This document shows positions 1 through 64,000 of a DNA stretch of 64,000 nucleotides, in pieces. Origin of the DNA: Extensimonas perlucida (GTDB lineage Bacteria > Pseudomonadota > Gammaproteobacteria > Burkholderiales > Burkholderiaceae_C); contig NZ_VMYE01000001.1 of assembly GCF_007655255.1 (NCBI RefSeq), positions 1-64,000 of the forward strand, written 5' to 3'. Positions within the stretch are counted from its first letter, which is position 1, and every line of letters begins with the position of its first letter. Below the pieces are notes generated by a model. It saw only the letters and a list, made by a program, of their open reading frames with translations. It was not told the origin of the DNA and ran no database searches. A program made the translations under genes and the position numbers.

Positions 1-1
1 T

Positions 2-394
2 GCCCAGACCGTGGTGATCCAGACCGAGGTGTCGTTCATGCCCTTGTACAAAGGGCAACCCACCTTGGGCGACATCGATGTCGAGCTGCGCAGTCAGGGC
101 TTCGTGCCGCACTGCTTCGCGGCCATCAAAAAGTGGCCGATTGCTCCCTGCGTGATCAACAACAATCCGCGCCAGGCGCTGAATCAGCTGCTGGAAGCCG
201 ACCTCGTGTACGTGCGGGATTTCTCGCGACCCGACGCCATGAGCGACGAACAGTTGAAGCATCTCGCGCTGATTGCCCACCACTGCTACCGGTCCATCGA
301 CCTCACCTTGCGATGCGTGATGTTGCTGGAGCAGCGCGGGGCGTTGGCGCTGGGTTCGCAGCAAGCGTATTTGACGAGCTTGGCGCAGAAGTAA
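2..394 (+). CDS. FkbM-family SAM-dependent methyltransferase (3' part)
   Basis: The reading frame is open from the left edge, so this is the C-terminal ~130 residues of a larger protein. The segment EVSFMPLYKGQP followed by LGDIDVELRSQGF matches the last part of FkbM-type methyltransferases, which O-methylate sugars and other small molecules. The SAM-binding motifs lie outside the window. A second methyltransferase follows after 19 bp, so the two probably share an operon for surface glycan modification (inference). The family call is from recalled sequence style, not from a search. Confidence 0.75.
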   Translation, partial: AQTVVIQTEVSFMPLYKGQPTLGDIDVELRSQGFVPHCFAAIKKWPIAPCVINNNPRQALNQLLEADLVYVRDFSRPDAMSDEQLKHLALIAHHCYRSIDLTLRCVMLLEQRGALALGSQQAYLTSLAQK

Positions 395-413
395 CGAACC
401 CTGGAGGGCAGGC

Positions 414-1223
414 ATGAACGCCCTCCAGATTGCCTACGAAGGCTGCCCGCTCTGTGGTTCCGAATCGACTTTGCTGGGTGCGGCCAATTGCACCAAGCAC
501 GGACTCTGGCATTCAGCACTGCCGGATACGCTCGAATGGATGCGCTGCAGCGCCTGCAACCATGTGCATACCCGGCACTACTGGAGCGAAGCAGGCTTAG
601 CAGAAGTGTTTCGCAACGCGCACGCCAACCAGCTTGCGGGTGGCACAGCCAGCCCCGATGCGAAACGAGCCACCTGGGTTCCGGTGGTCGAAAAGGTGAT
701 ACGCGCGTTGGGCGGCTACCAAGTGTGCTTTGCGGGATCGTCGCCCGTGTGGGTGGATGTCGGCTGTGGCGATGGGACGCTGACCATGACCGCGGCAGAC
801 TATGGTTTTGCAGCGGTTGGGCTGGATGCAAGACAGGAGACCGTCAGCCGGATACGGCAGCTGGGTTTCCGTGCTGAACAGGGTGACTTCATGAAGATGA
901 AGTTCGAAGGCCAGCTGGATGTGCTGTCGATGATGGATGTGCTCGAACACATTCCCTATCCGCGCGATGCCCTGCGCAAGGCGGCACAGTTGCTGCGCCC
1001 GGGTGGCGTTATCGTGATCAGCTTGCCGGACCTGACTTGTTCAAGCTGGAAAGTCATGGACGCGGCCAAGGCCAATCCTTACTGGATAGAAATCGAGCAC
1101 CACCACAACTTCAGCAGACAGCGTCTCGTAGCTTTGCTCAAGGAATGTGGGTTCGACATTGCGGACTTCTCGGTCCCTCATCGCTACAAGGCGCAGATGG
1201 AGATTTATGCGGTACGAGTTTGA
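414..1223 (+). CDS. Class I SAM-dependent methyltransferase with N-terminal zinc ribbon
   Basis: 269 residues. An N-terminal zinc-ribbon-like part has CPLC at ~11-14 and CSAC at ~45-48. The Rossmann SAM-binding motif I is VDVGCGDG at ~114-121, followed by the acidic loop GLDA, motif MDVLEHI (~174) and LRPGG (~193), typical of the Methyltransf_23/UbiG-like group used for sugar or lipid methylation. An AGGCAGGC stretch precedes the ATG with GGAGG close by. It lies 19 bp after the FkbM gene and is probably co-transcribed. Substrate unknown; cell-surface polysaccharide or S-layer glycan is the likely context because glycan and S-layer genes flank the prophage on both sides. Confidence 0.8.
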   Translation: MNALQIAYEGCPLCGSESTLLGAANCTKHGLWHSALPDTLEWMRCSACNHVHTRHYWSEAGLAEVFRNAHANQLAGGTASPDAKRATWVPVVEKVIRALGGYQVCFAGSSPVWVDVGCGDGTLTMTAADYGFAAVGLDARQETVSRIRQLGFRAEQGDFMKMKFEGQLDVLSMMDVLEHIPYPRDALRKAAQLLRPGGVIVISLPDLTCSSWKVMDAAKANPYWIEIEHHHNFSRQRLVALLKECGFDIADFSVPHRYKAQMEIYAVRV

Positions 1224-1268
1224 TGGGCCGGGTGCATTGAGCAACTTCGCTGAGAGGATGTTGCCTGT

Positions 1269-1469
1269 ATGAGCGAGGCGCTGTTGCTTGACCTGCAGAT
1301 CGAACTGACCGAACTCGCCGCCATCGAAGCCGAGTCCATCGGCTGGTTGCCGCTGGGCGACGACGCCTACCTGCATGTGGGCAAGCCGGACGAAGAAGAG
1401 ATCGTGATCACCGTGGTGGGCGTGCCGGATGCCGGCATGGCGGGGGTGAATGTGCTGTTGGTGGGGTGA
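1269..1469 (+). CDS. Small acidic hypothetical protein
   Basis: 66 residues, strongly acidic (many Glu and Asp), with no membrane segment and no motif I recognise. The ATG follows GAGAGGA at a workable distance. It stops just before the next gene and shares its direction, so it may be the last part of the methyltransferase operon. The composition is compatible with a small regulatory or antitoxin-like protein, but nothing in the sequence proves this. A chance frame is possible because it is short. Confidence 0.4.
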   Translation: MSEALLLDLQIELTELAAIEAESIGWLPLGDDAYLHVGKPDEEEIVITVVGVPDAGMAGVNVLLVG

Positions 1470-1486
1470 GGCGAAAGGAAACAGGA

Positions 1487-1981
1487 ATGATCGATTTGGT
1501 GATTGGCCCGGTTACAGAATGGCTGGTTAAGAAGGGCGCGGAAAAAATCCAGAGTTCGGCAGAGTTTCAGCATTCGCGCCAAGCTATACGGGAAGCCGTT
1601 TTTCGCGAGATCCGTTTCAACCAAGCGTTGATTGCAGAAGTGCTGGACGGCAAGGCGGAAGATTCGGCAGCTTTGGCCAAGTGCATCGCTGAAGAAATGG
1701 ATTTTTCCGCCTTTTCAAAGCTTGAGGACTCCTTCGTACCGATCAGGCTCTTTTTTGATGGCACCTGTCCTGATGTGAGAGATAAAGCTGACGGCTCCTA
1801 CCGCGAGTGGTCGTCGCAGTTGAAGTCGGAGGCTGAATGGGTTGAGCGTATCTACTTGCGTAGCCGAATTCTTCGGGCACGTTGGCGTAGCGGCCAGCCC
1901 CAAGGCGAGAAAAGTGTTCGCTATGTGAAGTGGCTGATGGCGCAATGGCTCAAGAACCTACAACCGGCCGCTACCTCCTAA
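1487..1981 (+). CDS. Hypothetical protein
   Basis: 164 residues from the ATG at 1487, chosen because AGGAAACAGGA lies directly before it; an upstream in-frame codon at 1466 overlaps the previous stop and has a poorer site. The product is mostly helical by eye, with an amphipathic N-terminus (VIGPVTEWLVKKGAEKI) and a basic C-terminus. Codon use is less GC-rich than in the neighbours (for example TTT, GAA and TCG codons), which suggests a separate origin. It converges with the ImmA gene, one base apart. Function unknown. Confidence 0.6.
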   Translation: MIDLVIGPVTEWLVKKGAEKIQSSAEFQHSRQAIREAVFREIRFNQALIAEVLDGKAEDSAALAKCIAEEMDFSAFSKLEDSFVPIRLFFDGTCPDVRDKADGSYREWSSQLKSEAEWVERIYLRSRILRARWRSGQPQGEKSVRYVKWLMAQWLKNLQPAATS

Positions 1982-1982
1982 T

Positions 1983-2900
1983 TCAATAAGGCTTCTGCCC
2001 CCGCGAGATAAACCGGTCGTAGCTATCCTCCACCGGCTCCTCGTCCTCATCCCGCCGCCGCCAGCGCTTCTCCGCCTCCGGCATCACCAGCAAGGTCAGC
2101 GTGTAGCCGTAGTTGCCGGCCACCTTGGTCATCTCGGTGATCGGCATCTCGGCCGGCTCTCGCGGAAACCAGACCTTTGCCCGGGTATTGTGCGACTGCG
2201 GTCTGCCAGTGCAATTTCGGCTGTGCGCCAGCGCTGACCGGGGCAGTTCGATGGTGTTCTTGCGCGTCGCAAAGAAGGCACCGGACTTGAATGCCGCCTC
2301 GTTCGATGACGCCCACAGCATATGGTCATCGCGGCTGGCCACCAGCACGGCACGCTTGGGCGCAATCTCCAGCCAGCGGATCGCGGCAGCCGTGAGCGAC
2401 ACCCCATACCGGTCGGCACAATGCCCCAGCAGGTCAAAGCTCACGGTCTCGCCATCCACCTGTCGCCGGAAATCATCCAGCGGCATCAGCAAGGTGGTGG
2501 CGAAGTCGTCAGCTTCCTTCTCGATGTCCCGGCTGCCTTTGCCCTCGCCACTGGTCTCGATGTCACCAGCGCCGCAGGCGAACTCCTCCTGCTGGTGCCG
2601 ATGCAGCAGGTAGTGACCGAACTCGTGGGCGACCGTGAAGCGCTTGCGGCCCTCGGAGCTCACGGCGCTGTTGTAGAGGATCATCCACTTGTCGCGCTTT
2701 TTGTTGGCGGCCAGCATCCCGTCGAAACTGTCCAGATCTTCGCCTTGGACCTTGGCAATCGGCGCATCGCGGAATCGCTGCTGGCTGTACTCCAGCGCAA
2801 CGTCCTCGACCGGCACTGGGAAGCGATCCGTGCCGAAGACCTGGTTGAGCAGCTTCGAGATGTCGTTGGCCTCGGCCTTGGGGCGCTTCTGGTCGGTCAT
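1983..2900 (-). CDS. ImmA/IrrE-family metallo-endopeptidase
   Basis: 305 residues with the zinc protease signature HEFGH at 92-96 (FTVAHEFGHYLLH). Proteins of this family cleave an XRE-type repressor encoded beside them, as in ICEBs1 ImmA/ImmR and Deinococcus IrrE/DdrO, which links DNA damage to induction of a mobile element. Here the start overlaps the stop of the upstream XRE gene by 4 bp (ATGA), so the two are translationally coupled. The C-terminal ~120 residues have no recognised domain. Likely role: inactivating the neighbouring repressor in response to stress (inference from family and gene pairing). Confidence 0.85.
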   Translation of the reverse strand: MTDQKRPKAEANDISKLLNQVFGTDRFPVPVEDVALEYSQQRFRDAPIAKVQGEDLDSFDGMLAANKKRDKWMILYNSAVSSEGRKRFTVAHEFGHYLLHRHQQEEFACGAGDIETSGEGKGSRDIEKEADDFATTLLMPLDDFRRQVDGETVSFDLLGHCADRYGVSLTAAAIRWLEIAPKRAVLVASRDDHMLWASSNEAAFKSGAFFATRKNTIELPRSALAHSRNCTGRPQSHNTRAKVWFPREPAEMPITEMTKVAGNYGYTLTLLVMPEAEKRWRRRDEDEEPVEDSYDRFISRGQKPY

Positions 2901-3220
2901 TCGTCGTCGTCCCAGGCGTCCAGTATCTTGCGGATCTGCTTTTTGGTGCTCTCGGGCATCGCCTTGTACTTGCGGAAGAACGCCTCATCGACGACCTCGG
3001 CATCCGGGGAGGCGGTGGTGTGGCTGAGCAGGAACTCGGTGGTCACATCCAGCGCCGCTGCGAGCTTGCTGATCTTGTCGGCCGACGGGTTGGGATCGTC
3101 GCGGTTCTCCAGTTCCCAGATATAGCTCTTGCTGGAATCGGTGAGCTCGGCCAGTTGCTCAAGGCTCAGTTTCTTTTGCTGGCGCAATGCGCGCAGCTTG
3201 TCACCCAGGGGGGAAGGCAC
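2897..3220 (-). CDS. XRE-family helix-turn-helix repressor (ImmR-like)
   Basis: 107 residues from a GTG start at 3220, chosen because AGGAG lies 8 nt upstream; longer in-frame starts lack a ribosome site and would run into the repeats of the intergenic region. Residues ~7-62 form a Cro/C1-type HTH (LRALRQQKKLSLEQLAEL, then SKSYIWELENRDDPNPS). The C-terminus is acidic and could be the protease target. It is divergent from the 3470 gene and coupled to ImmA. It probably binds the TCGAACGAA-type repeats in the divergent region and represses itself and the plus-strand genes. Confidence 0.85.
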   Translation of the reverse strand: MPSPLGDKLRALRQQKKLSLEQLAELTDSSKSYIWELENRDDPNPSADKISKLAAALDVTTEFLLSHTTASPDAEVVDEAFFRKYKAMPESTKKQIRKILDAWDDDE

Positions 3221-3254
3221 CGCAGTCTCCTGTTGTCGGTTTGCACAAAGCCTA

Positions 3255-3362
3255 AGAATATACCACTGCACCGAACGAATACGCACCTGCTTGACAAACC
3301 CATCAGGCATCAGAAACAATCCTGATCAAGTTCGGTGTATCGAACGAATATATCGAACGAAG
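3255..3362. promoter_or_regulatory. Divergent promoter region with TCGAACGAA repeats
   Basis: Between the XRE gene and the plus-strand cluster there are repeated sites: CACCGAACGAATACG (from 3269), TTCGGTGTATCGAACGAATA (3331-3350) and TATCGAACGAAG (3351-3362). TTCG-N6-CGAA forms an inverted repeat. A TATATT hexamer reading leftward at 3257-3262 is a good -10 for the XRE gene, and TTGACA at 3291-3296 could be a rightward -35. The layout fits operators for the divergently encoded XRE protein (inference). Confidence 0.55.
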
Positions 3363-3469
3363 TGGGTCGGCAGAGTGTGGTGACTCTACCGGCCACGGGA
3401 TTCGGCCAGGGTGCGCCAGGGAACAATCGGACACACGAGGCCATGTTTTTTGAGGAGACAGCACACACC

Positions 3470-4717
3470 ATGGCCGCATTCAATTACCGAGACCTCATCC
3501 GCCAGGTGCCGCCGCGCAGCTGGCAGTTCTACTTCCAGGCCCGGGGCATGGCACTGCCCGAGGGGGCTGACTGGGCGCAAGAGGCCGAGTCCCTGCACAA
3601 GCCGATTCTGCAAGCGCTGGAGGCGCTCCCAGAATCCCAGCAGAGCCCCCTCTATGCCGAGCTGCGCCGGGTCAAGGCGCTGGCGAATCAGCGTGGCATC
3701 CAGGCACTGAGCAACGCCGTGCCGTTGGGCGATGCGATGCTCGAGGACTTCGAGCACCACGCCAGTGACGCCGAGCGTGCCTTGTGGGCACTGGCCAACT
3801 GGCCCCAGCGCTTCGATATCGCCGAGGCCTTCCTGCGTGCTAATGCACAAGTGGGTGGCCGAAGCTGGCGCCGGCTCTACCTGCCACCGGCGCAGGTGCT
3901 GCATTGTCAGCCCGAGGACATCGATGGCCTGCGCAAAACGCTCGCCCTGGCCTTCACGCCGAAGAAGGGCCGTCCGCGTGCCTGCGAGATCGATGTGCTG
4001 ACGCGCCACCTCGATGGCGGTGTGCAGCTGGACATCCGCATCGAGGACAACCTGCAGCGCAGCCTGGAGTTCGGCCCGGATGATTGCACCATCTGGCGCG
4101 ATGTGCGCCCACCCCTGTCGATGACGGCGATCCTGTATCCGGCCAACGGTGTCATCGACCTATTGGTGCCTGGCGGTAACTCGGCGCGCAAGAAACTGCT
4201 GGCGCCACTGGGTCAGTACGTATTCCGCAAGCCCATTGTGCCCATCGCCGTGCCACAGCCGATGTTCCTGCTCAACCGCCTGCGCCAGGGCGTGTGGCCC
4301 GATGAGCACAGCGGTCTGGACCTGCGCGACTATGGGGTGGTCATGGCGCGGCTGTCTGAATGCCGGGTAAGTGCAATCCAGCCGCCAGCCTGCGACTTCA
4401 TCATCAAACCGCCCGGCGACAAGGACAGCCCCGACGCACTGGCGTGCGTGCGCGCCAAAAAGACCGATGTGCTCATGAGCCAGGGCTTCGACATCCTCGA
4501 TGCGGTGGTCAGCCTCTACTTCGAGCCTGCCGACGGCGCCAAGCAGCACCGGGTGCTGCACATCCGCGTCAAGCCGACTGGCATGGCCAATTTGCGCGAG
4601 ATGGAAGAGGCCGACGTCCACCTGGCAGAAGCCCTGCTGCGTGCCCTGGGCGTGATGCAAGACCCACCCACGCCGGTGGCAGCCGATGAGGCCGTGACCG
4701 ACAGCGAGATGCTGTGA
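3470..4717 (+). CDS. Uncharacterised protein, first gene of ImmA-linked cluster
   Basis: 415 residues from the ATG at 3470, with GAGGAG 12 nt upstream; an ATG at 3443 is a weaker alternative. I recognise no family. Residues 1-140 are helical and charged; the middle part (~150-300) is rich in beta-type stretches and prolines. There is no signal peptide, membrane segment or nucleotide-binding motif. Its stop overlaps the GTG start of the next gene by 3 bp, so both are made together. Divergent from an XRE/ImmA pair, it could be repressor-controlled cargo such as a defence or stress module. Confidence 0.7.
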   Translation: MAAFNYRDLIRQVPPRSWQFYFQARGMALPEGADWAQEAESLHKPILQALEALPESQQSPLYAELRRVKALANQRGIQALSNAVPLGDAMLEDFEHHASDAERALWALANWPQRFDIAEAFLRANAQVGGRSWRRLYLPPAQVLHCQPEDIDGLRKTLALAFTPKKGRPRACEIDVLTRHLDGGVQLDIRIEDNLQRSLEFGPDDCTIWRDVRPPLSMTAILYPANGVIDLLVPGGNSARKKLLAPLGQYVFRKPIVPIAVPQPMFLLNRLRQGVWPDEHSGLDLRDYGVVMARLSECRVSAIQPPACDFIIKPPGDKDSPDALACVRAKKTDVLMSQGFDILDAVVSLYFEPADGAKQHRVLHIRVKPTGMANLREMEEADVHLAEALLRALGVMQDPPTPVAADEAVTDSEML

Positions 4718-5673
4718 GCGAAGGCCCGATCAACGCACCCGCACTGGCTGAACTCTGCGCCTTGCTGGAGACGCCCGGCCAGCAGCTGTTGCCGGATGGG
4801 GTGGGGCTGGGCGGACGCGCTGTGCTGTACCAGCGTCTGCGCGACTGCGAGGCGTTGAGCCTGGCTGTAGAGGTGGTGCCCGAGGTGCTGTGCCCGGATT
4901 GCCGCGAGCACCGGGTGCAACCGCAACCGCTGGCCGGTGCCTCTGGACGCTACCGGGCGCTGTGCTTTGAGTGCGGGGAGGTGGAACTGCCCAAGGCGCA
5001 GGTACGGCTGTGGCAGGCCCATCCGGGCAAGGTGGCGGATTGGTTGCACCAGGCCTTGGGATTGCGAGGTCGTCACCCCCTTGCCGAACTCATCCCGGGC
5101 GTGCTCTGGCACCTGGGGGAGCTGGAGATTCGCCGCCACCGGCGCAGTTTCTTCTTCGGCTGCCGGCTGGACAGCGCCCCTGTGCAGGCACGCGCCAAAC
5201 TGGCCGAGTTGGCTGCACCTGGCGCCGAGGCGGTGATCACCACCACCGAGGCGGCGCTGCTCAGGGCCTCGCCCCTGGCCGACTGCCGCGTGATTCCCCT
5301 GCGCGCGGTGGCCCAGCTGCGCAAGGGGCATCTCACGCTGGAGCCGCTTGACGGGTATTTCGATGGCCTGGCGCCGCCCGTGACCAACGATGAAACCTCA
5401 CTGCGACTGCTGCACACCCGGCGCGTCGTGCTGATCGGCGGCGCAGAGCACAAGCTCTCGCCGCAGGTGTATGGCTTCCTCAAGGTCCTCGAAGACGCCG
5501 ATGGCGACGAGGTGCACAAGCGGGGGATCGCGCAGGCCCTGGGCATCTCGGAAACCTTCCGCTATGCCGACATCAAGAAACGCCACAAGGCGGTGTTCGA
5601 CACCTTCGTGCAATCCGACGACAAGGGCCACTTCTGGCTGCGCCCGGAGTTTCTGATTCTGGAAAGGGGGTGA
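4714..5673 (+). CDS. Uncharacterised zinc-ribbon protein, coupled to the 3470 gene
   Basis: 319 residues; GTG start overlapping the preceding TGA. A zinc ribbon is visible as CPDC at 60-63 and CFEC at 84-87. The C-terminal ~70 residues (HKLSPQVYGFLKVLED, then KRGIAQALGISETFRYADI) look like a winged-helix DNA-binding domain with a recognition helix. So it may bind DNA or act as a two-domain regulator or effector. The family is not recognised. The translational coupling argues that it works in fixed ratio with the upstream protein. Confidence 0.7.
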   Translation: MSEGPINAPALAELCALLETPGQQLLPDGVGLGGRAVLYQRLRDCEALSLAVEVVPEVLCPDCREHRVQPQPLAGASGRYRALCFECGEVELPKAQVRLWQAHPGKVADWLHQALGLRGRHPLAELIPGVLWHLGELEIRRHRRSFFFGCRLDSAPVQARAKLAELAAPGAEAVITTTEAALLRASPLADCRVIPLRAVAQLRKGHLTLEPLDGYFDGLAPPVTNDETSLRLLHTRRVVLIGGAEHKLSPQVYGFLKVLEDADGDEVHKRGIAQALGISETFRYADIKKRHKAVFDTFVQSDDKGHFWLRPEFLILERG

Positions 5674-5738
5674 GCCAACGCCAAGAGAGCCGATTGAATC
5701 TGTTGTTTTTAACCCCGAACTTTGAAAAGGACCATGCC

Positions 5739-5963
5739 ATGGCCGGAAAGAACCAACACGTTGTACCCCGAGATGATGCCTGGGCTGTGCGCGGCGCAGG
5801 CAACAGCCGAGACACCTCACATCACCGCACGCAAGCCGAGGCCGAGCGCGCCGCACGCGAGATCGCCATCAATCAGAAAAGCGAAGTCCTGATCCATGGC
5901 GAGGATGGGCGTATCCGTGAGCGCAACAGCTACGGCAACGACCCCCACCCACCCAAAGGCTGA
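5739..5963 (+). CDS. DUF2188-family small protein
   Basis: 74 residues from the ATG at 5739, with AAAAGGA 8 nt upstream. The repeat-like fold NQHVVPRDDAWAVRG, then SEVLIHGEDGRIRERNSYG is the DUF2188 pattern found in phage, plasmid and island genes; the biochemical role of the family is unknown. It lies 65 bp after the zinc-ribbon gene and just before two terminators, so it probably ends that operon. Confidence 0.75.
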   Translation: MAGKNQHVVPRDDAWAVRGAGNSRDTSHHRTQAEAERAAREIAINQKSEVLIHGEDGRIRERNSYGNDPHPPKG

Positions 5964-5985
5964 TCGCTAACAGCACCACCCCACG

Positions 5986-6013
5986 AGCCCGGACTGACCC
6001 TCCGGGCTTTTTT
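5986..6013 (+). terminator. Rho-independent terminator
   Basis: Stem AGCCCGGA / TCCGGGCT (5986-5993 and 6001-6008) followed by a run of T to 6013. It ends the 3470-5963 operon. Confidence 0.85.
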
Positions 6014-6140
6014 ACGTCTGTGGGCAACTTGCCCACCCCTTTGCCCACCCCCTCGTGGCATCCCTGAGGCGCCGCTTGTCACCCTTACTCCCGGCTCAAC
6101 CGCTACCAATCCCCTGAATCCATCGGCTTCTCATTGACCC

Positions 6141-6172
6141 GCCCGTCCGGCATCGGCCTGACGGGCTTTTTT
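6141..6172 (+). terminator. Rho-independent terminator
   Basis: Stem GCCCGTC / GACGGGC (6141-6147 and 6160-6166) followed by TTTTTT. Its tail, CGGGCTTTTTT then GCGTCTG, closely resembles the first terminator's tail, as if the segment had duplicated. Confidence 0.85.
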
Positions 6173-6305
6173 GCGTCTGGGCGGTGGCGAACCCCCTATT
6201 TACCAAATCTGCCCACCCTTTCCGTCCACTTTGCCCACCGGTTTGCCCACCCCCTGGTTGGGACCATGGCCCTGCAATTTTGCACATGACAACAGGAGCC
6301 AAAAC

Positions 6306-6518
6306 GTGAGCATCAAGCACCTGAATCAACGCCAGCTGGCCGAGCGCTGGGGCGTGAGCGAAGCCAGCCTGGAGCGCTGGCGCACCGAGGGCATTGGCCC
6401 GATCTTCCTGAAACTGCAAGGCCGCATCGCCTACCGCCTGGAGGACGTCGAGGCCTTCGAAGCGCAGAACCTGCACAAGAGCACGACCGAGCGCGTCAGC
6501 GCAGGAGGTGTGGCATGA
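6306..6518 (+). CDS. MerR/excisionase-like helix-turn-helix protein
   Basis: 70 residues from a GTG start at 6306, with AGGAG 8 nt upstream. Residues 4-50 carry the HTH_17 pattern LNQRQLAERWGVSEASLERW followed by a wing that ends YRLEDVEAFEAQN. Proteins of this size and type act as excisionases or small phage regulators. It is the first gene of the early operon, whereas the integrase lies at the far right end on the opposite strand; in a circular phage genome the two would be near each other. Overlaps the next gene by 4 bp. Confidence 0.75.
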   Translation: MSIKHLNQRQLAERWGVSEASLERWRTEGIGPIFLKLQGRIAYRLEDVEAFEAQNLHKSTTERVSAGGVA

Positions 6519-7093
6519 GCGCACGCCTGAATGCCGGGGTAGGCACGAATCTGCCCACCGGTTTGCCTACCCCTTTGCCCACCCCCCTGGCAGCCGCGCT
6601 GGAGACCTCCGGCGTCCATCTGCCGATCCCTTACCTCGACCTCTCCGCCCAGGTCATCCGCGACCTGCCGCTGGAGAACGTCGCTGCCCTGCAGCGCTTC
6701 ATCAGCGAGGCCAAGTCCGAACTGGCCACCCTGTCCAACCTGGTGCAGGCCGGCCTGGAGCTGCGCTACGCCGATGCAGCCAAAGCCCAACTGCTGGCCA
6801 AAGACCAGGACACCGGCACCACCCACATCTTCGACGGCGACTTCGACATCACCGTCGAGATCGGCAAGGACGTGAAGTGGGAGCCCAAGGGCCTGACCGA
6901 ACTGGTCGCCAAGATCGAAGCCACCGGCGGCGATCCGCGCGAATACGTCGAGATCAAGTACAGCGTCAGCGAGGCCAAGTTCAAGGCCTGGCCGCAGACC
7001 TTGCGGGCACCGTTCGAGGCCCTGCGCACAGTCACGCCGAAGGCACCGAAGTTCGTGCTGCGCCGCCTGGACACGACTGGGGAGGGTAAGTGA
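6515..7093 (+). CDS. Conserved phage protein of unknown function (early operon)
   Basis: 192 residues. The N-terminal ~27 residues are a low-complexity linker (LPTGLPTPLPTPL) produced by the TTTGCCCACC-type repeats; the real domain starts near LPIPYLDLSAQVIRDL. A helical region (~50-85) follows, then a mixed part with FDGDFDITVEIGKDV. No family recognised. Coupled to the HTH gene (ATGA) and to the ParB-like gene (1-bp overlap), so it belongs to the same early transcript. Confidence 0.75.
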   Translation: MSARLNAGVGTNLPTGLPTPLPTPLAAALETSGVHLPIPYLDLSAQVIRDLPLENVAALQRFISEAKSELATLSNLVQAGLELRYADAAKAQLLAKDQDTGTTHIFDGDFDITVEIGKDVKWEPKGLTELVAKIEATGGDPREYVEIKYSVSEAKFKAWPQTLRAPFEALRTVTPKAPKFVLRRLDTTGEGK

Positions 7094-8091
7094 TGACCAC
7101 TGCCTTTCCCCTGCATCCAGCCGCCGAGCTCTTCCCGGTCATGGATGAGGCGGCCTTCGCAGCCCTGGTGGCGGACATCGCCGCACACGGCCAGCGCGAA
7201 CCGATCCTCGTTCTGGATGGCCAGGTCATCGACGGTCGCCACCGCCTGCGCGCTTGCGAGCAACTGGGACTGGACCCCCTGGTGCGTCAGGTCAGCGCCG
7301 ACGACGGCGACCCCTTCGGTCTGGTCGTTTCGCTCAATCTGCATCGTCGGCATCTGAGTGAAGGGCAGCGCGCCATCATTGCAGCGCGTTTGGCCACACT
7401 GCCTCATGGCAGGCCTGATGCAAATGCGCAAATTTGCGCATTTACCCAGGACGAGGCGGCTCAGCACCTCAAGGTCTCTCGACGTACTGTGCAGCACGCA
7501 CGGGCAGTGCTCGATCATGGCATTGACGAGCTACAGGCCGCAGTCAAGGGTGGCGAAATTTCAGTCTCAGCAGCGGCCGAGCTCTCTCGTTTGCCCGCCG
7601 ACACCCAGCGCGCAGCCCTCACCAAAACGCCCGAGGAGATCCGCGCCATCGCCCGCGAGGTGAAAGCGCGCATCAAGGAGGCTGGCGTTTGCGGTCCCTC
7701 GGCCGTGAAGATCTTCGATCAGGTCGCCGCCGACCAGCACCTCTCCGGCATCGAGCAGTGCGCCGTGGTCGAGGTCATCAAGGCCGAAGAACCGCCGCTG
7801 CCCACCCCGTCTGAAGCCAAACGCATCGCCCAGCAAAACCGCACGCTGGTGCTCGGCTCCGATGGTCGCTACCACGGCCCGGAAGTCTCCCCCGAGTCCG
7901 CCCTTGCCACCGAACGGTGGCTGGCGCTGCGCGAAGGGCTGGAGTCGCTGTGCCGTATCGACACCGACCCGGAGTCGCTCATCGACTGCGTGCCGCATTA
8001 CCAGCACCAGAACCTCTCGGCCTGGCTCGCGCAGGCCGTCCCCCTCATCACCCGTTTCGACCAAGCCTGGAAAGGAGCTCGCCATGCGTGA
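7093..8091 (+). CDS. ParB/Srx-like domain protein with HTH
   Basis: 332 residues. The N-terminal ParB-like part shows FAALVADIAAHGQREPILVL and the signature DGRHRLRACEQLG (~48-60). An HTH (TQDEAAQHLKVSRRTVQHAR, ~116-135) follows. Such proteins bind specific DNA and some hydrolyse CTP or have nuclease activity; in phages they sit beside replication genes. It may be the specificity factor for replication or for transcription of this operon. Start ATG 7093 has GGGGAGGG just upstream. A perfect palindrome centred on GCAAATTTGC lies inside the coding sequence (7422-7443). Confidence 0.85.
   Translation: MTTAFPLHPAAELFPVMDEAAFAALVADIAAHGQREPILVLDGQVIDGRHRLRACEQLGLDPLVRQVSADDGDPFGLVVSLNLHRRHLSEGQRAIIAARLATLPHGRPDANAQICAFTQDEAAQHLKVSRRTVQHARAVLDHGIDELQAAVKGGEISVSAAAELSRLPADTQRAALTKTPEEIRAIAREVKARIKEAGVCGPSAVKIFDQVAADQHLSGIEQCAVVEVIKAEEPPLPTPSEAKRIAQQNRTLVLGSDGRYHGPEVSPESALATERWLALREGLESLCRIDTDPESLIDCVPHYQHQNLSAWLAQAVPLITRFDQAWKGARHA
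7422..7443. repeat. 22-bp perfect palindrome centred on GCGCAAATTTGCGC
   Basis: Every base of 7422-7443 pairs with its mirror partner. Its 20-bp right part (TGCGCAAATTTGCGCATTTA) recurs exactly at 34831-34850, and a related palindrome lies at 37414-37435. It sits within the ParB-like gene, where it encodes AQICAF. Confidence 0.85.
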
Positions 8092-8617
8092 TCCCGTCAT
8101 GAGCCTGCTGCGCGAAGCCGTGCGCGCAGAAATCAGCAACGCCTTCGAAGTCATCGGCCATGCCCGCCCGCGTGAGGTTGCCCGTGTCGTCTGCGCCCTG
8201 CACCCGAGCGATGTGCAGAGCATTGGCGCCCGTCTGGCCGAGGACGCCCTGACCGACATCGCCCGACGTGAATTGAAGCGCCGCCCCAGCAAAAACGAGC
8301 GCACCCAGATCACGCTACCGGGCATACCCGATGCCCTGCAGGCGCATCTGCCGCCAGCCATCAGCGTGCCGCCACCGGGTGTGGAACTGGAGTCGGTGGA
8401 TGACGAGGGCGTCATCTACAAGCCGCTCGCCCAAGCCACCTTGGCCGACGTCGATGCGCATCTGGCACTTCTGGGTGCCCAGATCAGTGCGGACACTCGT
8501 CGCCACCGGGCGCTCAAGGAGCTGCGTGACCTGGCGCTTGCTGCCGGTGCCACGGATGACAGCCCGCTCTTGGCCACGCTCTCGTCGGCCGATCTGTTGA
8601 TGACGGAGGTGGCGTGA
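8084..8617 (+). CDS. Conserved phage protein of unknown function
   Basis: 177 residues from ATG 8084 (AAAGGAG upstream), overlapping the ParB-like gene by 8 bp. The first ~70 residues are helical and basic (AEDALTDIARRELKRRPSKN); the rest contains a short hydrophobic beta part and a helical C-terminus. No motif recognised. Its place between the ParB-like and recombination ATPase genes suggests an accessory role in replication or recombination. Confidence 0.75.
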   Translation: MRDPVMSLLREAVRAEISNAFEVIGHARPREVARVVCALHPSDVQSIGARLAEDALTDIARRELKRRPSKNERTQITLPGIPDALQAHLPPAISVPPPGVELESVDDEGVIYKPLAQATLADVDAHLALLGAQISADTRRHRALKELRDLALAAGATDDSPLLATLSSADLLMTEVA

Positions 8618-9489
8618 TGGCATTCCCGATCATCTCCGCCGATCAGCGCCTGGCCGAACGCCACGGCGTCAAGCTCGTCCTGCTGGGCAAGAGTGGTCTG
8701 GGCAAGACCACCCAGCTCAAGACGCTGCCCGAAGCGAGCACCCTGTTCGTCGATCTGGAAGCCGGCGATCTGTCGGTCAAGGATTGGCGCGGCGACTGTG
8801 TGCGCCCCAAGACCTGGCCCGAGTTCCGGGATCTGGCGGTGTTCCTCGCCGGCCCCAACCCGGCACTGCCGGCCGAGGCGCCGTTCTCGCAGGCGCACTT
8901 CGACCATGTCTGCCAGCAGTACGGCAGCCCGGAGCAACTGGGCAAGTACGACACCTACTTTGTCGACTCGATCACGGTGCTTTCACGCCTGTGCCTGACC
9001 TGGGCCAAGAGCCAGCCGGCGGCCTTCTCGGATCGCACCGGCAAGGCGGACCTGCGTGGTGCCTACGGCTTGCTTGGTAGCGAAATGATCGGAGCCTTGA
9101 CCCATCTGCAGCACGCCCGGGGCAAGCACGTCGTCTTCGTGGCGATCCTCGACGAGGTCACCGACGACTTCAACCGCAAGGTGTTCGCGCCGCAGATCGA
9201 CGGCGCCAAGACCAGTCTGCAGCTGCCCGGCATCGTCGATGAGGTCATCACCTTGGCTGAGCTCAAGACCGACGAGGGCGAGGCTTACCGGGCCTTTGTC
9301 TGCCACACGGTCAATCCCTGGGGCCTGCCCGCCAAGGACCGCTCCGGCCGCCTCGATCTCGTCGAGCCCCCGCATCTCGGTCAGCTGATTGCCAAGTGCG
9401 CCCAGGCGCAGAGCGCGGCGCGAACGGCGTCTGCGCCCCTGACCACCGCATTGCCTTCTCTCAACGAATCCCACGCATCCCAGGAGTAA
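8617..9489 (+). CDS. Phage P-loop ATPase (Sak4-like recombination protein)
   Basis: 290 residues. A Walker A motif GKSGLGKTT lies at ~25-33, and a Walker B-like DTYFVDSITVLSRL near ~110. The pattern is that of phage nucleotide-binding proteins related to RecA/Sak4, which promote single-strand annealing or help load it. Start ATG 8617 has GGAGG 6 nt upstream and overlaps the previous stop. The next genes (probable ssDNA-binding protein, helicase, Cas4-like exonuclease) make a coherent recombination module. The Sak4 assignment is by motif and context. Confidence 0.8.
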   Translation: MAFPIISADQRLAERHGVKLVLLGKSGLGKTTQLKTLPEASTLFVDLEAGDLSVKDWRGDCVRPKTWPEFRDLAVFLAGPNPALPAEAPFSQAHFDHVCQQYGSPEQLGKYDTYFVDSITVLSRLCLTWAKSQPAAFSDRTGKADLRGAYGLLGSEMIGALTHLQHARGKHVVFVAILDEVTDDFNRKVFAPQIDGAKTSLQLPGIVDEVITLAELKTDEGEAYRAFVCHTVNPWGLPAKDRSGRLDLVEPPHLGQLIAKCAQAQSAARTASAPLTTALPSLNESHASQE

Positions 9490-9495
9490 TCCGCC

Positions 9496-10134
9496 ATGAG
9501 TTTCTTTGACTTCAACACCGCCGACCAACAGCAATCGTTCGATCTGATCCCCAAGGGCACGCTGGCCCGGGTACGCATGAGCATCAAGCCGGGCGGCTTC
9601 GACGACCCGAGTCAGGGCTGGACCGGTGGCTGGGCGACCCAGTCCCATGACACGGGGGCCGTCTATCTCGCCTGCGAGGGCGTGGTGATGGAAGGCCCGT
9701 TCGCCCGCCGCAAGGTGTGGTGGAACATTGGCCTGTATTCGGCCAAGGGCCCGACCTGGGGAAACATGGGCCGCACCTTCGTGCGCGCGGCCTTGAATAG
9801 CGCCCGCAACATCCACCCCGGCGACAACAGTCCGCAGGCCCAGGCCGCGCGTCGCATCAGCGGCTTCGGTGACCTCGAAGGCCTGGAGTTCGTCGCCCGC
9901 TTCGACATCGAGAAAGACGGCCGGGGCGAGGATAAGAACACCATCAAGTCGGTGATCGAGCCCGATCACAAGGACTACGCCGCGATCATGGGCGTGGCAC
10001 CCAGGGGCAATCCGGGCGGTGGCCAGTCCGGTGCACCGGCGGCCGTTGCTGCACCGGGCTACACCCCGCCTGCGCCTGCAGCGCGTCCGGCATCCTCCAG
10101 CGTCCCTGGCGGCAAACCCGCCTGGGCACAGTAA
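9496..10134 (+). CDS. Probable ssDNA-binding protein (DUF669-like)
   Basis: 212 residues. The N-terminal ~160 form a compact beta-rich domain (FDLIPKGTLARVRMSIKPGG, then VYLACEGVVMEGPFARRKVW) similar in style to DUF669-type phage proteins found beside Sak4 ATPases. The C-terminal ~45 residues are a flexible Pro/Ala/Gly tail ending KPAWAQ, as in SSB proteins. It starts 6 bp after the ATPase. The ssDNA-binding role is inferred from architecture and neighbours. Confidence 0.6.
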   Translation: MSFFDFNTADQQQSFDLIPKGTLARVRMSIKPGGFDDPSQGWTGGWATQSHDTGAVYLACEGVVMEGPFARRKVWWNIGLYSAKGPTWGNMGRTFVRAALNSARNIHPGDNSPQAQAARRISGFGDLEGLEFVARFDIEKDGRGEDKNTIKSVIEPDHKDYAAIMGVAPRGNPGGGQSGAPAAVAAPGYTPPAPAARPASSSVPGGKPAWAQ

Positions 10135-10149
10135 GGGGAGGCCATCACC

Positions 10150-11859
10150 ATGATGCTGCGTCCCCGACAAACCCAACTGGTCGAGCGCACGCTGGCGGCG
10201 CTCGGTCAGCACGGCAACACGCTGGCTGTCGCCCCGACCGGGTCGGGCAAGACCATCATGCTCTCGGCCGTCACCGGCCGGGTGCTGACCGAGCCCGATG
10301 CCAAGGCCTGCATTCTTGCGCACCGTACCGAGCTCACCGGGCAAAACCGCGCCAAGTTCTCGCGGGTGAACCCGACGCTCACCACCTCGGTGGTCGATGC
10401 CAATGAGAAATCGTGGCAGGGCCACGCCACCTTCGCCATGGTGCAGACCCTGTCGCGCAAGGCCAATCTCGAGCAGATCCCGACCCTGGATCTCTTGGTG
10501 ATCGATGAGGCGCACCACGCGACCTCCCCGAGCTACCGGGCCGTGATCGAGCGTGCCCAGCAGAAGAACCCGAAACTGCTGCTCGCGGGCCTGACCGCCA
10601 CCCCCAACCGGGGCGATGGCACGGGCCTGCGCGAAGTCTTCAGCAACGTCGCCGACCAGATCACCCTGGGGGAGATGATCGCCGCCGGGCACCTGGTGCC
10701 ACCGCGCACCTTCGTTCTGGACGTCGGTGCCCAGGAAGCCCTGGGCAAGGTGCGCCGCACCGCCGACGACTTCGACATGAACGAGGTCGCGAGCATCCTC
10801 AACAAGGCGGTGATCAACGAGGCCGTGGTTGCGCAGTGGAAGGAGAAAGCCGCCGGTCGCAAGACCATTGTGTTCTGCTCGACGGTGGCCCACGCCCTGG
10901 ATGTCTGCGTGGCCTTCAATGCCGCCGGTGTGCCAGCCGGGTTGATCCATGGCGAGCTGCCCGATGCCGAGCGCAAAGCCTGCCTGGCGGCCTATGAAAC
11001 TGGCGATGTGCAGGTATTGGTCAACGTCGCGGTGCTCACTGAGGGCTACGACTACACCCCCACCAGCTGCGTGGTGCTGCTGCGCCCCAGTTCCTACAAG
11101 TCCACGCTGATCCAGATGGTGGGCCGGGGGCTGCGCACGGTCGATCCGGAGGAATTCCCCGGCGTGGTCAAGACCGACTGCGTGGTGCTGGATTTCGGCA
11201 CCGCCACCTTGATGCACGGCAGCCTGGAGCAGACCGCCAAGCTCGAAGGTAAGCCAGTACTAGAACCCCGCTTCAAGGATTGCCCTGACTGCGGTGCCGA
11301 GGTGCCGGCCTCGGCCGATACCTGTGCGCTGTGCGGCTACGAGTGGCCCGAGGATGTTCCCCGCACGCCGCTGGCGAAGACGCGCACGCCGCTGGAAGAC
11401 TTCGTGATGAGCGAGATCGATCTGCTCAGTCGCTCGAACTTCCTGTGGTGCGATCTCTTCGGCATGGACGACACCCTGATGGCCACGGGCTTCAACGCCT
11501 GGGGTGGCGTCTTCTACCTGGAGGGGCAGTGGTACGCCGTGGGCGGGGCCAAGGGCTATCGGCCCCACCTGCTGGCCGTAGGTGACCGCACGGTATGTCT
11601 GGCCAAGGCTGATGACTGGCTCAACGAACATGAGTCTGAGGATTCCGCGCACAAGAGCCGGCACTGGCTCAAGCAGCCGGCCACCGACAAGCAGCTGCAG
11701 TACCTGCCGCCTGAGATGCGCACGGACTTTGGTCTGTCGCGCTACCAGGCCTCGGTGCTGATGTCCTTCCAGTTCAACAAACGCGCCATCCAGCGTCTGG
11801 TGATGGGGGCCGGTGCTGCCCGTGCCCAGCACGAGATGTTTGCCGAGGAGGTGGCGTGA
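10150..11859 (+). CDS. DEAD/DEAH-box superfamily 2 helicase
   Basis: 569 residues. Walker A APTGSGKT at ~28-35, DEAH at ~118-121, motif III GLTATPNRGDG, and motif VI QMVGRGLRT around 322 give a complete SF2 helicase core. A zinc pair CPDCG and CALCG near 378-397 follows. The C-terminal ~170 residues are an extra domain, probably for substrate binding. Phage helicases of this type unwind DNA for replication or recombination. GGGGAGG precedes the start. The GTG of the next gene overlaps its stop. Confidence 0.9.
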   Translation: MMLRPRQTQLVERTLAALGQHGNTLAVAPTGSGKTIMLSAVTGRVLTEPDAKACILAHRTELTGQNRAKFSRVNPTLTTSVVDANEKSWQGHATFAMVQTLSRKANLEQIPTLDLLVIDEAHHATSPSYRAVIERAQQKNPKLLLAGLTATPNRGDGTGLREVFSNVADQITLGEMIAAGHLVPPRTFVLDVGAQEALGKVRRTADDFDMNEVASILNKAVINEAVVAQWKEKAAGRKTIVFCSTVAHALDVCVAFNAAGVPAGLIHGELPDAERKACLAAYETGDVQVLVNVAVLTEGYDYTPTSCVVLLRPSSYKSTLIQMVGRGLRTVDPEEFPGVVKTDCVVLDFGTATLMHGSLEQTAKLEGKPVLEPRFKDCPDCGAEVPASADTCALCGYEWPEDVPRTPLAKTRTPLEDFVMSEIDLLSRSNFLWCDLFGMDDTLMATGFNAWGGVFYLEGQWYAVGGAKGYRPHLLAVGDRTVCLAKADDWLNEHESEDSAHKSRHWLKQPATDKQLQYLPPEMRTDFGLSRYQASVLMSFQFNKRAIQRLVMGAGAARAQHEMFAEEVA

Positions 11860-12296
11860 AATGCCTCATCTGCACACGACACGCGCGTGGCCTGGGCCAC
11901 AGCGACAACCGCTTCAAGCTGGGCGAACCACGTCGGTACCCGATGGACTGGACGTTCTGCAGCCGGCGGTGCCAGGACGCATTCCATGCGCGCTACACCG
12001 CCTGGCTCAAGACCGATCCGAAGCTGGAGGACGTGCTCATGGTTGATCCGACTGAATTCGAGCAAGCGGCGATGCGCCAGTGCCTGCGCTTCTTCGGCGA
12101 GGCGGCTGGTGAGATCGGCTTCGACAAGCCCTTGGGTCACTACAGCGAGACGGAAGCCTTGGCGGTGATCGAGGCCATCGTGACGGCCTGGACCGAAACG
12201 ATGGTCGCGCACCACGAGGCGAGCAAATACCCAGCCGTGCGGGGCCTTGAGCCTTACGAAACGACGGCGGCACTGCCAGCCGCAGGGAGGGTGTGA
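11856..12296 (+). CDS. Zinc-binding phage protein (DUF6511-like)
   Basis: 146 residues; GTG start overlapping the helicase stop by 4 bp. The N-terminus has a zinc-finger pattern: CLIC at ~3-6 and FCSRRCQ at ~34-39. The remaining helical part resembles proteins I recall as DUF6511. Its fixed position between helicase and exonuclease suggests a role in the same recombination or replication complex. Function not established. Confidence 0.7.
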   Translation: MKCLICTRHARGLGHSDNRFKLGEPRRYPMDWTFCSRRCQDAFHARYTAWLKTDPKLEDVLMVDPTEFEQAAMRQCLRFFGEAAGEIGFDKPLGHYSETEALAVIEAIVTAWTETMVAHHEASKYPAVRGLEPYETTAALPAAGRV

Positions 12297-13033
12297 TGCT
12301 GGACTTCAATTCCACCACCACCTTCTCCGAGCGCTTCGAGGCCTTGATCGATGCCGGGCTGCAGGCGCGCGAGCAACAGCAGGCACGCCGGCAGTACCTC
12401 GGGGCCTCGCGCCTCGGGGTCGCTTGCGAGCGCCAGCTGCAGTACGAGTACGCCCAGGCGCCGGTCGATCCGGATAAGGGCTTCTCGGGTCGCATCCTGC
12501 GCATCTTCGAGCGGGGCCATCGCTTGGAAGACGCCATGGTCGGCTGGCTGCGTGCAGCGGGCTTCATCCTGAAGACCGAAGGCAAGGACGGGCAGCAGTT
12601 CGGCTTCTCGGTGGCCGACGGCAAGTTGCAAGGTCACTGCGACGGCGTGTTCGTCGGTGGCCCCGAGGGCTTTGCTTACCCGGCGCTGTGGGAGTGCAAA
12701 GCGCTGGGCAGCAAGTCCTGGAACGACCTCGCCAAGAAGGGTCTGGCTGCCTCGAAACCGGTCTATGCCGCGCAGGTTGCCATCTACCAGACCTATCTGG
12801 GTCTGCATGACAACCCGGCGATCTTCACGGCGGTGAATGCCGACTCGATGGAGATCTACACCGAGCTGGTGCCGTTCGACGCCGCCTTGGCGCAAAAGAT
12901 GTCCGACCGGGCGGTACGGGTCATCCAGGCGACCGAGGCCGGGGAGTTGCTGCCACGCAGCTTTGCCCAAGCGGATCACTTCGAGTGCCGGTTCTGTGCC
13001 TACGCGCAGCGCTGCTGGGGAGGTGTGGCATGA
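12296..13033 (+). CDS. Cas4/RecB-like PD-(D/E)XK exonuclease with probable Fe-S cluster
   Basis: 245 residues from ATG 12296 (GGGAGG 5 nt upstream). The nuclease core is visible as GHCDGVFVGG followed by WECKALGSKSW (Asp ... Glu-x-Lys). One cysteine (VACERQL, ~43) and a C-terminal triad CRFCAYAQRC match the split four-Cys layout of Cas4 and AddB iron-sulfur nucleases. It would resect DNA ends for the annealing proteins encoded upstream. No cas1, cas2 or CRISPR array is present, so a CRISPR role is unlikely. Confidence 0.8.
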   Translation: MLDFNSTTTFSERFEALIDAGLQAREQQQARRQYLGASRLGVACERQLQYEYAQAPVDPDKGFSGRILRIFERGHRLEDAMVGWLRAAGFILKTEGKDGQQFGFSVADGKLQGHCDGVFVGGPEGFAYPALWECKALGSKSWNDLAKKGLAASKPVYAAQVAIYQTYLGLHDNPAIFTAVNADSMEIYTELVPFDAALAQKMSDRAVRVIQATEAGELLPRSFAQADHFECRFCAYAQRCWGGVA

Positions 13034-13542
13034 GCACCGCTTTCCAGCACCGCAAACCGGCCCGGGCCACCCAGACGGTGTGGGTTGAGCGCTGGTCGCC
13101 ACCCAAACCGCTGGTCGGTGTGCATCCCATCGAGAAGATGCTCAACCGCCACACCTTCCTGGTGACACCCGAGTCACGCCTGGTGGTTGCTGTCATTGCG
13201 CGGGCCATCGGTGACTGTCTGTCCTTGGGCAGAAGCGTGCGCCGCGAAGCCCGGCGCTTTGTGCTCGGCGATGACCTTGGCCTGTGGTGCGACCTCGTCG
13301 GCTTGCATCCGGACTTCGTGCGCTTCGTGGCACGCAAGGCCGGCTACCTCGCCGACGAGAAGGCGCATTGGCAAAAAGTACCCATGAGGGTGCCGATCAA
13401 GGCTCACGTCCTGGCCCCAGACCCTGATCCCGGCATTGCCGCCAGCCACGAGACCGTGCGCAGCAGCGCCATTGGTCCTTGCGCGGCGATCCCCTGCGCG
13501 GCCACCCCTTTGAACACTTCTGGAGAAACTTCCCATGCTTGA
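13030..13542 (+). CDS. Conserved phage protein of unknown function
   Basis: 170 residues, starting at an ATGA overlap with the exonuclease. The central part (PIEKMLNRHTFLV, then AIARAIGDCLSLGRS and DDLGLWCDLVGLHPDFVRFVARKAG) is helical and looks like a small DNA-binding or adaptor protein. The C-terminus is Ala/Pro/Ser-rich and probably disordered. Overlaps the primase-helicase start by 8 bp. Confidence 0.65.
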   Translation: MSTAFQHRKPARATQTVWVERWSPPKPLVGVHPIEKMLNRHTFLVTPESRLVVAVIARAIGDCLSLGRSVRREARRFVLGDDLGLWCDLVGLHPDFVRFVARKAGYLADEKAHWQKVPMRVPIKAHVLAPDPDPGIAASHETVRSSAIGPCAAIPCAATPLNTSGETSHA

Positions 13543-15697
13543 TTTCAACGACATTCCACCCGCCGCAGGCGGTCCTGTGGACCTCAACGCTCAGCGCGAT
13601 GAGCTCAAACGTGAACTGCTGGCGCGGCTTCCAGCGGTGCTGATGGCACTGTTTCCGGCCGGCAAGATCCGTGGCAACAAGTTCCTGATCGGCAACATCC
13701 AGGGCGAGGCGGGCGATAGCCTGGAGATTGCGCTCGATGGCGACAAGGCCGGTCTGTGGCACGACCACGCCACCGGTGAGGGCGGTGACGTCTTCGACGC
13801 GATTGCCATCCACCACGGACTCGACACCAAGCGCGACTTCGCTGCCGTGATGGAAACCGCCGCCCGGCTGGTGGGCCGCTCGCTGGCCACGCCGATGCCC
13901 ACTCGCTCGGAGGTGCCAATTGATGCACTCGGGCCGCACACCGCCAAGTGGGACTACCTCAGCGCATCGGGCGAGCTGATCGCCTGCGTCTATCGCTACG
14001 ACCCGGAGCCCGGCAAGAAGGAGTTCCGCCCCTGGGATGTACGCGCCCGCATGTGCCGCGCCCCTGATCCCCGGCCGCTCTACAACCTGCCCGATGTCTC
14101 GCGCGCCGACAGCGTGATCCTGGTCGAAGGCGAGAAGTGCGCCGACGCCCTGATCCGCATGGGCATCACCGCCACCACGGCGATGAACGGCGCCAAGGCG
14201 CCCATCGACAAAACCGACTGGCGTCCGCTGGCGGGCAAGGCCGTGCTGATCTGGCCAGATCGCGATGCGCCCGGCTGGGACTATGCCGAGGCCGCCGCGC
14301 GGGCCTGCGTCAGTGCCGGTGCGGTGTCAGTCGCTATCCTGGTGCCGCCCACGGATCGGCCGACTGGCTGGGATGTGGCCGATGCCGTGGAGGAAGGGTT
14401 CGACGTGCAGGCCTTCCTCGACACCGGCGAGCGGCGCATCGTCAAGGCGGCGCCGAGCCTCTTGCCGACTTACAGCCTGGGCCATCTGCTTGATGACGAT
14501 TCGCCCCTGCCGCCGGATCTGATCGAGCCGCGCGTGCTTACCCCGGGCGGGATGCTGGTCTTTGGCGGTGCGCCCAAGGTGGGCAAGAGCGATTTCCTCT
14601 TGTCTTGGCTCACCCACATGGCCGGTGGTGCGGCGTTCCTGGGCATGCGCCCGAGCCGTCCGCTGCGCGTCTTTTACCTGCAGGCCGAGGTGCAGTACCA
14701 CTACCTGCGCGAACGGGTGAAGGGCATTGCGCTGCCGCCCAGCCGCGTCCTGGATGCGCGCACGCACTTCGTGGCCACACCGCAGCTGCGCCTGATCCTC
14801 AACGACGAGGGGTTGGCGCAGGTGATTCCGGCAATGGAGCGCGCCTTCAACGGATCACCGCCGGATGTGATCGCCATCGATCCGATCCGCAACGTCTTCG
14901 ACGGCGGCGAGGGTCAGGCCAGCGAGAACGACAACGCGGCGATGCTCTACTTCCTGTCGCAGCGGGTCGAGCGTCTGCGCGATGCGGTCAATCCCAGTGC
15001 CGGCATCATCCTGGTGCACCACACCCGCAAACTCGGCAAGAAGCAGTTCGAGGAAGACCCCTTCCAGGCCTTGGCCGGGGCCGGCAGTCTGCGCGGCTAC
15101 TACTCGACCGGGATGCTGCTGTTCCGTCCCGACGAGACCCGCACGCCGCGCGACCTGATCTTCGAGCTTCGCAACGGCGCGGCCATCCCGCAAAAGCACA
15201 TCGACAAGATCGAGGGCGAGTGGCGCGAGATCAACCCCAGCGTGCGCCTGGCGATGCAGGACTACGGCGCCAAGCTCGATGCGGAGCGCCGGCGCAAGCG
15301 CGATGTGATCCTGCAGATGATCTTCGATGAGGCAGCCGCCGGGCGTTGCTACCTCTCCAGCCTCTTTGCCAAGACCTTCGAGAACAAGGGCGGGCTCGGT
15401 GGCATGCGCAGCATTAGTGAGCGCATCGCGGTGCTCGCCGCCCAGGGCTACATCAAGTTCTTCCGCAACGCCCAGGACTATGGTCTGCCGTCCTGCAAAG
15501 GCAGCAAACACGGCTACCTGTGCGTCGAGGACATGCGCATCAAGCGGCCCCTGGGCGAGCCCGATCCGGTCAGCGGTGAGGTCACCGAGACGAATCTTCT
15601 GGTGCTGCCGACCCACTACGTCTGCCCGCAGACCGGGGTGCATCTGCCGGTCGAGAACCCGAACGTGTGGGTCTATCAGGAGGACGTCCAGCCATGA
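13535..15697 (+). CDS. Primase-helicase fusion (TOPRIM plus RepA-like ATPase)
   Basis: 720 residues. The first ~110 residues are a zinc-free primase-type N-domain (LWHDHATGEGGDVFDAIAIH). A TOPRIM motif VEGEKCADAL (~195-204) and IWPDRDAPG follow. The C-terminal half is a RepA/AAA_25 hexameric helicase: Walker A GAPKVGKSD (~343-351), Walker B DVIAIDPIRN (~446) and LVHHTRK (~493). It should both prime and unwind DNA at the phage origin. GGAGAAAC lies before the ATG. It is the largest early gene and precedes the structured 15.7-16.0 kb stretch. Confidence 0.9.
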   Translation: MLDFNDIPPAAGGPVDLNAQRDELKRELLARLPAVLMALFPAGKIRGNKFLIGNIQGEAGDSLEIALDGDKAGLWHDHATGEGGDVFDAIAIHHGLDTKRDFAAVMETAARLVGRSLATPMPTRSEVPIDALGPHTAKWDYLSASGELIACVYRYDPEPGKKEFRPWDVRARMCRAPDPRPLYNLPDVSRADSVILVEGEKCADALIRMGITATTAMNGAKAPIDKTDWRPLAGKAVLIWPDRDAPGWDYAEAAARACVSAGAVSVAILVPPTDRPTGWDVADAVEEGFDVQAFLDTGERRIVKAAPSLLPTYSLGHLLDDDSPLPPDLIEPRVLTPGGMLVFGGAPKVGKSDFLLSWLTHMAGGAAFLGMRPSRPLRVFYLQAEVQYHYLRERVKGIALPPSRVLDARTHFVATPQLRLILNDEGLAQVIPAMERAFNGSPPDVIAIDPIRNVFDGGEGQASENDNAAMLYFLSQRVERLRDAVNPSAGIILVHHTRKLGKKQFEEDPFQALAGAGSLRGYYSTGMLLFRPDETRTPRDLIFELRNGAAIPQKHIDKIEGEWREINPSVRLAMQDYGAKLDAERRRKRDVILQMIFDEAAAGRCYLSSLFAKTFENKGGLGGMRSISERIAVLAAQGYIKFFRNAQDYGLPSCKGSKHGYLCVEDMRIKRPLGEPDPVSGEVTETNLLVLPTHYVCPQTGVHLPVENPNVWVYQEDVQP

Positions 15698-16269
15698 AAA
15701 ACCTCGTCCATCCGCCTCTGAAAAACGGCCCCGAACGCTGCAAAAGCTCGGAGGTTTTTTGCAAGCCTTCAAACCTCCAAAACGCAACTATCAAGGAAAT
15801 CAACAGCTTGCAGAGGATGTGCAGTAACCGTCCTCATGACCTGCAGAGGATGTGCAAGACCATGAAAACCCAACAACGACAAGGACTTACGGCATTTGAG
15901 GACCACCACTGCAAACACCCCCCTGGTTTACACCAGGGGGGGAGTAAATCCCCCCTGGTGTTAAACCGTGGTCCTGCAAAGCTCCAGGCTGTGCATCGGA
16001 TTGCCTTTGCCCGCTGCCCTGAAATTGGCACTGTCTTGATGCTTGAAGGCCAGCGCTATGTGTTGGTCGACTGCACACCCCATACCAAGGCCAACGGGCA
16101 GCCGACGATCTTGTTGCATTGGGAAAGCCACTGCCCAGACTGCGGTGCCACCTTCCTCGTCAAGACCGGCCTGAAAGCCAGTGCGATCAATCGCCGCTGC
16201 GAACAGCATCACCGGATGGGTGTGCCGGTGGCCAAAGGCAGTAAAGCGTGGCGAGGAGGTCGGAAATGA
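15694..16269 (+). CDS. Zinc-finger phage protein, start uncertain
   Basis: 191 residues if begun at ATG 15694 (overlapping the primase stop). The first ~90 codons run through hairpins and direct repeats and look non-protein-like (HPPLKNGPERC, HHCKHPPGLHQGGSK), so the true start may be ATG 15861 or 16036. The convincing part begins near HRIAFARCPEIGTVLMLEGQ and includes CPDCG and a later RRCEQHH, a probable zinc finger. It probably acts with the replication proteins around it; the family is not recognised. Confidence 0.55.
   Translation: MKNLVHPPLKNGPERCKSSEVFCKPSNLQNATIKEINSLQRMCSNRPHDLQRMCKTMKTQQRQGLTAFEDHHCKHPPGLHQGGSKSPLVLNRGPAKLQAVHRIAFARCPEIGTVLMLEGQRYVLVDCTPHTKANGQPTILLHWESHCPDCGATFLVKTGLKASAINRRCEQHHRMGVPVAKGSKAWRGGRK
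15750..15778. repeat. Inverted repeat GGAGGTTT / AAACCTCC
   Basis: The arms 15750-15757 and 15771-15778 are exact complements around a 13-nt loop. It is the first of several structures just downstream of the primase-helicase gene. Confidence 0.7.
15809..15856. repeat. Direct repeat TGCAGAGGATGTGCA (two copies)
   Basis: Two identical 15-bp copies at 15809-15823 and 15842-15856, with a 33-bp period. They lie between two hairpins in a stretch whose coding status is doubtful, and they could be initiator-binding iterons. Confidence 0.75.
15918..15967. repeat. Competing G/C-rich hairpins, candidate origin or attenuator
   Basis: A perfect hairpin CCCCCCTGG-TTTACA-CCAGGGGGG (15918-15941) shares its right arm with a second, larger hairpin (15925-15941 with 15950-15967) that pairs 17 bases with one bulge. 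The two cannot form at once. Such mutually exclusive structures occur in attenuators and in single-strand origins. Located next to the primase-helicase gene. Confidence 0.7.
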
Positions 16270-16733
16270 ACACGAGCATTCTGGCCCTGGACCTGGGCAC
16301 GACCACCGGCTGGGCCTTGGTCAGCCGCGACGGACTCATCAGCGGCGGCAGCGAATCCTTCAAGCCGCAGCGCTTCGAAGGTGGCGGAATGAGATACCTG
16401 CGCTTCAAGCGCTGGCTCACCGACATCAAGCAGTGTGCCGATGGGCTCAACTGGGTGGTGTTTGAGGAAGTCAGGAAACACGCGGGTGTCGATGCGGCCC
16501 ATGCCTACGGCGGCTTCATGGCGCACCTGACGGCCTGGTGCGAACACCACCAGATCCCGTATCAAGGTGTGCCGGTGGGCACGATCAAGAAGCACGCCAC
16601 CGGCAAGGGCAACGCCGGCAAGGCGGAGATGATCGCGGCGTCCAAGGCGCGCGGCTTTGATCCGGTCGACGACAACCACGCTGATGCGCTGGCGCTGCTG
16701 GACTGGGCGATGGCCCAAGGGGGTGTGGCATGA
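16266..16733 (+). CDS. RuvC-like Holliday-junction resolvase (RNase H fold)
   Basis: 155 residues from ATG 16266 (GAGGAGGTCGG upstream). The catalytic acids of the RuvC/RNase H fold are in LALDLGTTTGWA (Asp ~9), VVFEEV (Glu ~68) and DDNHADALALL (Asp ~138-142). The basic segment GTIKKHATGKGNAGKAEM contributes to DNA contact. In phages such enzymes cut recombination or replication junctions before packaging. Overlaps the gene on each side by 4 bp. Confidence 0.85.
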   Translation: MNTSILALDLGTTTGWALVSRDGLISGGSESFKPQRFEGGGMRYLRFKRWLTDIKQCADGLNWVVFEEVRKHAGVDAAHAYGGFMAHLTAWCEHHQIPYQGVPVGTIKKHATGKGNAGKAEMIAASKARGFDPVDDNHADALALLDWAMAQGGVA

Positions 16734-17098
16734 GAACCAGCACCGCTTCCATCCCCTGCGCCCTCGGGCGCCTGGCGCCAGCGTCACCCGCCAGCAGCGA
16801 CGAACTGCGCGCGATGCGTGCGGCGGCCTGGCACAAACAAGGCATCGTCGTTGTGCCGCTGGACGAGATCTTTGATGAGTGGGATCGGGCGTTTCTGTCC
16901 GGTATCGCCACCAAGCTCTACGGTGCGCGTACTGCGGCTTCCCGCAAGAGCACACCTTGGGCCGAAGGCGAGGTGATCGACCGAGGCGATGGTGAGACCT
17001 GGACGGTGATCGCCACGACACCGAGGTGTGTCACCGTGCAACGCAGCCGCGACGGCGCGCTGGCGACCCTCGGGCAACTCGGGGAGGCACGGCCATGA
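16730..17098 (+). CDS. Conserved phage protein of unknown function
   Basis: 122 residues with ATGA coupling at both ends. The segment VVVPLDEIFDEWDRAFLSGIATKLYGAR (given in parts: VVVPLDEIFDEWDRAF, then LYGARTA) is helical; the C-terminal ~45 residues (EGEVIDRGDGETWTVI) look like a small beta barrel. No motif recognised; part of the early operon. Confidence 0.65.
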   Translation: MRTSTASIPCALGRLAPASPASSDELRAMRAAAWHKQGIVVVPLDEIFDEWDRAFLSGIATKLYGARTAASRKSTPWAEGEVIDRGDGETWTVIATTPRCVTVQRSRDGALATLGQLGEARP

Positions 17099-17685
17099 CC
17101 AAGAAGACGCAACGCGCCAAGGCACGTGCCGAGAAGAAGCCACGCATCGGCGAGGAGCACATCCGCCCGGACGGCAGTGTGATCCGCTACGTGCGCGAGG
17201 AGGACGATGACCAGAAGCCGGTTGACCACTACCGCACCGTGGACACGCTGGCGCTGATGCTCAGGAACGGCAGCATCACCGGCGCGATGCACGATGCCGG
17301 GCAGCAGTTCTCGCAGGACTTCGCGCGGGCGTTTGGCAGCGGTGTCGCCAGTCCCAAGCTCGATGGTCTGCCGGGTGGTACAGCGCCTGGGCAGATGATG
17401 GTCGAGAAGAACGCCGGCGCTGCCCGCTCGGTGCGGGAGGCACTGGATGCCGTGGGCGGCAGTGGCAGCCCGGCGGGATCGGCGCTCTGGTATGTGGCCG
17501 GGCTGCAGATGTCGATCCGCGATTGGGCATTGCGCGATGGCTGGAACGGCAAGCGAGTCGAGAAAAACGAGGCCAAAGGCATCCTGGTCGCGGCACTCGG
17601 CGTGCTGGCTCGGTACTACGGGTATGAGCATTCAGGATCACGTCCGCACGGACGTGGCGCTCTGACCACCAGACTATCGCCTTGA
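17095..17685 (+). CDS. Conserved phage protein, possible regulator ending early operon
   Basis: 196 residues from ATG 17095. It opens with a very basic stretch (TKKTQRAKARAEKKPR), then RPDGSVIRYVREEDD and a helical C-terminal domain with GMQ-like packing (SALWYVAGLQMSIRDWALRD, then GILVAALGVLARYYG). The arrangement resembles small phage regulators of late transcription, but I cannot assign a family. A strong terminator follows 5 bp after the stop, so this is the last gene of the early operon. Confidence 0.65.
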   Translation: MTKKTQRAKARAEKKPRIGEEHIRPDGSVIRYVREEDDDQKPVDHYRTVDTLALMLRNGSITGAMHDAGQQFSQDFARAFGSGVASPKLDGLPGGTAPGQMMVEKNAGAARSVREALDAVGGSGSPAGSALWYVAGLQMSIRDWALRDGWNGKRVEKNEAKGILVAALGVLARYYGYEHSGSRPHGRGALTTRLSP

Positions 17686-17689
17686 GTGC

Positions 17690-17726
17690 AAAGACCCTGG
17701 CCAAAGACGGTCAGGGTCTTTCGTTT
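17690..17726 (+). terminator. Rho-independent terminator of the early operon
   Basis: Stem AAAGACCCTG / CAGGGTCTTT (17690-17699 and 17712-17721), 12-nt loop, then a T-rich tail (TCGTTTATT). Confidence 0.85.
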
Positions 17727-17756
17727 ATTGCGTTTGTCGTTTATTTCGTTTATCAT
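17722..17756 (+). promoter_or_regulatory. Promoter with CGTTTAT repeats for the PIN toxin-antitoxin operon
   Basis: Four CGTTTAT-type copies (17722, 17731 degenerate, 17738, 17747) overlap a possible promoter, TTGCGT (17728-17733), 17-bp spacer, TATCAT (17751-17756). The placement suits autorepression by the HTH antitoxin encoded 40 bp downstream (inference). Confidence 0.55.
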
Positions 17757-17795
17757 CGCAGACCGGCGCACGAAACAGCCACCAAGGAGAGCACG

Positions 17796-18260
17796 ATGAC
17801 CACGACCCAACTACCGCAGACGATGCCTACGGCCGAAGAGGTGGCGCTGGCTCGCGAGAGCGGGCGGGCGCTGTCGGCCTACCTGCAGATGCGCTCTGAA
17901 ACCCAGCAGATCGAGATATTCGATGACAAAGGGACGGCGCATCCCGTGCGCGTTCCGATGTCGGCACTGCGTCTGCTGGTGGATGTGCTGACCGAAATTG
18001 GTGAGGGCAACGCGGTCAGCATCATCCCGGTGCATGCCGAACTGACCACCCAGGAGGCGGCTGATGTTCTCAACGTATCGCGCCCGCACCTGGTGAAGCT
18101 GCTGGAAAGCAAGGAGATCCCGTTCCACAAGACGGGCACTCACCGCCGTGTGCGCTACCAGGATGTGATCGCCTACAAGGAGCGCATCGATGCCGAGCGC
18201 CGTAAAGCCCTGGATGCACTGGCCGAGCAGGCGCAAGAATTGGGACTGGGGTACGAATGA
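17796..18260 (+). CDS. Excisionase-type HTH antitoxin of PIN toxin pair
   Basis: 154 residues from ATG 17796 with AGGAGA 8 nt upstream. Residues ~90-145 hold the excisionase/MerR-like HTH (LTTQEAADVLNVSRPHLVKL, then RRVRYQDVIAYKERID). The N-terminus contains MSALRLLVDVLTEIGEG. This form of antitoxin is found directly before PIN-domain toxins. The stop overlaps the toxin start (ATGA). It likely neutralises the toxin and represses its own promoter via the CGTTTAT repeats. Cargo gene of the prophage, giving possible plasmid-like maintenance. Confidence 0.8.
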   Translation: MTTTQLPQTMPTAEEVALARESGRALSAYLQMRSETQQIEIFDDKGTAHPVRVPMSALRLLVDVLTEIGEGNAVSIIPVHAELTTQEAADVLNVSRPHLVKLLESKEIPFHKTGTHRRVRYQDVIAYKERIDAERRKALDALAEQAQELGLGYE

Positions 18261-18829
18261 GTTCGCACTTCACGGTCGTCTACGACGCCTGCGTGCTTTA
18301 CCCCGCGCCGCTGCGGGATCTGCTGATGCGGCTGGCGCTTACGGACCGGTTCCGTGCGCGCTGGTCGGATGCCATCCACGACGAGTGGATTCGCAATCTC
18401 CGCAAGCAGCGCCCCGAGCTCGATCCTGCCGCTCTGGAAAAAACGCGCACTCTGATGAATTCGAGTGTGCGCGACAGCCTGGTCGAAGGCTTCGAGCACC
18501 TGATTGCGGCCATCGAGTTGCCCGACCTTGATGATCGGCACGTGGTGGCGGCGGCCATTCACAGCGGCGCTGAAACCATCGTCACGTTCAACCTGAAGGA
18601 TTTCCCGTCTGGTGCGCTGGACCGCTACAACCTGGACGCCCAGCACCCGGACGACTTCATCGTTGATCTGTTCGACTTGCACCCCGCATCGGTTCTACAG
18701 GCATTGGCTGAGCAGCGGGCCTCCCTGAAAAGACCACCCAAGACCGCTGACGAGTTTCTCGACATCTTGCTCAAGCAGGGGCTGACGCAAACCGTGTCCA
18801 TCCTCAAAGACTGGAAGACAGCCTTCTGA
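18257..18829 (+). CDS. PIN-domain toxin (VapC-like ribonuclease)
   Basis: 190 residues. PIN-fold acidic residues are seen in VVYDACVLYP (Asp ~9), the DEWIRNLRK segment (~47), LPDLDDRHVVAAAI (~95) and TFNLKDFP (~115). PIN toxins cut tRNA or rRNA in a Mg-dependent manner. It is longer than classic VapC (~130 aa), with an extra C-terminal ~60 residues (PKTADEFLDILLKQG). Translationally coupled to the HTH antitoxin. It is bounded by a terminator on the left and a promoter on the right, so it is a self-contained cassette. Confidence 0.8.
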   Translation: MSSHFTVVYDACVLYPAPLRDLLMRLALTDRFRARWSDAIHDEWIRNLRKQRPELDPAALEKTRTLMNSSVRDSLVEGFEHLIAAIELPDLDDRHVVAAAIHSGAETIVTFNLKDFPSGALDRYNLDAQHPDDFIVDLFDLHPASVLQALAEQRASLKRPPKTADEFLDILLKQGLTQTVSILKDWKTAF

Positions 18830-18858
18830 AAATTTTCTGCACGGATTCCAAAACCCCA

Positions 18859-18887
18859 TTGAATCCCGTCCGGACACAAGGTACATT
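18859..18887 (+). promoter_or_regulatory. Putative sigma-70 promoter
   Basis: TTGAAT (18859-18864), exactly 17 bp, then TACATT (18882-18887). It lies 113 bp before the 19000 gene and after the toxin operon, so it may drive the packaging-region genes. A weak hairpin (18910-18936) lies in the leader. Confidence 0.5.
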
Positions 18888-18909
18888 AATCCCGTACTGC
18901 TAATAACTG

Positions 18910-18936
18910 CGCCCACCCGATTCGTTCCGGTGGGCG
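18910..18936 (+). terminator. Hairpin, weak or attenuating terminator
   Basis: Stem CGCCCACC / GGTGGGCG (18910-18917 and 18929-18936), followed by TTGTGCTTT rather than a clean T run. It could terminate the toxin operon or attenuate the promoter just upstream. Confidence 0.5.
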
Positions 18937-18999
18937 TTGTGCTTTCTGGGCCTGGCTAACGCCATGCAGCCCATCTTCTCCTACCCTGGAGACTCCCCC

Positions 19000-19203
19000 A
19001 TGAAAATCCTCATCACTCGCCCGGTGGTTATCACCGGCGACGGCGGCACGCGTTCGTTCGTCCCTGGTCTGACGGTCGAGGTCGATGCAGCCACCGCCGA
19101 ACAGATCCTGGCGCAGCAGGCAGGCATCGTTGCCGAGCCTGTTTCAAACACCGAAGCGCCAGCCACTCCTCGCCGCCGGAAGTCCGCCGATGCTGAAACT
19201 TGA
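19000..19203 (+). CDS. Small phage protein of unknown function
   Basis: 67 residues from ATG 19000 (TGGAGA upstream). The beta-rich front half (KILITRPVVITGDGGTRSF, then VEVDAATAEQILAQQ) is compact; the C-terminus is basic and probably disordered (PRRRKSADAET). It resembles small head-completion or connector-adjacent proteins, but no family is certain. Overlaps the next gene by 14 bp. Confidence 0.65.
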   Translation: MKILITRPVVITGDGGTRSFVPGLTVEVDAATAEQILAQQAGIVAEPVSNTEAPATPRRRKSADAET

Positions 19204-19768
19204 CCTCACCGCTGATGTGGCCAAGGCGACCGAGTACCTCTCGGATCTCGCCCAGCAGCACGTGCCCAACGCTGCCGCCAAGGCCCTGACTCGCACGGCG
19301 TTCGACGCCCGTGATGCGGTGCGTGACGGTCTGCCCGAGCGCTTCAACCTGCGCCGTCCGTGGATCAGCCGGGGCATTGGCGTCACACCTGCCAAGCCCC
19401 GCACGCTGATGGCCGAGGTGTGGTCGCGGGATCGATTCATGGCGGCGCAGGAGACCGGCGGCTCTCACCCCGATGCGCGACCCATCCCGGCCGGGCGGTT
19501 GCGTGAGATGGCGCAGACCCGTGTGATCCCCAAGAGCCAGTGGCTCGACCAGGTGAAGAACAAGCCCACCGTGTTTTACCGGGCGGGCATGGTGTTCGAG
19601 CGCCGGGACGAGCGACGCATCCTGGCGCTGTACCTGCTGCGGCCCAAGGCCCAGATCAAGGTGCAGCCGCGCTTTGGCATGGCCGAGACGGTCAGGAGCG
19701 TAGCACTGCGTGAGTACCAGCGGCAGATGGAGCGGGCGCTGCGGGAAGAACTGGCGAAGGCCCAGTGA
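19190..19768 (+). CDS. Phage structural-like protein (unassigned)
   Basis: 192 residues from ATG 19190, overlapping the previous gene. The N-terminus (LKLDLTADVAKATEYLSDLA, then AAAKALTRTAFDARDAVRDG) has the helical opening typical of phage minor head or tail proteins of the gp10/gpG class. The rest contains LLRPKAQIKVQPRFGM, a beta-rich part, and a basic helix. No definite family. Its position before the small terminase gene is unusual for a structural protein, since the head genes begin ~9 kb later. Confidence 0.6.
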   Translation: MLKLDLTADVAKATEYLSDLAQQHVPNAAAKALTRTAFDARDAVRDGLPERFNLRRPWISRGIGVTPAKPRTLMAEVWSRDRFMAAQETGGSHPDARPIPAGRLREMAQTRVIPKSQWLDQVKNKPTVFYRAGMVFERRDERRILALYLLRPKAQIKVQPRFGMAETVRSVALREYQRQMERALREELAKAQ

Positions 19769-19955
19769 TCGTGGCTGACACATCTGACGGGTCCTCCCGG
19801 GCCATCTAAAAAGCGGGGGACGCGCCAACCACCCGGCTTGCCTAGCGCCAGCGACAAAAAGAGGTTGCCAGTTGCCACCCAGGTTTCCACCCGTTTCCAC
19901 GCCGAGGTGATCCACCCCTGACGATTGATTGACCCGCCCGGCCCGGAGGAATGCG
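19769..19955. other. Candidate cos region with GTTTCCACC repeats
   Basis: Gene-free region immediately before the Nu1-like gene, the same position as cos in lambda. It has GTTGCCACCC (19871-19880), GGTTTCCACCC (19882-19892) and CGTTTCCACG (19892-19901), with further copies continuing inside the terminase gene. In lambda, cosB contains R sites (CGTTTCCTTTCT) bound by gpNu1; these repeats could be the equivalent. The nicking site itself was not identified. Confidence 0.45.
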
Positions 19956-20519
19956 ATGGGACTGTCCATCCGGGCCTATGCCCAACACCGTGGCGTGAGC
20001 CACACCGCTGTGGCCAAGGCCATCAAGGCCGGGCGCATCAGCAAAGAACCCGATGGCACCATTGACCCTGCCAAGGCCGACGCCCAGTGGGCGCGCAACA
20101 CGCTGCCGTCGCAGAACCTGAACACCGGCGCCGAGAAGCCTGCGCCTAAGGTGGCAACCCCACCTGTTTCCACCCCGGTTTCCACGGCACCGGTTGCCAA
20201 CCGCGAGTTGCAGCCGCCTCTGGAAACCAACCGGATTTCCGCCCCCGATTACCAGACCAGCCGCGCCATCCGCGAGGCCTATGCCGCGCGCCTGGCCAAA
20301 CTCGAATTCGAAGAACGCACGGGCAAGCTGCTCAACGCCGACGAGGTGAAGGTCAAGCACTTCAACCTCGCGCGGTTGCTGCGTGACCGCATCCAGCAAA
20401 TCCCTCGCAAGCTCGCCCCGCAGATCGTGGCGGCCGTGGTCGCGCAGCCCGACCAACGCGTGGTGGAAGACCTGCTGATGGAGGCGATCCGCGAAGCCCT
20501 GGAGGAACTCTCCCGATGA
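19956..20519 (+). CDS. Terminase small subunit, lambda Nu1-like
   Basis: 187 residues from ATG 19956 with GGAGG 6 nt upstream. The N-terminal HTH (SIRAYAQHRGVSHTAVAKAI) binds packaging DNA. A Pro/Thr/Ser linker (~55-85), produced by the GTTTCCACC repeats, joins it to the helical oligomerisation part (AYAARLAKLEFEERTGKLLN, then ARLLRDRIQQIPRKLAPQI). This is the layout of Nu1-type small terminases. The large subunit lies 6.4 kb downstream; accessory genes occupy the space between. Overlaps the methyltransferase gene by 4 bp. Confidence 0.8.
   Translation: MGLSIRAYAQHRGVSHTAVAKAIKAGRISKEPDGTIDPAKADAQWARNTLPSQNLNTGAEKPAPKVATPPVSTPVSTAPVANRELQPPLETNRISAPDYQTSRAIREAYAARLAKLEFEERTGKLLNADEVKVKHFNLARLLRDRIQQIPRKLAPQIVAAVVAQPDQRVVEDLLMEAIREALEELSR
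20166..20228. repeat. GTTTCCACC repeats inside the small terminase gene
   Basis: Copies at 20166-20176, 20177-20187 and 20191-20202 (GGTTGCC variant), plus an inverted copy TGGAAACC at 20221-20228. They encode the linker between the two terminase domains and match the repeats in the upstream candidate cos region. Confidence 0.65.
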
Positions 20520-21940
20520 CTGTCACACCCGCCATGGCCAGCCGTATCGAGATGTGGCCACTGGATCGGCTCAAGCCCTACCAGAGAAATGCCCGCACCC
20601 ACTCCGATGCCCAGGTGGCGCAGATCGCCGCCAGCATCGTCGAGTTTGGTTTTACCGCACCACTCTTGGTGTCGGAAGACGGCGGAATTCTTGCCGGACA
20701 CGGTCGATTAGCCGCCGCCAGAAAGCTCCATCTGGACGCCGTGCCCGTGGTGGTGCTCGACCACCTGACGCCCACCCAGCGCCGCGCCTACATCCTGGCC
20801 GACAACCAACTGGCGCTGCAGGCCGGGTGGGATCAGGAACTGCTCGCCGTCGAGTTGGCTGACCTGTCAGCAGCGGGCTTCGATCTGGCATTGACCGGAT
20901 TCAGCGATGAGGAACTGGCCGACCTGCTCGGCGATATCGAAGATGCCGAACGTGCCGATGAGGCTGCGCCCATTGCCGAACCCGAAGATGAGGATATCCC
21001 GGATGCGCCGGCCACCCCGGTCAGCCAGCCGGGTGACATCTGGCAACTGGGCGCCCACCGCCTGATCTGCGGCGACTCGACCGATCCGTCCGTGGTCGCT
21101 GCCCTGATGGCCGGCGACCGGGCGGGCCTGTGCTTCACCAGCCCACCCTACGGTCAGCAGCGCAACTACACCCAGGGCATCGCCGACTGGGATGCGCTGA
21201 TGCGCGGCGTCTTCGCCAACCTGCCGATGGCGGACGACGGCCAGGTGCTGGTGAACCTGGGCCTGATCCACCGCGACAACGAAGTGATCCCGTATTGGGA
21301 CGGCTGGCTCGCCTGGATGCGAACCCAAGGCTGGCGACGCTTTGGCTGGTACGTCTGGGATCAGGGGCCAGGGATGCCCGGTGACTGGGCCGGGCGCCTC
21401 GCACCCAGCTTCGAGTTCGTCTTCCACTTCAACCGGCAGAGCCGCAAACCCAACAAGATCGTGCCGTGCAAGCACGCCGGCCAGGACTCGCACCTGCGCG
21501 CCGACGGCAGTTCCACGGCGATGCGCGGCAAGGATGGTGAAGTCGGTGGCTGGACCCATGCCGGGCAGCCCACTCAGGACTACCGCATCCCGGACAGCGT
21601 GATCCGTCTCATGCGCCACAAGGGCAAGATCGGTCGGGACATCGACCATCCGGCGGTGTTTCCGGTGGCCCTGCCCGAGCACATCTTGCTGGCGTACTCG
21701 GACCCGGGTGACATCGTCTTCGAGCCCTTCGGCGGCTCCGGTACCACGATCTTGGCCGCCCAGAAGACGAATCGCGTGGCCCGCGCCATCGAACTGGCCC
21801 CGTCCTACACCGACGTGGCGGTCAAGCGCTTCCAACAAAACCACCCCGACATCCCGGTGACCTTGCTGGCCACCGGACAGACCTTTGCCGAGGTCGAATC
21901 AGAACGACTGGAGAACACCGATGCAAGCCTGGCTCGCTGA
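20516..21940 (+). CDS. ParB-domain / DNA methyltransferase fusion 1 (TSPPY type)
   Basis: 474 residues. Residues ~13-110 are a ParB-like domain (KPYQRNARTHSDAQ, then ILAGHGRLAAARKL). After an acidic linker (~140-170) comes an N4/N6 amino-methyltransferase with catalytic TSPPYG (~206-211) and SAM motif FGGSGTT (~403-409), order beta class. The SPPY form often methylates cytosine N4, though adenine is possible. Such enzymes protect phage DNA from host restriction. No cognate endonuclease is encoded nearby. Directly coupled to the terminase gene and overlaps the second fusion by 20 bp. Confidence 0.85.
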   Translation: MTVTPAMASRIEMWPLDRLKPYQRNARTHSDAQVAQIAASIVEFGFTAPLLVSEDGGILAGHGRLAAARKLHLDAVPVVVLDHLTPTQRRAYILADNQLALQAGWDQELLAVELADLSAAGFDLALTGFSDEELADLLGDIEDAERADEAAPIAEPEDEDIPDAPATPVSQPGDIWQLGAHRLICGDSTDPSVVAALMAGDRAGLCFTSPPYGQQRNYTQGIADWDALMRGVFANLPMADDGQVLVNLGLIHRDNEVIPYWDGWLAWMRTQGWRRFGWYVWDQGPGMPGDWAGRLAPSFEFVFHFNRQSRKPNKIVPCKHAGQDSHLRADGSSTAMRGKDGEVGGWTHAGQPTQDYRIPDSVIRLMRHKGKIGRDIDHPAVFPVALPEHILLAYSDPGDIVFEPFGGSGTTILAAQKTNRVARAIELAPSYTDVAVKRFQQNHPDIPVTLLATGQTFAEVESERLENTDASLAR

Positions 21941-23264
21941 CAAACTGGAGCACTGGCCTATCGAGCGCCTGTTGCCCTATATCCGAAATGCCCGCACCCA
22001 CTCCGAGGCCCAGATCGCCCAGATCGCGGCGAGCATCGCCGAGTTCGGCTTCACTGCGCCAATACTGGCCGGGTCGGACGGCGTGATCGTGGCCGGTCAC
22101 GGGCGTTTGGCGGCGGCGCGCAAGCTGGGGTTGGCGAGCGTGCCGGTGGTGGTGCTGGAGCATCTCACCCCGACCCAGCGTCGGGCTCTGGTGATCGCCG
22201 ACAACAAGATCGCCGAGAACGCCGGGTGGGACGAGGAACTGTTGCGTCTGGAGCTGGCTGAGCTGCAGGAGGCCGACTTCGACCTGGCGCTCACTGGCTT
22301 CGATGCCGCCGAGTTGCTGGAGATCATGGCGGGCGAGGAAACCACTGCCGAGGGCCACACCGACGAGGATGCTGCTCCCGAGGTCCCGGTCACCCCAGTG
22401 TCCAAGCCGGGTGATGTCTGGATCATGGGCAAGCACCGGCTGCTCTGTGGCGACAGCACTGATGACGCGAGCTACGACACGCTGCTCGGCAGCGAGAGGG
22501 TGGCGATGATCTTCCAAGATCCACCCTATAACGTGGACTATGCCAATACGGCCAAGGACAAGCTGCGCGGCACCAACCGTCCGATCCTGAACGACAACCT
22601 TGGGGACGGATTCCAGGACTTCCTGCTGGCGGCGTTTAAGCCCGCGCTGGCCCGATGCAATGGCGCGGTCTATGTGGCGATGTCCTCCAGTGAGCTCGAT
22701 ACGCTGCAAGCAGCCTTCCGCGCCGCCGGCGGCAAATGGTCGACCTTCATCATCTGGGCCAAGAACACCTTCACGCTGGGCCGCTCGGACTACCAGCGCC
22801 AGTACGAGCCGATCCTCTACGGCTGGCCCGAGGGGACTACCCGCCACTGGTGTGGCGACCGCGACCAGGGGGACGTCTGGCACTTCAACAAGCCGCGCGT
22901 GAACGACCTGCATCCGACGATGAAACCGGTGGAACTGGTCGAGCGCGCCATCCGCAACTCCAGCCGGCCCGGTGATGTGGTACTCGATCCCTTCGGCGGC
23001 TCTGGCACCACGCTGATCGCCGCTGAGAAGTCTGGTCGTCAGGCGAGGTTGATTGAGCTCGATCCCAAGTACGTGGACACCATTGTTCGCAGGTGGCAGG
23101 ACTACGCTGGAGCGCAGGCAGTGCGTGAGGCCGATGGCGTTCGATTCGATGACCTCGTTGGCGCTGACCCCGGAGAATCGTCACGCCTCAGTGACGGCAG
23201 CGGTGTGGCGGCACTTGGGGAAGTTGGCGCAACCGAGGAAGGGGCGTCCTGCATTGGAGCCTGA
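21921..23264 (+). CDS. ParB-domain / DNA methyltransferase fusion 2 (DPPY type)
   Basis: 447 residues from ATG 21921. It repeats the architecture of the gene before it: ParB-like domain (NARTHSEAQIAQIAASIAEF, then VAGHGRLAAARKL), acidic linker, catalytic DPPYNVDY (~199) and FGGSGTT (~357). DPPY points to adenine-N6 methylation. The two ParB halves are clearly similar, so the pair arose by duplication and then diverged in the catalytic half. The last ~25 residues (after LVGADPGE) are read from DNA that is the antisense of the NERD gene, suggesting an altered C-terminus after insertion of that gene. Confidence 0.85.
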   Translation: MQAWLADKLEHWPIERLLPYIRNARTHSEAQIAQIAASIAEFGFTAPILAGSDGVIVAGHGRLAAARKLGLASVPVVVLEHLTPTQRRALVIADNKIAENAGWDEELLRLELAELQEADFDLALTGFDAAELLEIMAGEETTAEGHTDEDAAPEVPVTPVSKPGDVWIMGKHRLLCGDSTDDASYDTLLGSERVAMIFQDPPYNVDYANTAKDKLRGTNRPILNDNLGDGFQDFLLAAFKPALARCNGAVYVAMSSSELDTLQAAFRAAGGKWSTFIIWAKNTFTLGRSDYQRQYEPILYGWPEGTTRHWCGDRDQGDVWHFNKPRVNDLHPTMKPVELVERAIRNSSRPGDVVLDPFGGSGTTLIAAEKSGRQARLIELDPKYVDTIVRRWQDYAGAQAVREADGVRFDDLVGADPGESSRLSDGSGVAALGEVGATEEGASCIGA

Positions 23265-23876
23265 TTTGGCTGTGCGCTGAATCAGTGACCCACCGCATTT
23301 CGGGCAGGTTGTCGTGCTGCTATGGCGCTGCTGCAATGACGCGATGTGCGCGTTCCGGGTGGCCCAGGTCTTGGGCAACATCCCGGTGCGCAGCGCCTCG
23401 ATCAGCTGGGCGACTTCCTCATCCGAGAACAGCACGGTCTGCTTGCTCTTGATGTAGGTCGCGTAGCCCTTGGTCATCACGTTTGGCGGCATCGGGGTTT
23501 TCAGTTCAGCCTCACCCCAGAACATCACCACCGAATGCAGTTTGTCGTGATCGATCCCCAGGAAGTCAGCCAGCGCCTTGGTGTGCCGGTAATTCTGGTG
23601 CAGCGGATTTTGGAAGCGATGCTTTTTGCCGAAGAGGCTCTGGGTCCACTGCTTGCTGTGCTCGTCGCCGAAGATCCAGCCCTTCATGTTCTTGGTCTCG
23701 ACGACAAAAAGCCCGAAGCGCGAGACGATGACGTGATCGATTTGCGTGGTGCCGTTGGCCGTCGGAATCGTCACGTTGTTGATCGAGTGATAGATCTTGT
23801 CGTCCAGGAACAGGGTGTGCGCCACCGCTCCCTGCGCTTCCCCCAGCCAGCCTTTGAATACCGACAGCAATGACAT
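23181..23876 (-). CDS. NERD-domain nuclease-related protein with topoisomerase-type zinc finger
   Basis: 231 residues from the ATG at 23876, with GGGAGA just upstream. The N-terminal NERD domain shows TQIDHVIVSRFGLFVVETKN (nuclease-like Asp and Glu-x-Lys). A C4 zinc finger follows at the C-terminus: CPKCGG, then FLGCANFPKCRH. This combination is common in bacteria and thought to process or bind nucleic acid. Its 3' end overlaps the methyltransferase 2 gene by 84 bp on the opposite strand. It lies in reverse orientation among phage genes with its own start, which fits an accessory 'moron' gene. Confidence 0.8.
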   Translation of the reverse strand: MSLLSVFKGWLGEAQGAVAHTLFLDDKIYHSINNVTIPTANGTTQIDHVIVSRFGLFVVETKNMKGWIFGDEHSKQWTQSLFGKKHRFQNPLHQNYRHTKALADFLGIDHDKLHSVVMFWGEAELKTPMPPNVMTKGYATYIKSKQTVLFSDEEVAQLIEALRTGMLPKTWATRNAHIASLQQRHSSTTTCPKCGGSLIQRTAKSGSNAGRPFLGCANFPKCRHTAAVTEA

Positions 23877-23952
23877 CTTCTCTCCCGTTTGCTTCTTATG
23901 ACGGGTCGATGATGCCACCGATAGGGACTGAATGAACAACCAGGATGCAGGG

Positions 23953-24189
23953 ATGAAGCAGTCTCGCTGGATGTCGCTGGTGGAGGCCGTGACCAATGTG
24001 CTCGTCGGCTACGGGGTGGCGGTGGCCACCCAATGGCTGGTGTTTCCGATCTTCGGTCTGTACGCCACGCTGCAGGAGAATTTGCTGATTGGGCTGATTT
24101 TCACAGCCGTGTCGCTGGTCAGGAGCTATGTGCTGCGCCGGGTCTTTGAGGCGCTGCGCGTGCAACAGTTGTCCGCAAACTCGGGGTAA
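23953..24189 (+). CDS. Small phage membrane protein (DUF7220-like)
   Basis: 78 residues from ATG 23953 (GGATGCAGGG upstream); ATG 23932 would add 7 residues. Two membrane segments are visible: VTNVLVGYGVAVATQWLVF and NLLIGLIFTAVSLVRSYVL, with a short loop, and the start KQSRWMSLVEA and end RRVFEALR flank them. This pattern I recall as DUF7220, found in many phages of Proteobacteria; function unknown. The 3' end overlaps the opposite-strand gene by 64 bp. Confidence 0.7.
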   Translation: MKQSRWMSLVEAVTNVLVGYGVAVATQWLVFPIFGLYATLQENLLIGLIFTAVSLVRSYVLRRVFEALRVQQLSANSG

Positions 24190-24371
24190 AGGTCGCCGCT
24201 GCTGATGTCAGCGCGGTACGTGACGTCGCGAAAATCTCCGGGCGCGTCGGCCAAGATCACGCCACCGACCGACTGGATAGCAACGCCGTACTTGCGGGTG
24301 AGTGCCGTCAGTTCGGCGATGAACTGGTCGTAGTGGGCTTCGAGTTGTGGGGTGGTGGAGATGGCGGCCAC
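24126..24371 (-). CDS. Small phage protein of unknown function
   Basis: 81 residues from a GTG at 24371, with GAGGAG 7 nt upstream on the minus strand. It begins AAISTTPQLEAHYDQFIAEL, a helix, followed by a beta part (SVGGVILADAPGDFRDVTYR). It follows the 24382 gene by 10 bp and is co-transcribed with it from the 24783 element. No family recognised; the C-terminal ~20 residues come from the overlap with the membrane protein gene. Confidence 0.6.
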   Translation of the reverse strand: MAAISTTPQLEAHYDQFIAELTALTRKYGVAIQSVGGVILADAPGDFRDVTYRADISSGDLYPEFADNCCTRSASKTRRST

Positions 24372-24381
24372 GTTGTGCTCC

Positions 24382-24750
24382 TCACGCCGCCAGGGACTCT
24401 TCGACGATCTCGCAGTGGATCACGAAGCCCGTCAGGTAGGGAAGGCCCTTGGGGATGCCGTACTGTTTGCTGGTGCTGCGGCCAATCGTCCAGCTCATCC
24501 AACGCCGCGTGGCGGCGTTGATCGCGTCGGCCAAGGTGGCGCCGGAGTAGAGACCGTTTTGCACATCGTCGGCAAAGTGGCGACCGTGGCGGCTGTCGAG
24601 GAAGGTGCGGACCGACTCGAGAGGCTGGCAGGTGGCATCCGAGATCGCAGCCATGGCCAGTGGCCAGGCGGCTTTGGCCTGTTCATTCATCGTGCCGTAA
24701 AAGCCCCACGACTCGTTCTGGGTGGCGGGAATCTGGGTGGTGGTGTTCAT
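24382..24750 (-). CDS. Conserved phage protein of unknown function
   Basis: 122 residues from ATG 24750 (CAGGAGCC upstream). The start was chosen because the longer open frame runs through the neighbouring gene and the promoter-like element. The product has WGFYGTMNEQAKAAWPLAM, then RHFADDVQNGLY and RRWMSWTIGRSTSKQYGIP, a globular basic protein, seen in accessory blocks of proteobacterial phages. No motif tells its role. Element at 24783-24818 lies 33 nt upstream of the start. Confidence 0.65.
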   Translation of the reverse strand: MNTTTQIPATQNESWGFYGTMNEQAKAAWPLAMAAISDATCQPLESVRTFLDSRHGRHFADDVQNGLYSGATLADAINAATRRWMSWTIGRSTSKQYGIPKGLPYLTGFVIHCEIVEESLAA

Positions 24751-24782
24751 CTCTGGCTCCTGGTGGTTGATCGTTGCGACAC

Positions 24783-24818
24783 CCGTAGTAACGCGCTGTT
24801 CGAGATGGAAGCCAAGCG
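24783..24818 (-). promoter_or_regulatory. 36-nt phased element, copy R1
   Basis: Read on the minus strand: CGCTTGGCTTC, 8 variable bases, GAACAGCGCGTTACTACGG. It lies 33 nt before the start at 24750. Same spacing between the two conserved blocks as in the other three copies. Confidence 0.7.
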
Positions 24819-24854
24819 CCTGTTCGATCTTTTTGCGCTTGGCTCCGAAGCCCC

Positions 24855-25124
24855 TTATTCGGCCATCGTGTCGGCGCGCACCAGTTCCGCCTGGGCGCTG
24901 GCGATCAGGTCCAGGCGCAGGTTCGGGGTGATGTTGCAGGCCAGTTCGTTCAGGGTCCAGTTCATCACATCGGCCTTGTCGCGCAGCGACTCGGCTTCCT
25001 CGAAGCGGCTGGTGTAGCGATCCAGTTCGCGCAGGGCGCGCTCCAGGGTGGACCGGGCTTGAGCCAGGGCCTCGCGGGCGCGGTGTTCGGCGTGCTGGGT
25101 CTGAAATTCGCGGGGGGTGTTCAT
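24855..25124 (-). CDS. Coiled-coil phage protein of unknown function
   Basis: 89 residues from ATG 25124 (AAAGGAG upstream). Residues 10-55 form a charged coiled coil (EHRAREALAQARSTLERAL, then RELDRYTSRFEEAESLRDK); the C-terminus is helical. Single-gene unit preceded by its own copy of the 36-nt element (25159-25194). Role unknown; small coiled-coil proteins in such blocks are often anti-host-defence factors or regulators, but nothing in the sequence decides this. Confidence 0.65.
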   Translation of the reverse strand: MNTPREFQTQHAEHRAREALAQARSTLERALRELDRYTSRFEEAESLRDKADVMNWTLNELACNITPNLRLDLIASAQAELVRADTMAE

Positions 25125-25158
25125 GGCGTGCTCTCCTTTCGGTAGATCGTTGCGACAC

Positions 25159-25194
25159 CTGTATGAACGCGCTGGTCGCCACAGAAGCCAAGCG
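25159..25194 (-). promoter_or_regulatory. 36-nt phased element, copy R2
   Basis: Minus strand: CGCTTGGCTTC, variable core, GACCAGCGCGTTCATACAG. 35 nt before the start at 25124. Possible -35 TTGGCT and -10 GTTCAT are 18 bp apart, a weak sigma-70 match. Confidence 0.7.
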
Positions 25195-25214
25195 ATTCAT
25201 CGATCATTTTTCGA

Positions 25215-25700
25215 TCACTGCTCGTCCAGTCTGTCGAGGATGCGCGAGGCGGCGGGATCACCCGCCAGCGCTCGGCGCAGGGTGCGGATGGCCTGCTCCC
25301 GCGATATCTCCGGACGCCGGTTGTCGATCAGCCAGCCAATCGCGCCAGCCTGGTCGTCATCAGTGGCAGGTGCAGGCGTGGATGTTGTTTCGGCAATGCC
25401 AACGTAGCGCCCATAGCTGCTGCCCGAGGGATCGACAAGCACGGTTGTGCGCCCTGGCGCGCTGACGGCCACCACGCGCCGACGCCCATCCGCGTGACCG
25501 CCGAGTCCAGCCAGCCAGTCCCGATCCTCCAGCAGCGTGCTGGCGAAGGCGTCGTACTCAGCCTCGGTCAGTTCCTTGCGCCACGCGATCTCGATGGGCT
25601 CGAAGGGGGCGCTGGGGTCGGTGTTGTGCAGCACTTCCTCCAAGCTGTAGGGCTTGCGGGCAAAGCGGGCACGGATCGGTGTGTGGTTGGTGGTGGTCAT
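25215..25700 (-). CDS. Conserved phage protein of unknown function
   Basis: 161 residues from ATG 25700 (AAAGGACC upstream). Segments: YSLEEVLHNTDPSAPFEPIE, RKELTEAEYDAFASTLLEDR, VVAVSAPGRTTVLVDPSGSS, then an acidic linker and a helical tail ending RILDRLDEQ. The middle beta part with VDPSGSSYGRYVG and the mention of DRDWLAGLGGH suggest a soluble globular protein. No assigned family. Own element (25733-25768) 33 nt upstream. Confidence 0.6.
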   Translation of the reverse strand: MTTTNHTPIRARFARKPYSLEEVLHNTDPSAPFEPIEIAWRKELTEAEYDAFASTLLEDRDWLAGLGGHADGRRRVVAVSAPGRTTVLVDPSGSSYGRYVGIAETTSTPAPATDDDQAGAIGWLIDNRRPEISREQAIRTLRRALAGDPAASRILDRLDEQ

Positions 25701-25732
25701 GGTGGGGTCCTTTCGTTGGCGGTGGGTGACAG

Positions 25733-25768
25733 CAGCATTCATGCGCTTGTCTCCACTGAAGCCAAGCT
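25733..25768 (-). promoter_or_regulatory. 36-nt phased element, copy R3 (most diverged)
   Basis: Minus strand: AGCTTGGCTTC, variable core, GACAAGCGCATGAATGCTG. 33 nt before the start at 25700. It overlaps the end of the next minus-strand gene by one base. Confidence 0.6.
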
Positions 25769-25965
25769 CAATCTGCATCGTGCTCGGCATCGATGGCCTC
25801 AATCGCCAGCACCAGATCGGCGAGGCGGTCGGCCTCAAAACCAAACCCCCGGTGGCGCAGGAGGTGCTCGATGCTCGGATGCTTCATCCGGGCGATCTCC
25901 CGGCAGGCCTCAAGCAACGCTGGCAACAGGTCTGCCGGGATCGGGGCGTTGGGCTGCGTGCTCAC
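25768..25965 (-). CDS. Small phage protein of unknown function
   Basis: 65 residues; begins MSTQPNAPIPADLLPALLEA and continues as a helical, acidic protein (RLADLVLAIEAIDAEHD). The start overlaps the stop of the DUF3489 gene by 4 bp, so they are translationally coupled. No motif recognised. Confidence 0.6.
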   Translation of the reverse strand: MSTQPNAPIPADLLPALLEACREIARMKHPSIEHLLRHRGFGFEADRLADLVLAIEAIDAEHDAD

Positions 25966-26561
25966 GCGGTGGCTTCCTCAGCGATGCGGTAGAGGCGCTG
26001 TCCTGCGCCCGGCGTGCCGGCGGGGCCTTCGATCTTCTCGGAGACGATATTCAGGCCCAATTTCTTCTTGAGTGCGCCGGCAAAGGTGCCTCGCACCGTA
26101 TGCGGTTGCCACGATGTGGCCTCGCAGATCTGCGCGATGGTGGCGCCCTCGGGGCGTTGCAACATCTCGATCACCAGGGCCTGCTTGCTGTGCTCGCGGC
26201 CGCGCTTTGGGGTGGCATCGGGCTGATCCTGTTGCCAGCTGGCCTCGGCGGCGGCGACTGCTGCTTCCAGTTCCGGGTCGTCGGCCGGGAGCGGTGTGGG
26301 TGACGTGGCGGCGCCCTTTACCGCAGGCAGCACATCCTCCGGTTGGGCTTCGCCCTTGATGATGGCGATGGCGGCGCCCGTGATGCGCCACTGGCCATCC
26401 ATCTGCTCGATCAGCCCGCGCTGCGCGAGGCTGGCGATCATCTTGAGTTTGGCGCCGCCCTTGAGGGTCAGCAGCGGCTCGATCAAGCCACCGGCATCGC
26501 AATGGGCGCGGGTGATGAGGTCCAGTTGGCGTTCGGTGATCGGTGTGGTTTGTGCGGACAT
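25962..26561 (-). CDS. DUF3489-family protein with helix-turn-helix
   Basis: 199 residues. The C-terminal ~80 residues are the DUF3489 pattern: KQALVIEMLQRPEGATIAQI, then SWQPHTVRGTFAGALKKKLG, which forms a winged HTH. The N-terminal half (RQLDLITRAHCDAGG, then MIASLAQRGLIEQMDGQWRI) looks like a second winged helix. Two DNA-binding-like domains suggest a transcription regulator of the accessory block, but the family has no settled function. Second gene of the unit that begins at 26830. Confidence 0.75.
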   Translation of the reverse strand: MSAQTTPITERQLDLITRAHCDAGGLIEPLLTLKGGAKLKMIASLAQRGLIEQMDGQWRITGAAIAIIKGEAQPEDVLPAVKGAATSPTPLPADDPELEAAVAAAEASWQQDQPDATPKRGREHSKQALVIEMLQRPEGATIAQICEATSWQPHTVRGTFAGALKKKLGLNIVSEKIEGPAGTPGAGQRLYRIAEEATA

Positions 26562-26590
26562 GGTCGTGCTCCTTGTGAGTGATGTGGGGG

Positions 26591-26830
26591 TCAGGCGGCT
26601 TGCTGCTGGTTCACTTGATCAGCGGTTTTTGCAGAGGTGCTTTGGCCTGCGGCCAGGCCTGCTTGGTAGGCCGCCATCAGGGCGCTTTGGACGGCCCAGA
26701 CGCTGACGTCGTGGAAGTCCAGGCGGTCGCTGTTGCGGGTTTCCAGGGTCTCGATGAAGAGATGGTCCAGGGCGATCCGGGCGAGCAGCTGGTCCAGTTG
26801 CTGGGCGGTCTTGTTGGCAGTTTTTCGCAT
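26591..26830 (-). CDS. Small phage protein (DUF6900-like)
   Basis: 79 residues from ATG 26830 (AAGGAGAA upstream). The segment ARIALDHLFIETLETRNSDR followed by LDFHDVSVWAVQSALMAAYQ is what I recall as DUF6900, a short protein common in phages and conjugative elements; function unknown. It is the first gene after the R4 element and probably heads a three-gene unit with the DUF3489 and 25768 genes. Confidence 0.65.
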   Translation of the reverse strand: MRKTANKTAQQLDQLLARIALDHLFIETLETRNSDRLDFHDVSVWAVQSALMAAYQAGLAAGQSTSAKTADQVNQQQAA

Positions 26831-26863
26831 TGTGGTTCTCCTTGGCGTGTGTTGCTGCTGTGT

Positions 26864-26899
26864 CTGTATGAACGCGCTGTTCAAGCAGAAAGCCAAGCG
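26864..26899 (-). promoter_or_regulatory. 36-nt phased element, copy R4
   Basis: Minus strand: CGCTTGGCTTT, variable core, GAACAGCGCGTTCATACAG. 34 nt before the start at 26830. It lies directly before the divergent terminase gene (starts 26932), so it could also affect that start. Confidence 0.7.
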
Positions 26900-26931
26900 T
26901 TCGGCCTATCTATTTCGCATCGGAGTGGCTT

Positions 26932-28794
26932 GTGTTCGACACTGCTGAATCGGCGGTCGAATCCGCCTGGAAACGGGGCCTGGCCCCCGACCCTGTCCTC
27001 ACCGTCGATGACTGGGCCAACCGCCACCGGATGCTCTCGTCGGTGGCCTCTGCCGAGCCGGGGCGCTGGTCGACCAGCCGCACGCCGTACCTGGCCGAGG
27101 TCATGGCGAGCTTGTCGGCCACCTCACGATTCGAACGGGTCGTATTCATGGCCGGCGGACAGGTGGGCAAGACCGAGTGCGGCCTCAACTGGGTCGGCTA
27201 CGTCATCCACCACGCGCCCGGGCCGATGCTGCTGGTGCAGCCCACGGTGGAAGGCGCCAAGCGCGTCTCCAAGCAACGCGTGGATGCCCTGATCGAGGCC
27301 AGCCCCGAACTGGCCAGTCGGGTCAAAGACCCAAGAAGCCGGGATTCCGGCAATACCCAGCTGATGAAGGAGTTTCCCGGTGGCGTACTGATCATGACCG
27401 GCGCCAACTCGGCCGTGGGCCTGCGCTCGATGCCGGTGCGCTACCTGTTTCTCGATGAGGTGGATGGTTACCCAGGCGATGCCGATGGCGAGGGCGATCC
27501 GGTGGCGCTCGCCGTGCAGCGCGCCGCCACCTTCGTCAATCGCAAGGTCTATCTCTGCTCGACCCCGACGCTCAAAGGCTTCTCGCGCATCGAGGCGGCC
27601 TATCTGGAGTCAGATCAGCGGGTGTTCGAAGTGCCTTGCGATCACTGCGGGGCGCACAGCCAGATCCAATGGCGTGACATCCGTTGGCCCAAGGACAAGA
27701 TGGCCGAAGCTGCCTGGCACTGCCCGCAGTGCGAAGGGATTCACCCCGAGTACCGCAAACCGGCACTGCTGGCCAATGGCCGCTGGACGGCAAAAGCAGA
27801 AGGCGATGGCAAGACGGTGGGGTTTCATCTGTCGAGCCTCTACAGCCCGTGGCTGACGTGGGGTGAGATCGCCCAGGAGCACCACGCTGCCAAGGACGAT
27901 CCGGTGCGGCTCAAGGTCTGGGTGAACACCAAACTGGCTGAGACCTGGGAAGACCGGGAGGGGGAGACCTTGGATGCCGAAGGCCTGATGGAACGTCGAG
28001 AAGCCTACGGGCCAGCCATCCCTGCGGAGGTGGCACTGCTGACCTGCGGCATCGACGTCCAGGACGACCGGCTGGAACTGGAAGTGGTCGGTTGGGGCCG
28101 GGACGAGGAGTCCTGGTCCATCGACTACAAGGTGCTGTGGGGTGATCCGTCCGCGCCGGACACCTGGGCGCAGCTCGATGCCTACCTCGGTAACCGCTTC
28201 GAGCACGAGACCCTGGCCAACGGCCTGACCATCGAAGCCGCGTGTCTCGACACCGGTGGCCACCACACGCTCGCCGCCTATGCCTTCTGCAAGGGCCGGG
28301 AGAGGAAACGCATCTGGGCGATCAAGGGAGGCTCCGGCAAACGCCCCATCTGGCCCAAGCGCCCTAGCAAGGCCAACAAGGGCAAGGTCAATCTGTTCAC
28401 CGTCGGTGTGGATGCGGCCAAGGAGGCGATCTATGCCCGGCTGAAGAAGTCAGATGCCGGGGCCGGGACGATGCATTTCCCGCTGGATCGGGATGCGCAG
28501 TATTTCGAGCAGCTGACTGCCGAGCGGATTCGCACCCGCTATGTGAAGGGCTTCCCGCAACGCTTCTGGTGGAAACCGGATGGCCGACGCAATGAAGCGC
28601 TGGACTGTCGTGTGTACGCCTACGCCGCGCTGCATGGCCTGCTGTCGATGGGGCTGAACCTGAACAAGCGGGTCGAGGCGTTACCGCCGGTGCCCGTCAA
28701 TCGCAAACCTGCCAGCAACGCCACACCCGTGACTGCGCCGATGACCGCCAGTCCGCGTCGTCGGCGCATGGCCATTTCCTCCAACTACCTCTGA
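26932..28794 (+). CDS. Terminase large subunit, lambda gpA family
   Basis: 620 residues from a GTG at 26932 (GGAG 6 nt upstream). Walker A GGQVGKTE (~75-82), Walker B LFLDEVDG (~180) and coupling motif LCSTPT (~207) form the packaging ATPase. A zinc-like part (CDHCG ... CPQCEG) follows, then the nuclease domain with CGIDVQDDRLELEV and ACLDTGG. It cuts concatemers at cos and pumps DNA into the prohead. The length fits lambda gpA (641). It starts the late structural operon. Confidence 0.93.
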   Translation: MFDTAESAVESAWKRGLAPDPVLTVDDWANRHRMLSSVASAEPGRWSTSRTPYLAEVMASLSATSRFERVVFMAGGQVGKTECGLNWVGYVIHHAPGPMLLVQPTVEGAKRVSKQRVDALIEASPELASRVKDPRSRDSGNTQLMKEFPGGVLIMTGANSAVGLRSMPVRYLFLDEVDGYPGDADGEGDPVALAVQRAATFVNRKVYLCSTPTLKGFSRIEAAYLESDQRVFEVPCDHCGAHSQIQWRDIRWPKDKMAEAAWHCPQCEGIHPEYRKPALLANGRWTAKAEGDGKTVGFHLSSLYSPWLTWGEIAQEHHAAKDDPVRLKVWVNTKLAETWEDREGETLDAEGLMERREAYGPAIPAEVALLTCGIDVQDDRLELEVVGWGRDEESWSIDYKVLWGDPSAPDTWAQLDAYLGNRFEHETLANGLTIEAACLDTGGHHTLAAYAFCKGRERKRIWAIKGGSGKRPIWPKRPSKANKGKVNLFTVGVDAAKEAIYARLKKSDAGAGTMHFPLDRDAQYFEQLTAERIRTRYVKGFPQRFWWKPDGRRNEALDCRVYAYAALHGLLSMGLNLNKRVEALPPVPVNRKPASNATPVTAPMTASPRRRRMAISSNYL

Positions 28795-28829
28795 TACCGC
28801 CAGCCTCCCGCTGGCCGGGAGTGCTGTCC

Positions 28830-29042
28830 ATGACCCTCGACCAACTCAAGGCCCAGCGCGAAGCCCTGCAGGCCGCCCGCTTCAATGGTGTGCTCACCGT
28901 GAAGGCTGGCGACAAGTGGGTGACCTACAAGTCCGATGCCGAACTGCAGTCGGCCTTGCATGACCTTGACCGTGAGATTGCCCAGCAGGAAGGCCGCCCG
29001 CGCGCCCGGCGCATCCGCACTTACGCAGGGAAGGGATTGTGA
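28830..29042 (+). CDS. Head-tail joining protein W (gpW)
   Basis: 70 residues from ATG 28830 (GGGAG 8 nt upstream). The sequence TLDQLKAQREALQAARFNGV, then GDKWVTYKSDAELQSALHDL is the gpW fold; lambda gpW has 68 residues. It closes the portal after packaging and provides the tail-docking surface. It is placed between terminase and portal as in lambda. The stop overlaps the portal start by 1 bp. Confidence 0.85.
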   Translation: MTLDQLKAQREALQAARFNGVLTVKAGDKWVTYKSDAELQSALHDLDREIAQQEGRPRARRIRTYAGKGL

Positions 29043-30484
29043 TGAAGGCACTCCAGAACCTGCGCCGCAAGGTCGGCGCGATGATCGGCGGCTTCGAGGG
29101 CGGACTGTCTGCGCGACGCCTCAAGACCTTTGCCGCCAGCCGTGCCCACGTCAACACCCTGATCCAGGCCGCCGGCGCCGACATGACCGCGCGTGCCCGG
29201 TATCTGATCCGCAACAACGGCTACGCCGCCAATGCGGTTGAGTCCTGGGCCGGCAATGCGGTAGGCACTGGCATCAAACCGTCCTCGGGCATTGCCGATG
29301 CGGTGCTCAAGGATCGGGTGCAGCGCCTGTGGCTGCGCTGGACCGACGAGTCGGATGCCGAAGGGCTGACCGACTTTTATGGTCAGCAGCGCCGCGCCGC
29401 GCGTGAACTCTTCATCGCCGGCGAAGTGTTCTTCCGCATCCGACCACGCAGGCCCGAGGATGGTTTGTCCGTACCGCTTCAGTTGCAGATGCTGCCGGCC
29501 GAGATGCTGCCCTTGAATCACAACCAGGCACTCGACAACGGCCACCGCATCCGGCAGGGCATCGAGTTCGACCGCATCGGTCGGCGTGTCGCTTACCACT
29601 TTCTGCGCCGCCATCCGGGCGATATCACCGATCCGGGGCTGGCCGGGGAAACCGTGCGCGTGCCTGCCGAGTCGGTGCTGCACATCGTTGATCCGGTCGA
29701 CGCCGGGCAGTTGCGCGGCGTCTCGCGCTTCTCGCCAGCATTGGTGAAGCTGTTTCTGCTCGACCAGTACGACGACGCCGAGCTCGACCGCAAGAAGGTC
29801 GCGGCGATGTTCGTCGGCTTCGTGCGCCGGCCCGAGCGCGACTTCGACAACGGTGGCGAAACCGATGACCGGGGCGAGCCGCTGCTGCCACTCGAGCCCG
29901 GCCAACTCCAGATCCTGGACGACGGCGAGGACATCACCTTCTCGACGCCAGCCGATGTCGGTGGCAACTACGAGAGCTTCCAGTACCGCACGCTCTTGCA
30001 GGTCGCCGCTGCCTTGGGCTTGCCCTACGCGAATCTGTCGGCTGATATGTTGAAGGCCAACTACTCCAACACCCGGGCAGCGCTGCTGGAGTTCCGCCGA
30101 CGCATCGAAGCCTTCCAGCATTCGGTGCTGGTGTTTCAGCTGTGCCGGGCTGTGTGGGGGTGCTGGATAGACACAGCGGTGCTCTCGGGTGCCCTGGATC
30201 TCCCGGACTACGAACAACGCCGAGCTGACTACCTGGACTGCAGCTGGCTGCCGCCCCGCTGGGACTGGGTCGATCCCCTGAAGGACATCCGCGCCGAGAT
30301 CAACGCCATCGAGGCTGGGCTCAAGTCACGCACCCAGGCGATTGCCGAACGCGGGTTTGACGCGGCGATGGTTGACGCCGAGATCGCCGGGGACCACCGA
30401 CGGGAGGACAGCCTGGGGCTCTCTTTTGGGCGTGAGCCTGCAGCGACTCCTTTGCAGACGCCACCGCCAGCCCCCTCGAACTGA
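29042..30484 (+). CDS. Portal protein, lambda gpB family
   Basis: 480 residues; the ATG at 29042 follows AAGGGATT. Recognisable parts are TARARYLIRNNGYAANAVES, FIAGEVFFRIRPR, VLHIVDPVDAGQLRGVSRFS and SRTLLQVAAALGLPY-like segments (FQYRTLLQVAAALGLPYANL). This is the lambda-type portal ring through which DNA enters. Length is near that of lambda gpB (533). Followed 10 bp later by the protease gene. Confidence 0.92.
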   Translation: MKALQNLRRKVGAMIGGFEGGLSARRLKTFAASRAHVNTLIQAAGADMTARARYLIRNNGYAANAVESWAGNAVGTGIKPSSGIADAVLKDRVQRLWLRWTDESDAEGLTDFYGQQRRAARELFIAGEVFFRIRPRRPEDGLSVPLQLQMLPAEMLPLNHNQALDNGHRIRQGIEFDRIGRRVAYHFLRRHPGDITDPGLAGETVRVPAESVLHIVDPVDAGQLRGVSRFSPALVKLFLLDQYDDAELDRKKVAAMFVGFVRRPERDFDNGGETDDRGEPLLPLEPGQLQILDDGEDITFSTPADVGGNYESFQYRTLLQVAAALGLPYANLSADMLKANYSNTRAALLEFRRRIEAFQHSVLVFQLCRAVWGCWIDTAVLSGALDLPDYEQRRADYLDCSWLPPRWDWVDPLKDIRAEINAIEAGLKSRTQAIAERGFDAAMVDAEIAGDHRREDSLGLSFGREPAATPLQTPPPAPSN

Positions 30485-30493
30485 GGACTTTCC

Positions 30494-31810
30494 ATGACCG
30501 ATTTGCCTTACCTGGCGTCCCGCCTGTACGGGACGCCACTGCTCATTGCGCGCCCCAAGCTCGAAGTGATCCTCGGGGTGGTGGCCAGAAAGCTCGCGGG
30601 CGACACCTTTGACACGCCACCGCCAGCCACGGCCGATGCGGGCATAAACGGTGGCCTCCAGATTGTGGAAGGCATCGCCATACTCCCGGTCCTGGGCACC
30701 CTGGTGCGTCGCTCTTCCTATATTGGTGCCGCCAGTGGCCTCACCAGCTACCACGACATCGAGGCCATGGCCGAAGCGGCTTTTGCCGACCCGACGGTGA
30801 AGGCTGTGCTGCTGGAGGTCGACTCCAGCGGTGGCGAGGCGGGTGGCGTGTTCGATCTGGCGCAGCGATTGCGGCAACTGGCACAGGCCTCCGCCAAACC
30901 CCTCTGGGCCATGGCCGATGAAGCGGCGTTGTCGGCAGCCTATGCCATTGCCTGTGCCGCTGACCGCCTCTGGCTCACCCGCACCGCCGAGGTGGGTTCC
31001 ATCGGGGTGGTGGCGGTGCACGTCGATGAGTCAGTGGCCGATGCCAAAGCCGGGATGACCTACACCTTCCTGCATGCTGGTGCCCACAAGGTCGATGGCC
31101 ATCCGCACGCGCCGCTGCCAGCACCGGTCGCTGCCGACATCCAGGCCGACATCGAGCAGCTGCACACGCAGTTCATCAGCTTGGTTGCCGGATTCCGCCG
31201 CCTGCCACCCGAGGCCATCCGTGACACCGAGGCCCGCGTCTATCGCGGTGAGGCTGCCATCCAGAAGGGCCTGGCCGATCAGATCGGCACCCGCGCCGAA
31301 GCAATCACGGCTCTGCAACGCCAGCTGGCCATGAGTGCCAGCCGCAGCCTGCGCAACAAAGCCGCCGTTCTTTCAGCGGCGCGCACACCCCCTCGATCCC
31401 AACCATCCCCGAAGGAGATCTCCATGAATGATCACAACCCCGTCACGCCGATGGACGACGCCCAAGAGAACACCGCCCCGACCCCGGCGCAGTCACCGCA
31501 AACCCCGCCGCCGCTCGACGAAGCGGCCATCACCGCCCAAGTTGAGCAGCGTCTACGCCGCCAGCTCGCAGAGCTCACTGAGATCGCCGCCCAGGCCAAA
31601 CGCCTCGGCGTGACGGTCGATCCGGCCCAGGCCCTGGCCCGTGGCGTCACCCCGGATGCGCTGCGCCAGTCGGTGCTGAAGCAGGCGGCCGAGCGCGATG
31701 TCGCGCAAGACATCGTCGCTGAGGCCCCGCAGCCACCCCACACCAAACCCCAATCCGTCGCAGACAGCCCCTTGGTCAAAGCGGCTCAAGCCTATGGAGG
31801 TCAGAAATGA
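30494..31810 (+). CDS. S49-type head maturation protease with C-terminal scaffold (gpC-like)
   Basis: 438 residues. The N-terminal ~290 are a ClpP-fold S49 peptidase; by comparison with SppA enzymes the nucleophile is probably Ser147 (in LSAAYAIA) and the general base Lys199 (in AHKVDG). The C-terminal ~130 residues are charged and helical, as in a scaffold protein. An internal in-frame ATG at 31424 with a strong ribosome site gives the scaffold alone, the C/Nu3 design of lambda. It processes the prohead shell. Confidence 0.9.
   Translation: MTDLPYLASRLYGTPLLIARPKLEVILGVVARKLAGDTFDTPPPATADAGINGGLQIVEGIAILPVLGTLVRRSSYIGAASGLTSYHDIEAMAEAAFADPTVKAVLLEVDSSGGEAGGVFDLAQRLRQLAQASAKPLWAMADEAALSAAYAIACAADRLWLTRTAEVGSIGVVAVHVDESVADAKAGMTYTFLHAGAHKVDGHPHAPLPAPVAADIQADIEQLHTQFISLVAGFRRLPPEAIRDTEARVYRGEAAIQKGLADQIGTRAEAITALQRQLAMSASRSLRNKAAVLSAARTPPRSQPSPKEISMNDHNPVTPMDDAQENTAPTPAQSPQTPPPLDEAAITAQVEQRLRRQLAELTEIAAQAKRLGVTVDPAQALARGVTPDALRQSVLKQAAERDVAQDIVAEAPQPPHTKPQSVADSPLVKAAQAYGGQK
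31424..31810 (+). CDS. Internal in-frame scaffold protein (Nu3-like)
   Basis: 128 residues from ATG 31424, same frame and stop as the protease. GAAGGAG lies 7 nt upstream, a site far better than expected by chance within a gene. The product (Pro/Gln-rich start, then ITAQVEQRLRRQLAELTEIA and coiled coil) is a typical phage scaffold. In lambda Nu3 is made the same way inside gene C. The start is inferred from the ribosome site, not shown by experiment. Confidence 0.75.
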   Translation: MNDHNPVTPMDDAQENTAPTPAQSPQTPPPLDEAAITAQVEQRLRRQLAELTEIAAQAKRLGVTVDPAQALARGVTPDALRQSVLKQAAERDVAQDIVAEAPQPPHTKPQSVADSPLVKAAQAYGGQK

Positions 31811-32211
31811 GCCAACCCGTGAGCACACCTTTGATTGCCCCGTCGACGCTGGGTGACCTGATCAAGCGCGAGTCCGACCCGGACTACACCCGCGAGACCG
31901 TTACTCTGAAAGCCGGAACCGCCTATCCCCTGGGCGCCGTACTCGGCCGCATTACCGCCACGGGCGTGTATGCGTTTTCACCAGCGGCATCGACCACGGG
32001 CATCGAGGGTGCCGAGATTGCCTGCGCCGTGCTGCTGCACGCTGTGCCTGCTTCTGACACCGACATCCAAGCCGTCGTACTCGCACGCGGCCAAGTCATC
32101 GTTGCCGACCGTGCGCTGGCCTTCGATGCCTCGGTCACCGACGCCGCTGCCCAATCCCTCAAACACCAGCAACTGGCTGCCCACGGCATCGTCGTGCGTC
32201 CGGTCGCTTGA
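31807..32211 (+). CDS. Head decoration protein D
   Basis: 134 residues; the start overlaps the protease stop (ATGA). The sequence LIKRESDPDYTRETVTLKAG, then YPLGAVLGRIT and AVLLHAVPASDTDIQAVVLA matches the HDPD (gpD-like) family, slightly longer than lambda gpD (110). Trimers of gpD stabilise the expanded capsid. Directly precedes the major capsid gene as in lambda. Confidence 0.88.
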   Translation: MSQPVSTPLIAPSTLGDLIKRESDPDYTRETVTLKAGTAYPLGAVLGRITATGVYAFSPAASTTGIEGAEIACAVLLHAVPASDTDIQAVVLARGQVIVADRALAFDASVTDAAAQSLKHQQLAAHGIVVRPVA

Positions 32212-32234
32212 TCTCACTTCCCAGGAGTCTTGAT

Positions 32235-33263
32235 ATGACCGTGATCGTCAATCCGTTCGACGCCGGCGGCTTCACGCTGGCCGAGATGTCGGCCGCCATC
32301 CAGATGCTGCCCAACCCCTATGGCCGGGTCGGCCAGCTGGGGCTGTTCGCTCCTGAGCCCATCTCGCAGCGCAACGTCACCATCGAGTCCATCGAGGGTG
32401 AGCTGCGTCTGTTGCCGGCTGTTGCGCCCGGGGCGCCTGCGACGGTGGGCACCACCGACAAGCGCTCGGTACGCTCCTTTGCCGTGCCGCACATCCCGCA
32501 CAACGACGTGGTGCTGCCCGAGGAAATCCAGGGCATCCGTGGCCTGGGTCTGGCGGCCGGTGAAGACCCGCTGGTGACCGTAATGACCCGCAAGCTCGCC
32601 CGGATGCGTGCGAAACACGCGCAGACGCTCGAGTACATGCGCGTCAATGCGCTGCTGGGCATTACCAAGGACGGGGGCGGCAACACCCTCTACGACTGGC
32701 ACGACGAGTTCGACATCCAGAAACCCGAGGTGGATTTTGTGTTCGGTGGCACCGAAGACATGGTCATCCACTGCACCCAGGTCGCCCGCCACATCGAGGA
32801 GAACTTGAAGGGCGAGATGATGACCACCATTCACGCCCTGGTCAGCCCCGAGTTCTTCGATGCCCTGGTCAAGCACAAGACCGTCAAGGAGGCCTACACC
32901 TTCTACCAGGGCACGGCCGGTACCAATCCGTTGCGCGACGATGTGCGCCGGGGCTTTCGTTTCGGCTCCATCCTGTTCGAGGAGTATTTCGGTACGGTGA
33001 CGCTGGCCAACGGTACATCCGTGCGCCTGATTCCGCCGCGCGAAGGTGTGGCGTTCCCGCTGGGCACGCTGGATACCTTCCGCACCTACTTCGCCCCGGC
33101 GAACCTGATGGAAGCCGTCGGCACCTATGGCCAGGAGCTCTACGCCCATCAGTTGGCTCGTCCGAATGGCACGGGCGTCGACATCTACACCCAGTCCAAC
33201 CCGCTGCCGATTGTGAAGCGACCGGCCCTGACGGTGCGGCTGCATTCGAGCAATGGCTGGTAA
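32235..33263 (+). CDS. Major capsid protein E
   Basis: 342 residues from ATG 32235 (CAGGAG upstream), the same length as lambda gpE (341). Recognisable gpE segments: TLAEMSAAIQMLPNPYGRVG, SQRNVTIESIEGELRLLPA, MRAKHAQTLEYMRVNALLG and HALVSPEFFDALVKHKTVKE. HK97-fold shell protein, the most abundant capsid component. Confidence 0.93.
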   Translation: MTVIVNPFDAGGFTLAEMSAAIQMLPNPYGRVGQLGLFAPEPISQRNVTIESIEGELRLLPAVAPGAPATVGTTDKRSVRSFAVPHIPHNDVVLPEEIQGIRGLGLAAGEDPLVTVMTRKLARMRAKHAQTLEYMRVNALLGITKDGGGNTLYDWHDEFDIQKPEVDFVFGGTEDMVIHCTQVARHIEENLKGEMMTTIHALVSPEFFDALVKHKTVKEAYTFYQGTAGTNPLRDDVRRGFRFGSILFEEYFGTVTLANGTSVRLIPPREGVAFPLGTLDTFRTYFAPANLMEAVGTYGQELYAHQLARPNGTGVDIYTQSNPLPIVKRPALTVRLHSSNGW

Positions 33264-33279
33264 GCGGGAGGGGGAGGCG

Positions 33280-33633
33280 ATGACCGTATTCGGTGACTTG
33301 ACCCAAGCTATGTCCGCCATCGTGCTCACCACCTTTGGTGAGCCGGTGGTGTTTCACATCGAAGGACAACCCCAGGCCTTGGCGGGCCGGGGCGTGTTTA
33401 CCGCGATGCACCAGGAGGTGGATGCCAGCACGGGCGTGTCGGTGTCCAGCGTGCAGCCCGTGCTGGAGGTGCGGCAGTCAGATCTGCCCGCCACGCCCAC
33501 TGAGGGCGATGCGGTGACGGTCCAAGGTGCGCTCTACCTGATCGTCGAGGTGCGACCCGATGGGCACGGCTTCCTCAAATTGATGCTGCACAAAGGGGGC
33601 GGCCATGAAGCATCCACGCACCCTGATTCGTGA
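33280..33633 (+). CDS. Head-tail connector, FII-like
   Basis: 117 residues from ATG 33280 (GGGAGG just upstream), the same length as lambda gpFII (117). Segments VFHIEGQPQALAGRGVFTAM and VQGALYLIVEVRPDGHGFLK form the small beta-barrel typical of the attachment protein. It joins the head to the tail. The first overlap is with the capsid gene region (17 bp after its stop), and its end overlaps the next gene by 29 bp. Confidence 0.75.
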   Translation: MTVFGDLTQAMSAIVLTTFGEPVVFHIEGQPQALAGRGVFTAMHQEVDASTGVSVSSVQPVLEVRQSDLPATPTEGDAVTVQGALYLIVEVRPDGHGFLKLMLHKGGGHEASTHPDS

Positions 33634-34159
33634 GGTGGTCAAGGAACGGCTCGTCGCGCAGTTGCCGGCCATTGACCCGCGCATCACCGCCGCGCGCATC
33701 AGCATCCATCGCAGCACCCCGCTGTTTGCCGGCAAGTTGCCGGCCGTCCTGATCTACACGCGGGACGAACGCATTGAGGATCAGCCCAATGCCGATCCGG
33801 GCCTGCGTTATCGCAAGCTGGAGCTGTCGGTCGAGATCATCGCCAGTGGCGACGCCGCCGCCGAAGAGGCCGATGTCCTGGCGCAAGCGGTGGAAGCCAT
33901 CCTCGATGTCGACGAGACCCTGGGCCTGCTGGTGGAAGGTACGCGCCTCACCCGCACCGAGGTGGACCAGGGTGGAGAAGGCGATACGCCGGTGCTGGCC
34001 GTTCGCCTGTCGTTCGAGGTCAGCTACTGGACCAAGCCCGTGATCGATGACGGGGTGCTGCCCCTGCAAGTGCTGGTGAGTTGGGTGCCGGAGATTGGCG
34101 TGAGCCATGAGCACAGCTATCAGCCGGTCGGCACCCACTACCGGGAGCCGAGTTCATGA
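33605..34159 (+). CDS. Tail terminator-like protein
   Basis: 184 residues. Segments MKHPRTLIREVVKERLVAQL, SIHRSTPLFAGKLPAVLIYT and SVEIIASGDAAAEEADVLAQ have the alpha-beta pattern of phage tail-terminator proteins (lambda gpU class). It sits exactly between connector and baseplate genes, where P2-like phages have completion proteins. GGGGGC before the ATG is a weak ribosome site, and translation may be coupled to the upstream gene, which it overlaps by 29 bp. Confidence 0.7.
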   Translation: MKHPRTLIREVVKERLVAQLPAIDPRITAARISIHRSTPLFAGKLPAVLIYTRDERIEDQPNADPGLRYRKLELSVEIIASGDAAAEEADVLAQAVEAILDVDETLGLLVEGTRLTRTEVDQGGEGDTPVLAVRLSFEVSYWTKPVIDDGVLPLQVLVSWVPEIGVSHEHSYQPVGTHYREPSS

Positions 34160-34818
34160 GCGAGCGCAACCTGCACCAGGACATGACCGAGGCCGAGCGG
34201 CGCATCAGCAATGTGGCCCTGATGGGCCAGGTGGTGGCGCTCGACACCGCCCGTGCCCGCGTGCGGGTGCAGGCCGGTCCCATCACCACGGGTTGGATGC
34301 CCTTTGCGACGGTGCGTGCTGGTCAGGATCGGACCTGGCATCCGCCGGAGCCAGGGGAGCAGGTGCTGCTCGTTGCCCCTGGTGGCGATCTCAACCAGGC
34401 GGTGGTGGTCGGCTCGATCTACCGGGCTGACCATCCTGCTCCGGCCGATTCAGCAGATATCTCGCGCACGCGGTTCTTGGACGGAGCGCTGATGGAGTAC
34501 GACCGGGCACTGCACCACTGGCGCTTGGCCGTGCCAGCGGGCGGCAAGATCGTCATGGAGATCGGTTCCACTATCTTGGAACTGCGCGATGACGGCACGA
34601 CGCTCGCCACGCCCAAGTTTCTGGTCGATGCCCCTGAGAGCACCTTCACCGGCACCGTGCTGGTTAAAAAGCTATTCACCTATCTCAAGGGATTGGTCGG
34701 CAAAGGTGGAGGCGGTGCGGGCGCGAGTATCGAAGGGGATATTCAGGTCAACGGCAACGTCTCGGCCTCTGGCTCCATCCTGGATGCAGGCGGCAATTCG
34801 AATCACCACTCGCATTGA
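34156..34818 (+). CDS. Baseplate assembly protein V (tail spike)
   Basis: 220 residues. The N-terminal OB fold shows GQVVALDTARARVRVQAG, then PFATVRAGQDRTWHPPEPGE; the P2 gpV family pattern. The beta-helix C-terminus ends NSNHHSH, the His-x-His iron-binding tip of the membrane-piercing spike. The spike lies at the centre of the contractile baseplate. ATGA overlap with the gene before it. Confidence 0.9.
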   Translation: MSERNLHQDMTEAERRISNVALMGQVVALDTARARVRVQAGPITTGWMPFATVRAGQDRTWHPPEPGEQVLLVAPGGDLNQAVVVGSIYRADHPAPADSADISRTRFLDGALMEYDRALHHWRLAVPAGGKIVMEIGSTILELRDDGTTLATPKFLVDAPESTFTGTVLVKKLFTYLKGLVGKGGGGAGASIEGDIQVNGNVSASGSILDAGGNSNHHSH

Positions 34819-34830
34819 GAGTGACGCAAT

Positions 34831-34850
34831 TGCGCAAATTTGCGCATTTA
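34831..34850. repeat. Palindrome TGCGCAAATTTGCGCA with exact 20-bp match to 7425-7444
   Basis: Located in the 55-bp gap between baseplate V and W. The 16-bp core is a perfect palindrome, and with the next four bases it is identical to the copy in the ParB-like gene. Confidence 0.85.
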
Positions 34851-34873
34851 TCTGGATGAGATGGGGCTTTGCG

Positions 34874-35209
34874 ATGAATGGAATCAACGCCCACACCGGC
34901 CAAGCCCTCTCGGGCATCGACCATCTGCGTCAAAGCATCCGCGACATCCTGACCACCCGCATCGGCACCCGTGTGATGCGCCGTGACTATGGCTCTCGCC
35001 TGCCCGCCTTGGTCGACAACCCCATGACCTCGAGGCTCGCCATGGATCTGTATTCAGCAACTGCCGAGGCGCTGGCGCGCTGGGAACCGAGATTCAAGCT
35101 CACCCGCGTTCGCATCGCCAGGGCAGAAGTCGGGCAAGTCGTGCTCGATCTGGAAGGCATCTATCTGCCCGATGGCAAGGCCACCGTGCTCACCGCAGTG
35201 GAGGTGTGA
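34874..35209 (+). CDS. Baseplate protein W (gp25-like)
   Basis: 111 residues from ATG 34874; an ATG at 34856 would add 6 residues and is possible. The gp25/gpW pattern is clear: SGIDHLRQSIRDILTTRIGT, RVMRRDYGSRLPALVDNP, then ALARWEPRFKLTRVRIARAE. It is part of the baseplate wedge and initiates sheath assembly. The start is separated from gene V by a palindrome. Stop is directly before the J gene ATG. Confidence 0.88.
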   Translation: MNGINAHTGQALSGIDHLRQSIRDILTTRIGTRVMRRDYGSRLPALVDNPMTSRLAMDLYSATAEALARWEPRFKLTRVRIARAEVGQVVLDLEGIYLPDGKATVLTAVEV

Positions 35210-36052
35210 ATGACCACGCTCAGCGATCTGGAGAGTTTGCCAACCCCGGCAGTGATCGAGCCTCTGTCCTTCGAGACGATCTTCACGGAACTGCAGACCG
35301 AGTTTCAATCCCGCTACCCGGACTACTCGGCCCTCTTGGCCTCGGACCCGGCCGTCAAGCTCATGGAGGTCGCAGCTTACCGGGAAGTGCTCCTCAGAAA
35401 CCGTATCAACGCCGCTGCCAAAGCCTCCCTCTTGGCCTTCGCCACCAGCAGCGACCTCGACCACCTGGCGGCTTTCTACGGTGTGACGCGCTTGATGGAT
35501 GAGTCCGACGAGGGTCTACGCGTGCGCACCCGTCAACGGATCATCGGCTTTGCCAACGCCGGCGGGGCCGCGCACTACCGCTACTGGGCGCTCTCGGCAT
35601 CCCCCGAGGTGGCCGATGTCGAGGTCGATAGCCCGGAACCCGGGCGTGTGCGCATCAGCGTGCTCGCCAAGGGTGAAGCAGACACCGTTCCGGATGCGGT
35701 GCTCGATGCCGTGCGCGCCGTGGTGCTGCGCGACGACATCCGGGTGCTCACCGACACCGTCGAGGTGGTGCCTGCCGAACTCATTCCCGTCACGGTGGTC
35801 GCCCGGATCTGGCTCTATCCCGACACACCGATGGCCGCCTTCGACGCCATCGAGGCACGATTCAAGGAAGCGTTGGCTGCGCAGTCGGGTCTGGGCTGGG
35901 ATCTAACGCCCTCCTGGGTGATCGGCGAGCTGCAGCGTCCCGGCGTGCACAAGGTCGAATTGCTCGCGCCGAGCACCGACATTCGCGCCAACGCCAACCA
36001 GGCGGTGCGGCTGATCCATCTGAATCTGGAATTTGCGGGGCGGGATCGATAG
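35210..36052 (+). CDS. Baseplate assembly protein J
   Basis: 280 residues, P2 gpJ family (P2 gpJ 302). Motifs: FETIFTELQTEFQSRYPDYS, VKLMEVAAYREVLLRNRINA and ANAGGAAHYRYWALSASPEV. It forms the baseplate wedge with W and I. GGAGG before the ATG. Base 35210 follows the W stop immediately. Confidence 0.92.
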   Translation: MTTLSDLESLPTPAVIEPLSFETIFTELQTEFQSRYPDYSALLASDPAVKLMEVAAYREVLLRNRINAAAKASLLAFATSSDLDHLAAFYGVTRLMDESDEGLRVRTRQRIIGFANAGGAAHYRYWALSASPEVADVEVDSPEPGRVRISVLAKGEADTVPDAVLDAVRAVVLRDDIRVLTDTVEVVPAELIPVTVVARIWLYPDTPMAAFDAIEARFKEALAAQSGLGWDLTPSWVIGELQRPGVHKVELLAPSTDIRANANQAVRLIHLNLEFAGRDR

Positions 36053-36094
36053 CGCTTCGCGCCTTCCCATTTCTCCCCCTGCGTTGGAGGGCAC

Positions 36095-37669
36095 ATGACT
36101 GCTGACCATCTGCTGCCCGCCAATGCCACGCCGCTGGAGCAGGCACTATCCCTGGCGACCGATCCGCTGTCCAGGCTGGCACTGTCGGCAGATGCCATCC
36201 GCCAGTTCAAGACCGATCCGTCGGACCCGCTGCTGCCCTGGCTGATCTGGGAGTATGGCCTCGGCGAGTTGCTCCCTTACCTGCCCGAGCCGAGGCAGGC
36301 GATTGCCGAGGGCATCCTCTGGCAGCGACTGCGTGGCACACCGGCCGCACTGGCGACCGCCTTGTCCTGGATCGGGATGCGTGCCACGGTCGAGCAGGAA
36401 CCGCCCGGTGTTCACTTCGCCGAGTTTCAACTCGATCCGGGACAAGTGCTCGACAGCGACAGGGCGATTTCCAACCTGATCGCCATTGCTCGCCTGTCGG
36501 CACCGGTCCGGTCTCGCCTGTCACGCCTCTATCACGGCCATGACCTGCGTCGCGTCGTGTTGGATGAGAGTCGGCTGGGCGAGGTGCTTCTGTCGGATCA
36601 CAGTGGCGTGTTTTGGAAGGATGGGCAGACCAAGCTGTCGTTTGGGCGAGGTTTCGCACAGCACGCGCTGGCATCCGGACAACAGATCGCGCCGAACCGT
36701 GAGGCCGTGCGCTTTGCCGTGGCGAGGTTGATCGACCGGTATTTGCTCGACTTCTCGGCCCTGGGCGATGCTGGGCACACGCCCAATGAGGAGATCCTAC
36801 ACTCGCATCTGTTCACGCTGGCCAATGCGCTGGGCGTGCCTGATCCGGTTGGGGTGGTGCCTGAGCGCAGGTTTTGCCGAGCGATGGTGGTGCTGTCCGA
36901 CAGCACGCCCCTGGGCGACATCAACGCCAACCTGCCGAGGTTTGTCTGGCAGGAGACGGGCGCACCGATAGCACTGGGCAGCGGTGACCGCTTGTCTGCC
37001 ACGCCACATCGGCTGACACCCGTCGAGCTGTTGGAGCGCTTTTATGCCCAGCATCCGACGGCGCTGGCGGTCCCGGTTGCCACCGTCATCCCTGGGCGTA
37101 TCCCGACCACCGCCGCGCGGGTGAGCGCGCGCGCCGATGCCTTGCTGGGTGTGCTGCATCTGGGTGATCCACGCGGTGCTTGGGATGTGCTGGCCCTCAC
37201 GCGCACCTATGGCCTGATCCACGATCCGCTTCCCGACCCTGCGAGTTTGCATCCACGTCTGTACCAACGGGCGCAAGTGGTGCTCTGCGAGGTGACGCTG
37301 GGCGATGTGAACAGCCGTACCCCACGTCGGGCCCTCTATCGCATCCGGCCTGTTGCCCGACTGGGTGACCTCATCTTGGGCGAGGCCGCTGAGATCGAAT
37401 GGCGCGCGCTCACAGAGATGCAAATTTGCATCTCTGGCTTCACGCAAGCTACGCCTTATGTCTTTGACGATGCCCGCCCGAGCCTGTTGCGCCTGCTGAC
37501 CCGCAGCGCAGATGGCAGCACCGCTTCACAAGTTTCTCCCGCACGCGTGCCCGTACTCAGTACACGCGCCGCCTGGCAAGGCCAGACCTGGACTGGCGTG
37601 CGCTGGCCGATTTCAACCTGGATCGACACCCGCGAGCTGATCGGAAGCCGCCACAGCACGCAGTCCTGA
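36095..37669 (+). CDS. Tail protein I with long C-terminal extension
   Basis: 524 residues. The first ~190 are the P2 gpI family (LLPANATPLEQALSLATDPL, then LLPWLIWEYGLGELLPYLPE and LWQRLRGTPAALATALSWIG). P2 gpI is only ~176, so residues ~200-524 are an extra region, with repeated beta-type modules (RVVLDESRLGEVLLSDHSGV, MVVLSDSTPLGDINANLPRF, VVLCEVTLGDVNSRTPRRAL) that share an 'LGDxN' pattern. The extension may carry fibre attachment. A palindrome (37414-37435) lies in the coding region. The GAGGG box precedes the start. Confidence 0.85.
   Translation: MTADHLLPANATPLEQALSLATDPLSRLALSADAIRQFKTDPSDPLLPWLIWEYGLGELLPYLPEPRQAIAEGILWQRLRGTPAALATALSWIGMRATVEQEPPGVHFAEFQLDPGQVLDSDRAISNLIAIARLSAPVRSRLSRLYHGHDLRRVVLDESRLGEVLLSDHSGVFWKDGQTKLSFGRGFAQHALASGQQIAPNREAVRFAVARLIDRYLLDFSALGDAGHTPNEEILHSHLFTLANALGVPDPVGVVPERRFCRAMVVLSDSTPLGDINANLPRFVWQETGAPIALGSGDRLSATPHRLTPVELLERFYAQHPTALAVPVATVIPGRIPTTAARVSARADALLGVLHLGDPRGAWDVLALTRTYGLIHDPLPDPASLHPRLYQRAQVVLCEVTLGDVNSRTPRRALYRIRPVARLGDLILGEAAEIEWRALTEMQICISGFTQATPYVFDDARPSLLRLLTRSADGSTASQVSPARVPVLSTRAAWQGQTWTGVRWPISTWIDTRELIGSRHSTQS
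37414..37435. repeat. 22-bp perfect palindrome centred on GCAAATTTGC
   Basis: The arms AGAGATGCAAA and TTTGCATCTCT are exact complements with no loop. It shares the GCAAATTTGC core with the palindromes at 7422 and 34831 but differs outside the core. It lies inside the tail I gene (encoding MQICIS). Confidence 0.85.
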
Positions 37670-37702
37670 TTCTTCTGAACCCATTCATTTCTGGAGCACC
37701 CG

Positions 37703-38395
37703 ATGGCCATCCTGACTGCCAGCGGTCGCGCGGCCCTTGCCGCCGCGATCAAACAACAAACCCTGCACCTCGCCTTGGGCGAAGGCGACCCGCTGTGGGA
37801 CACCACTAAGGCGATCAGCACACCTTTTGACGAGGCGGGTGTGATCGAGCTGGGCTTTACACACCTGGCCGATATCCGCGTCACCTCGCTCGATGACCAG
37901 ACTGAGTACCTGCTGGATGTGGACTACAGCGCCCATGCCCGCGATGGTGTGATCCGGCGCCTGCCCGGCAGCGCGATTGCCGAGGGCGGCGACGTCACCG
38001 TCCACTTCAAGATCGAGCACCCGCCCGAGCCGATTGGCCAGAAGGCGCTGTTGCGCGAGGTCGGCCGCCGGGTGGTCGATGAGGTGCATTTCGTCGCCGC
38101 TGACCCAGAGGGCGAGATCGTGGTGCCGACCGGTCGCTACCGGCTGGTGACCGAGCCCACCAATCACTTGTTCATCCGGGTGCGCTTTGACTTCGAGGAC
38201 GCCGCCACCAGCGTGGTGCGCGAGCAGGGTCTCTTCGTCGGCACCCAGACCGATCCCGAATTGCCCATCGGACAGAAGTTCTTCATTCCGGCCCAGATCA
38301 CGGACCCCGGAATCCTCCTCGTGCTGCAGAACTCGGTGCCCATCGTGCGCCAGCCCTCGACGCGCGAGACCTTCGAGTTCGTCGTCACTTTCTAA
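37703..38395 (+). CDS. Tail fibre-proximal protein (unassigned)
   Basis: 230 residues from ATG 37703 (TGGAGCACCCG upstream). AILTASGRAALAAAIKQQTL and HLALGEGDPLWD at the start resemble the N-termini of phage tail-collar fibre proteins, while the rest (GFTHLADIRVTSLDDQ, then VPTGRYRLVTEPTNHLFIRV) is beta-rich. Its position between gpI and the DUF4815 gene suggests a fibre adaptor at the baseplate edge. Family not certain. Confidence 0.65.
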   Translation: MAILTASGRAALAAAIKQQTLHLALGEGDPLWDTTKAISTPFDEAGVIELGFTHLADIRVTSLDDQTEYLLDVDYSAHARDGVIRRLPGSAIAEGGDVTVHFKIEHPPEPIGQKALLREVGRRVVDEVHFVAADPEGEIVVPTGRYRLVTEPTNHLFIRVRFDFEDAATSVVREQGLFVGTQTDPELPIGQKFFIPAQITDPGILLVLQNSVPIVRQPSTRETFEFVVTF

Positions 38396-38410
38396 TCCGC
38401 GAGGCCTTCC

Positions 38411-41400
38411 ATGATCGAGCGTTACTACAACCTTTTTGACCCGGCCAAGCACTACACCCAGCTGCTGTTTCGTGCCGGCGATGGCCTGCAGTCCCGAGAA
38501 CTCAACGAGATCCAGACCACCCTGATCCAGCGCCTGCAGGGCGTGGCCGATGCCTTATTGAAGGACGGCGACATCGTCAGCGGCGCCAATCTGCAGATCG
38601 ATGCGGAAACGGGCCTGGTGACCCTGGAAGCTGGTCGCGTCTATTTGCGTGGCGCCGTGCGCGAAGTGCCTGCCGCCACATTCACCATTCCCACGGATGG
38701 GCGTGTGGCCGTCGGCGTGCGCTTCACCACCCGCACCGTCACCGAACTCGAAGACCCCAACCTGCGCGAGCCGGCCGTCGGCGTGCGCAACTACCAGGAG
38801 CCCGGAGCCGGGCGATTGCAGGAGACCCTCGCCTGGGGCTGGGAAGGTGCAGGCACCAGTGACGGTCAGCCCGGTGACTTCCACGCTGTCTACGCCCTGG
38901 ACAACGGCATCCTGGAGAACCGCCGCCAGCCGCCCGTGCTCGATGGCGTGATTGCGAGTCTGGCGCGCTACGACTATGACGCCAACGGCCACTACGTGAC
39001 CGAAGGGCTGGGCGTCCGATTCCTCAGTATCGATACCGATGCCCAAGAGCACATCTTCTCGGTCGCCGAGGGCCGCGCCAACATCGACGGTTTCAAAGTC
39101 GAGCGCAGCCAATCGCAACGCCTGCGGTTACCCATCGATCCGGATCTGCAGCGCGTGTCCTCCGAGCCACAGGTCTTCAATGACTCGGGCGATGGTTCGA
39201 TGATCGTCACGATCAACCGTCCGCCGCTCGCCCAGGTGATTGACATCAAGGTCACCCAGCAGAAGACCGAGACGGTGGTCCATGGCGCCTTCACTGGCAG
39301 CCGAGATGTGCTGACCGAGCCCACGGTGGTGGCCGTGCTCACCATCAAACAAGGCACGACCACCTATGCGCAAGGCACCGACTACAAGGTGGTGGGCGAT
39401 GAGATCGACTGGAGCCCGGGGGGTGCCGAGCCGGCACCCGGATCGAGCTACCAGGTCACCTACCAGTACATCGCCAGCATCACCCCAACCCACCTGACCG
39501 ACACCGGCTTCAAGGTCACGGGCGTGGTGCAGGGTTCCACGATGTACACCGACTACCAGTGGAAGCTGCCACGCGTCGATGTCCTGGCCTTGACTGCCGA
39601 TGGTCAGGTCGAACGCATCAAGGGCATCAGCCAGGTGAGGAACCCCGTCGCGCCCACGGTGCCCGCCTCGCGCCTGGCCCTGGCCGAGATCGCCTACGAC
39701 TGGCGCAGTGGTTCGGAGCCGGTTGTGCGTAACGTGGCGATTCGCACCATCAAGGTCTCGGAACTGACCGCGATGCAGCGCCAGATTGCCGATCTCTACG
39801 ATCTGATGGCCCTCGAACGACTGCGCATGGATGCCAATATCCGTGAGCCAGCCGCCAAAAAAGGACTGTTCGTCGACAATTTTCTGGATGACGATCTGCG
39901 CGATCAGGGTGTTGCGCAGACCGGCGCGGTGGTGGCGGGTGTCCTGACGCTGCCGATCACGGCTTCGGCGCAGCACGCCAAGGACAACGGCAACGCCCTC
40001 ATCACGCTCGACTACACCCTGACCCCGGTGATCGAGCAGTTGGCTCGCACGGGTGCGATGAAGATCAACCCCTACCAGGCCTTTGAACCGGTGCCGGCCC
40101 GGGTCACCTTGAACCCGGGCGTCGACCAGTTCACGGTGACCAACACCACCTGGGCCTCGGACGTGACGGAGCGTCTGATCACCGGCAGCGGTGTGCTTGA
40201 ACAGGTGGTGGAGACGCGTCGTTCGGAGCAGGTGCTGGCCTCCTCGAGTGAGGAAGCGCAATTCCTGCGCAGCCTCAACGTCGCCTATCGGGTGGAAGGG
40301 TTCGGTCCCAGCGAAGCGTTGGCACAACTGCGTTTCGATGGCATCGGGATCAGCCAGCCAGCCGGTACGGCAGCCAATGCCGCCGGTCTGCTCACGGGCA
40401 GCTTCCAGATCCCGCAGGCCATCCCGGCTGGCGCCAAGCTGGTGGAGTTCCTCGGGGCGGGTGGCAGTTATGGCTCCGCCACCTACGTCGGGCGAGGTCA
40501 GATCGTGACGGAGACCCGTCGCCGAATCCTGACCACCGTGGTACGCCGCTGGGACCCGCTGGCGCAGACCTTCACGCTGCCCGAGCGCCGCGTCATCGGT
40601 GGCTTGGAGCTGTGGTTCACCACCAAGGGGGGATCGGCACCCGTCATCGTGCAGATCCGTGAAACCCAAGTTGGCCTCCCGACCACCACGGTGCTGACCG
40701 AAGGCCGGCTCAATGCCTCGGACATCAAGACCGATGGCAACCCGACCCGGATAACCCTAGATCCGGTGGCACTCGACGCCAACCGCGAGTACGCCATCGT
40801 GGTGCTCACCGACGATGCCAACCACGCTGTGTCGGTGGCTGAGCTCGGCAAGTACGACCCGCGCACCGGCTGGGTCACGGCGCAGCCCTACCAGATCGGG
40901 GTGCTGCTCTCGTCCTCCAACGGTATCACCTGGACGCCGCACCAGACGCAGGACCTGACGTTTCGGCTGCTGGGCTGCCGGTTTTCGCAAACGAGCAAGA
41001 CGGTCTCGCTGGGTCAGTACACGGTGACCAATCTGTCGGACGTGATGGCACTTGCCGGCGTTGAACGCCCTGCGGCAGGTACCGACGTGCAGTTCCTGGC
41101 GACCGATGCGCAAGGGCGCACTTACACCTTGTCGGAAGACCAGGGGCTGGCCTTGAGCGAGAAGCTCTCCGGCAACCTGGCGGTGTCGGTCAAGCTCACG
41201 GGTTCGGAGACGGCCAGTCCGATCCTCTACCCGGGCACCCAGCTGGTGTTCGGCACGCTCGAAGCCGCAGGGGACTACCTGTCACGCGCCGTTCCCGCTG
41301 CCGCCACCTTCAACGTGGCGGTCACCTTCGATGCGCTCACCCCCGGCACGTCCAGCGTTACGGTCCAGGCTGAATCGGGCACGCCAGGCAGTTTTACGGA

Positions 41401-41572
41401 TCTGGCGCTGGACAAGGGCGTGGAAGTGGGCAACGGCTGGGTCGAGCGCACCTACAAGGCCACCAGTCTTGTCGGCGTGGGTGCAGATCGGACCACCCGC
41501 GTGAAGCTGGCGCTGGCAGGAACTGCGCAGCACCGGCCCTTTGTGCGCCGCCTGCGTGTGATCGTGACCTGA
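38411..41572 (+). CDS. Large DUF4815-domain tail protein
   Basis: 1053 residues. The N-terminal ~600 follow the DUF4815 pattern (IERYYNLFDPAKHYTQLLFR, RELNEIQTTLIQRLQGVADA, then GVRFLSIDTDAQEHIFSVAE). The rest is built from beta-sandwich-like blocks (ARRWDPLAQTFTLPERRVIG-type segments) and ends in a jelly-roll-like part. It probably forms the wedge-to-fibre connection of the baseplate. Very long for a single baseplate protein, second only in size to no other gene in the window. Confidence 0.8.
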   Translation: MIERYYNLFDPAKHYTQLLFRAGDGLQSRELNEIQTTLIQRLQGVADALLKDGDIVSGANLQIDAETGLVTLEAGRVYLRGAVREVPAATFTIPTDGRVAVGVRFTTRTVTELEDPNLREPAVGVRNYQEPGAGRLQETLAWGWEGAGTSDGQPGDFHAVYALDNGILENRRQPPVLDGVIASLARYDYDANGHYVTEGLGVRFLSIDTDAQEHIFSVAEGRANIDGFKVERSQSQRLRLPIDPDLQRVSSEPQVFNDSGDGSMIVTINRPPLAQVIDIKVTQQKTETVVHGAFTGSRDVLTEPTVVAVLTIKQGTTTYAQGTDYKVVGDEIDWSPGGAEPAPGSSYQVTYQYIASITPTHLTDTGFKVTGVVQGSTMYTDYQWKLPRVDVLALTADGQVERIKGISQVRNPVAPTVPASRLALAEIAYDWRSGSEPVVRNVAIRTIKVSELTAMQRQIADLYDLMALERLRMDANIREPAAKKGLFVDNFLDDDLRDQGVAQTGAVVAGVLTLPITASAQHAKDNGNALITLDYTLTPVIEQLARTGAMKINPYQAFEPVPARVTLNPGVDQFTVTNTTWASDVTERLITGSGVLEQVVETRRSEQVLASSSEEAQFLRSLNVAYRVEGFGPSEALAQLRFDGIGISQPAGTAANAAGLLTGSFQIPQAIPAGAKLVEFLGAGGSYGSATYVGRGQIVTETRRRILTTVVRRWDPLAQTFTLPERRVIGGLELWFTTKGGSAPVIVQIRETQVGLPTTTVLTEGRLNASDIKTDGNPTRITLDPVALDANREYAIVVLTDDANHAVSVAELGKYDPRTGWVTAQPYQIGVLLSSSNGITWTPHQTQDLTFRLLGCRFSQTSKTVSLGQYTVTNLSDVMALAGVERPAAGTDVQFLATDAQGRTYTLSEDQGLALSEKLSGNLAVSVKLTGSETASPILYPGTQLVFGTLEAAGDYLSRAVPAAATFNVAVTFDALTPGTSSVTVQAESGTPGSFTDLALDKGVEVGNGWVERTYKATSLVGVGADRTTRVKLALAGTAQHRPFVRRLRVIVT

Positions 41573-41584
41573 TGGAGGTGAGCG

Positions 41585-41872
41585 ATGGATCTTGAGCGTA
41601 CTCCGGTACTGAATCTGCCGCTGCCACACCCCGATCACTTGCTCTCGGACGATGTGCTGCGCTTGCGCGAGGCCTTGGTGACGGTTGATGCCGGCTTCGG
41701 TGAGCAACGCAGCGAGGTGCAGACGGCTATGGCGCAGACGCGAAGCGAGGTCAATGCGGCACTGACGGCCACCACCACGGCCGTGGCCGATGCGCTCGAT
41801 GAAGTCAGCACCGACGTGCTGCGCCGAATCCGGCGCCTGCAGTTGAACCAACTCCTCAATCTCGATCTTTGA
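41585..41872 (+). CDS. Small coiled-coil protein beside tail fibre
   Basis: 95 residues from ATG 41585 (TGGAGGTGAGCG upstream). Residues 22-70 form a coiled coil (LRLREALVTVDAGFGEQRSE, then TRSEVNAALTATTTAVADAL). It precedes the fibre gene by 11 bp and probably acts as a fibre connector or trimerisation partner. No family recognised. Confidence 0.65.
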   Translation: MDLERTPVLNLPLPHPDHLLSDDVLRLREALVTVDAGFGEQRSEVQTAMAQTRSEVNAALTATTTAVADALDEVSTDVLRRIRRLQLNQLLNLDL

Positions 41873-41883
41873 GAGGACTCTCC

Positions 41884-43917
41884 ATGCCCATTTCAACGCA
41901 ACTTCAGGCCCAGATCGATGCAATTCAGACCCGCATCGACACCCTGGCGCCCACTGCCACGCCCGAGGACATCGTGATGCTGGCCAAGGCCGTCGAGGCG
42001 GTCGGCGGCCAAGCTACGGTGTTCGATGTGATCGACACCGGCCAGCTGCAAAAGGCTGAGCTCGTCGCCACCGCCAATCTCAAATCCGCCGAGGTCATCG
42101 CCACCGGTGATGCCCAAGTGGATCGGGTCAGCCAGCAAGGCGATCTCAAGTTCAGCGAGCTCAGTCAGGAGGTGCAGCGCTACGCGGCTTTCGGTGGCGC
42201 AACACCGTCTGCGATGGGCTCGCTCGGGATGGTGCCGGCCCCGCAGGCGGGCGAAGACCGGCGCTTCCTGCGCGGGGATGGCGCCTGGCGCTTTCCCGGC
42301 GAGATCCCCATTGGCAGCATCGCGCTGATCCATCCCAATATGGACACCAGCCGCTACCTGCCCGCCGAGGGCGGCACGGTCCTGATCGCGGACTACCCGG
42401 AACTTGCCGAGGTGCTGGGGCAGGCGCCCAACAATCTGCCAACGCCGTCGATTGGCAATACGGTGCTCTCCGGCGAATCGCCCGGCTATGGCAGCAACCG
42501 TGCAACGGCCGTCAACGGCGAACGGGCGGTGATCGTGCGTTCCGGCTCGAACGGTATTCAGTATTCCAACAACGGGGGCCAGAACTGGGCCAATGCCCAG
42601 ATCGGCGCGCTGGGCTACGGCGGTCCCTACTGGCCGGCGATCTCGGATTCAGGCCGTACTGTGGGCTGGGTCAATTACGACTCTACTCCCAGCCCGGCCG
42701 TGGTGCGCTGCCAGTTCACCACGGCCGCGACCTTTGGGGCCTGGACAGGTTTCGTCAACGGTGGCGGTGATCAGTTCGAGGTGACCTGGGCCAGCATCGT
42801 GGTGGGCCTGCCCCAAGGGGTGGGCTTCATCGACAAGAAGTCTGCGGCGGCCCAGATCCTGTTCAAGTATGTGCAAGACGGCGCGACGGCGATCACCCGT
42901 GAGGTCAATCTCACCGTCACCCTCGATACGCGCATCACCCAAGCTCGAGGCGCCCTGCGGGTCGGCAGCAGCCTCTATCTGCTGGTGGACAACGGCAGCA
43001 GTTGGAATGCGCTCTATCGCACCACGGATGCCGGCGCGACCTGGAGCAAGGCGTGGGAGGGCACCAGCAACTGGGGCGATCACGCGCTGCTGCTGCGCTC
43101 GAACGGCAGCTTCAATCGCCAGGACACCGGCCAGCCCTCCTATGTGGAGAACGGCATCGGCATCCTCCACTACGGCAATCAGCTGCTGCTGATCGCTGAG
43201 GACGGCACCCTGAGCTGGGTCAATCAGCCCAGCGGTCACACCCTGATCGCCGGCAGCATTCACTTCGTGGCGGGCTTTTACTACGCCGCCAGTGCCAATG
43301 CCGTGTTCCGCACGGTGGACTTCAACAGTTGGGAACAGGTGGCCACCGCCAGCCAGATCCTCGGGGCCACGGGCACGCTCGCCCGGATGTGGGTGCATCC
43401 GAGTACGGGCTGCTTCGGCTTCTATTCCGGGCTCAACACCCTGACCTTGGTGCAGACCCGGGACTTCGTGAGCTTCAAGCGCAACAGCCGACCGTCGCGC
43501 TGGAGCGCCAGCATCGTGCTGCGGCGCTTCAATTACACCGGAGACCGCTTCGTCTGGCTGATCGCTGAGTCGAGCAACAACAGCTACTACTTCGACTTTG
43601 CGCTGTTCGATCTGGTAAGTGGGCGCCTTTACGCCAACAACTACTTCTCGAACTATGGTGCTTCGATCTACGGCTACTGGCTGCTGCCGCTCTCGGGCGG
43701 CCGCTGGCTGCACTTCACCCAGCAGTCGAGCAGTTACTACGTCAATGTGGCCAGTGGCGCGAGTCTCTACAGCTACAACCTCGCCACCGAGTTTCGGCTG
43801 CCGACCAGTACCGGCGAGTTCGGTGCGGTCGGCGCCTACGGCAACCAGACCGGCTGGCTCTTCAGCACCGACGGCAGCAGCCGGGGCGGCTACCGCTACT
43901 ACGTGCGCGCCCAGTAA
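41884..43917 (+). CDS. Tail fibre protein with beta-propeller (Asp-box) repeats
   Basis: 677 residues from ATG 41884 (AGAGGACTC upstream). The N-terminal ~95 residues are helical and bind the baseplate. Residues ~130-180 resemble collar domains (GEIPIGSIALIHPNMD). Then come repeats with Asp-box or BNR character (QYSNNGGQNWANA, YRTTDAGATWSKAW, FNSWEQVATASQI), the fold of sialidase-like propellers. Likely the receptor-binding fibre that recognises a surface sugar. The next gene is its assembly chaperone. Confidence 0.75.
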   Translation: MPISTQLQAQIDAIQTRIDTLAPTATPEDIVMLAKAVEAVGGQATVFDVIDTGQLQKAELVATANLKSAEVIATGDAQVDRVSQQGDLKFSELSQEVQRYAAFGGATPSAMGSLGMVPAPQAGEDRRFLRGDGAWRFPGEIPIGSIALIHPNMDTSRYLPAEGGTVLIADYPELAEVLGQAPNNLPTPSIGNTVLSGESPGYGSNRATAVNGERAVIVRSGSNGIQYSNNGGQNWANAQIGALGYGGPYWPAISDSGRTVGWVNYDSTPSPAVVRCQFTTAATFGAWTGFVNGGGDQFEVTWASIVVGLPQGVGFIDKKSAAAQILFKYVQDGATAITREVNLTVTLDTRITQARGALRVGSSLYLLVDNGSSWNALYRTTDAGATWSKAWEGTSNWGDHALLLRSNGSFNRQDTGQPSYVENGIGILHYGNQLLLIAEDGTLSWVNQPSGHTLIAGSIHFVAGFYYAASANAVFRTVDFNSWEQVATASQILGATGTLARMWVHPSTGCFGFYSGLNTLTLVQTRDFVSFKRNSRPSRWSASIVLRRFNYTGDRFVWLIAESSNNSYYFDFALFDLVSGRLYANNYFSNYGASIYGYWLLPLSGGRWLHFTQQSSSYYVNVASGASLYSYNLATEFRLPTSTGEFGAVGAYGNQTGWLFSTDGSSRGGYRYYVRAQ

Positions 43918-43928
43918 GGAGACAAACG

Positions 43929-44540
43929 ATGCGAACGATTTACCAGATCGACCAGGGTTTTTTGGGCGAGACCGCCGAGATCGCGCCGGGTCAGCCGGCA
44001 CCGGCGGGTTGGACCTTTACCGCACCGCCCAAGATTCCACGCGGCAAGGCCGCCAAGTGGGATGGAGAGCATGGCAGCGGCTGGACGCTGGTGCCAAGTA
44101 GCGAGGAGAAGGCCGCGCAGTCTGCCCGCGAAACGCTCCAGCAGGCCGACCAGCTGCGCGAGCGGCTCGCTGCCATCGATGCCGAGCGCGATGCCCGGAT
44201 CGCTCGAGGCAAGCCGCACACCTTTGCCGATGGCACGACCGGTACCGTGCAACTGCGCCACGAGCGCGACAGAGTGAACATCAATGCTGTGGCCACGGCG
44301 GGCACGGCATTGGTGGCGGCGGGCAGCACCGACACTGTGTCATTTCGGGATGCCGAGGATGTGACCCACACGCTCACCGGCGTCGAGGCCGTGCAGTTTG
44401 GTCTCGCGGTGATGCAGTGGGTGTCGGCGCATTACGCCGCTGCCTGGGCGCACAAGGACGCGATCAAGGCGATGCAAACGGCGGGCGAGGATATCGCCGA
44501 CTACGACCTCAGCCAAGGCTGGCCGGAGGGGGCGCCGTGA
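43929..44540 (+). CDS. DUF4376 tail fibre assembly-type protein
   Basis: 203 residues from ATG 43929 (AAGGAG 7 nt upstream). The N-terminal part (IYQIDQGFLGETAEI) and a central helical part (LQQADQLRERLAAIDAERDA) lead to the DUF4376 domain with SFRDAEDVTHTLTGVEAVQF and GLAVMQWVSAHYAAAWAHKD. These proteins are found right after fibre genes and probably help fibres fold or attach. Stop overlaps the next gene by 4 bp. Confidence 0.8.
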   Translation: MRTIYQIDQGFLGETAEIAPGQPAPAGWTFTAPPKIPRGKAAKWDGEHGSGWTLVPSSEEKAAQSARETLQQADQLRERLAAIDAERDARIARGKPHTFADGTTGTVQLRHERDRVNINAVATAGTALVAAGSTDTVSFRDAEDVTHTLTGVEAVQFGLAVMQWVSAHYAAAWAHKDAIKAMQTAGEDIADYDLSQGWPEGAP

Positions 44541-44857
44541 CCACTTCAATCCGACAACGCCTCGCGCTGCTGACCATCTGGCTGTTGTGCCAGATCGCCG
44601 CTGTGATCGCTTCCCTGTGGATGCTGATTGCCGCCCTGGCTGGGAGCCGACGAGCCTGGACCCTGGCGGTCGCCCACGATCAGCTGGCCAACGCGGCCTT
44701 CGGCGGACACGAGGATGAGACGCTCAGTAGCCGTGCTGGCAAGGCCGCGCGCGAAGGCAAGCGCTGGGCCTGTGTGCTGTGTCGGTTGCTCGACCGACTC
44801 GATCCGAACCACTGCGAAAAGGCCATTGAGCCGGACGAGGGCAAACCCATCGCTTGA
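44537..44857 (+). CDS. Small single-pass membrane protein in tail module
   Basis: 106 residues; GTG start overlapping the previous stop. One strong membrane segment (LTIWLLCQIAAVIASLWMLI, ~10-33) is followed by a soluble part with CVLCRLLDRLDPNHCEKAIE. Membrane proteins are rare in a tail operon. It may affect superinfection or lysis timing, but no family is recognised. A terminator follows 31 bp later. Confidence 0.65.
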   Translation: MTTSIRQRLALLTIWLLCQIAAVIASLWMLIAALAGSRRAWTLAVAHDQLANAAFGGHEDETLSSRAGKAAREGKRWACVLCRLLDRLDPNHCEKAIEPDEGKPIA

Positions 44858-44888
44858 GCCTGTCGCACTGCAATCCCCCATTCACCCG

Positions 44889-44911
44889 ATCCGCCGCTGG
44901 CGGATTTTTTG
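44889..44911 (+). terminator. Rho-independent terminator inside the tail operon
   Basis: Stem ATCCGCC / GGCGGAT (44889-44895 and 44899-44905) followed by TTTTTT. It separates the fibre genes from the sheath gene and may lower or split transcription between them. Confidence 0.85.
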
Positions 44912-44927
44912 TTTCTGGAGCCCACCC

Positions 44928-46118
44928 ATGGCAGATCACTTTCTTCACGGGGTCGAGGTCGTTGAAATCGACAACGGCCCGCGTCCCATTCGCACCGTCC
45001 GATCCTCCGTGATCGGGCTTGTCGGCACCGCACCGGATGCGGATGAACAGCGATTTCCCTTGAACACGCCAGTGCTCATTGCCGGCTCTCGCCTGGAGGC
45101 AGCCAAGCTGGGTGCCACCGGCACCTTGCCCATGGCCATCGACGGCATCTTCGATCAGGCCGGTGCCCTGGTGGTCGTGATCCGGGTAGCAGAAGGGGCG
45201 ACCGAAGCCGAGACACAGACCCACGTGCTCGGTGGCGTTGATGAGACCGGTCAGTACCTCGGCCTGCAGGCGCTGCTGGCGGCACAGTCGGTCGCCAAGG
45301 TCACGCCGCGCATTTTGATCGCCCCGGGTTTCACGCATCAGCGCCCCATAGACCCTGATGATGACACCCGTCAGTTGGCAAACCCCGTTGTGGCCGAACT
45401 GCTCGGCATTGCCGAGCGCCTGCGCGCGGTGATCATCGCCGACGGCCCCAACACCACGGACGCCGCCGCCATCGACTACCGCGAGGACTGGGGTTCGCCG
45501 CGCATCTACGTGGTCGATCCGCACGTCAAGGTGATGAAGAACGGGACGGTGGTGACCGAGCCCGTTTCAGCACGCGTCGCAGGCCTGATTGCCAAGATCG
45601 ACAACGACCGGGGGTTCTGGTGGTCGCCCTCGAACAATGTCATCAACGGCATCCTTGGCAGCCACCGCCCGGTGGATTTTGCGCTGGGCGATCCGAATGC
45701 TCGGGCCAACCTGCTCAACGAGAACGAGGTGGCCACCATCATTCAGGAGGATGGCTACCGCCTGTGGGGCAACCGCACCTGTTCTTCAGACCCGAAGTGG
45801 GCCTTCCTCAGTGTGCGGCGCACCGCCGACATGATCAACGAGTCGCTGCTCCGAGCCCACCTCTGGGCGGTGGATCGCAACATCACCAAGACCTACGTGG
45901 GAGAAGTCACGGAGGGGGTGAACGCCTATCTGCGGCAGTTGAAGGCGCAGGGCGCGATCCTCGGCGGCAAGTGCTGGGCCGATCCGGATCTGAACTCACC
46001 GCAGTCCATTGCCGACGGCAAGATTTATTTCAACTTCGACTTCACCCCGCCGTACCCGGCCGAGCACATCATCTTCCGCTCGCACCTGGTCGATGACTAT
46101 CTCGAGGAGATTCTGTAA
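44928..46118 (+). CDS. Tail sheath protein (P2 FI family)
   Basis: 396 residues (P2 gpFI 396). Start ATG 44928 has CTGGAG upstream and lies just past the terminator. The family pattern is clear: FLHGVEVVEIDNGPRPIRTV, RSSVIGLVGTAPDADE, then WWSPSNNVINGILGSHRPVD and NLLNENEVATIIQEDGYRLW. It forms the contractile sheath around the tube. The first sequence of the tail-tube gene overlaps its stop. Confidence 0.93.
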   Translation: MADHFLHGVEVVEIDNGPRPIRTVRSSVIGLVGTAPDADEQRFPLNTPVLIAGSRLEAAKLGATGTLPMAIDGIFDQAGALVVVIRVAEGATEAETQTHVLGGVDETGQYLGLQALLAAQSVAKVTPRILIAPGFTHQRPIDPDDDTRQLANPVVAELLGIAERLRAVIIADGPNTTDAAAIDYREDWGSPRIYVVDPHVKVMKNGTVVTEPVSARVAGLIAKIDNDRGFWWSPSNNVINGILGSHRPVDFALGDPNARANLLNENEVATIIQEDGYRLWGNRTCSSDPKWAFLSVRRTADMINESLLRAHLWAVDRNITKTYVGEVTEGVNAYLRQLKAQGAILGGKCWADPDLNSPQSIADGKIYFNFDFTPPYPAEHIIFRSHLVDDYLEEIL

Positions 46119-46630
46119 TGGCCATCGAACTGCCGCGTGTTCTGAAGAACATGAACCTCTTCGTCGACGGCCGGGGTTACGCCGGGCGCATCGACGAGAT
46201 TCAACTGCCCAAGCTCACCTTGAAGACCGAGGAGCACCGTGCGGGGGGGATGGATCTGCCAGTCGAGATCGATCTCGGTATGGAAAAGCTCGAAGCCGAG
46301 CTGACCATCGCCGACCACGATCCGGAAGTCTTCAAGCTCTTCGGCCTGCTGGACAACGCCGCCACCCAGATCACCATCCGGGGCGCCATTCAGGCACAGG
46401 GGTCGGAAGCCAAACCCGTCATCGTCAATCTGCGCGGTGGCTGGAAGGAGCTCGATGCCGGCACCTGGAAGCCCGGCGACAAAAGCACCCTCAAGGTCTC
46501 GGTGGCCGCCAGCTACTACAAGCTCACCATCGATGACGAGGAGCTGATCGAGATCGACGCCATCAACCTGGTCAGAAAGGTGGGCGGTACCGATCAGATG
46601 GAAGCCATTCGTGCGGCGATTGGTTTGTGA
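46118..46630 (+). CDS. Tail tube protein (P2 FII family)
   Basis: 170 residues (P2 gpFII 172). Segments IELPRVLKNMNLFVDGRGYA, GRIDEIQLPKLTLKTEEHRA and DLGMEKLEAELTIADHDPEV match the family. It is the inner tube through which DNA moves. The ATG overlaps the sheath stop by one base. Confidence 0.93.
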   Translation: MAIELPRVLKNMNLFVDGRGYAGRIDEIQLPKLTLKTEEHRAGGMDLPVEIDLGMEKLEAELTIADHDPEVFKLFGLLDNAATQITIRGAIQAQGSEAKPVIVNLRGGWKELDAGTWKPGDKSTLKVSVAASYYKLTIDDEELIEIDAINLVRKVGGTDQMEAIRAAIGL

Positions 46631-46654
46631 TGAATGAAGGATAAGGAGCCCCCC

Positions 46655-46903
46655 ATGAGCATGGCTGAACGCATCAAACTGAATTTTCCCATCGAGCACG
46701 ACGGCGTGCCGATTGCCGACATCGCGCTGCGCCGTCCCACGGTGGGCGACCACCTGGCGGCGCAGAAGTCGGCCGGGACGGACGCCGAGCGCGAGATCCG
46801 GCTGATCGCCAACCTGGCTGAGTTGCCGCCGGCGGCGATTCACCAGCTGGATATGAAGGACTACGCCCAACTGCAGAAGGTGCTGGGCGGTTTTTTGCAG
46901 TGA
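46655..46903 (+). CDS. Tail assembly chaperone E
   Basis: 82 residues from ATG 46655 (AAGGAG 7 nt upstream). Sequence ERIKLNFPIEHDGVPIADIA, then RPTVGDHLAAQ is the P2 gpE family (Phage_TAC_7). Its 3' end holds a slippery heptamer (T TTT TTG, 46891-46897) 3 nt before the stop codon region, allowing a -1 frameshift to E'. The unshifted product coats the tape measure during tail assembly. Confidence 0.9.
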   Translation: MSMAERIKLNFPIEHDGVPIADIALRRPTVGDHLAAQKSAGTDAEREIRLIANLAELPPAAIHQLDMKDYAQLQKVLGGFLQ

Positions 46904-47046
46904 ATCCGGGTGAGCTGTCCGCCCTCGTGGTGGAGCTCGCCCTCTACACCCACTGGCCTCGATCCGAGTTGCTCGCCCTGGAGGTGAGTGAGTTGGTCGA
47001 GGCCTTGTCATTGGCGCGGCGCTTGTCTGCCACGCCGTCTTCCTGA
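46655..47046 (+). CDS. E/E' fusion made by programmed -1 frameshift
   Basis: If ribosomes slip on T TTT TTG (46891-46897), translation continues in the -1 frame through GELSALVVELALYTHWPRSE to the stop at 47044-47046, giving about 130 residues. The E' part has no ribosome site or start of its own. P2 gpE/E' uses the same slippery sequence. The shift is deduced from the sequence, and the slip frequency is unknown. Confidence 0.85.
46891..46897 (+). other. Slippery heptamer TTTTTTG for -1 frameshift
   Basis: Reads T TTT TTG in the frame of gene E, the X XXY YYZ rule. The zero-frame stop (TGA 46901) follows 3 nt later. Confidence 0.85.
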
Positions 47047-47055
47047 GGTTTGCCC

Positions 47056-49860
47056 ATGGCCACAGCGCATCCTGTTCAGATCAGCATCGGTGCCACGCTG
47101 GCGGCCTCGCTCGGCTCGGCGGTTCGCGGTGCCCAGGCGCAGTTGAACCAGCTGGGCTCCACGATGGCCGAGCTGGGCAACAAACAGTCCGGTATCCGTC
47201 AGCTGGAAACCCTGCGCACCCAAGCTCGGGATGCAGCGCTCGCCATGCGCGCGGCGCAGCAGAAGGTTTCCGGGCTGGAAGCGAACATTGCCGGCCAGGA
47301 TGGCGGCGCCACGGCCAAGCAGACCCGTGAACTGGAACGTGCTCGTGCCGCTGCCACCCGTGCTGAAGAGGCCTACCGTCGCCAGCGCTCGGCCGTCGAT
47401 GAACTGAGCACCTCTTTGACCCGGGCTGGGGTGAACACCCGCGCCATGGGCAGTGAGTCTGCGCGCCTCGGCAGTCAGCTCGAAACCCTGCGTACCCGCA
47501 CCGAAGCCCTGACCCGCGCCCAACAGGCACAGGCCCGTAATCTCGAGAACCGCAGCGCCTACCGTGCCCAGATGATGGATGCGGTGGCCCTGGGCGGTGC
47601 GCTCTACGGTTTGGTGCAACCGGCTGTCCAGTTTGAGTCGGTGATGGCCGACGTCAAGAAGGTGGTCAATTTCGACACGCCGGATCAATTCGGGCAGATG
47701 TCCAAAGATGTGCTCTTGATGTCGACCCGCATTCCGATGGCTGCTGACGGCATCGGCGCCATCGTCGCGGCGGCCGGCCAGGCCGGCATCGCCCGCGAGG
47801 AGTTGCTGCGCTTTGCCGAGGACGCCGCCAAAATGGGCGTGGCCTTTGACCTGTCGGGCCAGCAGGCCGGCGCGGCCATGACGGGCCTGCGCTCGATCTT
47901 CGGATTGACCCAGGACGAGGTGGTCAAACTCGGCGACGCGATCAACCACCTGTCCAACAATATGGACGCCAAGGCATCCGATCTCCTGAACATCGCCAAC
48001 CGGGCGGGCTCGACGGCGAAGCTCTTCGGCCTGTCCGGCGCGCAGTTGAACGCCCTGGGGGCGACCTTCCTGGCGCTTAAGACACCACCCGAAGTCGCCG
48101 CGACCGGCATCAATGCGCTCTTGATGAAGTTGGCGACCGCCGACAAGCAGAACGAGAAGTTCCAGCAAGGCTTGCAGGACATCGGGCTGTCTGCTGAGGT
48201 CATGAAGAAGATGATCCAGCGCGATGCCCAAGGGGCGCTGACGACCTTCCTGCGGCAGGTGAAGAACGCCCCCGATCTGATGGGCACCCTGTCTGATCTG
48301 TTCGGCATGGAGTACGCCGACGACATCGCCAAGCTGGTGGGGTCGATGGAGACCTACGAGAAGGCGGTGGGCCTGGTGGCCGATCAGACCGCCTATGCGG
48401 GCTCGATGCAGAAGGAGTACGAAGCACGCTCGGCCACCACCGCGAACAACCTGCAGCTCCTGAAGAACCAGATGAGCCGGCTGGGCATCACGGTAGGCAA
48501 TGCACTGCTGCCGACCTTGAACAGCCTGGTGGGCGCGCTGATGGGGCCCATCGACAGTCTGGCCAACCTGGCCGAACGCTTTCCTATCGTCACGCAAGTG
48601 GTGGTGGGCACCGTCGGTGCCGTGCTGGGCTTGAAGGTGGCCACCATCGCACTGGGTTACGCCTGGACTTTCGTGAAGGGGCCGATCCTGGCCGCCAACA
48701 CCGCATTCCAATCAGCCCGTGCGGGATTGGCGCTGTTGCAAGTGCAGGCGGCGGCCACTGGAACCAGTGCCAGCATTTTGTCGCTGGCCTGGGGTCGGAT
48801 TCAGACCGGAGCCCTCGGGCTGATCGCGCCCATCAAGTCGGCGGCGCTGGCCTTCTGGGCAATGCTACCTGCGATTGGTGCGACCACAGTAGCGCTCTTG
48901 GCCAACCCGATCACCTGGATCGTGGCCGGGATTGGTGCTGCGGTTGCAGGCCTGGCGCTGGTGATCCGCAAATACTGGGACCCCATTGCTGCGTATGTCG
49001 GCGGCGTGTTCGAAGGCATCCAATCGGCCTTGCAGCCAGCGATCAGTAATCTTTCCACGGCACTGGCACCGCTCGCGCCGATTGGCCAGGCGGTCGCCTT
49101 CGTGTTTGGCTTCTTGGCTGACGGCGTGAGCCAGGTTGTAGGTTGGATTGGGAAGCTGCTCGCGCCGGTGACGCTCACCCAGGACGAGTTCGCTGCGCTC
49201 TCAGCCTCGGGCCAATCGCTCGGGACGGTGATCGGCAGCGGGTTGAGCACAGCATTTACGGTGCTGACCTCACCGATTCAAGCCGTGGGAGCCCTTGCTG
49301 GCTGGGTGATCGACACCTTCAACGCCTTATTGTCGTTCTCACCCATGGCATCGTTCAGCGCCGCCTGGCAACCCGTGGCGGGTTATTTCACGCAGCTATG
49401 GTCCGACATCATGGGCACGGTCGCGACCGCCATCGACTGGATCGCCGGCAAGATCGGCTGGGTGATGAATGCCGGCAAGCAGGTCGGCGACTGGTTCGGT
49501 TCGCTCTTCGGTAGCGATAAGCCGGCGTCGCCCACTGCCACGGCTCCGGCTACTGCGCGTCCGGCAGCGGTCGGTGGCACTGCTGCGCTGGTCGCGCCAC
49601 GCCCCTCCGTCGGCACCGCACCCGTCGGCATCGCGCCGATGTCAGCGGGCAGTCCGTCAGTGGCGGGTGCCAGACCGGTGACGATGCCGGCTCAACCACT
49701 GGCTGTGCGTGGCAACACCAGTGTCTCGCTGTCCGCTCCGATCACGGTCAATGCTCCGCCCGGGATGGATGCGCGCGAGATCGCCGCACTCATCGAGTCG
49801 CGCCTGCGTGCGCTGGTGCGCGAGACCACCCGCAGTCCGGCTGCGGCGATGTACGACTGA
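47056..49860 (+). CDS. Tape measure protein T
   Basis: 934 residues from ATG 47056 (GAGG 7 nt upstream). The first ~170 are coiled coil (GAQAQLNQLGSTMAELGNKQ and later AARERAEEAYRRQRS-type segments). Then comes the TP901-like core (ARAAQAGIAREELLRFAEDA, then VTGLRSIFGLTQDEVVKLGD-like parts). Hydrophobic segments at ~510-540 and ~600-640 (GATTVALLANPITWIVAGIG) may reach the host membrane during injection. Length sets the tail length, about 140 nm by the P2 relation (inference). Confidence 0.9.
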   Translation: MATAHPVQISIGATLAASLGSAVRGAQAQLNQLGSTMAELGNKQSGIRQLETLRTQARDAALAMRAAQQKVSGLEANIAGQDGGATAKQTRELERARAAATRAEEAYRRQRSAVDELSTSLTRAGVNTRAMGSESARLGSQLETLRTRTEALTRAQQAQARNLENRSAYRAQMMDAVALGGALYGLVQPAVQFESVMADVKKVVNFDTPDQFGQMSKDVLLMSTRIPMAADGIGAIVAAAGQAGIAREELLRFAEDAAKMGVAFDLSGQQAGAAMTGLRSIFGLTQDEVVKLGDAINHLSNNMDAKASDLLNIANRAGSTAKLFGLSGAQLNALGATFLALKTPPEVAATGINALLMKLATADKQNEKFQQGLQDIGLSAEVMKKMIQRDAQGALTTFLRQVKNAPDLMGTLSDLFGMEYADDIAKLVGSMETYEKAVGLVADQTAYAGSMQKEYEARSATTANNLQLLKNQMSRLGITVGNALLPTLNSLVGALMGPIDSLANLAERFPIVTQVVVGTVGAVLGLKVATIALGYAWTFVKGPILAANTAFQSARAGLALLQVQAAATGTSASILSLAWGRIQTGALGLIAPIKSAALAFWAMLPAIGATTVALLANPITWIVAGIGAAVAGLALVIRKYWDPIAAYVGGVFEGIQSALQPAISNLSTALAPLAPIGQAVAFVFGFLADGVSQVVGWIGKLLAPVTLTQDEFAALSASGQSLGTVIGSGLSTAFTVLTSPIQAVGALAGWVIDTFNALLSFSPMASFSAAWQPVAGYFTQLWSDIMGTVATAIDWIAGKIGWVMNAGKQVGDWFGSLFGSDKPASPTATAPATARPAAVGGTAALVAPRPSVGTAPVGIAPMSAGSPSVAGARPVTMPAQPLAVRGNTSVSLSAPITVNAPPGMDAREIAALIESRLRALVRETTRSPAAAMYD

Positions 49861-49882
49861 TTTTTCTGTTGGGAGGTGTGCC

Positions 49883-50281
49883 ATGGCCGAACGAGTGATG
49901 TTGGGCCTGGGCGAGTTTCGTTTTGAGGTCAGTACGCTCGCCTACCAGAAGTTCTCGCTGAACCAGTCCTGGCGCTGGCTGGAGCAGGCGCGTATCCACC
50001 GCGATCCGGCTCTGCAGTTTGTCGGCCGGAACGTCGGCGAGATCGAACTCGACGGCGTGATCTACCCGAGCTTCAAGGGTGGCCTCGGCCAAGTCGATGC
50101 GATGCGTGCGCTGGCGGACGCCGGCAAGCCGCTGCAACTGGTCGATGGCCTGGGCCGCATCTGGGGTGCCTGGGTGATCACTGAGATTGGCGATACCCGC
50201 ACGGTGTTTGCCGATGACGGTCAAGCGCGCCGGATCGAGTTCCGCATCAAGCTCAAGGCCTATGGGGAGGATCAGCCATGA
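49883..50281 (+). CDS. Tail protein U
   Basis: 132 residues from ATG 49883 (GGGAGG 7 nt upstream). P2 gpU family: MLGLGEFRFEVSTLAYQKFS, LGQVDAMRALADAGKPLQLV and GRIWGAWVITEIGDTRTVFA. It participates in tail completion. Stop overlaps gene X by 4 bp. Confidence 0.88.
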   Translation: MAERVMLGLGEFRFEVSTLAYQKFSLNQSWRWLEQARIHRDPALQFVGRNVGEIELDGVIYPSFKGGLGQVDAMRALADAGKPLQLVDGLGRIWGAWVITEIGDTRTVFADDGQARRIEFRIKLKAYGEDQP

Positions 50282-50496
50282 CCCGGCCGATCTTCAAACG
50301 GGTGATCACCCGTGATGGCGATGTGCTCGACGATCTGGTCTGGCGGCATTACGGGCGCAGCGATGTATTGACCGCCGTGCTCGAAGCCAATCCGCAGTTG
50401 GCCCAGTTGTCCCCGGTCCTTGTGGCTGGCCTGGTGGTCGAGTTGCCCGATCTGCCGCTGCCGACTGAAGCGCCGGTGATCCGGCTGTGGTCGTGA
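50278..50496 (+). CDS. Tail protein X (LysM-like)
   Basis: 72 residues. The sequence ITRDGDVLDDLVWRHYGRSD, then VLEANPQLAQLSPVLVAGLV is the P2 gpX/LysM domain, which can bind peptidoglycan. It lies in the U-X-D order of P2. GGGAGG precedes the ATG. Confidence 0.9.
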   Translation: MTRPIFKRVITRDGDVLDDLVWRHYGRSDVLTAVLEANPQLAQLSPVLVAGLVVELPDLPLPTEAPVIRLWS

Positions 50497-50506
50497 GGAG
50501 GGGAAG

Positions 50507-51580
50507 ATGCAACCGATCTTCCGCATCTACGCTGACCTTGTAGAGATTACCGGCGCGATCCGCGACCGGCTGCTCGAACTGGTCGTGACCGACGAAGCCG
50601 GCATCCAGTCCGATGAGCTGAAGCTGACCCTCGATGATCGTCGCCGTGAGGACGGCGCGATTGCTGAGCTGCCGCGCATCGGTACGGTGCTCACCGTGTC
50701 GCTGGGCTATGCCGAAACCCGGCTGGTGTCCTTGGGGCGCTTCATCGTCGATGAGGTCGAGATCCGCTCGCCACCGGCTACGCTGACGGTCTCGGCCAAG
50801 GCGGCCGATATGGTGGGGCCGTTTCGCAGTCCCAAGACCCGCTCCTGGGATGCGACGACGCTTGGCCAACTGGCCGAGACCATCGCTGCCGAGCACCGCT
50901 ATCAGGCCAAGATCGATCCGGAGCTGGGCGCCATTGCGATCCCGCATCTGGATCAGACCGCCGAATCGGACATGGCGCTGCTGACGCGTCTCGCGGCCAA
51001 GCACGATGCTGTGGCCAAGCCCGTCGCTGGCTTCCTGGTACTGGCTAAGCAGGGGTCGATCAAGACCATTACCGGACAGGTGATGCCGACGATCACCCTC
51101 AGATCCAGTGATCTCGCCGAATGGCGCTACCGACACTCGGCCCGCAAACCCGGGGGCAGCGGCACCACCAGCAACCACGATACGCAAAAGCCACCGACGA
51201 CAGCAACCGGTGGCACCAAAGCCTACTGGTGGGATTTCGAGAAAGGCGAGCGCCGGGAAGTGACCACCGGCTCACCACCGTTTGAGGAAATCCGCTATGT
51301 CCACGCCACTGAGGCGGAAGCCAAGGCGGCGGCTGCCACCCGCAAGAACACCGGTGAACGGAGGCAAGGTGAGTTGAGTTTCAGCCTGCCGGGTGATCCA
51401 CGACTCGCTGCCGAGGGACGGCTGTCGCTTTCTCTGCGCCCCGGCATCCCGACCGACTGGCGCATCAAGCGCGTCGAGCACCGCCTGGGCAGCCAGGGCT
51501 ACACGGCGCAGGTCGAGTGCGAGCGCTTCACCGCTTCGGCCGTGCCAGTGACCGATAACCCCGCTGAACACAACGCATAA
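50507..51580 (+). CDS. Tail hub protein D (late control D)
   Basis: 357 residues; GAGGGGAAG precedes the ATG. P2 gpD family: YADLVEITGAIRDRLLELVV, TLDDRRREDGAIAELPRIGT, then TVSAKAADMVGPFRSPKTRS and AAKHDAVAKPVAGFLVLAKQ. It is the hub of the baseplate under the spike. The middle contains a linker (GGSGTTSNHDTQKP). Ends the tail module. Confidence 0.9.
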   Translation: MQPIFRIYADLVEITGAIRDRLLELVVTDEAGIQSDELKLTLDDRRREDGAIAELPRIGTVLTVSLGYAETRLVSLGRFIVDEVEIRSPPATLTVSAKAADMVGPFRSPKTRSWDATTLGQLAETIAAEHRYQAKIDPELGAIAIPHLDQTAESDMALLTRLAAKHDAVAKPVAGFLVLAKQGSIKTITGQVMPTITLRSSDLAEWRYRHSARKPGGSGTTSNHDTQKPPTTATGGTKAYWWDFEKGERREVTTGSPPFEEIRYVHATEAEAKAAAATRKNTGERRQGELSFSLPGDPRLAAEGRLSLSLRPGIPTDWRIKRVEHRLGSQGYTAQVECERFTASAVPVTDNPAEHNA

Positions 51581-51590
51581 GGAGGACACC

Positions 51591-51920
51591 GTGCCCGAAA
51601 AAGATCCTTCGACCTACGGCCTGATCACCTACCTGTGGGTGACGGGCCTGGCCGCCTGGGGTGGCCTGGTCAATTTCTACCGCAAGGTCAAATCCGGTGA
51701 GACCCGTGCCTTCAACGTGGTCGAGCTCATCGGTGAGATCGCCACCTCGGCGTTTGCCGGTCTCATCACCTTCTGGCTGTGCGAGGCCGCGCAGTTCAAT
51801 CCCCTGGTGACCGCAGCCTTGGTCGGTATTTCCGGCCACATGGGCAGCCAGGCTATCTACCAACTGGAGCGCTGGGCGCAGACGCGTCTGGGCAATTCCG
51901 CCAACAAGGAGCGGCCATGA
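51591..51920 (+). CDS. Holin-like protein (LydA/superfamily III type)
   Basis: 109 residues from a GTG start (AAGGAGGACACC, strong). Three possible membrane segments: LITYLWVTGLAAWGGLVNF, LIGEIATSAFAGLITFWLC and NPLVTAALVGISGHMGSQAI. Basic loop RKVKSGETR and basic tail. This is the LydA-like holin layout. It opens the lysis cassette, with the endolysin starting 4 bp before its end. Confidence 0.8.
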   Translation: MPEKDPSTYGLITYLWVTGLAAWGGLVNFYRKVKSGETRAFNVVELIGEIATSAFAGLITFWLCEAAQFNPLVTAALVGISGHMGSQAIYQLERWAQTRLGNSANKERP

Positions 51921-52435
51921 ACGCCATCGACACCATCCTCGACGAGATCATCCGCCGTGAGGGCGGCTACGTGAATCATCCGGCTGACCGGGGCGGGCCA
52001 ACGAACTTCGGCATCACTGCGCAGACGCTTGGGGCATGGCGCAAGCTCGGTCGACCGGCCACGGCTGCTGAAGTCCAGGCGCTGACGGAAACTCAAGCCC
52101 GTGCCATCTACCGCCAGCAGTACATCACCGGCCCCAGATTCGAGACCATCAATCATCCGGCGCTGCTGCATCTGCTGGTCGATGCCGGTGTGCATTCCGG
52201 ACCCAAGCGAGCCGTGCAATGGCTGCAGGCAGCGCTGGGCGTTACCGCAGATGGTGTGATCGGTCCCAAGACCCAGGCAGCCATCGCAAAAGCCGACCAA
52301 GGTGCGCTCTACGGCAAGGTGCTGGGTCAGCGCCTGCGTCATCTTGGACGGCTGATTACCAACGATCCCAGGCAGTCGGCCTTCGCCGCTGGCTGGATGA
52401 ACCGGATGGCTGAATTTGTGGAGGGCCTCGTATGA
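51917..52435 (+). CDS. Endolysin, GH108 muramidase
   Basis: 172 residues. The GH108 (DUF847) signature is at the start: DEIIRREGGYVNHPADRGGP, with catalytic Glu in REGGY (~15), then TNFGITAQTLG. The C-terminal half (VQWLQAALGVTADGVIGPKT) is a peptidoglycan-binding domain. It cuts the glycan backbone to release phage. No signal peptide is seen, so it depends on a holin. GGAG precedes the ATG. Confidence 0.9.
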   Translation: MNAIDTILDEIIRREGGYVNHPADRGGPTNFGITAQTLGAWRKLGRPATAAEVQALTETQARAIYRQQYITGPRFETINHPALLHLLVDAGVHSGPKRAVQWLQAALGVTADGVIGPKTQAAIAKADQGALYGKVLGQRLRHLGRLITNDPRQSAFAAGWMNRMAEFVEGLV

Positions 52436-52860
52436 TTCCGATACTGCCCACCTTGGCGCCGGGACTGCTCGAAGCCGGCAGTCGGCTGATCGACCGCTTG
52501 GTGCCCGATCCTGCCGAGCGCGAAAAGGCCAAGCTCGCACTGCTGCAGGCGGAAGGGCAACTGGCGCTGCAGGAGATGCAGACCAGCCTGTCGGCGATCC
52601 TGGCCGAAGCCAACTCGGCCGATCCCTGGACCAGCCGGGCACGTCCGACCTTCCTGTACGTGATCTACGGGGTGATCCTGCTGTGCGTGATGGGCGCCAT
52701 CATCGGCATCTGGTGGCCGATGCACGTATTCCAGGCAGCGGAGAACCTGAACAAGCTGCTGGGCGCGGTACCCGAGAGTCTGTGGTGGCTCTTCGGTGCC
52801 GGCTACCTGGGCTACACCGGGGCGCGCAGCTTCGACAAGTGGCGTGGGCCGGCACGCTGA
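52432..52860 (+). CDS. Second holin, 3TM type
   Basis: 142 residues; ATGA coupling with the endolysin. The N-terminal part is amphipathic (AGSRLIDRLVPDPAEREKAK), followed by SFLYVIYGVILLCVMGAIIG-like membrane segment (~82-102) and a third (WWLFGAGYLGYTGARSF). This is the GTA_holin_3TM pattern, more often found in gene transfer agents. Two holins flank one endolysin here. No spanin (Rz/Rz1) gene was found. Confidence 0.8.
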   Translation: MIPILPTLAPGLLEAGSRLIDRLVPDPAEREKAKLALLQAEGQLALQEMQTSLSAILAEANSADPWTSRARPTFLYVIYGVILLCVMGAIIGIWWPMHVFQAAENLNKLLGAVPESLWWLFGAGYLGYTGARSFDKWRGPAR

Positions 52861-52894
52861 CCGGTGTTGCCGAGCACGACAATCTGAAACGACG

Positions 52895-52943
52895 ATCCCC
52901 CGATCTCACTGCCTTCACAGGTGGTGGGGTCGGGGGATTTTTC
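52895..52943 (+). terminator. Strong terminator of the late operon
   Basis: Stem ATCCCCCGA / TCGGGGGAT (52895-52903 and 52930-52938) with TTTTT after it. It ends the structural and lysis operon 35 bp after the last stop. Confidence 0.9.
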
Positions 52944-52952
52944 GTTTTTACA

Positions 52953-53039
52953 ATGAGCAATCATTGCATCAAAAAACACAGGGATTGACTAGAAATAAAA
53001 GTCAAGATCGAGTACAGTGTATGAGCAATGTTTGCATCA
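52953..53039 (+). promoter_or_regulatory. Paired operator-like repeats before the AbiE genes
   Basis: ATGAGCAATCATTGCATCA (52953-52971) and ATGAGCAATGTTTGCATCA (53021-53039) lie 68 bp apart and share 17 of 19 bases. Each contains a GCAAT/ATTGC inverted repeat. A TTGACT at 52985 lies between them. The pair suits autorepression by the AbiEi-type antitoxin, which binds similar repeats in other systems. The second copy lies 15 bp before the gene start. Confidence 0.6.
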
Positions 53040-53053
53040 CATCGGAGGTCGCC

Positions 53054-53479
53054 ATGAGCCGACTCAGCGTCAAAGACAGGATGGTTCGTTCCATCGCCCT
53101 GCGCAAGGGCGAGGTTGTCCTACGCGCGGATTTCGAGACCATGGGTAGCCCCAGCCAGATCAGCCGGGCGATCAAGGAGCTGATCGAGGCGGGCAAGATC
53201 GTTCGCCTCGGTTATGGCGTCTACGCCAAAGCACGTCCGAGCACCTTGTCCGGCAAACCGGTGCCGCGTGTGTCCCTGGAAGAGCTGGCGCAAGAAGCGC
53301 TAGAGAAGCTGGGAGTGCCTGTGCAACTGGGCCGCGCCCAAGCCGACTACGTCGAGGGCAAGACCACACAGATTCCGGTGCGCACGACGTTCAACACCGG
53401 CCAGCGTCGTATTTCCCGCAAGATCACCGTCGGCATCAGCACCGTGCGCTATGAAAACCATTACAGCGCGCGAGCATGA
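53054..53479 (+). CDS. AbiEi-type antitoxin (DUF6088-like)
   Basis: 141 residues from ATG 53054 (GGAGG upstream). An upstream in-frame ATG at 53021 is within the operator repeat and was rejected. The N-terminal winged helix (SVKDRMVRSIALRKGEVVLR, then PSQISRAIKELIEAGKIVRL) and YGVYAKARPSTL match AbiEi-like transcription-repressor antitoxins. The C-terminal ~60 residues bind the toxin or DNA. Overlaps the toxin gene by 29 bp. Together with it, it can act as an abortive infection module. Confidence 0.8.
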   Translation: MSRLSVKDRMVRSIALRKGEVVLRADFETMGSPSQISRAIKELIEAGKIVRLGYGVYAKARPSTLSGKPVPRVSLEELAQEALEKLGVPVQLGRAQADYVEGKTTQIPVRTTFNTGQRRISRKITVGISTVRYENHYSARA

Positions 53480-54407
53480 CCTGATCCTGGATGTGCGCAA
53501 CGAAGGGCTCACTTCGTTGCCCCCCGGTATCTTCGAGAAAGACCTTCTGATCACCGAAGTGCTGCGCACCGTCGTGGCGGTGGACAGCGATGGCATCCAG
53601 TTGGTGTTTTGCGGCGGAACCTGCCTCTCCAAAGCGCACGGACTGATCGAGCGGATGTCCGAAGACATCGATTTCAAGCTGGTGCTGCCGCAGGGTTTGT
53701 CGCGCAGTGCGCGCAGTCGCTTGCTCAGCCATTTCAAGAAACGCTTGGCCGCCGTGCTGGTGGACGCTGGCTTTGCGGTGCCGGCCAACGAGATCATCGC
53801 CCGCGACGAGAACAGCTACGTCTCACTGAATCTGCATTACGAGAGCCGCTTTGCGCCGGTGGCCAGCCTGCGGCCAGAGATCAAAGTGGAGCTCAATGCC
53901 CGCCCGCCTGTGCTGCCCACGGCACCGCTGCCCATCGCGTCCATGCTGGATGCCCTGATCCAGGCGCCCAGGACGGATTTGCATGTGGAGTGCATTGGCG
54001 TCGAGGAAACCCTCGCTGAAAAGGTGCTGTCTTTCCTGCGCCGAACGGCAGAAGCCCGCGCCGGTCGCAATCGTGCCGACTACGACGACCGCTTGGTTCG
54101 TCACCTCTACGATGTGAGAGCCATCGCCCGAGGGCGTGAAAGGCTGGCGCTGCCGCACGAACACTTTGCAGCACTGGTGGCTGGCGATGCGACCCAGTTC
54201 CGCAACCAGTACCCAGAATTTGAAGAAGACCCCGTAGGGCAGATGCGCGTGGTCCTGGATGCCTTGCACCACGAGGCGGACGCCTTCGAGCGCGACTACC
54301 TTCGCTTCGTTGATGAGCTGGTGTTCGGAGAGCCGGTAACATTTGCCGAGGCCCGGGCAGTGTTCATCGAGTTGGCTGAGTCCCTGATCGGGCAGCTGAA
54401 GGCATAA
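53451..54407 (+). CDS. AbiEii-type nucleotidyltransferase toxin
   Basis: 318 residues. The nucleotidyltransferase motif is FCGGTCLSKAHG (~52-63) with SEDIDFKL (~70-77), followed by YESRFAPVASLRPEIKVELN and ETLAEKVLSFLRRTAEARAG. AbiEii toxins are GTP-using nucleotidyltransferases in a type IV system, active when phage infection disturbs the antitoxin. It is cargo of the prophage and would protect the lysogen against other phages. The start lies inside the antitoxin gene. Confidence 0.88.
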   Translation: MKTITAREHDLILDVRNEGLTSLPPGIFEKDLLITEVLRTVVAVDSDGIQLVFCGGTCLSKAHGLIERMSEDIDFKLVLPQGLSRSARSRLLSHFKKRLAAVLVDAGFAVPANEIIARDENSYVSLNLHYESRFAPVASLRPEIKVELNARPPVLPTAPLPIASMLDALIQAPRTDLHVECIGVEETLAEKVLSFLRRTAEARAGRNRADYDDRLVRHLYDVRAIARGRERLALPHEHFAALVAGDATQFRNQYPEFEEDPVGQMRVVLDALHHEADAFERDYLRFVDELVFGEPVTFAEARAVFIELAESLIGQLKA

Positions 54408-54437
54408 AGCAAAAGCGCGACAGCAATGTGTCGCGCT
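54405..54437 (-). terminator. Terminator for the integrase gene (minus strand)
   Basis: Arms GCGCGACA and TGTCGCGC (54415-54422 and 54429-54436). On the minus strand a TTTTGCTTT tail follows the hairpin, as expected of a terminator for the integrase. The region also lies right after the AbiEii stop. Confidence 0.75.
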
Positions 54438-54453
54438 CCATTCCTCTCCAGCG

Positions 54454-54485
54454 TTGTCCGAAAAGTGATGACATTCTTCGGACAA
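54454..54485. repeat. Inverted repeat TTGTCCGAA / TTCGGACAA
   Basis: Nine-base arms at 54454-54462 and 54477-54485 around a 14-nt core. No T run in the right place for a terminator. The location 5 bp from the integrase stop means it could be part of an att site or an integrase or excisionase arm site (inference). Confidence 0.6.
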
Positions 54486-54489
54486 AAAA

Positions 54490-55692
54490 TCAGGCGGTGG
54501 CCACCGCCGCCGATTGATTCACCACCGGCCGCCGTCCCACGACATTCCCCACCACATTGACCGCCTCCAGCATCGCCTGCGGCGACAGGTGCGCGTAGCG
54601 CATCGTTACCTTCGGATCGTGGTGGCCGAGGAGCTTTTGCACCTCGTAGAGCGACCGCCCGGCATTGACCAGGAAACTCGCGTAGCTGTGGCGCAGGTCG
54701 TGCAGCCGCACTTCCTCCAGCCCGACCTTTTTGCGGATCGAGTCCCAGGCGTAGAAGATCGACACCGGTGGCTTCTTCGTCTTCGGGTTGAAGAACACCC
54801 AGGGGATGTCGTCCTGCCGGGGCAGCGACTGCAGCAATTCCACCGCCGCATCGGAGAGCGGAATGTGGCGTGGCTTCTTCGACTTCGACCGCGCCGCCGG
54901 CACCGTCAGCATCCGGCGGTTGAAATCGATCTCGTCCCACCGGGCGTCCAGGATCTCGCGCTTGCGAGCACCTGTGTAGAGCAGCAACCGGATCACCTGG
55001 CCGACCTGCACATTGCGGTTGGTGTCCAGCTCATCAAACAGCCGCTGCACCTCCTCGGTCGTCAGGTAACGCTCCCGCGCACCGTGATCCTCAAAGGGCT
55101 CCACGCCATCACAGGGATTGCCCTTGGGCGGCAGGATGTCCCAGCGGATCGCGCAGTTGTAGATGAACTTCATCAGCACGATCATCCGGTTGCAGGTGCC
55201 GGCTGCGTAGCCCTTCTCGAACACCGCGTGGTGGAAGGCCACCACATCCGAGCGGGTGATCCGGTTCATCCGGAAATCGGCAAACACCGGCAGCAGGTGA
55301 TTGCGCAGCATCGTCTCGTCCGTCTCCCAGCTGCGCTTCCTCGTCTTGGCGTAGGGCAGGTAGCGCTCGGCCACGAAATCCCCGAAGGTCGGTACATCTT
55401 TGAAACGATGGCTCTCCACCTTGGGGTCGCCACCCTCGGTGACCATCTGCTTCATCTTGTGCGCCTTGGCCCGGGCGTCCGACACCGAAATCTCATCGGC
55501 CCGGCCAATCCGGTTCAGTCGCACCTTGCCGGCGGCATCGCGGTAGCGGAAGTAGAAGGTCGCTCCGCCACTGGCGCGATGCTCCAGCAAGAAGCCCTTG
55601 ATCTCCGTATCGAAGTAACTCACGGCCCCGGAGGCAGGCTCGCGACCTGGCAGGGTCGCCAGGAATTCGGTCGTCAACGCTTGTGCTGGCAT
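54490..55692 (-). CDS. Tyrosine recombinase (phage integrase)
   Basis: 400 residues from ATG 55692 (AGAGGAGC upstream). The catalytic residues are visible: Arg233 (TGARKRE), His321-x-x-Arg324 (HDLRHSY), His347 (LGHHDP) and nucleophile Tyr356 (MRYAHL). An N-terminal DUF4102-like arm-binding domain (~1-90) and core-binding domain precede. It integrates the phage by site-specific recombination. It lies at the far right end facing left; the excisionase-like gene lies at the left end, so in the circular phage form they are close. The att sites are not located. Confidence 0.93.
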   Translation of the reverse strand: MPAQALTTEFLATLPGREPASGAVSYFDTEIKGFLLEHRASGGATFYFRYRDAAGKVRLNRIGRADEISVSDARAKAHKMKQMVTEGGDPKVESHRFKDVPTFGDFVAERYLPYAKTRKRSWETDETMLRNHLLPVFADFRMNRITRSDVVAFHHAVFEKGYAAGTCNRMIVLMKFIYNCAIRWDILPPKGNPCDGVEPFEDHGARERYLTTEEVQRLFDELDTNRNVQVGQVIRLLLYTGARKREILDARWDEIDFNRRMLTVPAARSKSKKPRHIPLSDAAVELLQSLPRQDDIPWVFFNPKTKKPPVSIFYAWDSIRKKVGLEEVRLHDLRHSYASFLVNAGRSLYEVQKLLGHHDPKVTMRYAHLSPQAMLEAVNVVGNVVGRRPVVNQSAAVATA

Positions 55693-55817
55693 CGTCGTGC
55701 TCCTCTATCAATTGAGGGTCATATTACGATACAATGCGCCGGAAAGGGCACAAAAAGCGTCCGATAGACCAGAATATTTACCTACCAAGACCGGGCAAGA
55801 AAGAAGAGGAGTCGACC
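55693..55817. promoter_or_regulatory. Divergent integrase / HTH promoter region
   Basis: A 125-bp AT-richer region with TACAAT at 55730-55735, a good -10 for the rightward HTH gene; the matching -35 is weak. It is a likely spot for the right att site since the next genes are host-like. Confidence 0.4.
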
Positions 55818-56072
55818 ATGATCGACGGAAGACAGATCCGTGCCGCACGCGCGATGCTGGGCTGGAGCCGGGAGGACCTGCTCAAGGCCTCGGGCATCTC
55901 GATGTCGGCACTGCTGCGCATGGAAGGAGCGCTGGCCGACAGCCGAAGCTCCACGCTGAACAAGGTGGTCAAGGCCCTGAGCCTGGCCGGCATCGAATTC
56001 ATCACTCGCGATGACGGGGCTATCGGGGTAATCCTGAAGGCCGAACAGGCGAAAGCGTCGCAAGGAAACTGA
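55818..56072 (+). CDS. XRE-like helix-turn-helix protein
   Basis: 84 residues from ATG 55818 (GAGGAG upstream); the longer frame from 55734 lacks a site. The HTH is IRAARAMLGWSREDLLKASG, then SALLRMEGALADSRSSTLNK and the C-terminus AGIEFITRDDGAIGVILK. Such short XRE proteins are found near integrases and in islands, often as regulators. It may control integrase expression or belong to the host. Direction is away from the integrase. Confidence 0.75.
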   Translation: MIDGRQIRAARAMLGWSREDLLKASGISMSALLRMEGALADSRSSTLNKVVKALSLAGIEFITRDDGAIGVILKAEQAKASQGN

Positions 56073-56086
56073 GCGTTTGAGACAAT

Positions 56087-57319
56087 GTGCAGTTTTCCGC
56101 AGCTGACTTATCTCCGATGGTAACCACGACCACCTACTACACCGATTCCCGCTACCGTACCTATCCGGGTGACGGTTACGATGGTGTAGTTCGTGTGAGC
56201 TTTGGTGGCTACTACGGCACGGGGACTTTGCTTTTTGACGGCCGAGCCATTCTGACGGCTGCTCACCTGTTCGAAGGACGGACGGGATCTGCCACCGTCA
56301 CCTTCGAAACGGGGAGAGGGACGCAAACGCTGACCGCGACCGAAATCCTCCAGCACCCGGGGTACGACGTAGACAGCAATAACGATCTGGCGATTGTCTG
56401 GCTGTCCGGCACTGCGCCTGTGTTGGCCGATCGCTACGACATCTACCGTGACAGCGACGAGATCGGCCAAGCCTTCAACTTCTCAGGCTATGGCCGAACC
56501 GGCACGGGAAGCACTGGCGCGACCAGCAGCGACACCGCCACTCCCATCCGGCTCAAGGCGTCGAATCAGTTCGATGCTGATGCAGCGACACTTAAAAGCT
56601 ATCTCGGCTCAGGAATGGCTTGGACACCGCTCTCCGGCACACAACTGATAGCCGACTTCGACAACGGCACCTCCACCAACGATGCACTGGGCCAATTAAT
56701 CTATCGCTATGACACCGGCCGAGGACTTGATGAAGGCCTGATTGCATCAGGTGACAGCGGCGGTCCAGCCTTCCTCCAGAACAAGCTTGCCGGCGTCGCA
56801 AGCTACACCGCCAGCCTGACTCGGGGCAGCATCAACCCTGATATCGATAGCAGCACAAACAGCAGTTTCGGCGAAATCGCCGCCTGGCAGCGGGTCAGTG
56901 CCTATCAACAGTGGATCGACCAGAGTCTGCGAGCCCACTATCCGAACGCACCGACTAAGCCGGAGGAGGTCAAGAAGGAAGTAGCCGAGGGCAACAGCGG
57001 TACCAGCTACGCCTACTTCCTGCTGCAGTTCACCGGCGTGCGCAGTAACCCCAATGAGATTCTGAGCGTGGACTACGCCACGCGAGATGGCTCGGCCTTG
57101 GGTGGAACCGACTACCTTGCCGTCAGTGGCACACTGAACCTGTATCCCGATGAGAACCAGGCGGTCATCCCGGTGGAGATCATCGGCGACAGCACGCCCG
57201 AGCCCAGCGAATACTTCTATCTCGACGTTTTCAACCCCGTGGGTGGCAGCTTTGGTGAGGGAGTGATCAAGCTCACGGCGGTGCGTACCATCCTCGATGA
57301 TGACGGTTGGTTCGCATAA
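56087..57319 (+). CDS. Trypsin-like serine protease with Calx-beta domain
   Basis: 410 residues (ATG 56087; ATG 56117 is a possible later start). The S1 catalytic triad is His60 (TAAHLF), Asp100 (NNDLAIVW) and Ser224 (GDSGGP). Residues ~290-405 are a Calx-beta domain (PEEVKKEVAEGNSGTSYAYF, then VDYATRDGSALGGTDY). No signal peptide is seen at the N-terminus, so secretion would be by another path, perhaps type I as for the S-layer protein that follows. It could process surface proteins. A strong terminator follows. Confidence 0.85.
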   Translation: MQFSAADLSPMVTTTTYYTDSRYRTYPGDGYDGVVRVSFGGYYGTGTLLFDGRAILTAAHLFEGRTGSATVTFETGRGTQTLTATEILQHPGYDVDSNNDLAIVWLSGTAPVLADRYDIYRDSDEIGQAFNFSGYGRTGTGSTGATSSDTATPIRLKASNQFDADAATLKSYLGSGMAWTPLSGTQLIADFDNGTSTNDALGQLIYRYDTGRGLDEGLIASGDSGGPAFLQNKLAGVASYTASLTRGSINPDIDSSTNSSFGEIAAWQRVSAYQQWIDQSLRAHYPNAPTKPEEVKKEVAEGNSGTSYAYFLLQFTGVRSNPNEILSVDYATRDGSALGGTDYLAVSGTLNLYPDENQAVIPVEIIGDSTPEPSEYFYLDVFNPVGGSFGEGVIKLTAVRTILDDDGWFA

Positions 57320-57641
57320 AGCAGAGGCACAAAAACCGCCTCAGCCGCCACAATGAGCACAGCATCCTGTGCCACCCCAAAAGGCACAAAGGCCACCTGA
57401 TGAGACACATTGGGTGGCCTTTGCATTAGATGGCTTCGGTTGGTAGGTAGTTGGTACGTCGGATTGGCTGCAAATTGCGTCTATATAGATAGGTGATGCG
57501 GCTAAGTCTTTGAAAAGACAAAGGAAATATCCGATCAGACTGAAAATATGCCTTTTGCGGTAGGAAAGTGGTCGGAAGTGGGTGCTTAGGAGGCTTCAAA
57601 ACGCGCGTAAGTCTTTGACTTACAAAGAGATTGCAGAGTAG
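57320..57641. other. Intergenic region with terminator and odd 5' leader
   Basis: A 322-bp gene-free region. It holds a strong terminator for the protease gene (57388-57427) and then an AT-richer stretch to 57641. Two similar blocks, TAAGTCTTTGAAAAGACAAAG (start 57505) and TAAGTCTTTGACTTACAAAG (start 57609), lie in it. A CTATATAG at 57481 is a possible core promoter. No start codon with ribosome site serves the S-layer gene that follows. Confidence 0.55.
57388..57427 (+). terminator. Strong rho-independent terminator
   Basis: Ten-bp stem AAAGGCCACC / GGTGGCCTTT (57388-57397 and 57413-57422). It isolates the protease gene from the S-layer gene. Confidence 0.85.
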
Positions 57642-59753
57642 CTGGCTATTACGCTCACTGTTAATCAGGACAGCGGCTCTGCCTTCACCGGCACCTCGGG
57701 CAACGACACCTTCACCGCAGCTGCTGCTCAAGATGGCGCTGGCAACCTGATCAACACCCTGCAAAGCGTCGATGCGATCGACGGCGGCGCTGGCACCGAC
57801 ACGCTTACGGCTACCCTGGCTCAGGCTAACGAGGTCGCTGCAACCATCAAGAACATCGAAAACGTCAACGTGCGCTTTGCTGATGCAAAGGCTATCCTGA
57901 ATCTGTCAAATGCCACGGGCCTGTCCGCCGTGACCGTAGCTGACAGCACGACCGCTGGTAGCTTGAAGGCAATCGGCGCACTGGCTGACCTGACCATCAA
58001 GAATCAAAACCAGAACGTCAATGTCGCTGGCACCGCCGGCACTGCGACCACGCTGGCCCTGAAGCTGGATACGGTCGGTACCAACGTCGCAGGCACGATT
58101 ACCCCGATCACTCTGGATCTGGGCGTTGATAACGCCAGCGCAGCCACCACTGCCAACATCACCACGAACAACGCCTACGTCAAAGTTGATTCGACCAAGG
58201 CAGATGTGATCACCACCGCGACCATCGCGGCGACGGGCACCAACGCGCTGACCTTCACCGACAGCGGTGCAACCCTGACCAAGGTGACCATCACTGGCGC
58301 TGGTTCGGTCGATCTGAGCGGCGCTGCGCTGGCCAAGGTCACCACGTTCGACGCTTCTGCTTCGACCGGCGCTATCAAGGCTGAACTGACCGAGTCTGCT
58401 AAGGCTGTGACCATCACGACCGGTACTGGCAACGACGTGATCGACGCTGATGCGGTTGCTAAGGCTGGCTCTTCCGCCAACCTGGGCGCTGGCAACGACA
58501 CTCTGTACGTCGGTGCTAACCTGGCTGCCTTCGACAAGGGCGTGAATGGCGGTGATGGTACCGACATCATCAACATCACCGATGGCTCCAAGCTGGACGC
58601 TACCACCTCGAAGTACATCACTAACTTCGAAACCCTGGATGTTTCGGGCGGCAAGGGCGACTACGATGTTTCCCTGAACAGCTTCGCTACCGTTCAGATC
58701 GATGAAGCCATCGCCGGTGCTCTGGCTGATGTAGTTAAGTTCGCGAATGCAGCTGATACTTTCACGCTGAACATCGCTAGCAAGGCTAAGACCAACGGTG
58801 ACTTCGATGTAGCCAAAGCTATTACCGTTGTTGGCAAGGATTACGCAGGTACGACCGCTAAGGGCGATGCTGAAACCTTTACCTTGGTCGCCACGCTGAA
58901 TGACGGCAACAAGGACAATGGTGCTGATGGCAACATCAAGGGCGTTGATGTCACCGTCGCCAACGTCGAGAACCTGGTGGTGCAGGCCAATGCTGCTACG
59001 CTGGACGGCGGCACTGACGCATTGAAGGCTTCCAAACTCTCCCTGACCGCCAAACTGACAGCTGACAAGGCTGAAGTCCTGACCATCAAGGGCGACGCCT
59101 CTGTTGATCTGTCCAGCGCTACCACCATCGGTGTTGTGACCAAGGTTGACGCGACTGGCTCCACCGGCAACGTGACGATCGACTTCACTGGCCATGCTAA
59201 GGGCGTTGCTTACACTGGTTCGGAAGGTGTTGACACCTACAAGGCTGGTAAGGCTGGCGACGTCATCTACACCGGTAAGGGTGCTGACGTCGTGACCTTG
59301 GATGCTAAGGCTGGTGCTGTTGGTGCAGTCCGTGACACCTTCGTGCTGAAGGCCGCTACCGACTCGCAGATCACCGACACCTCCAAGGATGGCAAGATCA
59401 CCCTGGGTGGCGACACCGGCTTCGATGAAGTGATCAAGTTCGATTCGATCGGTGACACGACTCCGGTGGCTAACACCTCCGACCGTCTGGACCTGACCAA
59501 CTTTGGTTTCACCGGTTCCCAGCGTGGCGTTGCAGATGTATCCGCTTCTGTTACGGCTGACACCAACCTGACCAGCATTGTTGATCTGTTCAACACGCCG
59601 GCGGGTGATCGTGGCGTCGCCTACACGAAGATCGGTCTCGACAGCTTCGTGTTCGTCGATGCCAACAAGGACGGTAACTTCACGGCGGCTGATGACTTGG
59701 TCATCAAGCTGACGGGCGTGGGTGCTGTGTCCGAGACCTTCATCAACTTCTAA
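57642..59753 (+). pseudogene. S-layer-like RTX-type protein lacking normal start and N-terminal domain
   Basis: The frame is open from a TAG at 57639-57641 to the stop at 59751-59753: 703 residues. It starts LAITLTVNQDSGSAFTGTSG (then NDTFTA), the standard opening of the repeat region of such S-layer proteins, whose N-terminal anchor domain is missing here. There is no ATG, GTG or TTG in a suitable place; the first GTG is at 57870, well inside conserved sequence, and only a CTG is at 57642. The protein is rich in Ala, Thr, Asp, Gly and Val, has no Cys, and ends in a typical type I secretion tail (ETFINF). It may be a promoterless cassette or a broken gene. Confidence 0.7.
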
Positions 59754-59770
59754 TCTCTCCATGAGATGTC

Positions 59771-59838
59771 TGGCAAACTTAGGTTTGCCGGACAAGAAGT
59801 TCTAAACCCCGTCTCCTGTTCAAGGGGCGGGGTTTTTT
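59771..59838 (+). terminator. Double terminator after the S-layer gene
   Basis: First hairpin GGCAAAC / GTTTGCC (59772-59788), then a stronger one AACCCCG / CGGGGTT (59805-59811 and 59828-59834) followed by TTTTTT. Confidence 0.88.
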
Positions 59839-59897
59839 CTTGTTGATTGACCTGCGAGCAACAAGAAAAAACTCCGCATACATCCAAAGGAATCACG

Positions 59898-60977
59898 ATG
59901 ACAGACTGGACTGCCGGCTACGTGGCCGACATTGGCTACACCTACGGCTACTACACCGAACTGAACCCGCAACGCATCAAGCTGCCCTTTCTGGCCTCTG
60001 GCCTAGTCTTCCCTGAGGTCGGCACTGCCTGTGAACTGGGCTTTGGTCAGGGCTTGAGTGTCGGCATCCACGCTGCAGCATCCGTCACCGCGTGGTCGGG
60101 CACGGACTTCAATCCGTCCCAGGCCGGCTTTGCCCAGGAAATCGCCAACGTCTCAGGCGCCAATGCCCGATTGTTCGATGAAGCCTTTGCCGAGTTCTGT
60201 GCCCGACCAGACCTGCCCGACTTCGACTACATCGGTTTGCACGGCATCTGGAGCTGGATCAGCGACGAGAACCGCCACATCATCGTCGACTTCCTACGCC
60301 GCAAACTCAAGGTGGGTGGCGTGCTCTACATCAGCTACAACACGCAGCCCGGCTGGGCGGCGATGGTACCGATGCGCGAACTGCTCAACCAGCACGCCGA
60401 TGTGATGGGCGCCAGTGGCCAGGGAATTGTCGGTCGCATCGATTCGGCCCTCGACTTCGCTGAGCGTATGCTGGCCACCAACCCGGTATATGGGCAGACG
60501 TATCCTCTAGTGGCTGAGCGCATCAAGAAAATGAAGGGCCAGAACCGCAACTATCTGGCCCATGAATACTTCAACCGCGACTGGCACCCGATGTCCTTCG
60601 CCCGTATGGCGGAATGGTTGTCGCCGGCCAAACTGAACTTCGCCTGCTCGGCCCACTACACCGATCACGTCGATGCGGTGAACCTGAGCGAGGAGCAGCA
60701 GGCTTTCCTCAAGGACATTCCGGACGCAACGTTCCGTGAGACGGTGCGTGACTTCATGTGCAATACCCAATTCCGCCGCGACTACTGGGTCAAGGGCTCA
60801 CGGCAACTGGGTGCGTTTGAGCGCGGAGAGCTGCTGCGCGCCCAACGGGTCATTCTGGTCAACACGCGCGACGCGGTTGAGCTGAAGGTCAGCGGTGCAC
60901 GAGGCGACAGGCGAAATAAAGGACACCCACTTATTTCTTGCACCCCCACCATGCTTCCGTTATCCTTTGCCCCATGA
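59898..60977 (+). CDS. Methyltransferase with regulatory domain, 3' truncated
   Basis: 359 residues from ATG 59898 (AAAGGAA upstream). Motif I is ELGFGQGLSVGIHA (~46-58); the family of SAM methyltransferases with a regulatory domain (MethyTransf_Reg) is ~500 residues. Sequence MCNTQFRRDYWVKGSRQL is still typical, but after ELKVSGARG the sequence becomes unrelated and ends in 23 residues coded by the transposase region. The stop overlaps the transposase ATG by 4 bp. It was probably cut off by insertion of the IS200/RAYT unit. Whether the shortened protein works is unknown. Confidence 0.8.
   Translation: MTDWTAGYVADIGYTYGYYTELNPQRIKLPFLASGLVFPEVGTACELGFGQGLSVGIHAAASVTAWSGTDFNPSQAGFAQEIANVSGANARLFDEAFAEFCARPDLPDFDYIGLHGIWSWISDENRHIIVDFLRRKLKVGGVLYISYNTQPGWAAMVPMRELLNQHADVMGASGQGIVGRIDSALDFAERMLATNPVYGQTYPLVAERIKKMKGQNRNYLAHEYFNRDWHPMSFARMAEWLSPAKLNFACSAHYTDHVDAVNLSEEQQAFLKDIPDATFRETVRDFMCNTQFRRDYWVKGSRQLGAFERGELLRAQRVILVNTRDAVELKVSGARGDRRNKGHPLISCTPTMLPLSFAP
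60914..60936. repeat. AAATAA / TTATTT hairpin at the left edge of the transposase unit
   Basis: Arms AAATAA (60914-60919) and TTATTT (60931-60936) surround AGGACACCCAC. A short hairpin like this is the expected end structure of an IS200/IS605-type or RAYT element. It coincides with the point where the methyltransferase sequence goes wrong. Confidence 0.6.
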
Positions 60978-62155
60978 CCCGCCCGCGCTGCGCCCTCGTC
61001 TCGCTCATCGACACACCCTGGTACCACGTCGTGAGCCGCTGCGTGCGCCGCGCCTTTTTGTGCGGCGCTGACCGGCACAGCGGCCAGAACTTCGACCACC
61101 GCCGCGGCTGGATAGAGGCGCGCATCGCCCAGCTCGCCTCGGTATTCGCCATCGACGTCGCCGCCTACGCGGTGATGAGCAACCACTACCACATCGTGCT
61201 GCGCATCGACGCGGCGCGCGCCACTGTTTGGAGCCTCGAAGACGTGCTCACGCGCTGGACGCAGCTCTTTACCGGGCCACTTCTGGTGCAGCGCTACCTG
61301 TCAGACGCCCGCGCCGGCATGGGTGAGGCCGAAATCGCCAAGGTCGAGGAATTCGCCGCTCTGTACCGCGCACGCCTCGCCGATCTTTCGTGGTTCATGC
61401 GCATCCTGAACGAAACCATCGCCCGCCAGGCCAACCAGGAAGACGGCGCCAAGGGGCGCTTCTGGGAAGGGCGCTTCAAGAGCCAGGCGCTGCTGGACGA
61501 ACAAGCCCTGCTCGCCGCGATGAGCTACGTGGACCTGAACCCCGTGCGCGCCGCCATGGCCGAGACCGTGCAGGACAGCGCCCACACCTCCATCCGCCGC
61601 CGCTTGGATGCACTCGACGCGCCCATTCCGCTGCCCGCAAAGCCAGAGGAGGGCGCCGACCGCATCGCCGCTGACTTCACCGAGCTTTCCGCCGAAGCCG
61701 CCGTCGCTGAAGTCCCGCCCGAAGTTTCATCCGAAGTACCCGCTGAAACGGCCGCCGCAAGCCCGCAACCCCGCCTGCGCGGCGAATGGGACTTGCGACA
61801 CCTGCAAACTGCGCCACTGATGCCCTTCGACGCCACCGGCCGCTTCGAACTCGCCATTCCCTACGCTTTCGAGGACTACCTCGAACTCGTGGACACCGTC
61901 GGCCGTGCCATCCATCCCCAAAAGCGCGGCGCCATTCCTGCCAAGGCGCCACGGCTTCTCGCCCAGCTCGGCATCGACACCGAAACCTTCATCGCCCACG
62001 CCAGCCGCTTGTTGCAGGAATTCGGCCACGCCGTCGGCACCCCAGCCAGGCTCACCGAACTCGCCACCGCCCGCCAGACCAAGTTCCTGCGCGGCATGCG
62101 CGCGGCCCGGGCGGTGTTCGAGCGCGCAGCGGAGCAAGACAGGCGGGCGGCGTGA
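60974..62155 (+). CDS. IS200/RAYT-type Y1 transposase
   Basis: 393 residues from ATG 60974. The HUH-type metal-binding motif is SNHYHIVLRI with His71 and His73; the N-terminus (DTPWYHVVSRCVRRAF) and GRFWEGRFKSQALLDEQALL match the Y1_Tnp (PF01797) family. It nicks single-stranded DNA through a Tyr. It is larger than IS200 TnpA (~150 aa), as in REP-associated transposases. A GCCGC / GCGGC inverted repeat at 62166-62187 follows its end and could be the right edge. Confidence 0.85.
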   Translation: MTRPRCALVSLIDTPWYHVVSRCVRRAFLCGADRHSGQNFDHRRGWIEARIAQLASVFAIDVAAYAVMSNHYHIVLRIDAARATVWSLEDVLTRWTQLFTGPLLVQRYLSDARAGMGEAEIAKVEEFAALYRARLADLSWFMRILNETIARQANQEDGAKGRFWEGRFKSQALLDEQALLAAMSYVDLNPVRAAMAETVQDSAHTSIRRRLDALDAPIPLPAKPEEGADRIAADFTELSAEAAVAEVPPEVSSEVPAETAAASPQPRLRGEWDLRHLQTAPLMPFDATGRFELAIPYAFEDYLELVDTVGRAIHPQKRGAIPAKAPRLLAQLGIDTETFIAHASRLLQEFGHAVGTPARLTELATARQTKFLRGMRAARAVFERAAEQDRRAA

Positions 62156-62165
62156 TGGGCGGTTA

Positions 62166-62187
62166 GCCGCCAGCGAAGCGTAGCGGC
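62166..62187. repeat. REP-like inverted repeat after the transposase
   Basis: GCCGC at 62166-62170 and GCGGC at 62183-62187 with a 12-nt loop. Short palindromes of this sort are the usual substrates of RAYT transposases. Confidence 0.5.
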
Positions 62188-62311
62188 GTCCATATCCAGA
62201 CTTCCAAGATCTCCTTCCTGTGCAAAAAGGCGCGGGAGGATACGTGAAGAGGCTTGCGTTGTTGAAGCAGAATTGGCAGAATGTGCCATATGCTTGCCCA
62301 TGGAGATTGTT

Positions 62312-62593
62312 ATGCCCACACGAAATGTTGTACTGACAGATAGCCAAGCGAAGTTCGTTGAACAGATGGTGGCAAGCGGCCACTATCAGAACGCCAGCGA
62401 GGTGTTACGCGAGGGCTTGCGTCTGGTCCAGGCGCGTGAAGCCGAGCAAGCCGCCAAACTCGCCGCTCTGCGCGAGGCTGTGGCCGTGGGCATTGCAGAC
62501 ATCGATGCCGGGCGATACACCGAATTCAAGGACGCTGCTTCTCTGGATGCCTATTTGGCAGAAATCGCTGACAGAGCGATCAATGCCGCATGA
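62312..62593 (+). CDS. ParD-type antitoxin
   Basis: 93 residues from ATG 62312 (GGAG 6 nt upstream). The RHH N-terminus PTRNVVLTDSQAKFVEQMVA, then YQNASEVLREGLRLVQARE is the ParD family; the C-terminal acidic part (FKDAASLDAYLAEIADRAI) binds the toxin. Overlaps the toxin gene by 4 bp (ATGA). It lies between the transposase and mnmE. Confidence 0.88.
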   Translation: MPTRNVVLTDSQAKFVEQMVASGHYQNASEVLREGLRLVQAREAEQAAKLAALREAVAVGIADIDAGRYTEFKDAASLDAYLAEIADRAINAA

Positions 62594-62925
62594 CAAAAAC
62601 TTGGCATGTTTGGCTTGCTGAAGGAGCAGAACGAGATTTCTTTAGCGTATTGCGCTGGACGACCGAGCAGTTTGGCAAGCGCCAGGCGCGTGTTTATGAA
62701 ACGACACTGCGCCGCGCACTGAAAACGCTTGCGTCTGGCCCGAGTGTCTTGGGTTGTCGGACACGACCTGATTTAGGGGCTGATATTGCCAGCCTCCATG
62801 TGGCTCGCCAGGGCCGCAAGGGCCGGCATCTGTTGGTCTTTCGCGCCCATGAGCAAGACGGCGTGATCGAGGTGTTGCGCATCCTGCACGACAGCATGTA
62901 TCCGGCGCGGCATCTGGGTGCGTGA
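62590..62925 (+). CDS. ParE-type toxin
   Basis: 111 residues. The RelE/ParE fold is seen in LAEGAERDFFSVLRWTTEQF, then YETTLRRALKTLASGPSVLG and the C-terminal FRAHEQDGVIEVLRILHDSM. ParE toxins block DNA gyrase. It forms a complete type II system with ParD and is translationally coupled. Converges with mnmE, 7 bp apart. Confidence 0.88.
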   Translation: MTKTWHVWLAEGAERDFFSVLRWTTEQFGKRQARVYETTLRRALKTLASGPSVLGCRTRPDLGADIASLHVARQGRKGRHLLVFRAHEQDGVIEVLRILHDSMYPARHLGA

Positions 62926-62932
62926 GGTTATA

Positions 62933-64000
62933 TTACTTTCCGATGCAAAACCGCGAAAAAATCACCCCCAGCAGGTCGTCGGACGAAAACTCGCCCGTGA
63001 TGGTGTTCAGCGCGTTTTGCGCCAGGCGCAGCTCTTCGGCCAGCAGATCCAGCGGCAGGTCGGGCGCCTCAAGCAGCGCGCTGGCCTGCTGCAAGTGGCT
63101 TTGCACCGCTTGCAGAGCCTGCACGTGGCGGGCGCGGGCGATGTAGACGCCCTCGGGCGCGGCCTGCCAGCCTGCGACCTGCAGCAGCATGCGGCGCAGG
63201 GCATCCAGCCCCTGCCCGGTGCGCGCAGAAAGCGCGATGGCGGGGCGGTCAGGGCCAGCTTGTGCGGGCTGCGCTGCTGGCGTGCAGTCACTTTTGTTCC
63301 AGACGTCGATGATGGGCACGCGCGCCGGCAGGCGTTGCGCCAGGGCGTTTTCTATGGCGGCGTCAGCGGCGCGGTAGCTGGATTCGTCGGCGCGTGTCAG
63401 GTCATGCAGAAAGAGCACGGCGTCTGCGGCGGCGATGGCCTCCCAGGCGCGCGCGATGCCCATGCGCTCGACCTCATCACTGCTTTCGCGCAGGCCCGCG
63501 GTGTCGATCACGTGCAGCGGCACGCCTTCGATCTGTATGGTTTGCTGCACGCGGTCGCGCGTGGTGCCGGCGATGGGCGTGACGATGGCGAGCTCGGCGC
63601 CCGCGAGCGCATTGAGCAGCGAGCTCTTGCCGGCATTCGGCTGGCCCGCGATCACGACTTTGATGCCCTCGCGCAGCAGCGCGCCCTGCTGCGTGCGTTG
63701 CCTCACCTGCGCCAATTGTTGCTGCAATCGTTGTAGCTGCCCATGCGCATCGGAGCTGCGCAAGAAGTCGATTTCTTCGTCAGGAAAATCGAGCGTGGCC
63801 TCGATCAGCATGCGCAACTGGATCAGCGCGTCGCGCAGCAACTGCACTTCGTGCGAAAACGCCCCGCTCAACGAGCGGCTCGCGCCGCGCGCCGCCGCTT
63901 CGGTGCTTGCGTCTATCAGGTCGGCCACGGCCTCGGCCTGCGCCAAGTCGATCTTGCCGTTCAAAAACGCGCGCTCGGTGAATTCGCCGGGTTGCGCCAG
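62933..64000 (-). CDS. mnmE: tRNA modification GTPase MnmE (3' part)
   Basis: Frame open to the right edge (begins [20 protein letters not shown] there). It covers ~356 residues of the C-terminal part: the helical domain, G1 [14 protein letters not shown]2 TTRDRVQ, G3 DTAGL, G4 NKSD and the terminal IFSRFCIGK, the C(I/L/V)GK signature of MnmE. With MnmG it adds the (c)mnm5 group to wobble uridine of tRNAs. Core housekeeping gene and thus part of the host chromosome, not the prophage. The N-terminal part is beyond the window. Confidence 0.95.

Follow-up and report, generated by a model that had tools for sequence, protein, structure and literature searches.

What function has the short interval between the primase-helicase gene and the following resolvase gene in this prophage-like DNA? 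The window, that is, the whole stretch of 64,000 nucleotides analysed, has a prophage-like gene order: ParB-like, Sak4-like, helicase, Cas4-type exonuclease and primase-helicase genes, then an array of short repeated words with hairpins, then a RuvC-like gene, which is the far boundary of the interval in most relatives. The first-pass annotation had described this interval as a dense cluster of repeats and hairpins within a reading frame unlike protein, and had proposed either a phage replication origin or an RNA attenuator. The flanking genes are:

13535-15697, plus strand: primase-helicase gene (720 residues; primase at about 1-304, AAA_25 at 323-501, predicted DNA-binding part at the C-terminus)
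16266-16733, plus strand: RuvC-like resolvase gene (phrog_159, E 2e-30)

The upstream protein matches the PHROG primase/helicase family phrog_239 (E 3e-63). AAA_25, a RecA-like helicase family, is the sole Pfam family reaching the threshold of E 0.001 and covers residues 323-501 (E 6e-22). Residues 1-304 match NCBIfam PRK07078 with a score under the family cut-off.

Positions 1-46967 of the window are identical in every base to G000:C49:86967-40001, over the part of that contig retrieved; the assembly either carries this prophage-like DNA twice or contains an assembly duplicate. Among three genomes of the genus, the same 301 bp occur in the window's own genome only (1/3). Elsewhere in the window, a ParB-like protein and methylases with a ParB-like N-terminal part are encoded at 7090-8091, 20516-21943 and 21885-23267; two methylase frames, alike by eye, adjoin each other. 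At 17682-18829, the genes for a helix-turn-helix (HTH_17) protein and, after it, a PIN-domain protein form a possible toxin-antitoxin pair.

The repeats lie directly behind the primase stop codon:

15698-15905, plus strand: word (iteron) array; the frame is open (ORF 15694-16269) without codon-position bias
15739-15777, both orientations: looser word copies, found by eye and kept in the related locus L199: TGCAAAAGCTC at 15739-15749, GAGGTTTTTTGCA at 15751-15763 and CAAACCTC at 15770-15777
15750-15757 and 15771-15778: 8-bp inverted repeat, GGAGGTTT and AAACCTCC
15798-15810, plus strand: IHF-consensus site AATCAACAGCTTG, an exact match to WATCAANNNNTTR
15809-15823, plus strand: word copy TGCAGAGGATGTGCA, 15-bp direct repeat
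15842-15856, plus strand: word copy TGCAGAGGATGTGCA, 15-bp direct repeat, period 33

Both kinds of repeat reported in the first-pass annotation, the 8-bp inverted repeat and the two identical 15-bp direct repeats spaced by 33 bp, are thus present. The inverted repeat is ordinary by itself, as 40 of 300 shuffles have one within 60 bp. The 15-bp direct repeat was reached in none of 500 dinucleotide shuffles of 15750-15967; direct repeats of at least 15 bp are also present in 5 of the 586 other 218-bp steps of the window. The array of the window is weak, with two exact word copies in addition to the looser ones and a top 8-mer in three copies. An 11-base word pattern was found twice across the window against 0.63 expected, which is not above chance. 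No clear AT-rich unwinding stretch was seen at the array, and the GC skew of the window, judged by eye, has no clear turning point at the array and hairpins. The IHF consensus is WATCAANNNNTTR, and the exact match within the array is the only one in the 64-kb window (0.32 expected; one also arises in 25 of 100 shuffled windows). An IHF-alpha gene is present in the host genome, above the family cut-off.

Related loci were collected by six scans with primase-helicases and one with the end of the ORF, each contributing at most its best 80 loci, so that close relatives dominate. The 306 entries, of which 10 lack the primase stop, were reduced by dropping very short or repeated intervals to 223 intervals, which are distinct but not independent, near copies being still among them. 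Most of these 223 (best 80 loci per scan) carry a word array in both orientations downstream of the primase-helicase gene. In many of them the top 8-mer has 5-12 copies, against about two in shuffles, with only 2-3 copies in the CATATGAG group. The words vary from phage to phage, and include GTTGGC, GATTGC, GTTTGC, GATGGC, GTGGGC, GAATCC and ATCCGG, among others. They are concentrated in the array: where the flanks are long (40 loci), the top word was counted 283 times within array DNA totalling 8,835 bp, compared with 15 times in the 506,842 bp outside. DnaA boxes were sought in the 223 arrays (best 80 loci per scan); none is exact, and 8 of the 223 have one with one mismatch. The closest relative of the window among the loci listed is L199, in which almost every base of the array is kept.

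The IHF-type site is a regular part of this arrangement. It is exact in 118 of the 223 intervals (1.9 expected) and has at most one mismatch in 186 of them, against 34 in shuffles, both counts being over the best 80 loci per scan; 182 of these 186 sites are on the plus strand. A later test set of 143 entries gave 54 new loci (75 had already been seen and 14 were too short), or 48 without exact duplicates; in these more distant loci the exact site is rarer (15 of 48).

The words were compared with the proteins encoded around them. The distance between words is correlated with that between residues 590-700 of the primase-helicase, given residues 100-400, with a partial r of 0.56 (1 in 1000 permutations) in 102 loci, a set from which near copies and the 23 of 214 loci lacking an enriched 6-mer had been left out. 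When 30-residue segments are used, the values are 0.36-0.53 from residue 581 onwards and -0.23 to 0.19 before it. For RuvC, which is encoded beyond the array, the value is 0.05 (not significant) as opposed to 0.59 for the C-terminus in 83 loci. Values of 0.05-0.30 were obtained for other phage proteins; several are significant but weaker than that of the C-terminus, as would be expected from shared history. On these alignments, the words covary with the C-terminal part of the primase-helicase (about residues 580-720) and not with RuvC. Since the words and the domain are neighbours, joint recombination adds to the covariation.

Three loci illustrate this. The primase of the window differs from that of L007 at 68 residues, 51 of them among the last 120, and the words differ; it differs from that of L199 at 29 residues, 7 of them among the last 120, and the arrays are the same. 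L199 combines the C-terminus and array of the window with the hairpin block of L007, showing, as far as such a comparison goes, that the C-terminus and array can stay coupled while the hairpin block is exchanged.

The covarying part of the protein contains a predicted domain:

15275-15538, plus strand: predicted winged-helix domain, residues 581-668 (AlphaFold model and covariation), with codon 625 (Arg) at 15407-15409 and codon 628 (Ser in the window) at 15416-15418

The AlphaFold model of residues 561-720 has a mean pLDDT of 81. Its listed structural matches are mostly winged-helix proteins, with a best Z of 6.6; Foldseek gave no match at E 0.001 (best E 0.25). Weak LexA_DNA_bind matches occur in 12 of 49 members of the family, that of the window not being among them, and a PDB sequence search with the C-terminal profile returned nothing. 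Four plasmepsin-type matches to the whole protein in the PDB, at E 0.03 or worse, were rejected as chance. The C-terminal part is thus predicted to be a winged helix, with modest fold scores.

The presumed recognition helix reads GLGxxR-T-I-z. Among 711 alignment columns, column 628, that is, position z, ranks first in tracking base X of the word AGNNXGC in 39 deduplicated loci. Arg628 accompanies AGNNGGC in 105 of 105 loci and Asn628 accompanies AGNNTGC in 17 of 21 (best 80 loci per scan); in the remaining four loci with T, position 628 is Leu, Ser, Arg or a gap. The odd rows are L007, L009, L141 (the gap) and L254. In a wider count, also over the best 80 loci per scan, Arg628 occurs with G in 114 of 128 cases, and 26 of the 27 cases of Asn628 have T. 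Arg-G and Asn-A are textbook contact pairs. Residue 625 appears to be linked to the next two bases: of the loci with Arg625, 142 of 146 have GC after X, compared with 1 of 36 loci with another residue, L199 being among the exceptions.

Of the 48 new loci, 21 have a clear word (R-G 6, N-T 10, Q-T 3, V-T 2), and the rule holds in all 16 of those with Arg or Asn at 628, although the two Wolbachia phage WO records in the test set are near copies (236 of 237 bases) and WOVitB had been inspected before the test. The remaining 27 have no clear word; 12 of them carry Arg or Asn, including the WOMel record L455, which is uninformative and was not counted, its annotated C-terminus being unrelated and its "R" a misalignment. 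The clearest case is the pair L080 and L075, which have the same array layout and differ at 25 positions across residues 50-720; one has AGTTGGC (9 copies) with Arg628 and the other AGTTTGC (10 copies) with Asn628. Mapped onto a tree, base X shows at least eight changes when the primase core is used, and only five when the tree is built from the C-terminal part with the helix left out. The Ser628 of the window is outside the Arg/Asn rule and gives no prediction. With this residue and a weak array, the window's own case rests on its relatives.

The interval 15698-15975 is probably, with a probability of roughly 0.8, a phage replication origin. The primase-helicase gene lies immediately before it, and the C-terminal domain of the gene product would read the words. 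The comparison supports the origin proposed in the first-pass annotation through the conserved place, the word array, the IHF-type site, the covariation of words and domain, and the loss of codon bias described below. As the covariation suggests, the winged-helix-like domain would bind the words. The host would bend the DNA at the IHF-type site in the middle of the array, and the RecA-type helicase and the primase would then be placed on the opened DNA, as in the SaPI and P4 systems. Because words and reading domain change together, each origin would be specific for its own initiator.

The array could also be an operator or silencer by which the primase-helicase or another phage protein controls its own operon, replication starting elsewhere. 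The array does sit within a run of genes on one strand, and covariation speaks for binding rather than for its purpose. However, no sigma-70-like promoter was found in 15400-16400. Origins typically show such 200-bp arrays, with words in two orientations and an IHF site, after a helicase gene. Iterons in this place are described in the available part of PMC7581432. We regard control of the operon as unlikely.

Beyond the array the DNA can fold:

15899-15906 and 15968-15975: outer stem enclosing hairpin 2, AGGACCAC and GTGGTCCT
15918-15941, plus strand: hairpin 1, arms 15918-15927 and 15932-15941, 10-bp stem, loop TTAC
15925-15967, plus strand: hairpin 2, arms 15925-15943 and 15949-15967, its 5' arm common with hairpin 1

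Two mutually exclusive hairpins sharing one arm had been noticed before; they are present, and the folds exceed those of shuffles. Folded as single-stranded RNA, 15880-15990 has a z of -4.0, and as single-stranded DNA, 15885-15985 has a z of -5.6, none of 200 shuffles being as good in either case. A perfect stem of at least six pairs with the loop TAC is found in 171 of the 223 intervals (mean 0.15, maximum 1 in shuffles), with 15 different six-base stems. When the loops TTAC, TTC and TAT are included, the hairpin is found in 193 and absent from 30 of the 223; these counts are again over the best 80 loci per scan. In the later, more distant loci it is present in 27 of 48 and absent from 21. 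A second hairpin follows hairpin 1 in the loci folded. The stems of hairpin 1 are nearly free of wobble pairs, 168 being perfect over seven pairs and five having one non-pair (T-G in two), although related copies inflate these counts and many stems are inherited. This leans towards a function as DNA. In the proposed origin the hairpins might serve as a site of priming or assembly on DNA that is single-stranded or extruded.

An RNA attenuator or switch for the downstream genes, the other proposal of the first-pass annotation, would make use of the competition between the hairpins. Indeed, the 3' arm of hairpin 1 can pair again downstream in 73 of the 193 relatives with a hairpin (best 80 loci per scan), where 7.6 are expected; this is possible in the window but not in L199. 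The attenuator is nevertheless not supported and is very improbable, because 15400-16400 holds neither an intrinsic terminator-like site (hairpin and T run) nor a sigma-70-like promoter, and the relatives keep near-perfect Watson-Crick stems. It would also leave the words and the IHF site unexplained. An Rfam scan of 15400-16500 gave three matches, none near the gathering score of its family.

In phage lambda, cos joins repeats, an IHF site and a dyad, and is read by the small terminase. The interval could by analogy be a packaging site, and the window has a possible small-terminase gene at 19929-20519 (no Pfam match), whose relatives have a partial correlation of 0.29 with the words in 13 loci. 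In the same 13 loci, however, the C-terminus of the primase gives 0.58, and the residue-to-base link is in the primase, which makes a packaging site highly improbable.

The interval lies in an open frame, and its coding status was assessed by comparison with L199, whose primase is 96% identical to that of the window. Over the first 212 nt of ORF 15694-16269, the differences at codon positions 1/2/3 are 7/4/8, with 9 synonymous and 8 non-synonymous codons, as opposed to 16/4/64 in the last 1200 nt of the primase genes; the impression of a sequence unlike protein is therefore borne out. Across seven length classes of relatives, in which the pairs are not independent, the third-position share of the differences is 0.29-0.40 in the interval and 0.38-0.86 in the primase end; the 305-nt class is without contrast (0.38 in both). 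A likely coding part is at the end of the ORF:

15991-16269, plus strand: section of the downstream ORF that is probably truly coding, for a small protein with a suggested GTG start at 15991

Relatives of this last third (about codons 96-191) are 36-47% identical, and those in L004, L007, L056 and L199 begin past the hairpins with a start of their own, which suggests the GTG at 15991 as the start in the window. The product of the whole ORF had no match among phage records, and the last third was found in a class sample of 369 genomes only in its own genome (1/369). In 110 of the 202 intervals of at least 200 nt (best 80 loci per scan), the RuvC frame runs uninterrupted from the primase stop onwards. 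Something other than coding, perhaps coupling of transcription or translation, may maintain this open frame, the sequence not being read as protein. In L012, L022 and others the RuvC frame crosses the array without codon-position bias, and the annotated N-terminal extensions of such resolvases may therefore be translated non-protein sequence. That the interval encodes the N-terminal part of the downstream protein, with incidental repeats, has the open frames in its favour but is scarcely credible given the even spread of differences over codon positions in the interval compared with the primase end.

The origin proposed here has a candidate counterpart in a named phage. Directly after RepA of Wolbachia phage WOVitB, L310 4607-4840 is a candidate phage WO origin. 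Its words, AAGTTGGC/AAGATGGC, occur in both orientations, its IHF-type site, AATCAATAGCTTA, is exact, and the helix of the protein reads GLGSERSIRER, which includes Arg628. This fits the pattern of array, IHF site and residue 628 seen in the other sequences. In the available part of a WO genomics paper, "origin of replication" concerns the Wolbachia chromosome (PMC9203015); the word "iteron" is absent from the main text of that paper.

The primase half is also found in Acidithiobacillus phage AcaML1 (L309), joined there to a different C-terminal half that looks SF3-like by eye; the repeats behind this gene, CTGACGG, are unlike the words. The reading end appears to have been exchanged and the repeats with it. 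Together with L163-L167, whose intervals are short (137-157 bp), AcaML1 belongs to a sister family with this primase half and the other C-terminal half. There, a core that hardly varies, TTTACGCC..ACACGCG, is flanked by one variable word in inverted orientation.

A broader reading, tentative and held with less than even confidence, is that these loci represent an undescribed large class of one-protein phage replicons, in which a TOPRIM primase, a RecA-type helicase and an origin-reading winged helix are joined in one chain. The protein sequence would then be enough to name the origin, three bases of the word being set by residues 625 and 628 of the recognition helix; the words would diversify fast, driven perhaps by origin-directed attack or incompatibility, and the invariant TAC hairpin would be the start site of the primase. 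If this is true, the WO interval is the first predicted origin for that phage. A literature search found no description of this origin, which is no proof of absence. The locus offers a testable origin with a predicted reader and a base-level rule for many proteobacterial prophages and for phage WO. Should the rule hold, sequence could be enough to read off phage origins and their compatibility, and the pairs of word and domain would show how an initiator and its origin shift specificity together.

Several known replicons resemble this arrangement. In RSF1010, oriV is served by the RepA helicase, ssi hairpins and a separate iteron-binding protein, RepC. The likeness lies in the RepA-like helicase and in the hairpins near the iterons, and the WO protein matched here is annotated as "similar to RepA of plasmid RSF1010"; here, however, the iteron-binding part appears to be fused to the primase-helicase. 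The alpha protein of satellite phage P4, which acts on ori and crr, likewise combines a primase, a helicase and an origin-binding winged helix (predicted in the present case) in one chain, and its repeats also have two orientations. Its helicase is of the SF3 type and its repeats form two separate regions, as opposed to AAA_25 and the one region seen here.

As in SaPI Rep/ori and SCCmec Cch2, the repeats follow immediately after the gene of the helicase, here the presumed initiator. The available part of PMC7581432 describes a C-terminal domain of SaPI Rep that recognises iterons just downstream of its gene, and a bound C-terminal domain of Cch2. The SaPI Rep helicases described there are DUF927 or D5/Primase_Cterm proteins, and that part mentions neither an IHF-type site nor a TAC hairpin for SaPI Rep/ori, both of which are present here (PMC7581432). 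Because the helicase family differs, the present system does not belong to the SaPI type itself but is a variant. A parallel to the covariation is RepA of the Vibrio PLE, in which, according to the available part of PMC8263062, the DNA-binding domain covaries with the origin and is swapped as a module, an origin-directed nuclease giving a reason for change. The PLE protein, as described in the same part of PMC8263062, binds by an N-terminal RepA_N domain to three semi-palindromic iterons of about 30 bp, whereas here a C-terminal domain would read many words of about 8-10 bp by a residue-to-base rule.
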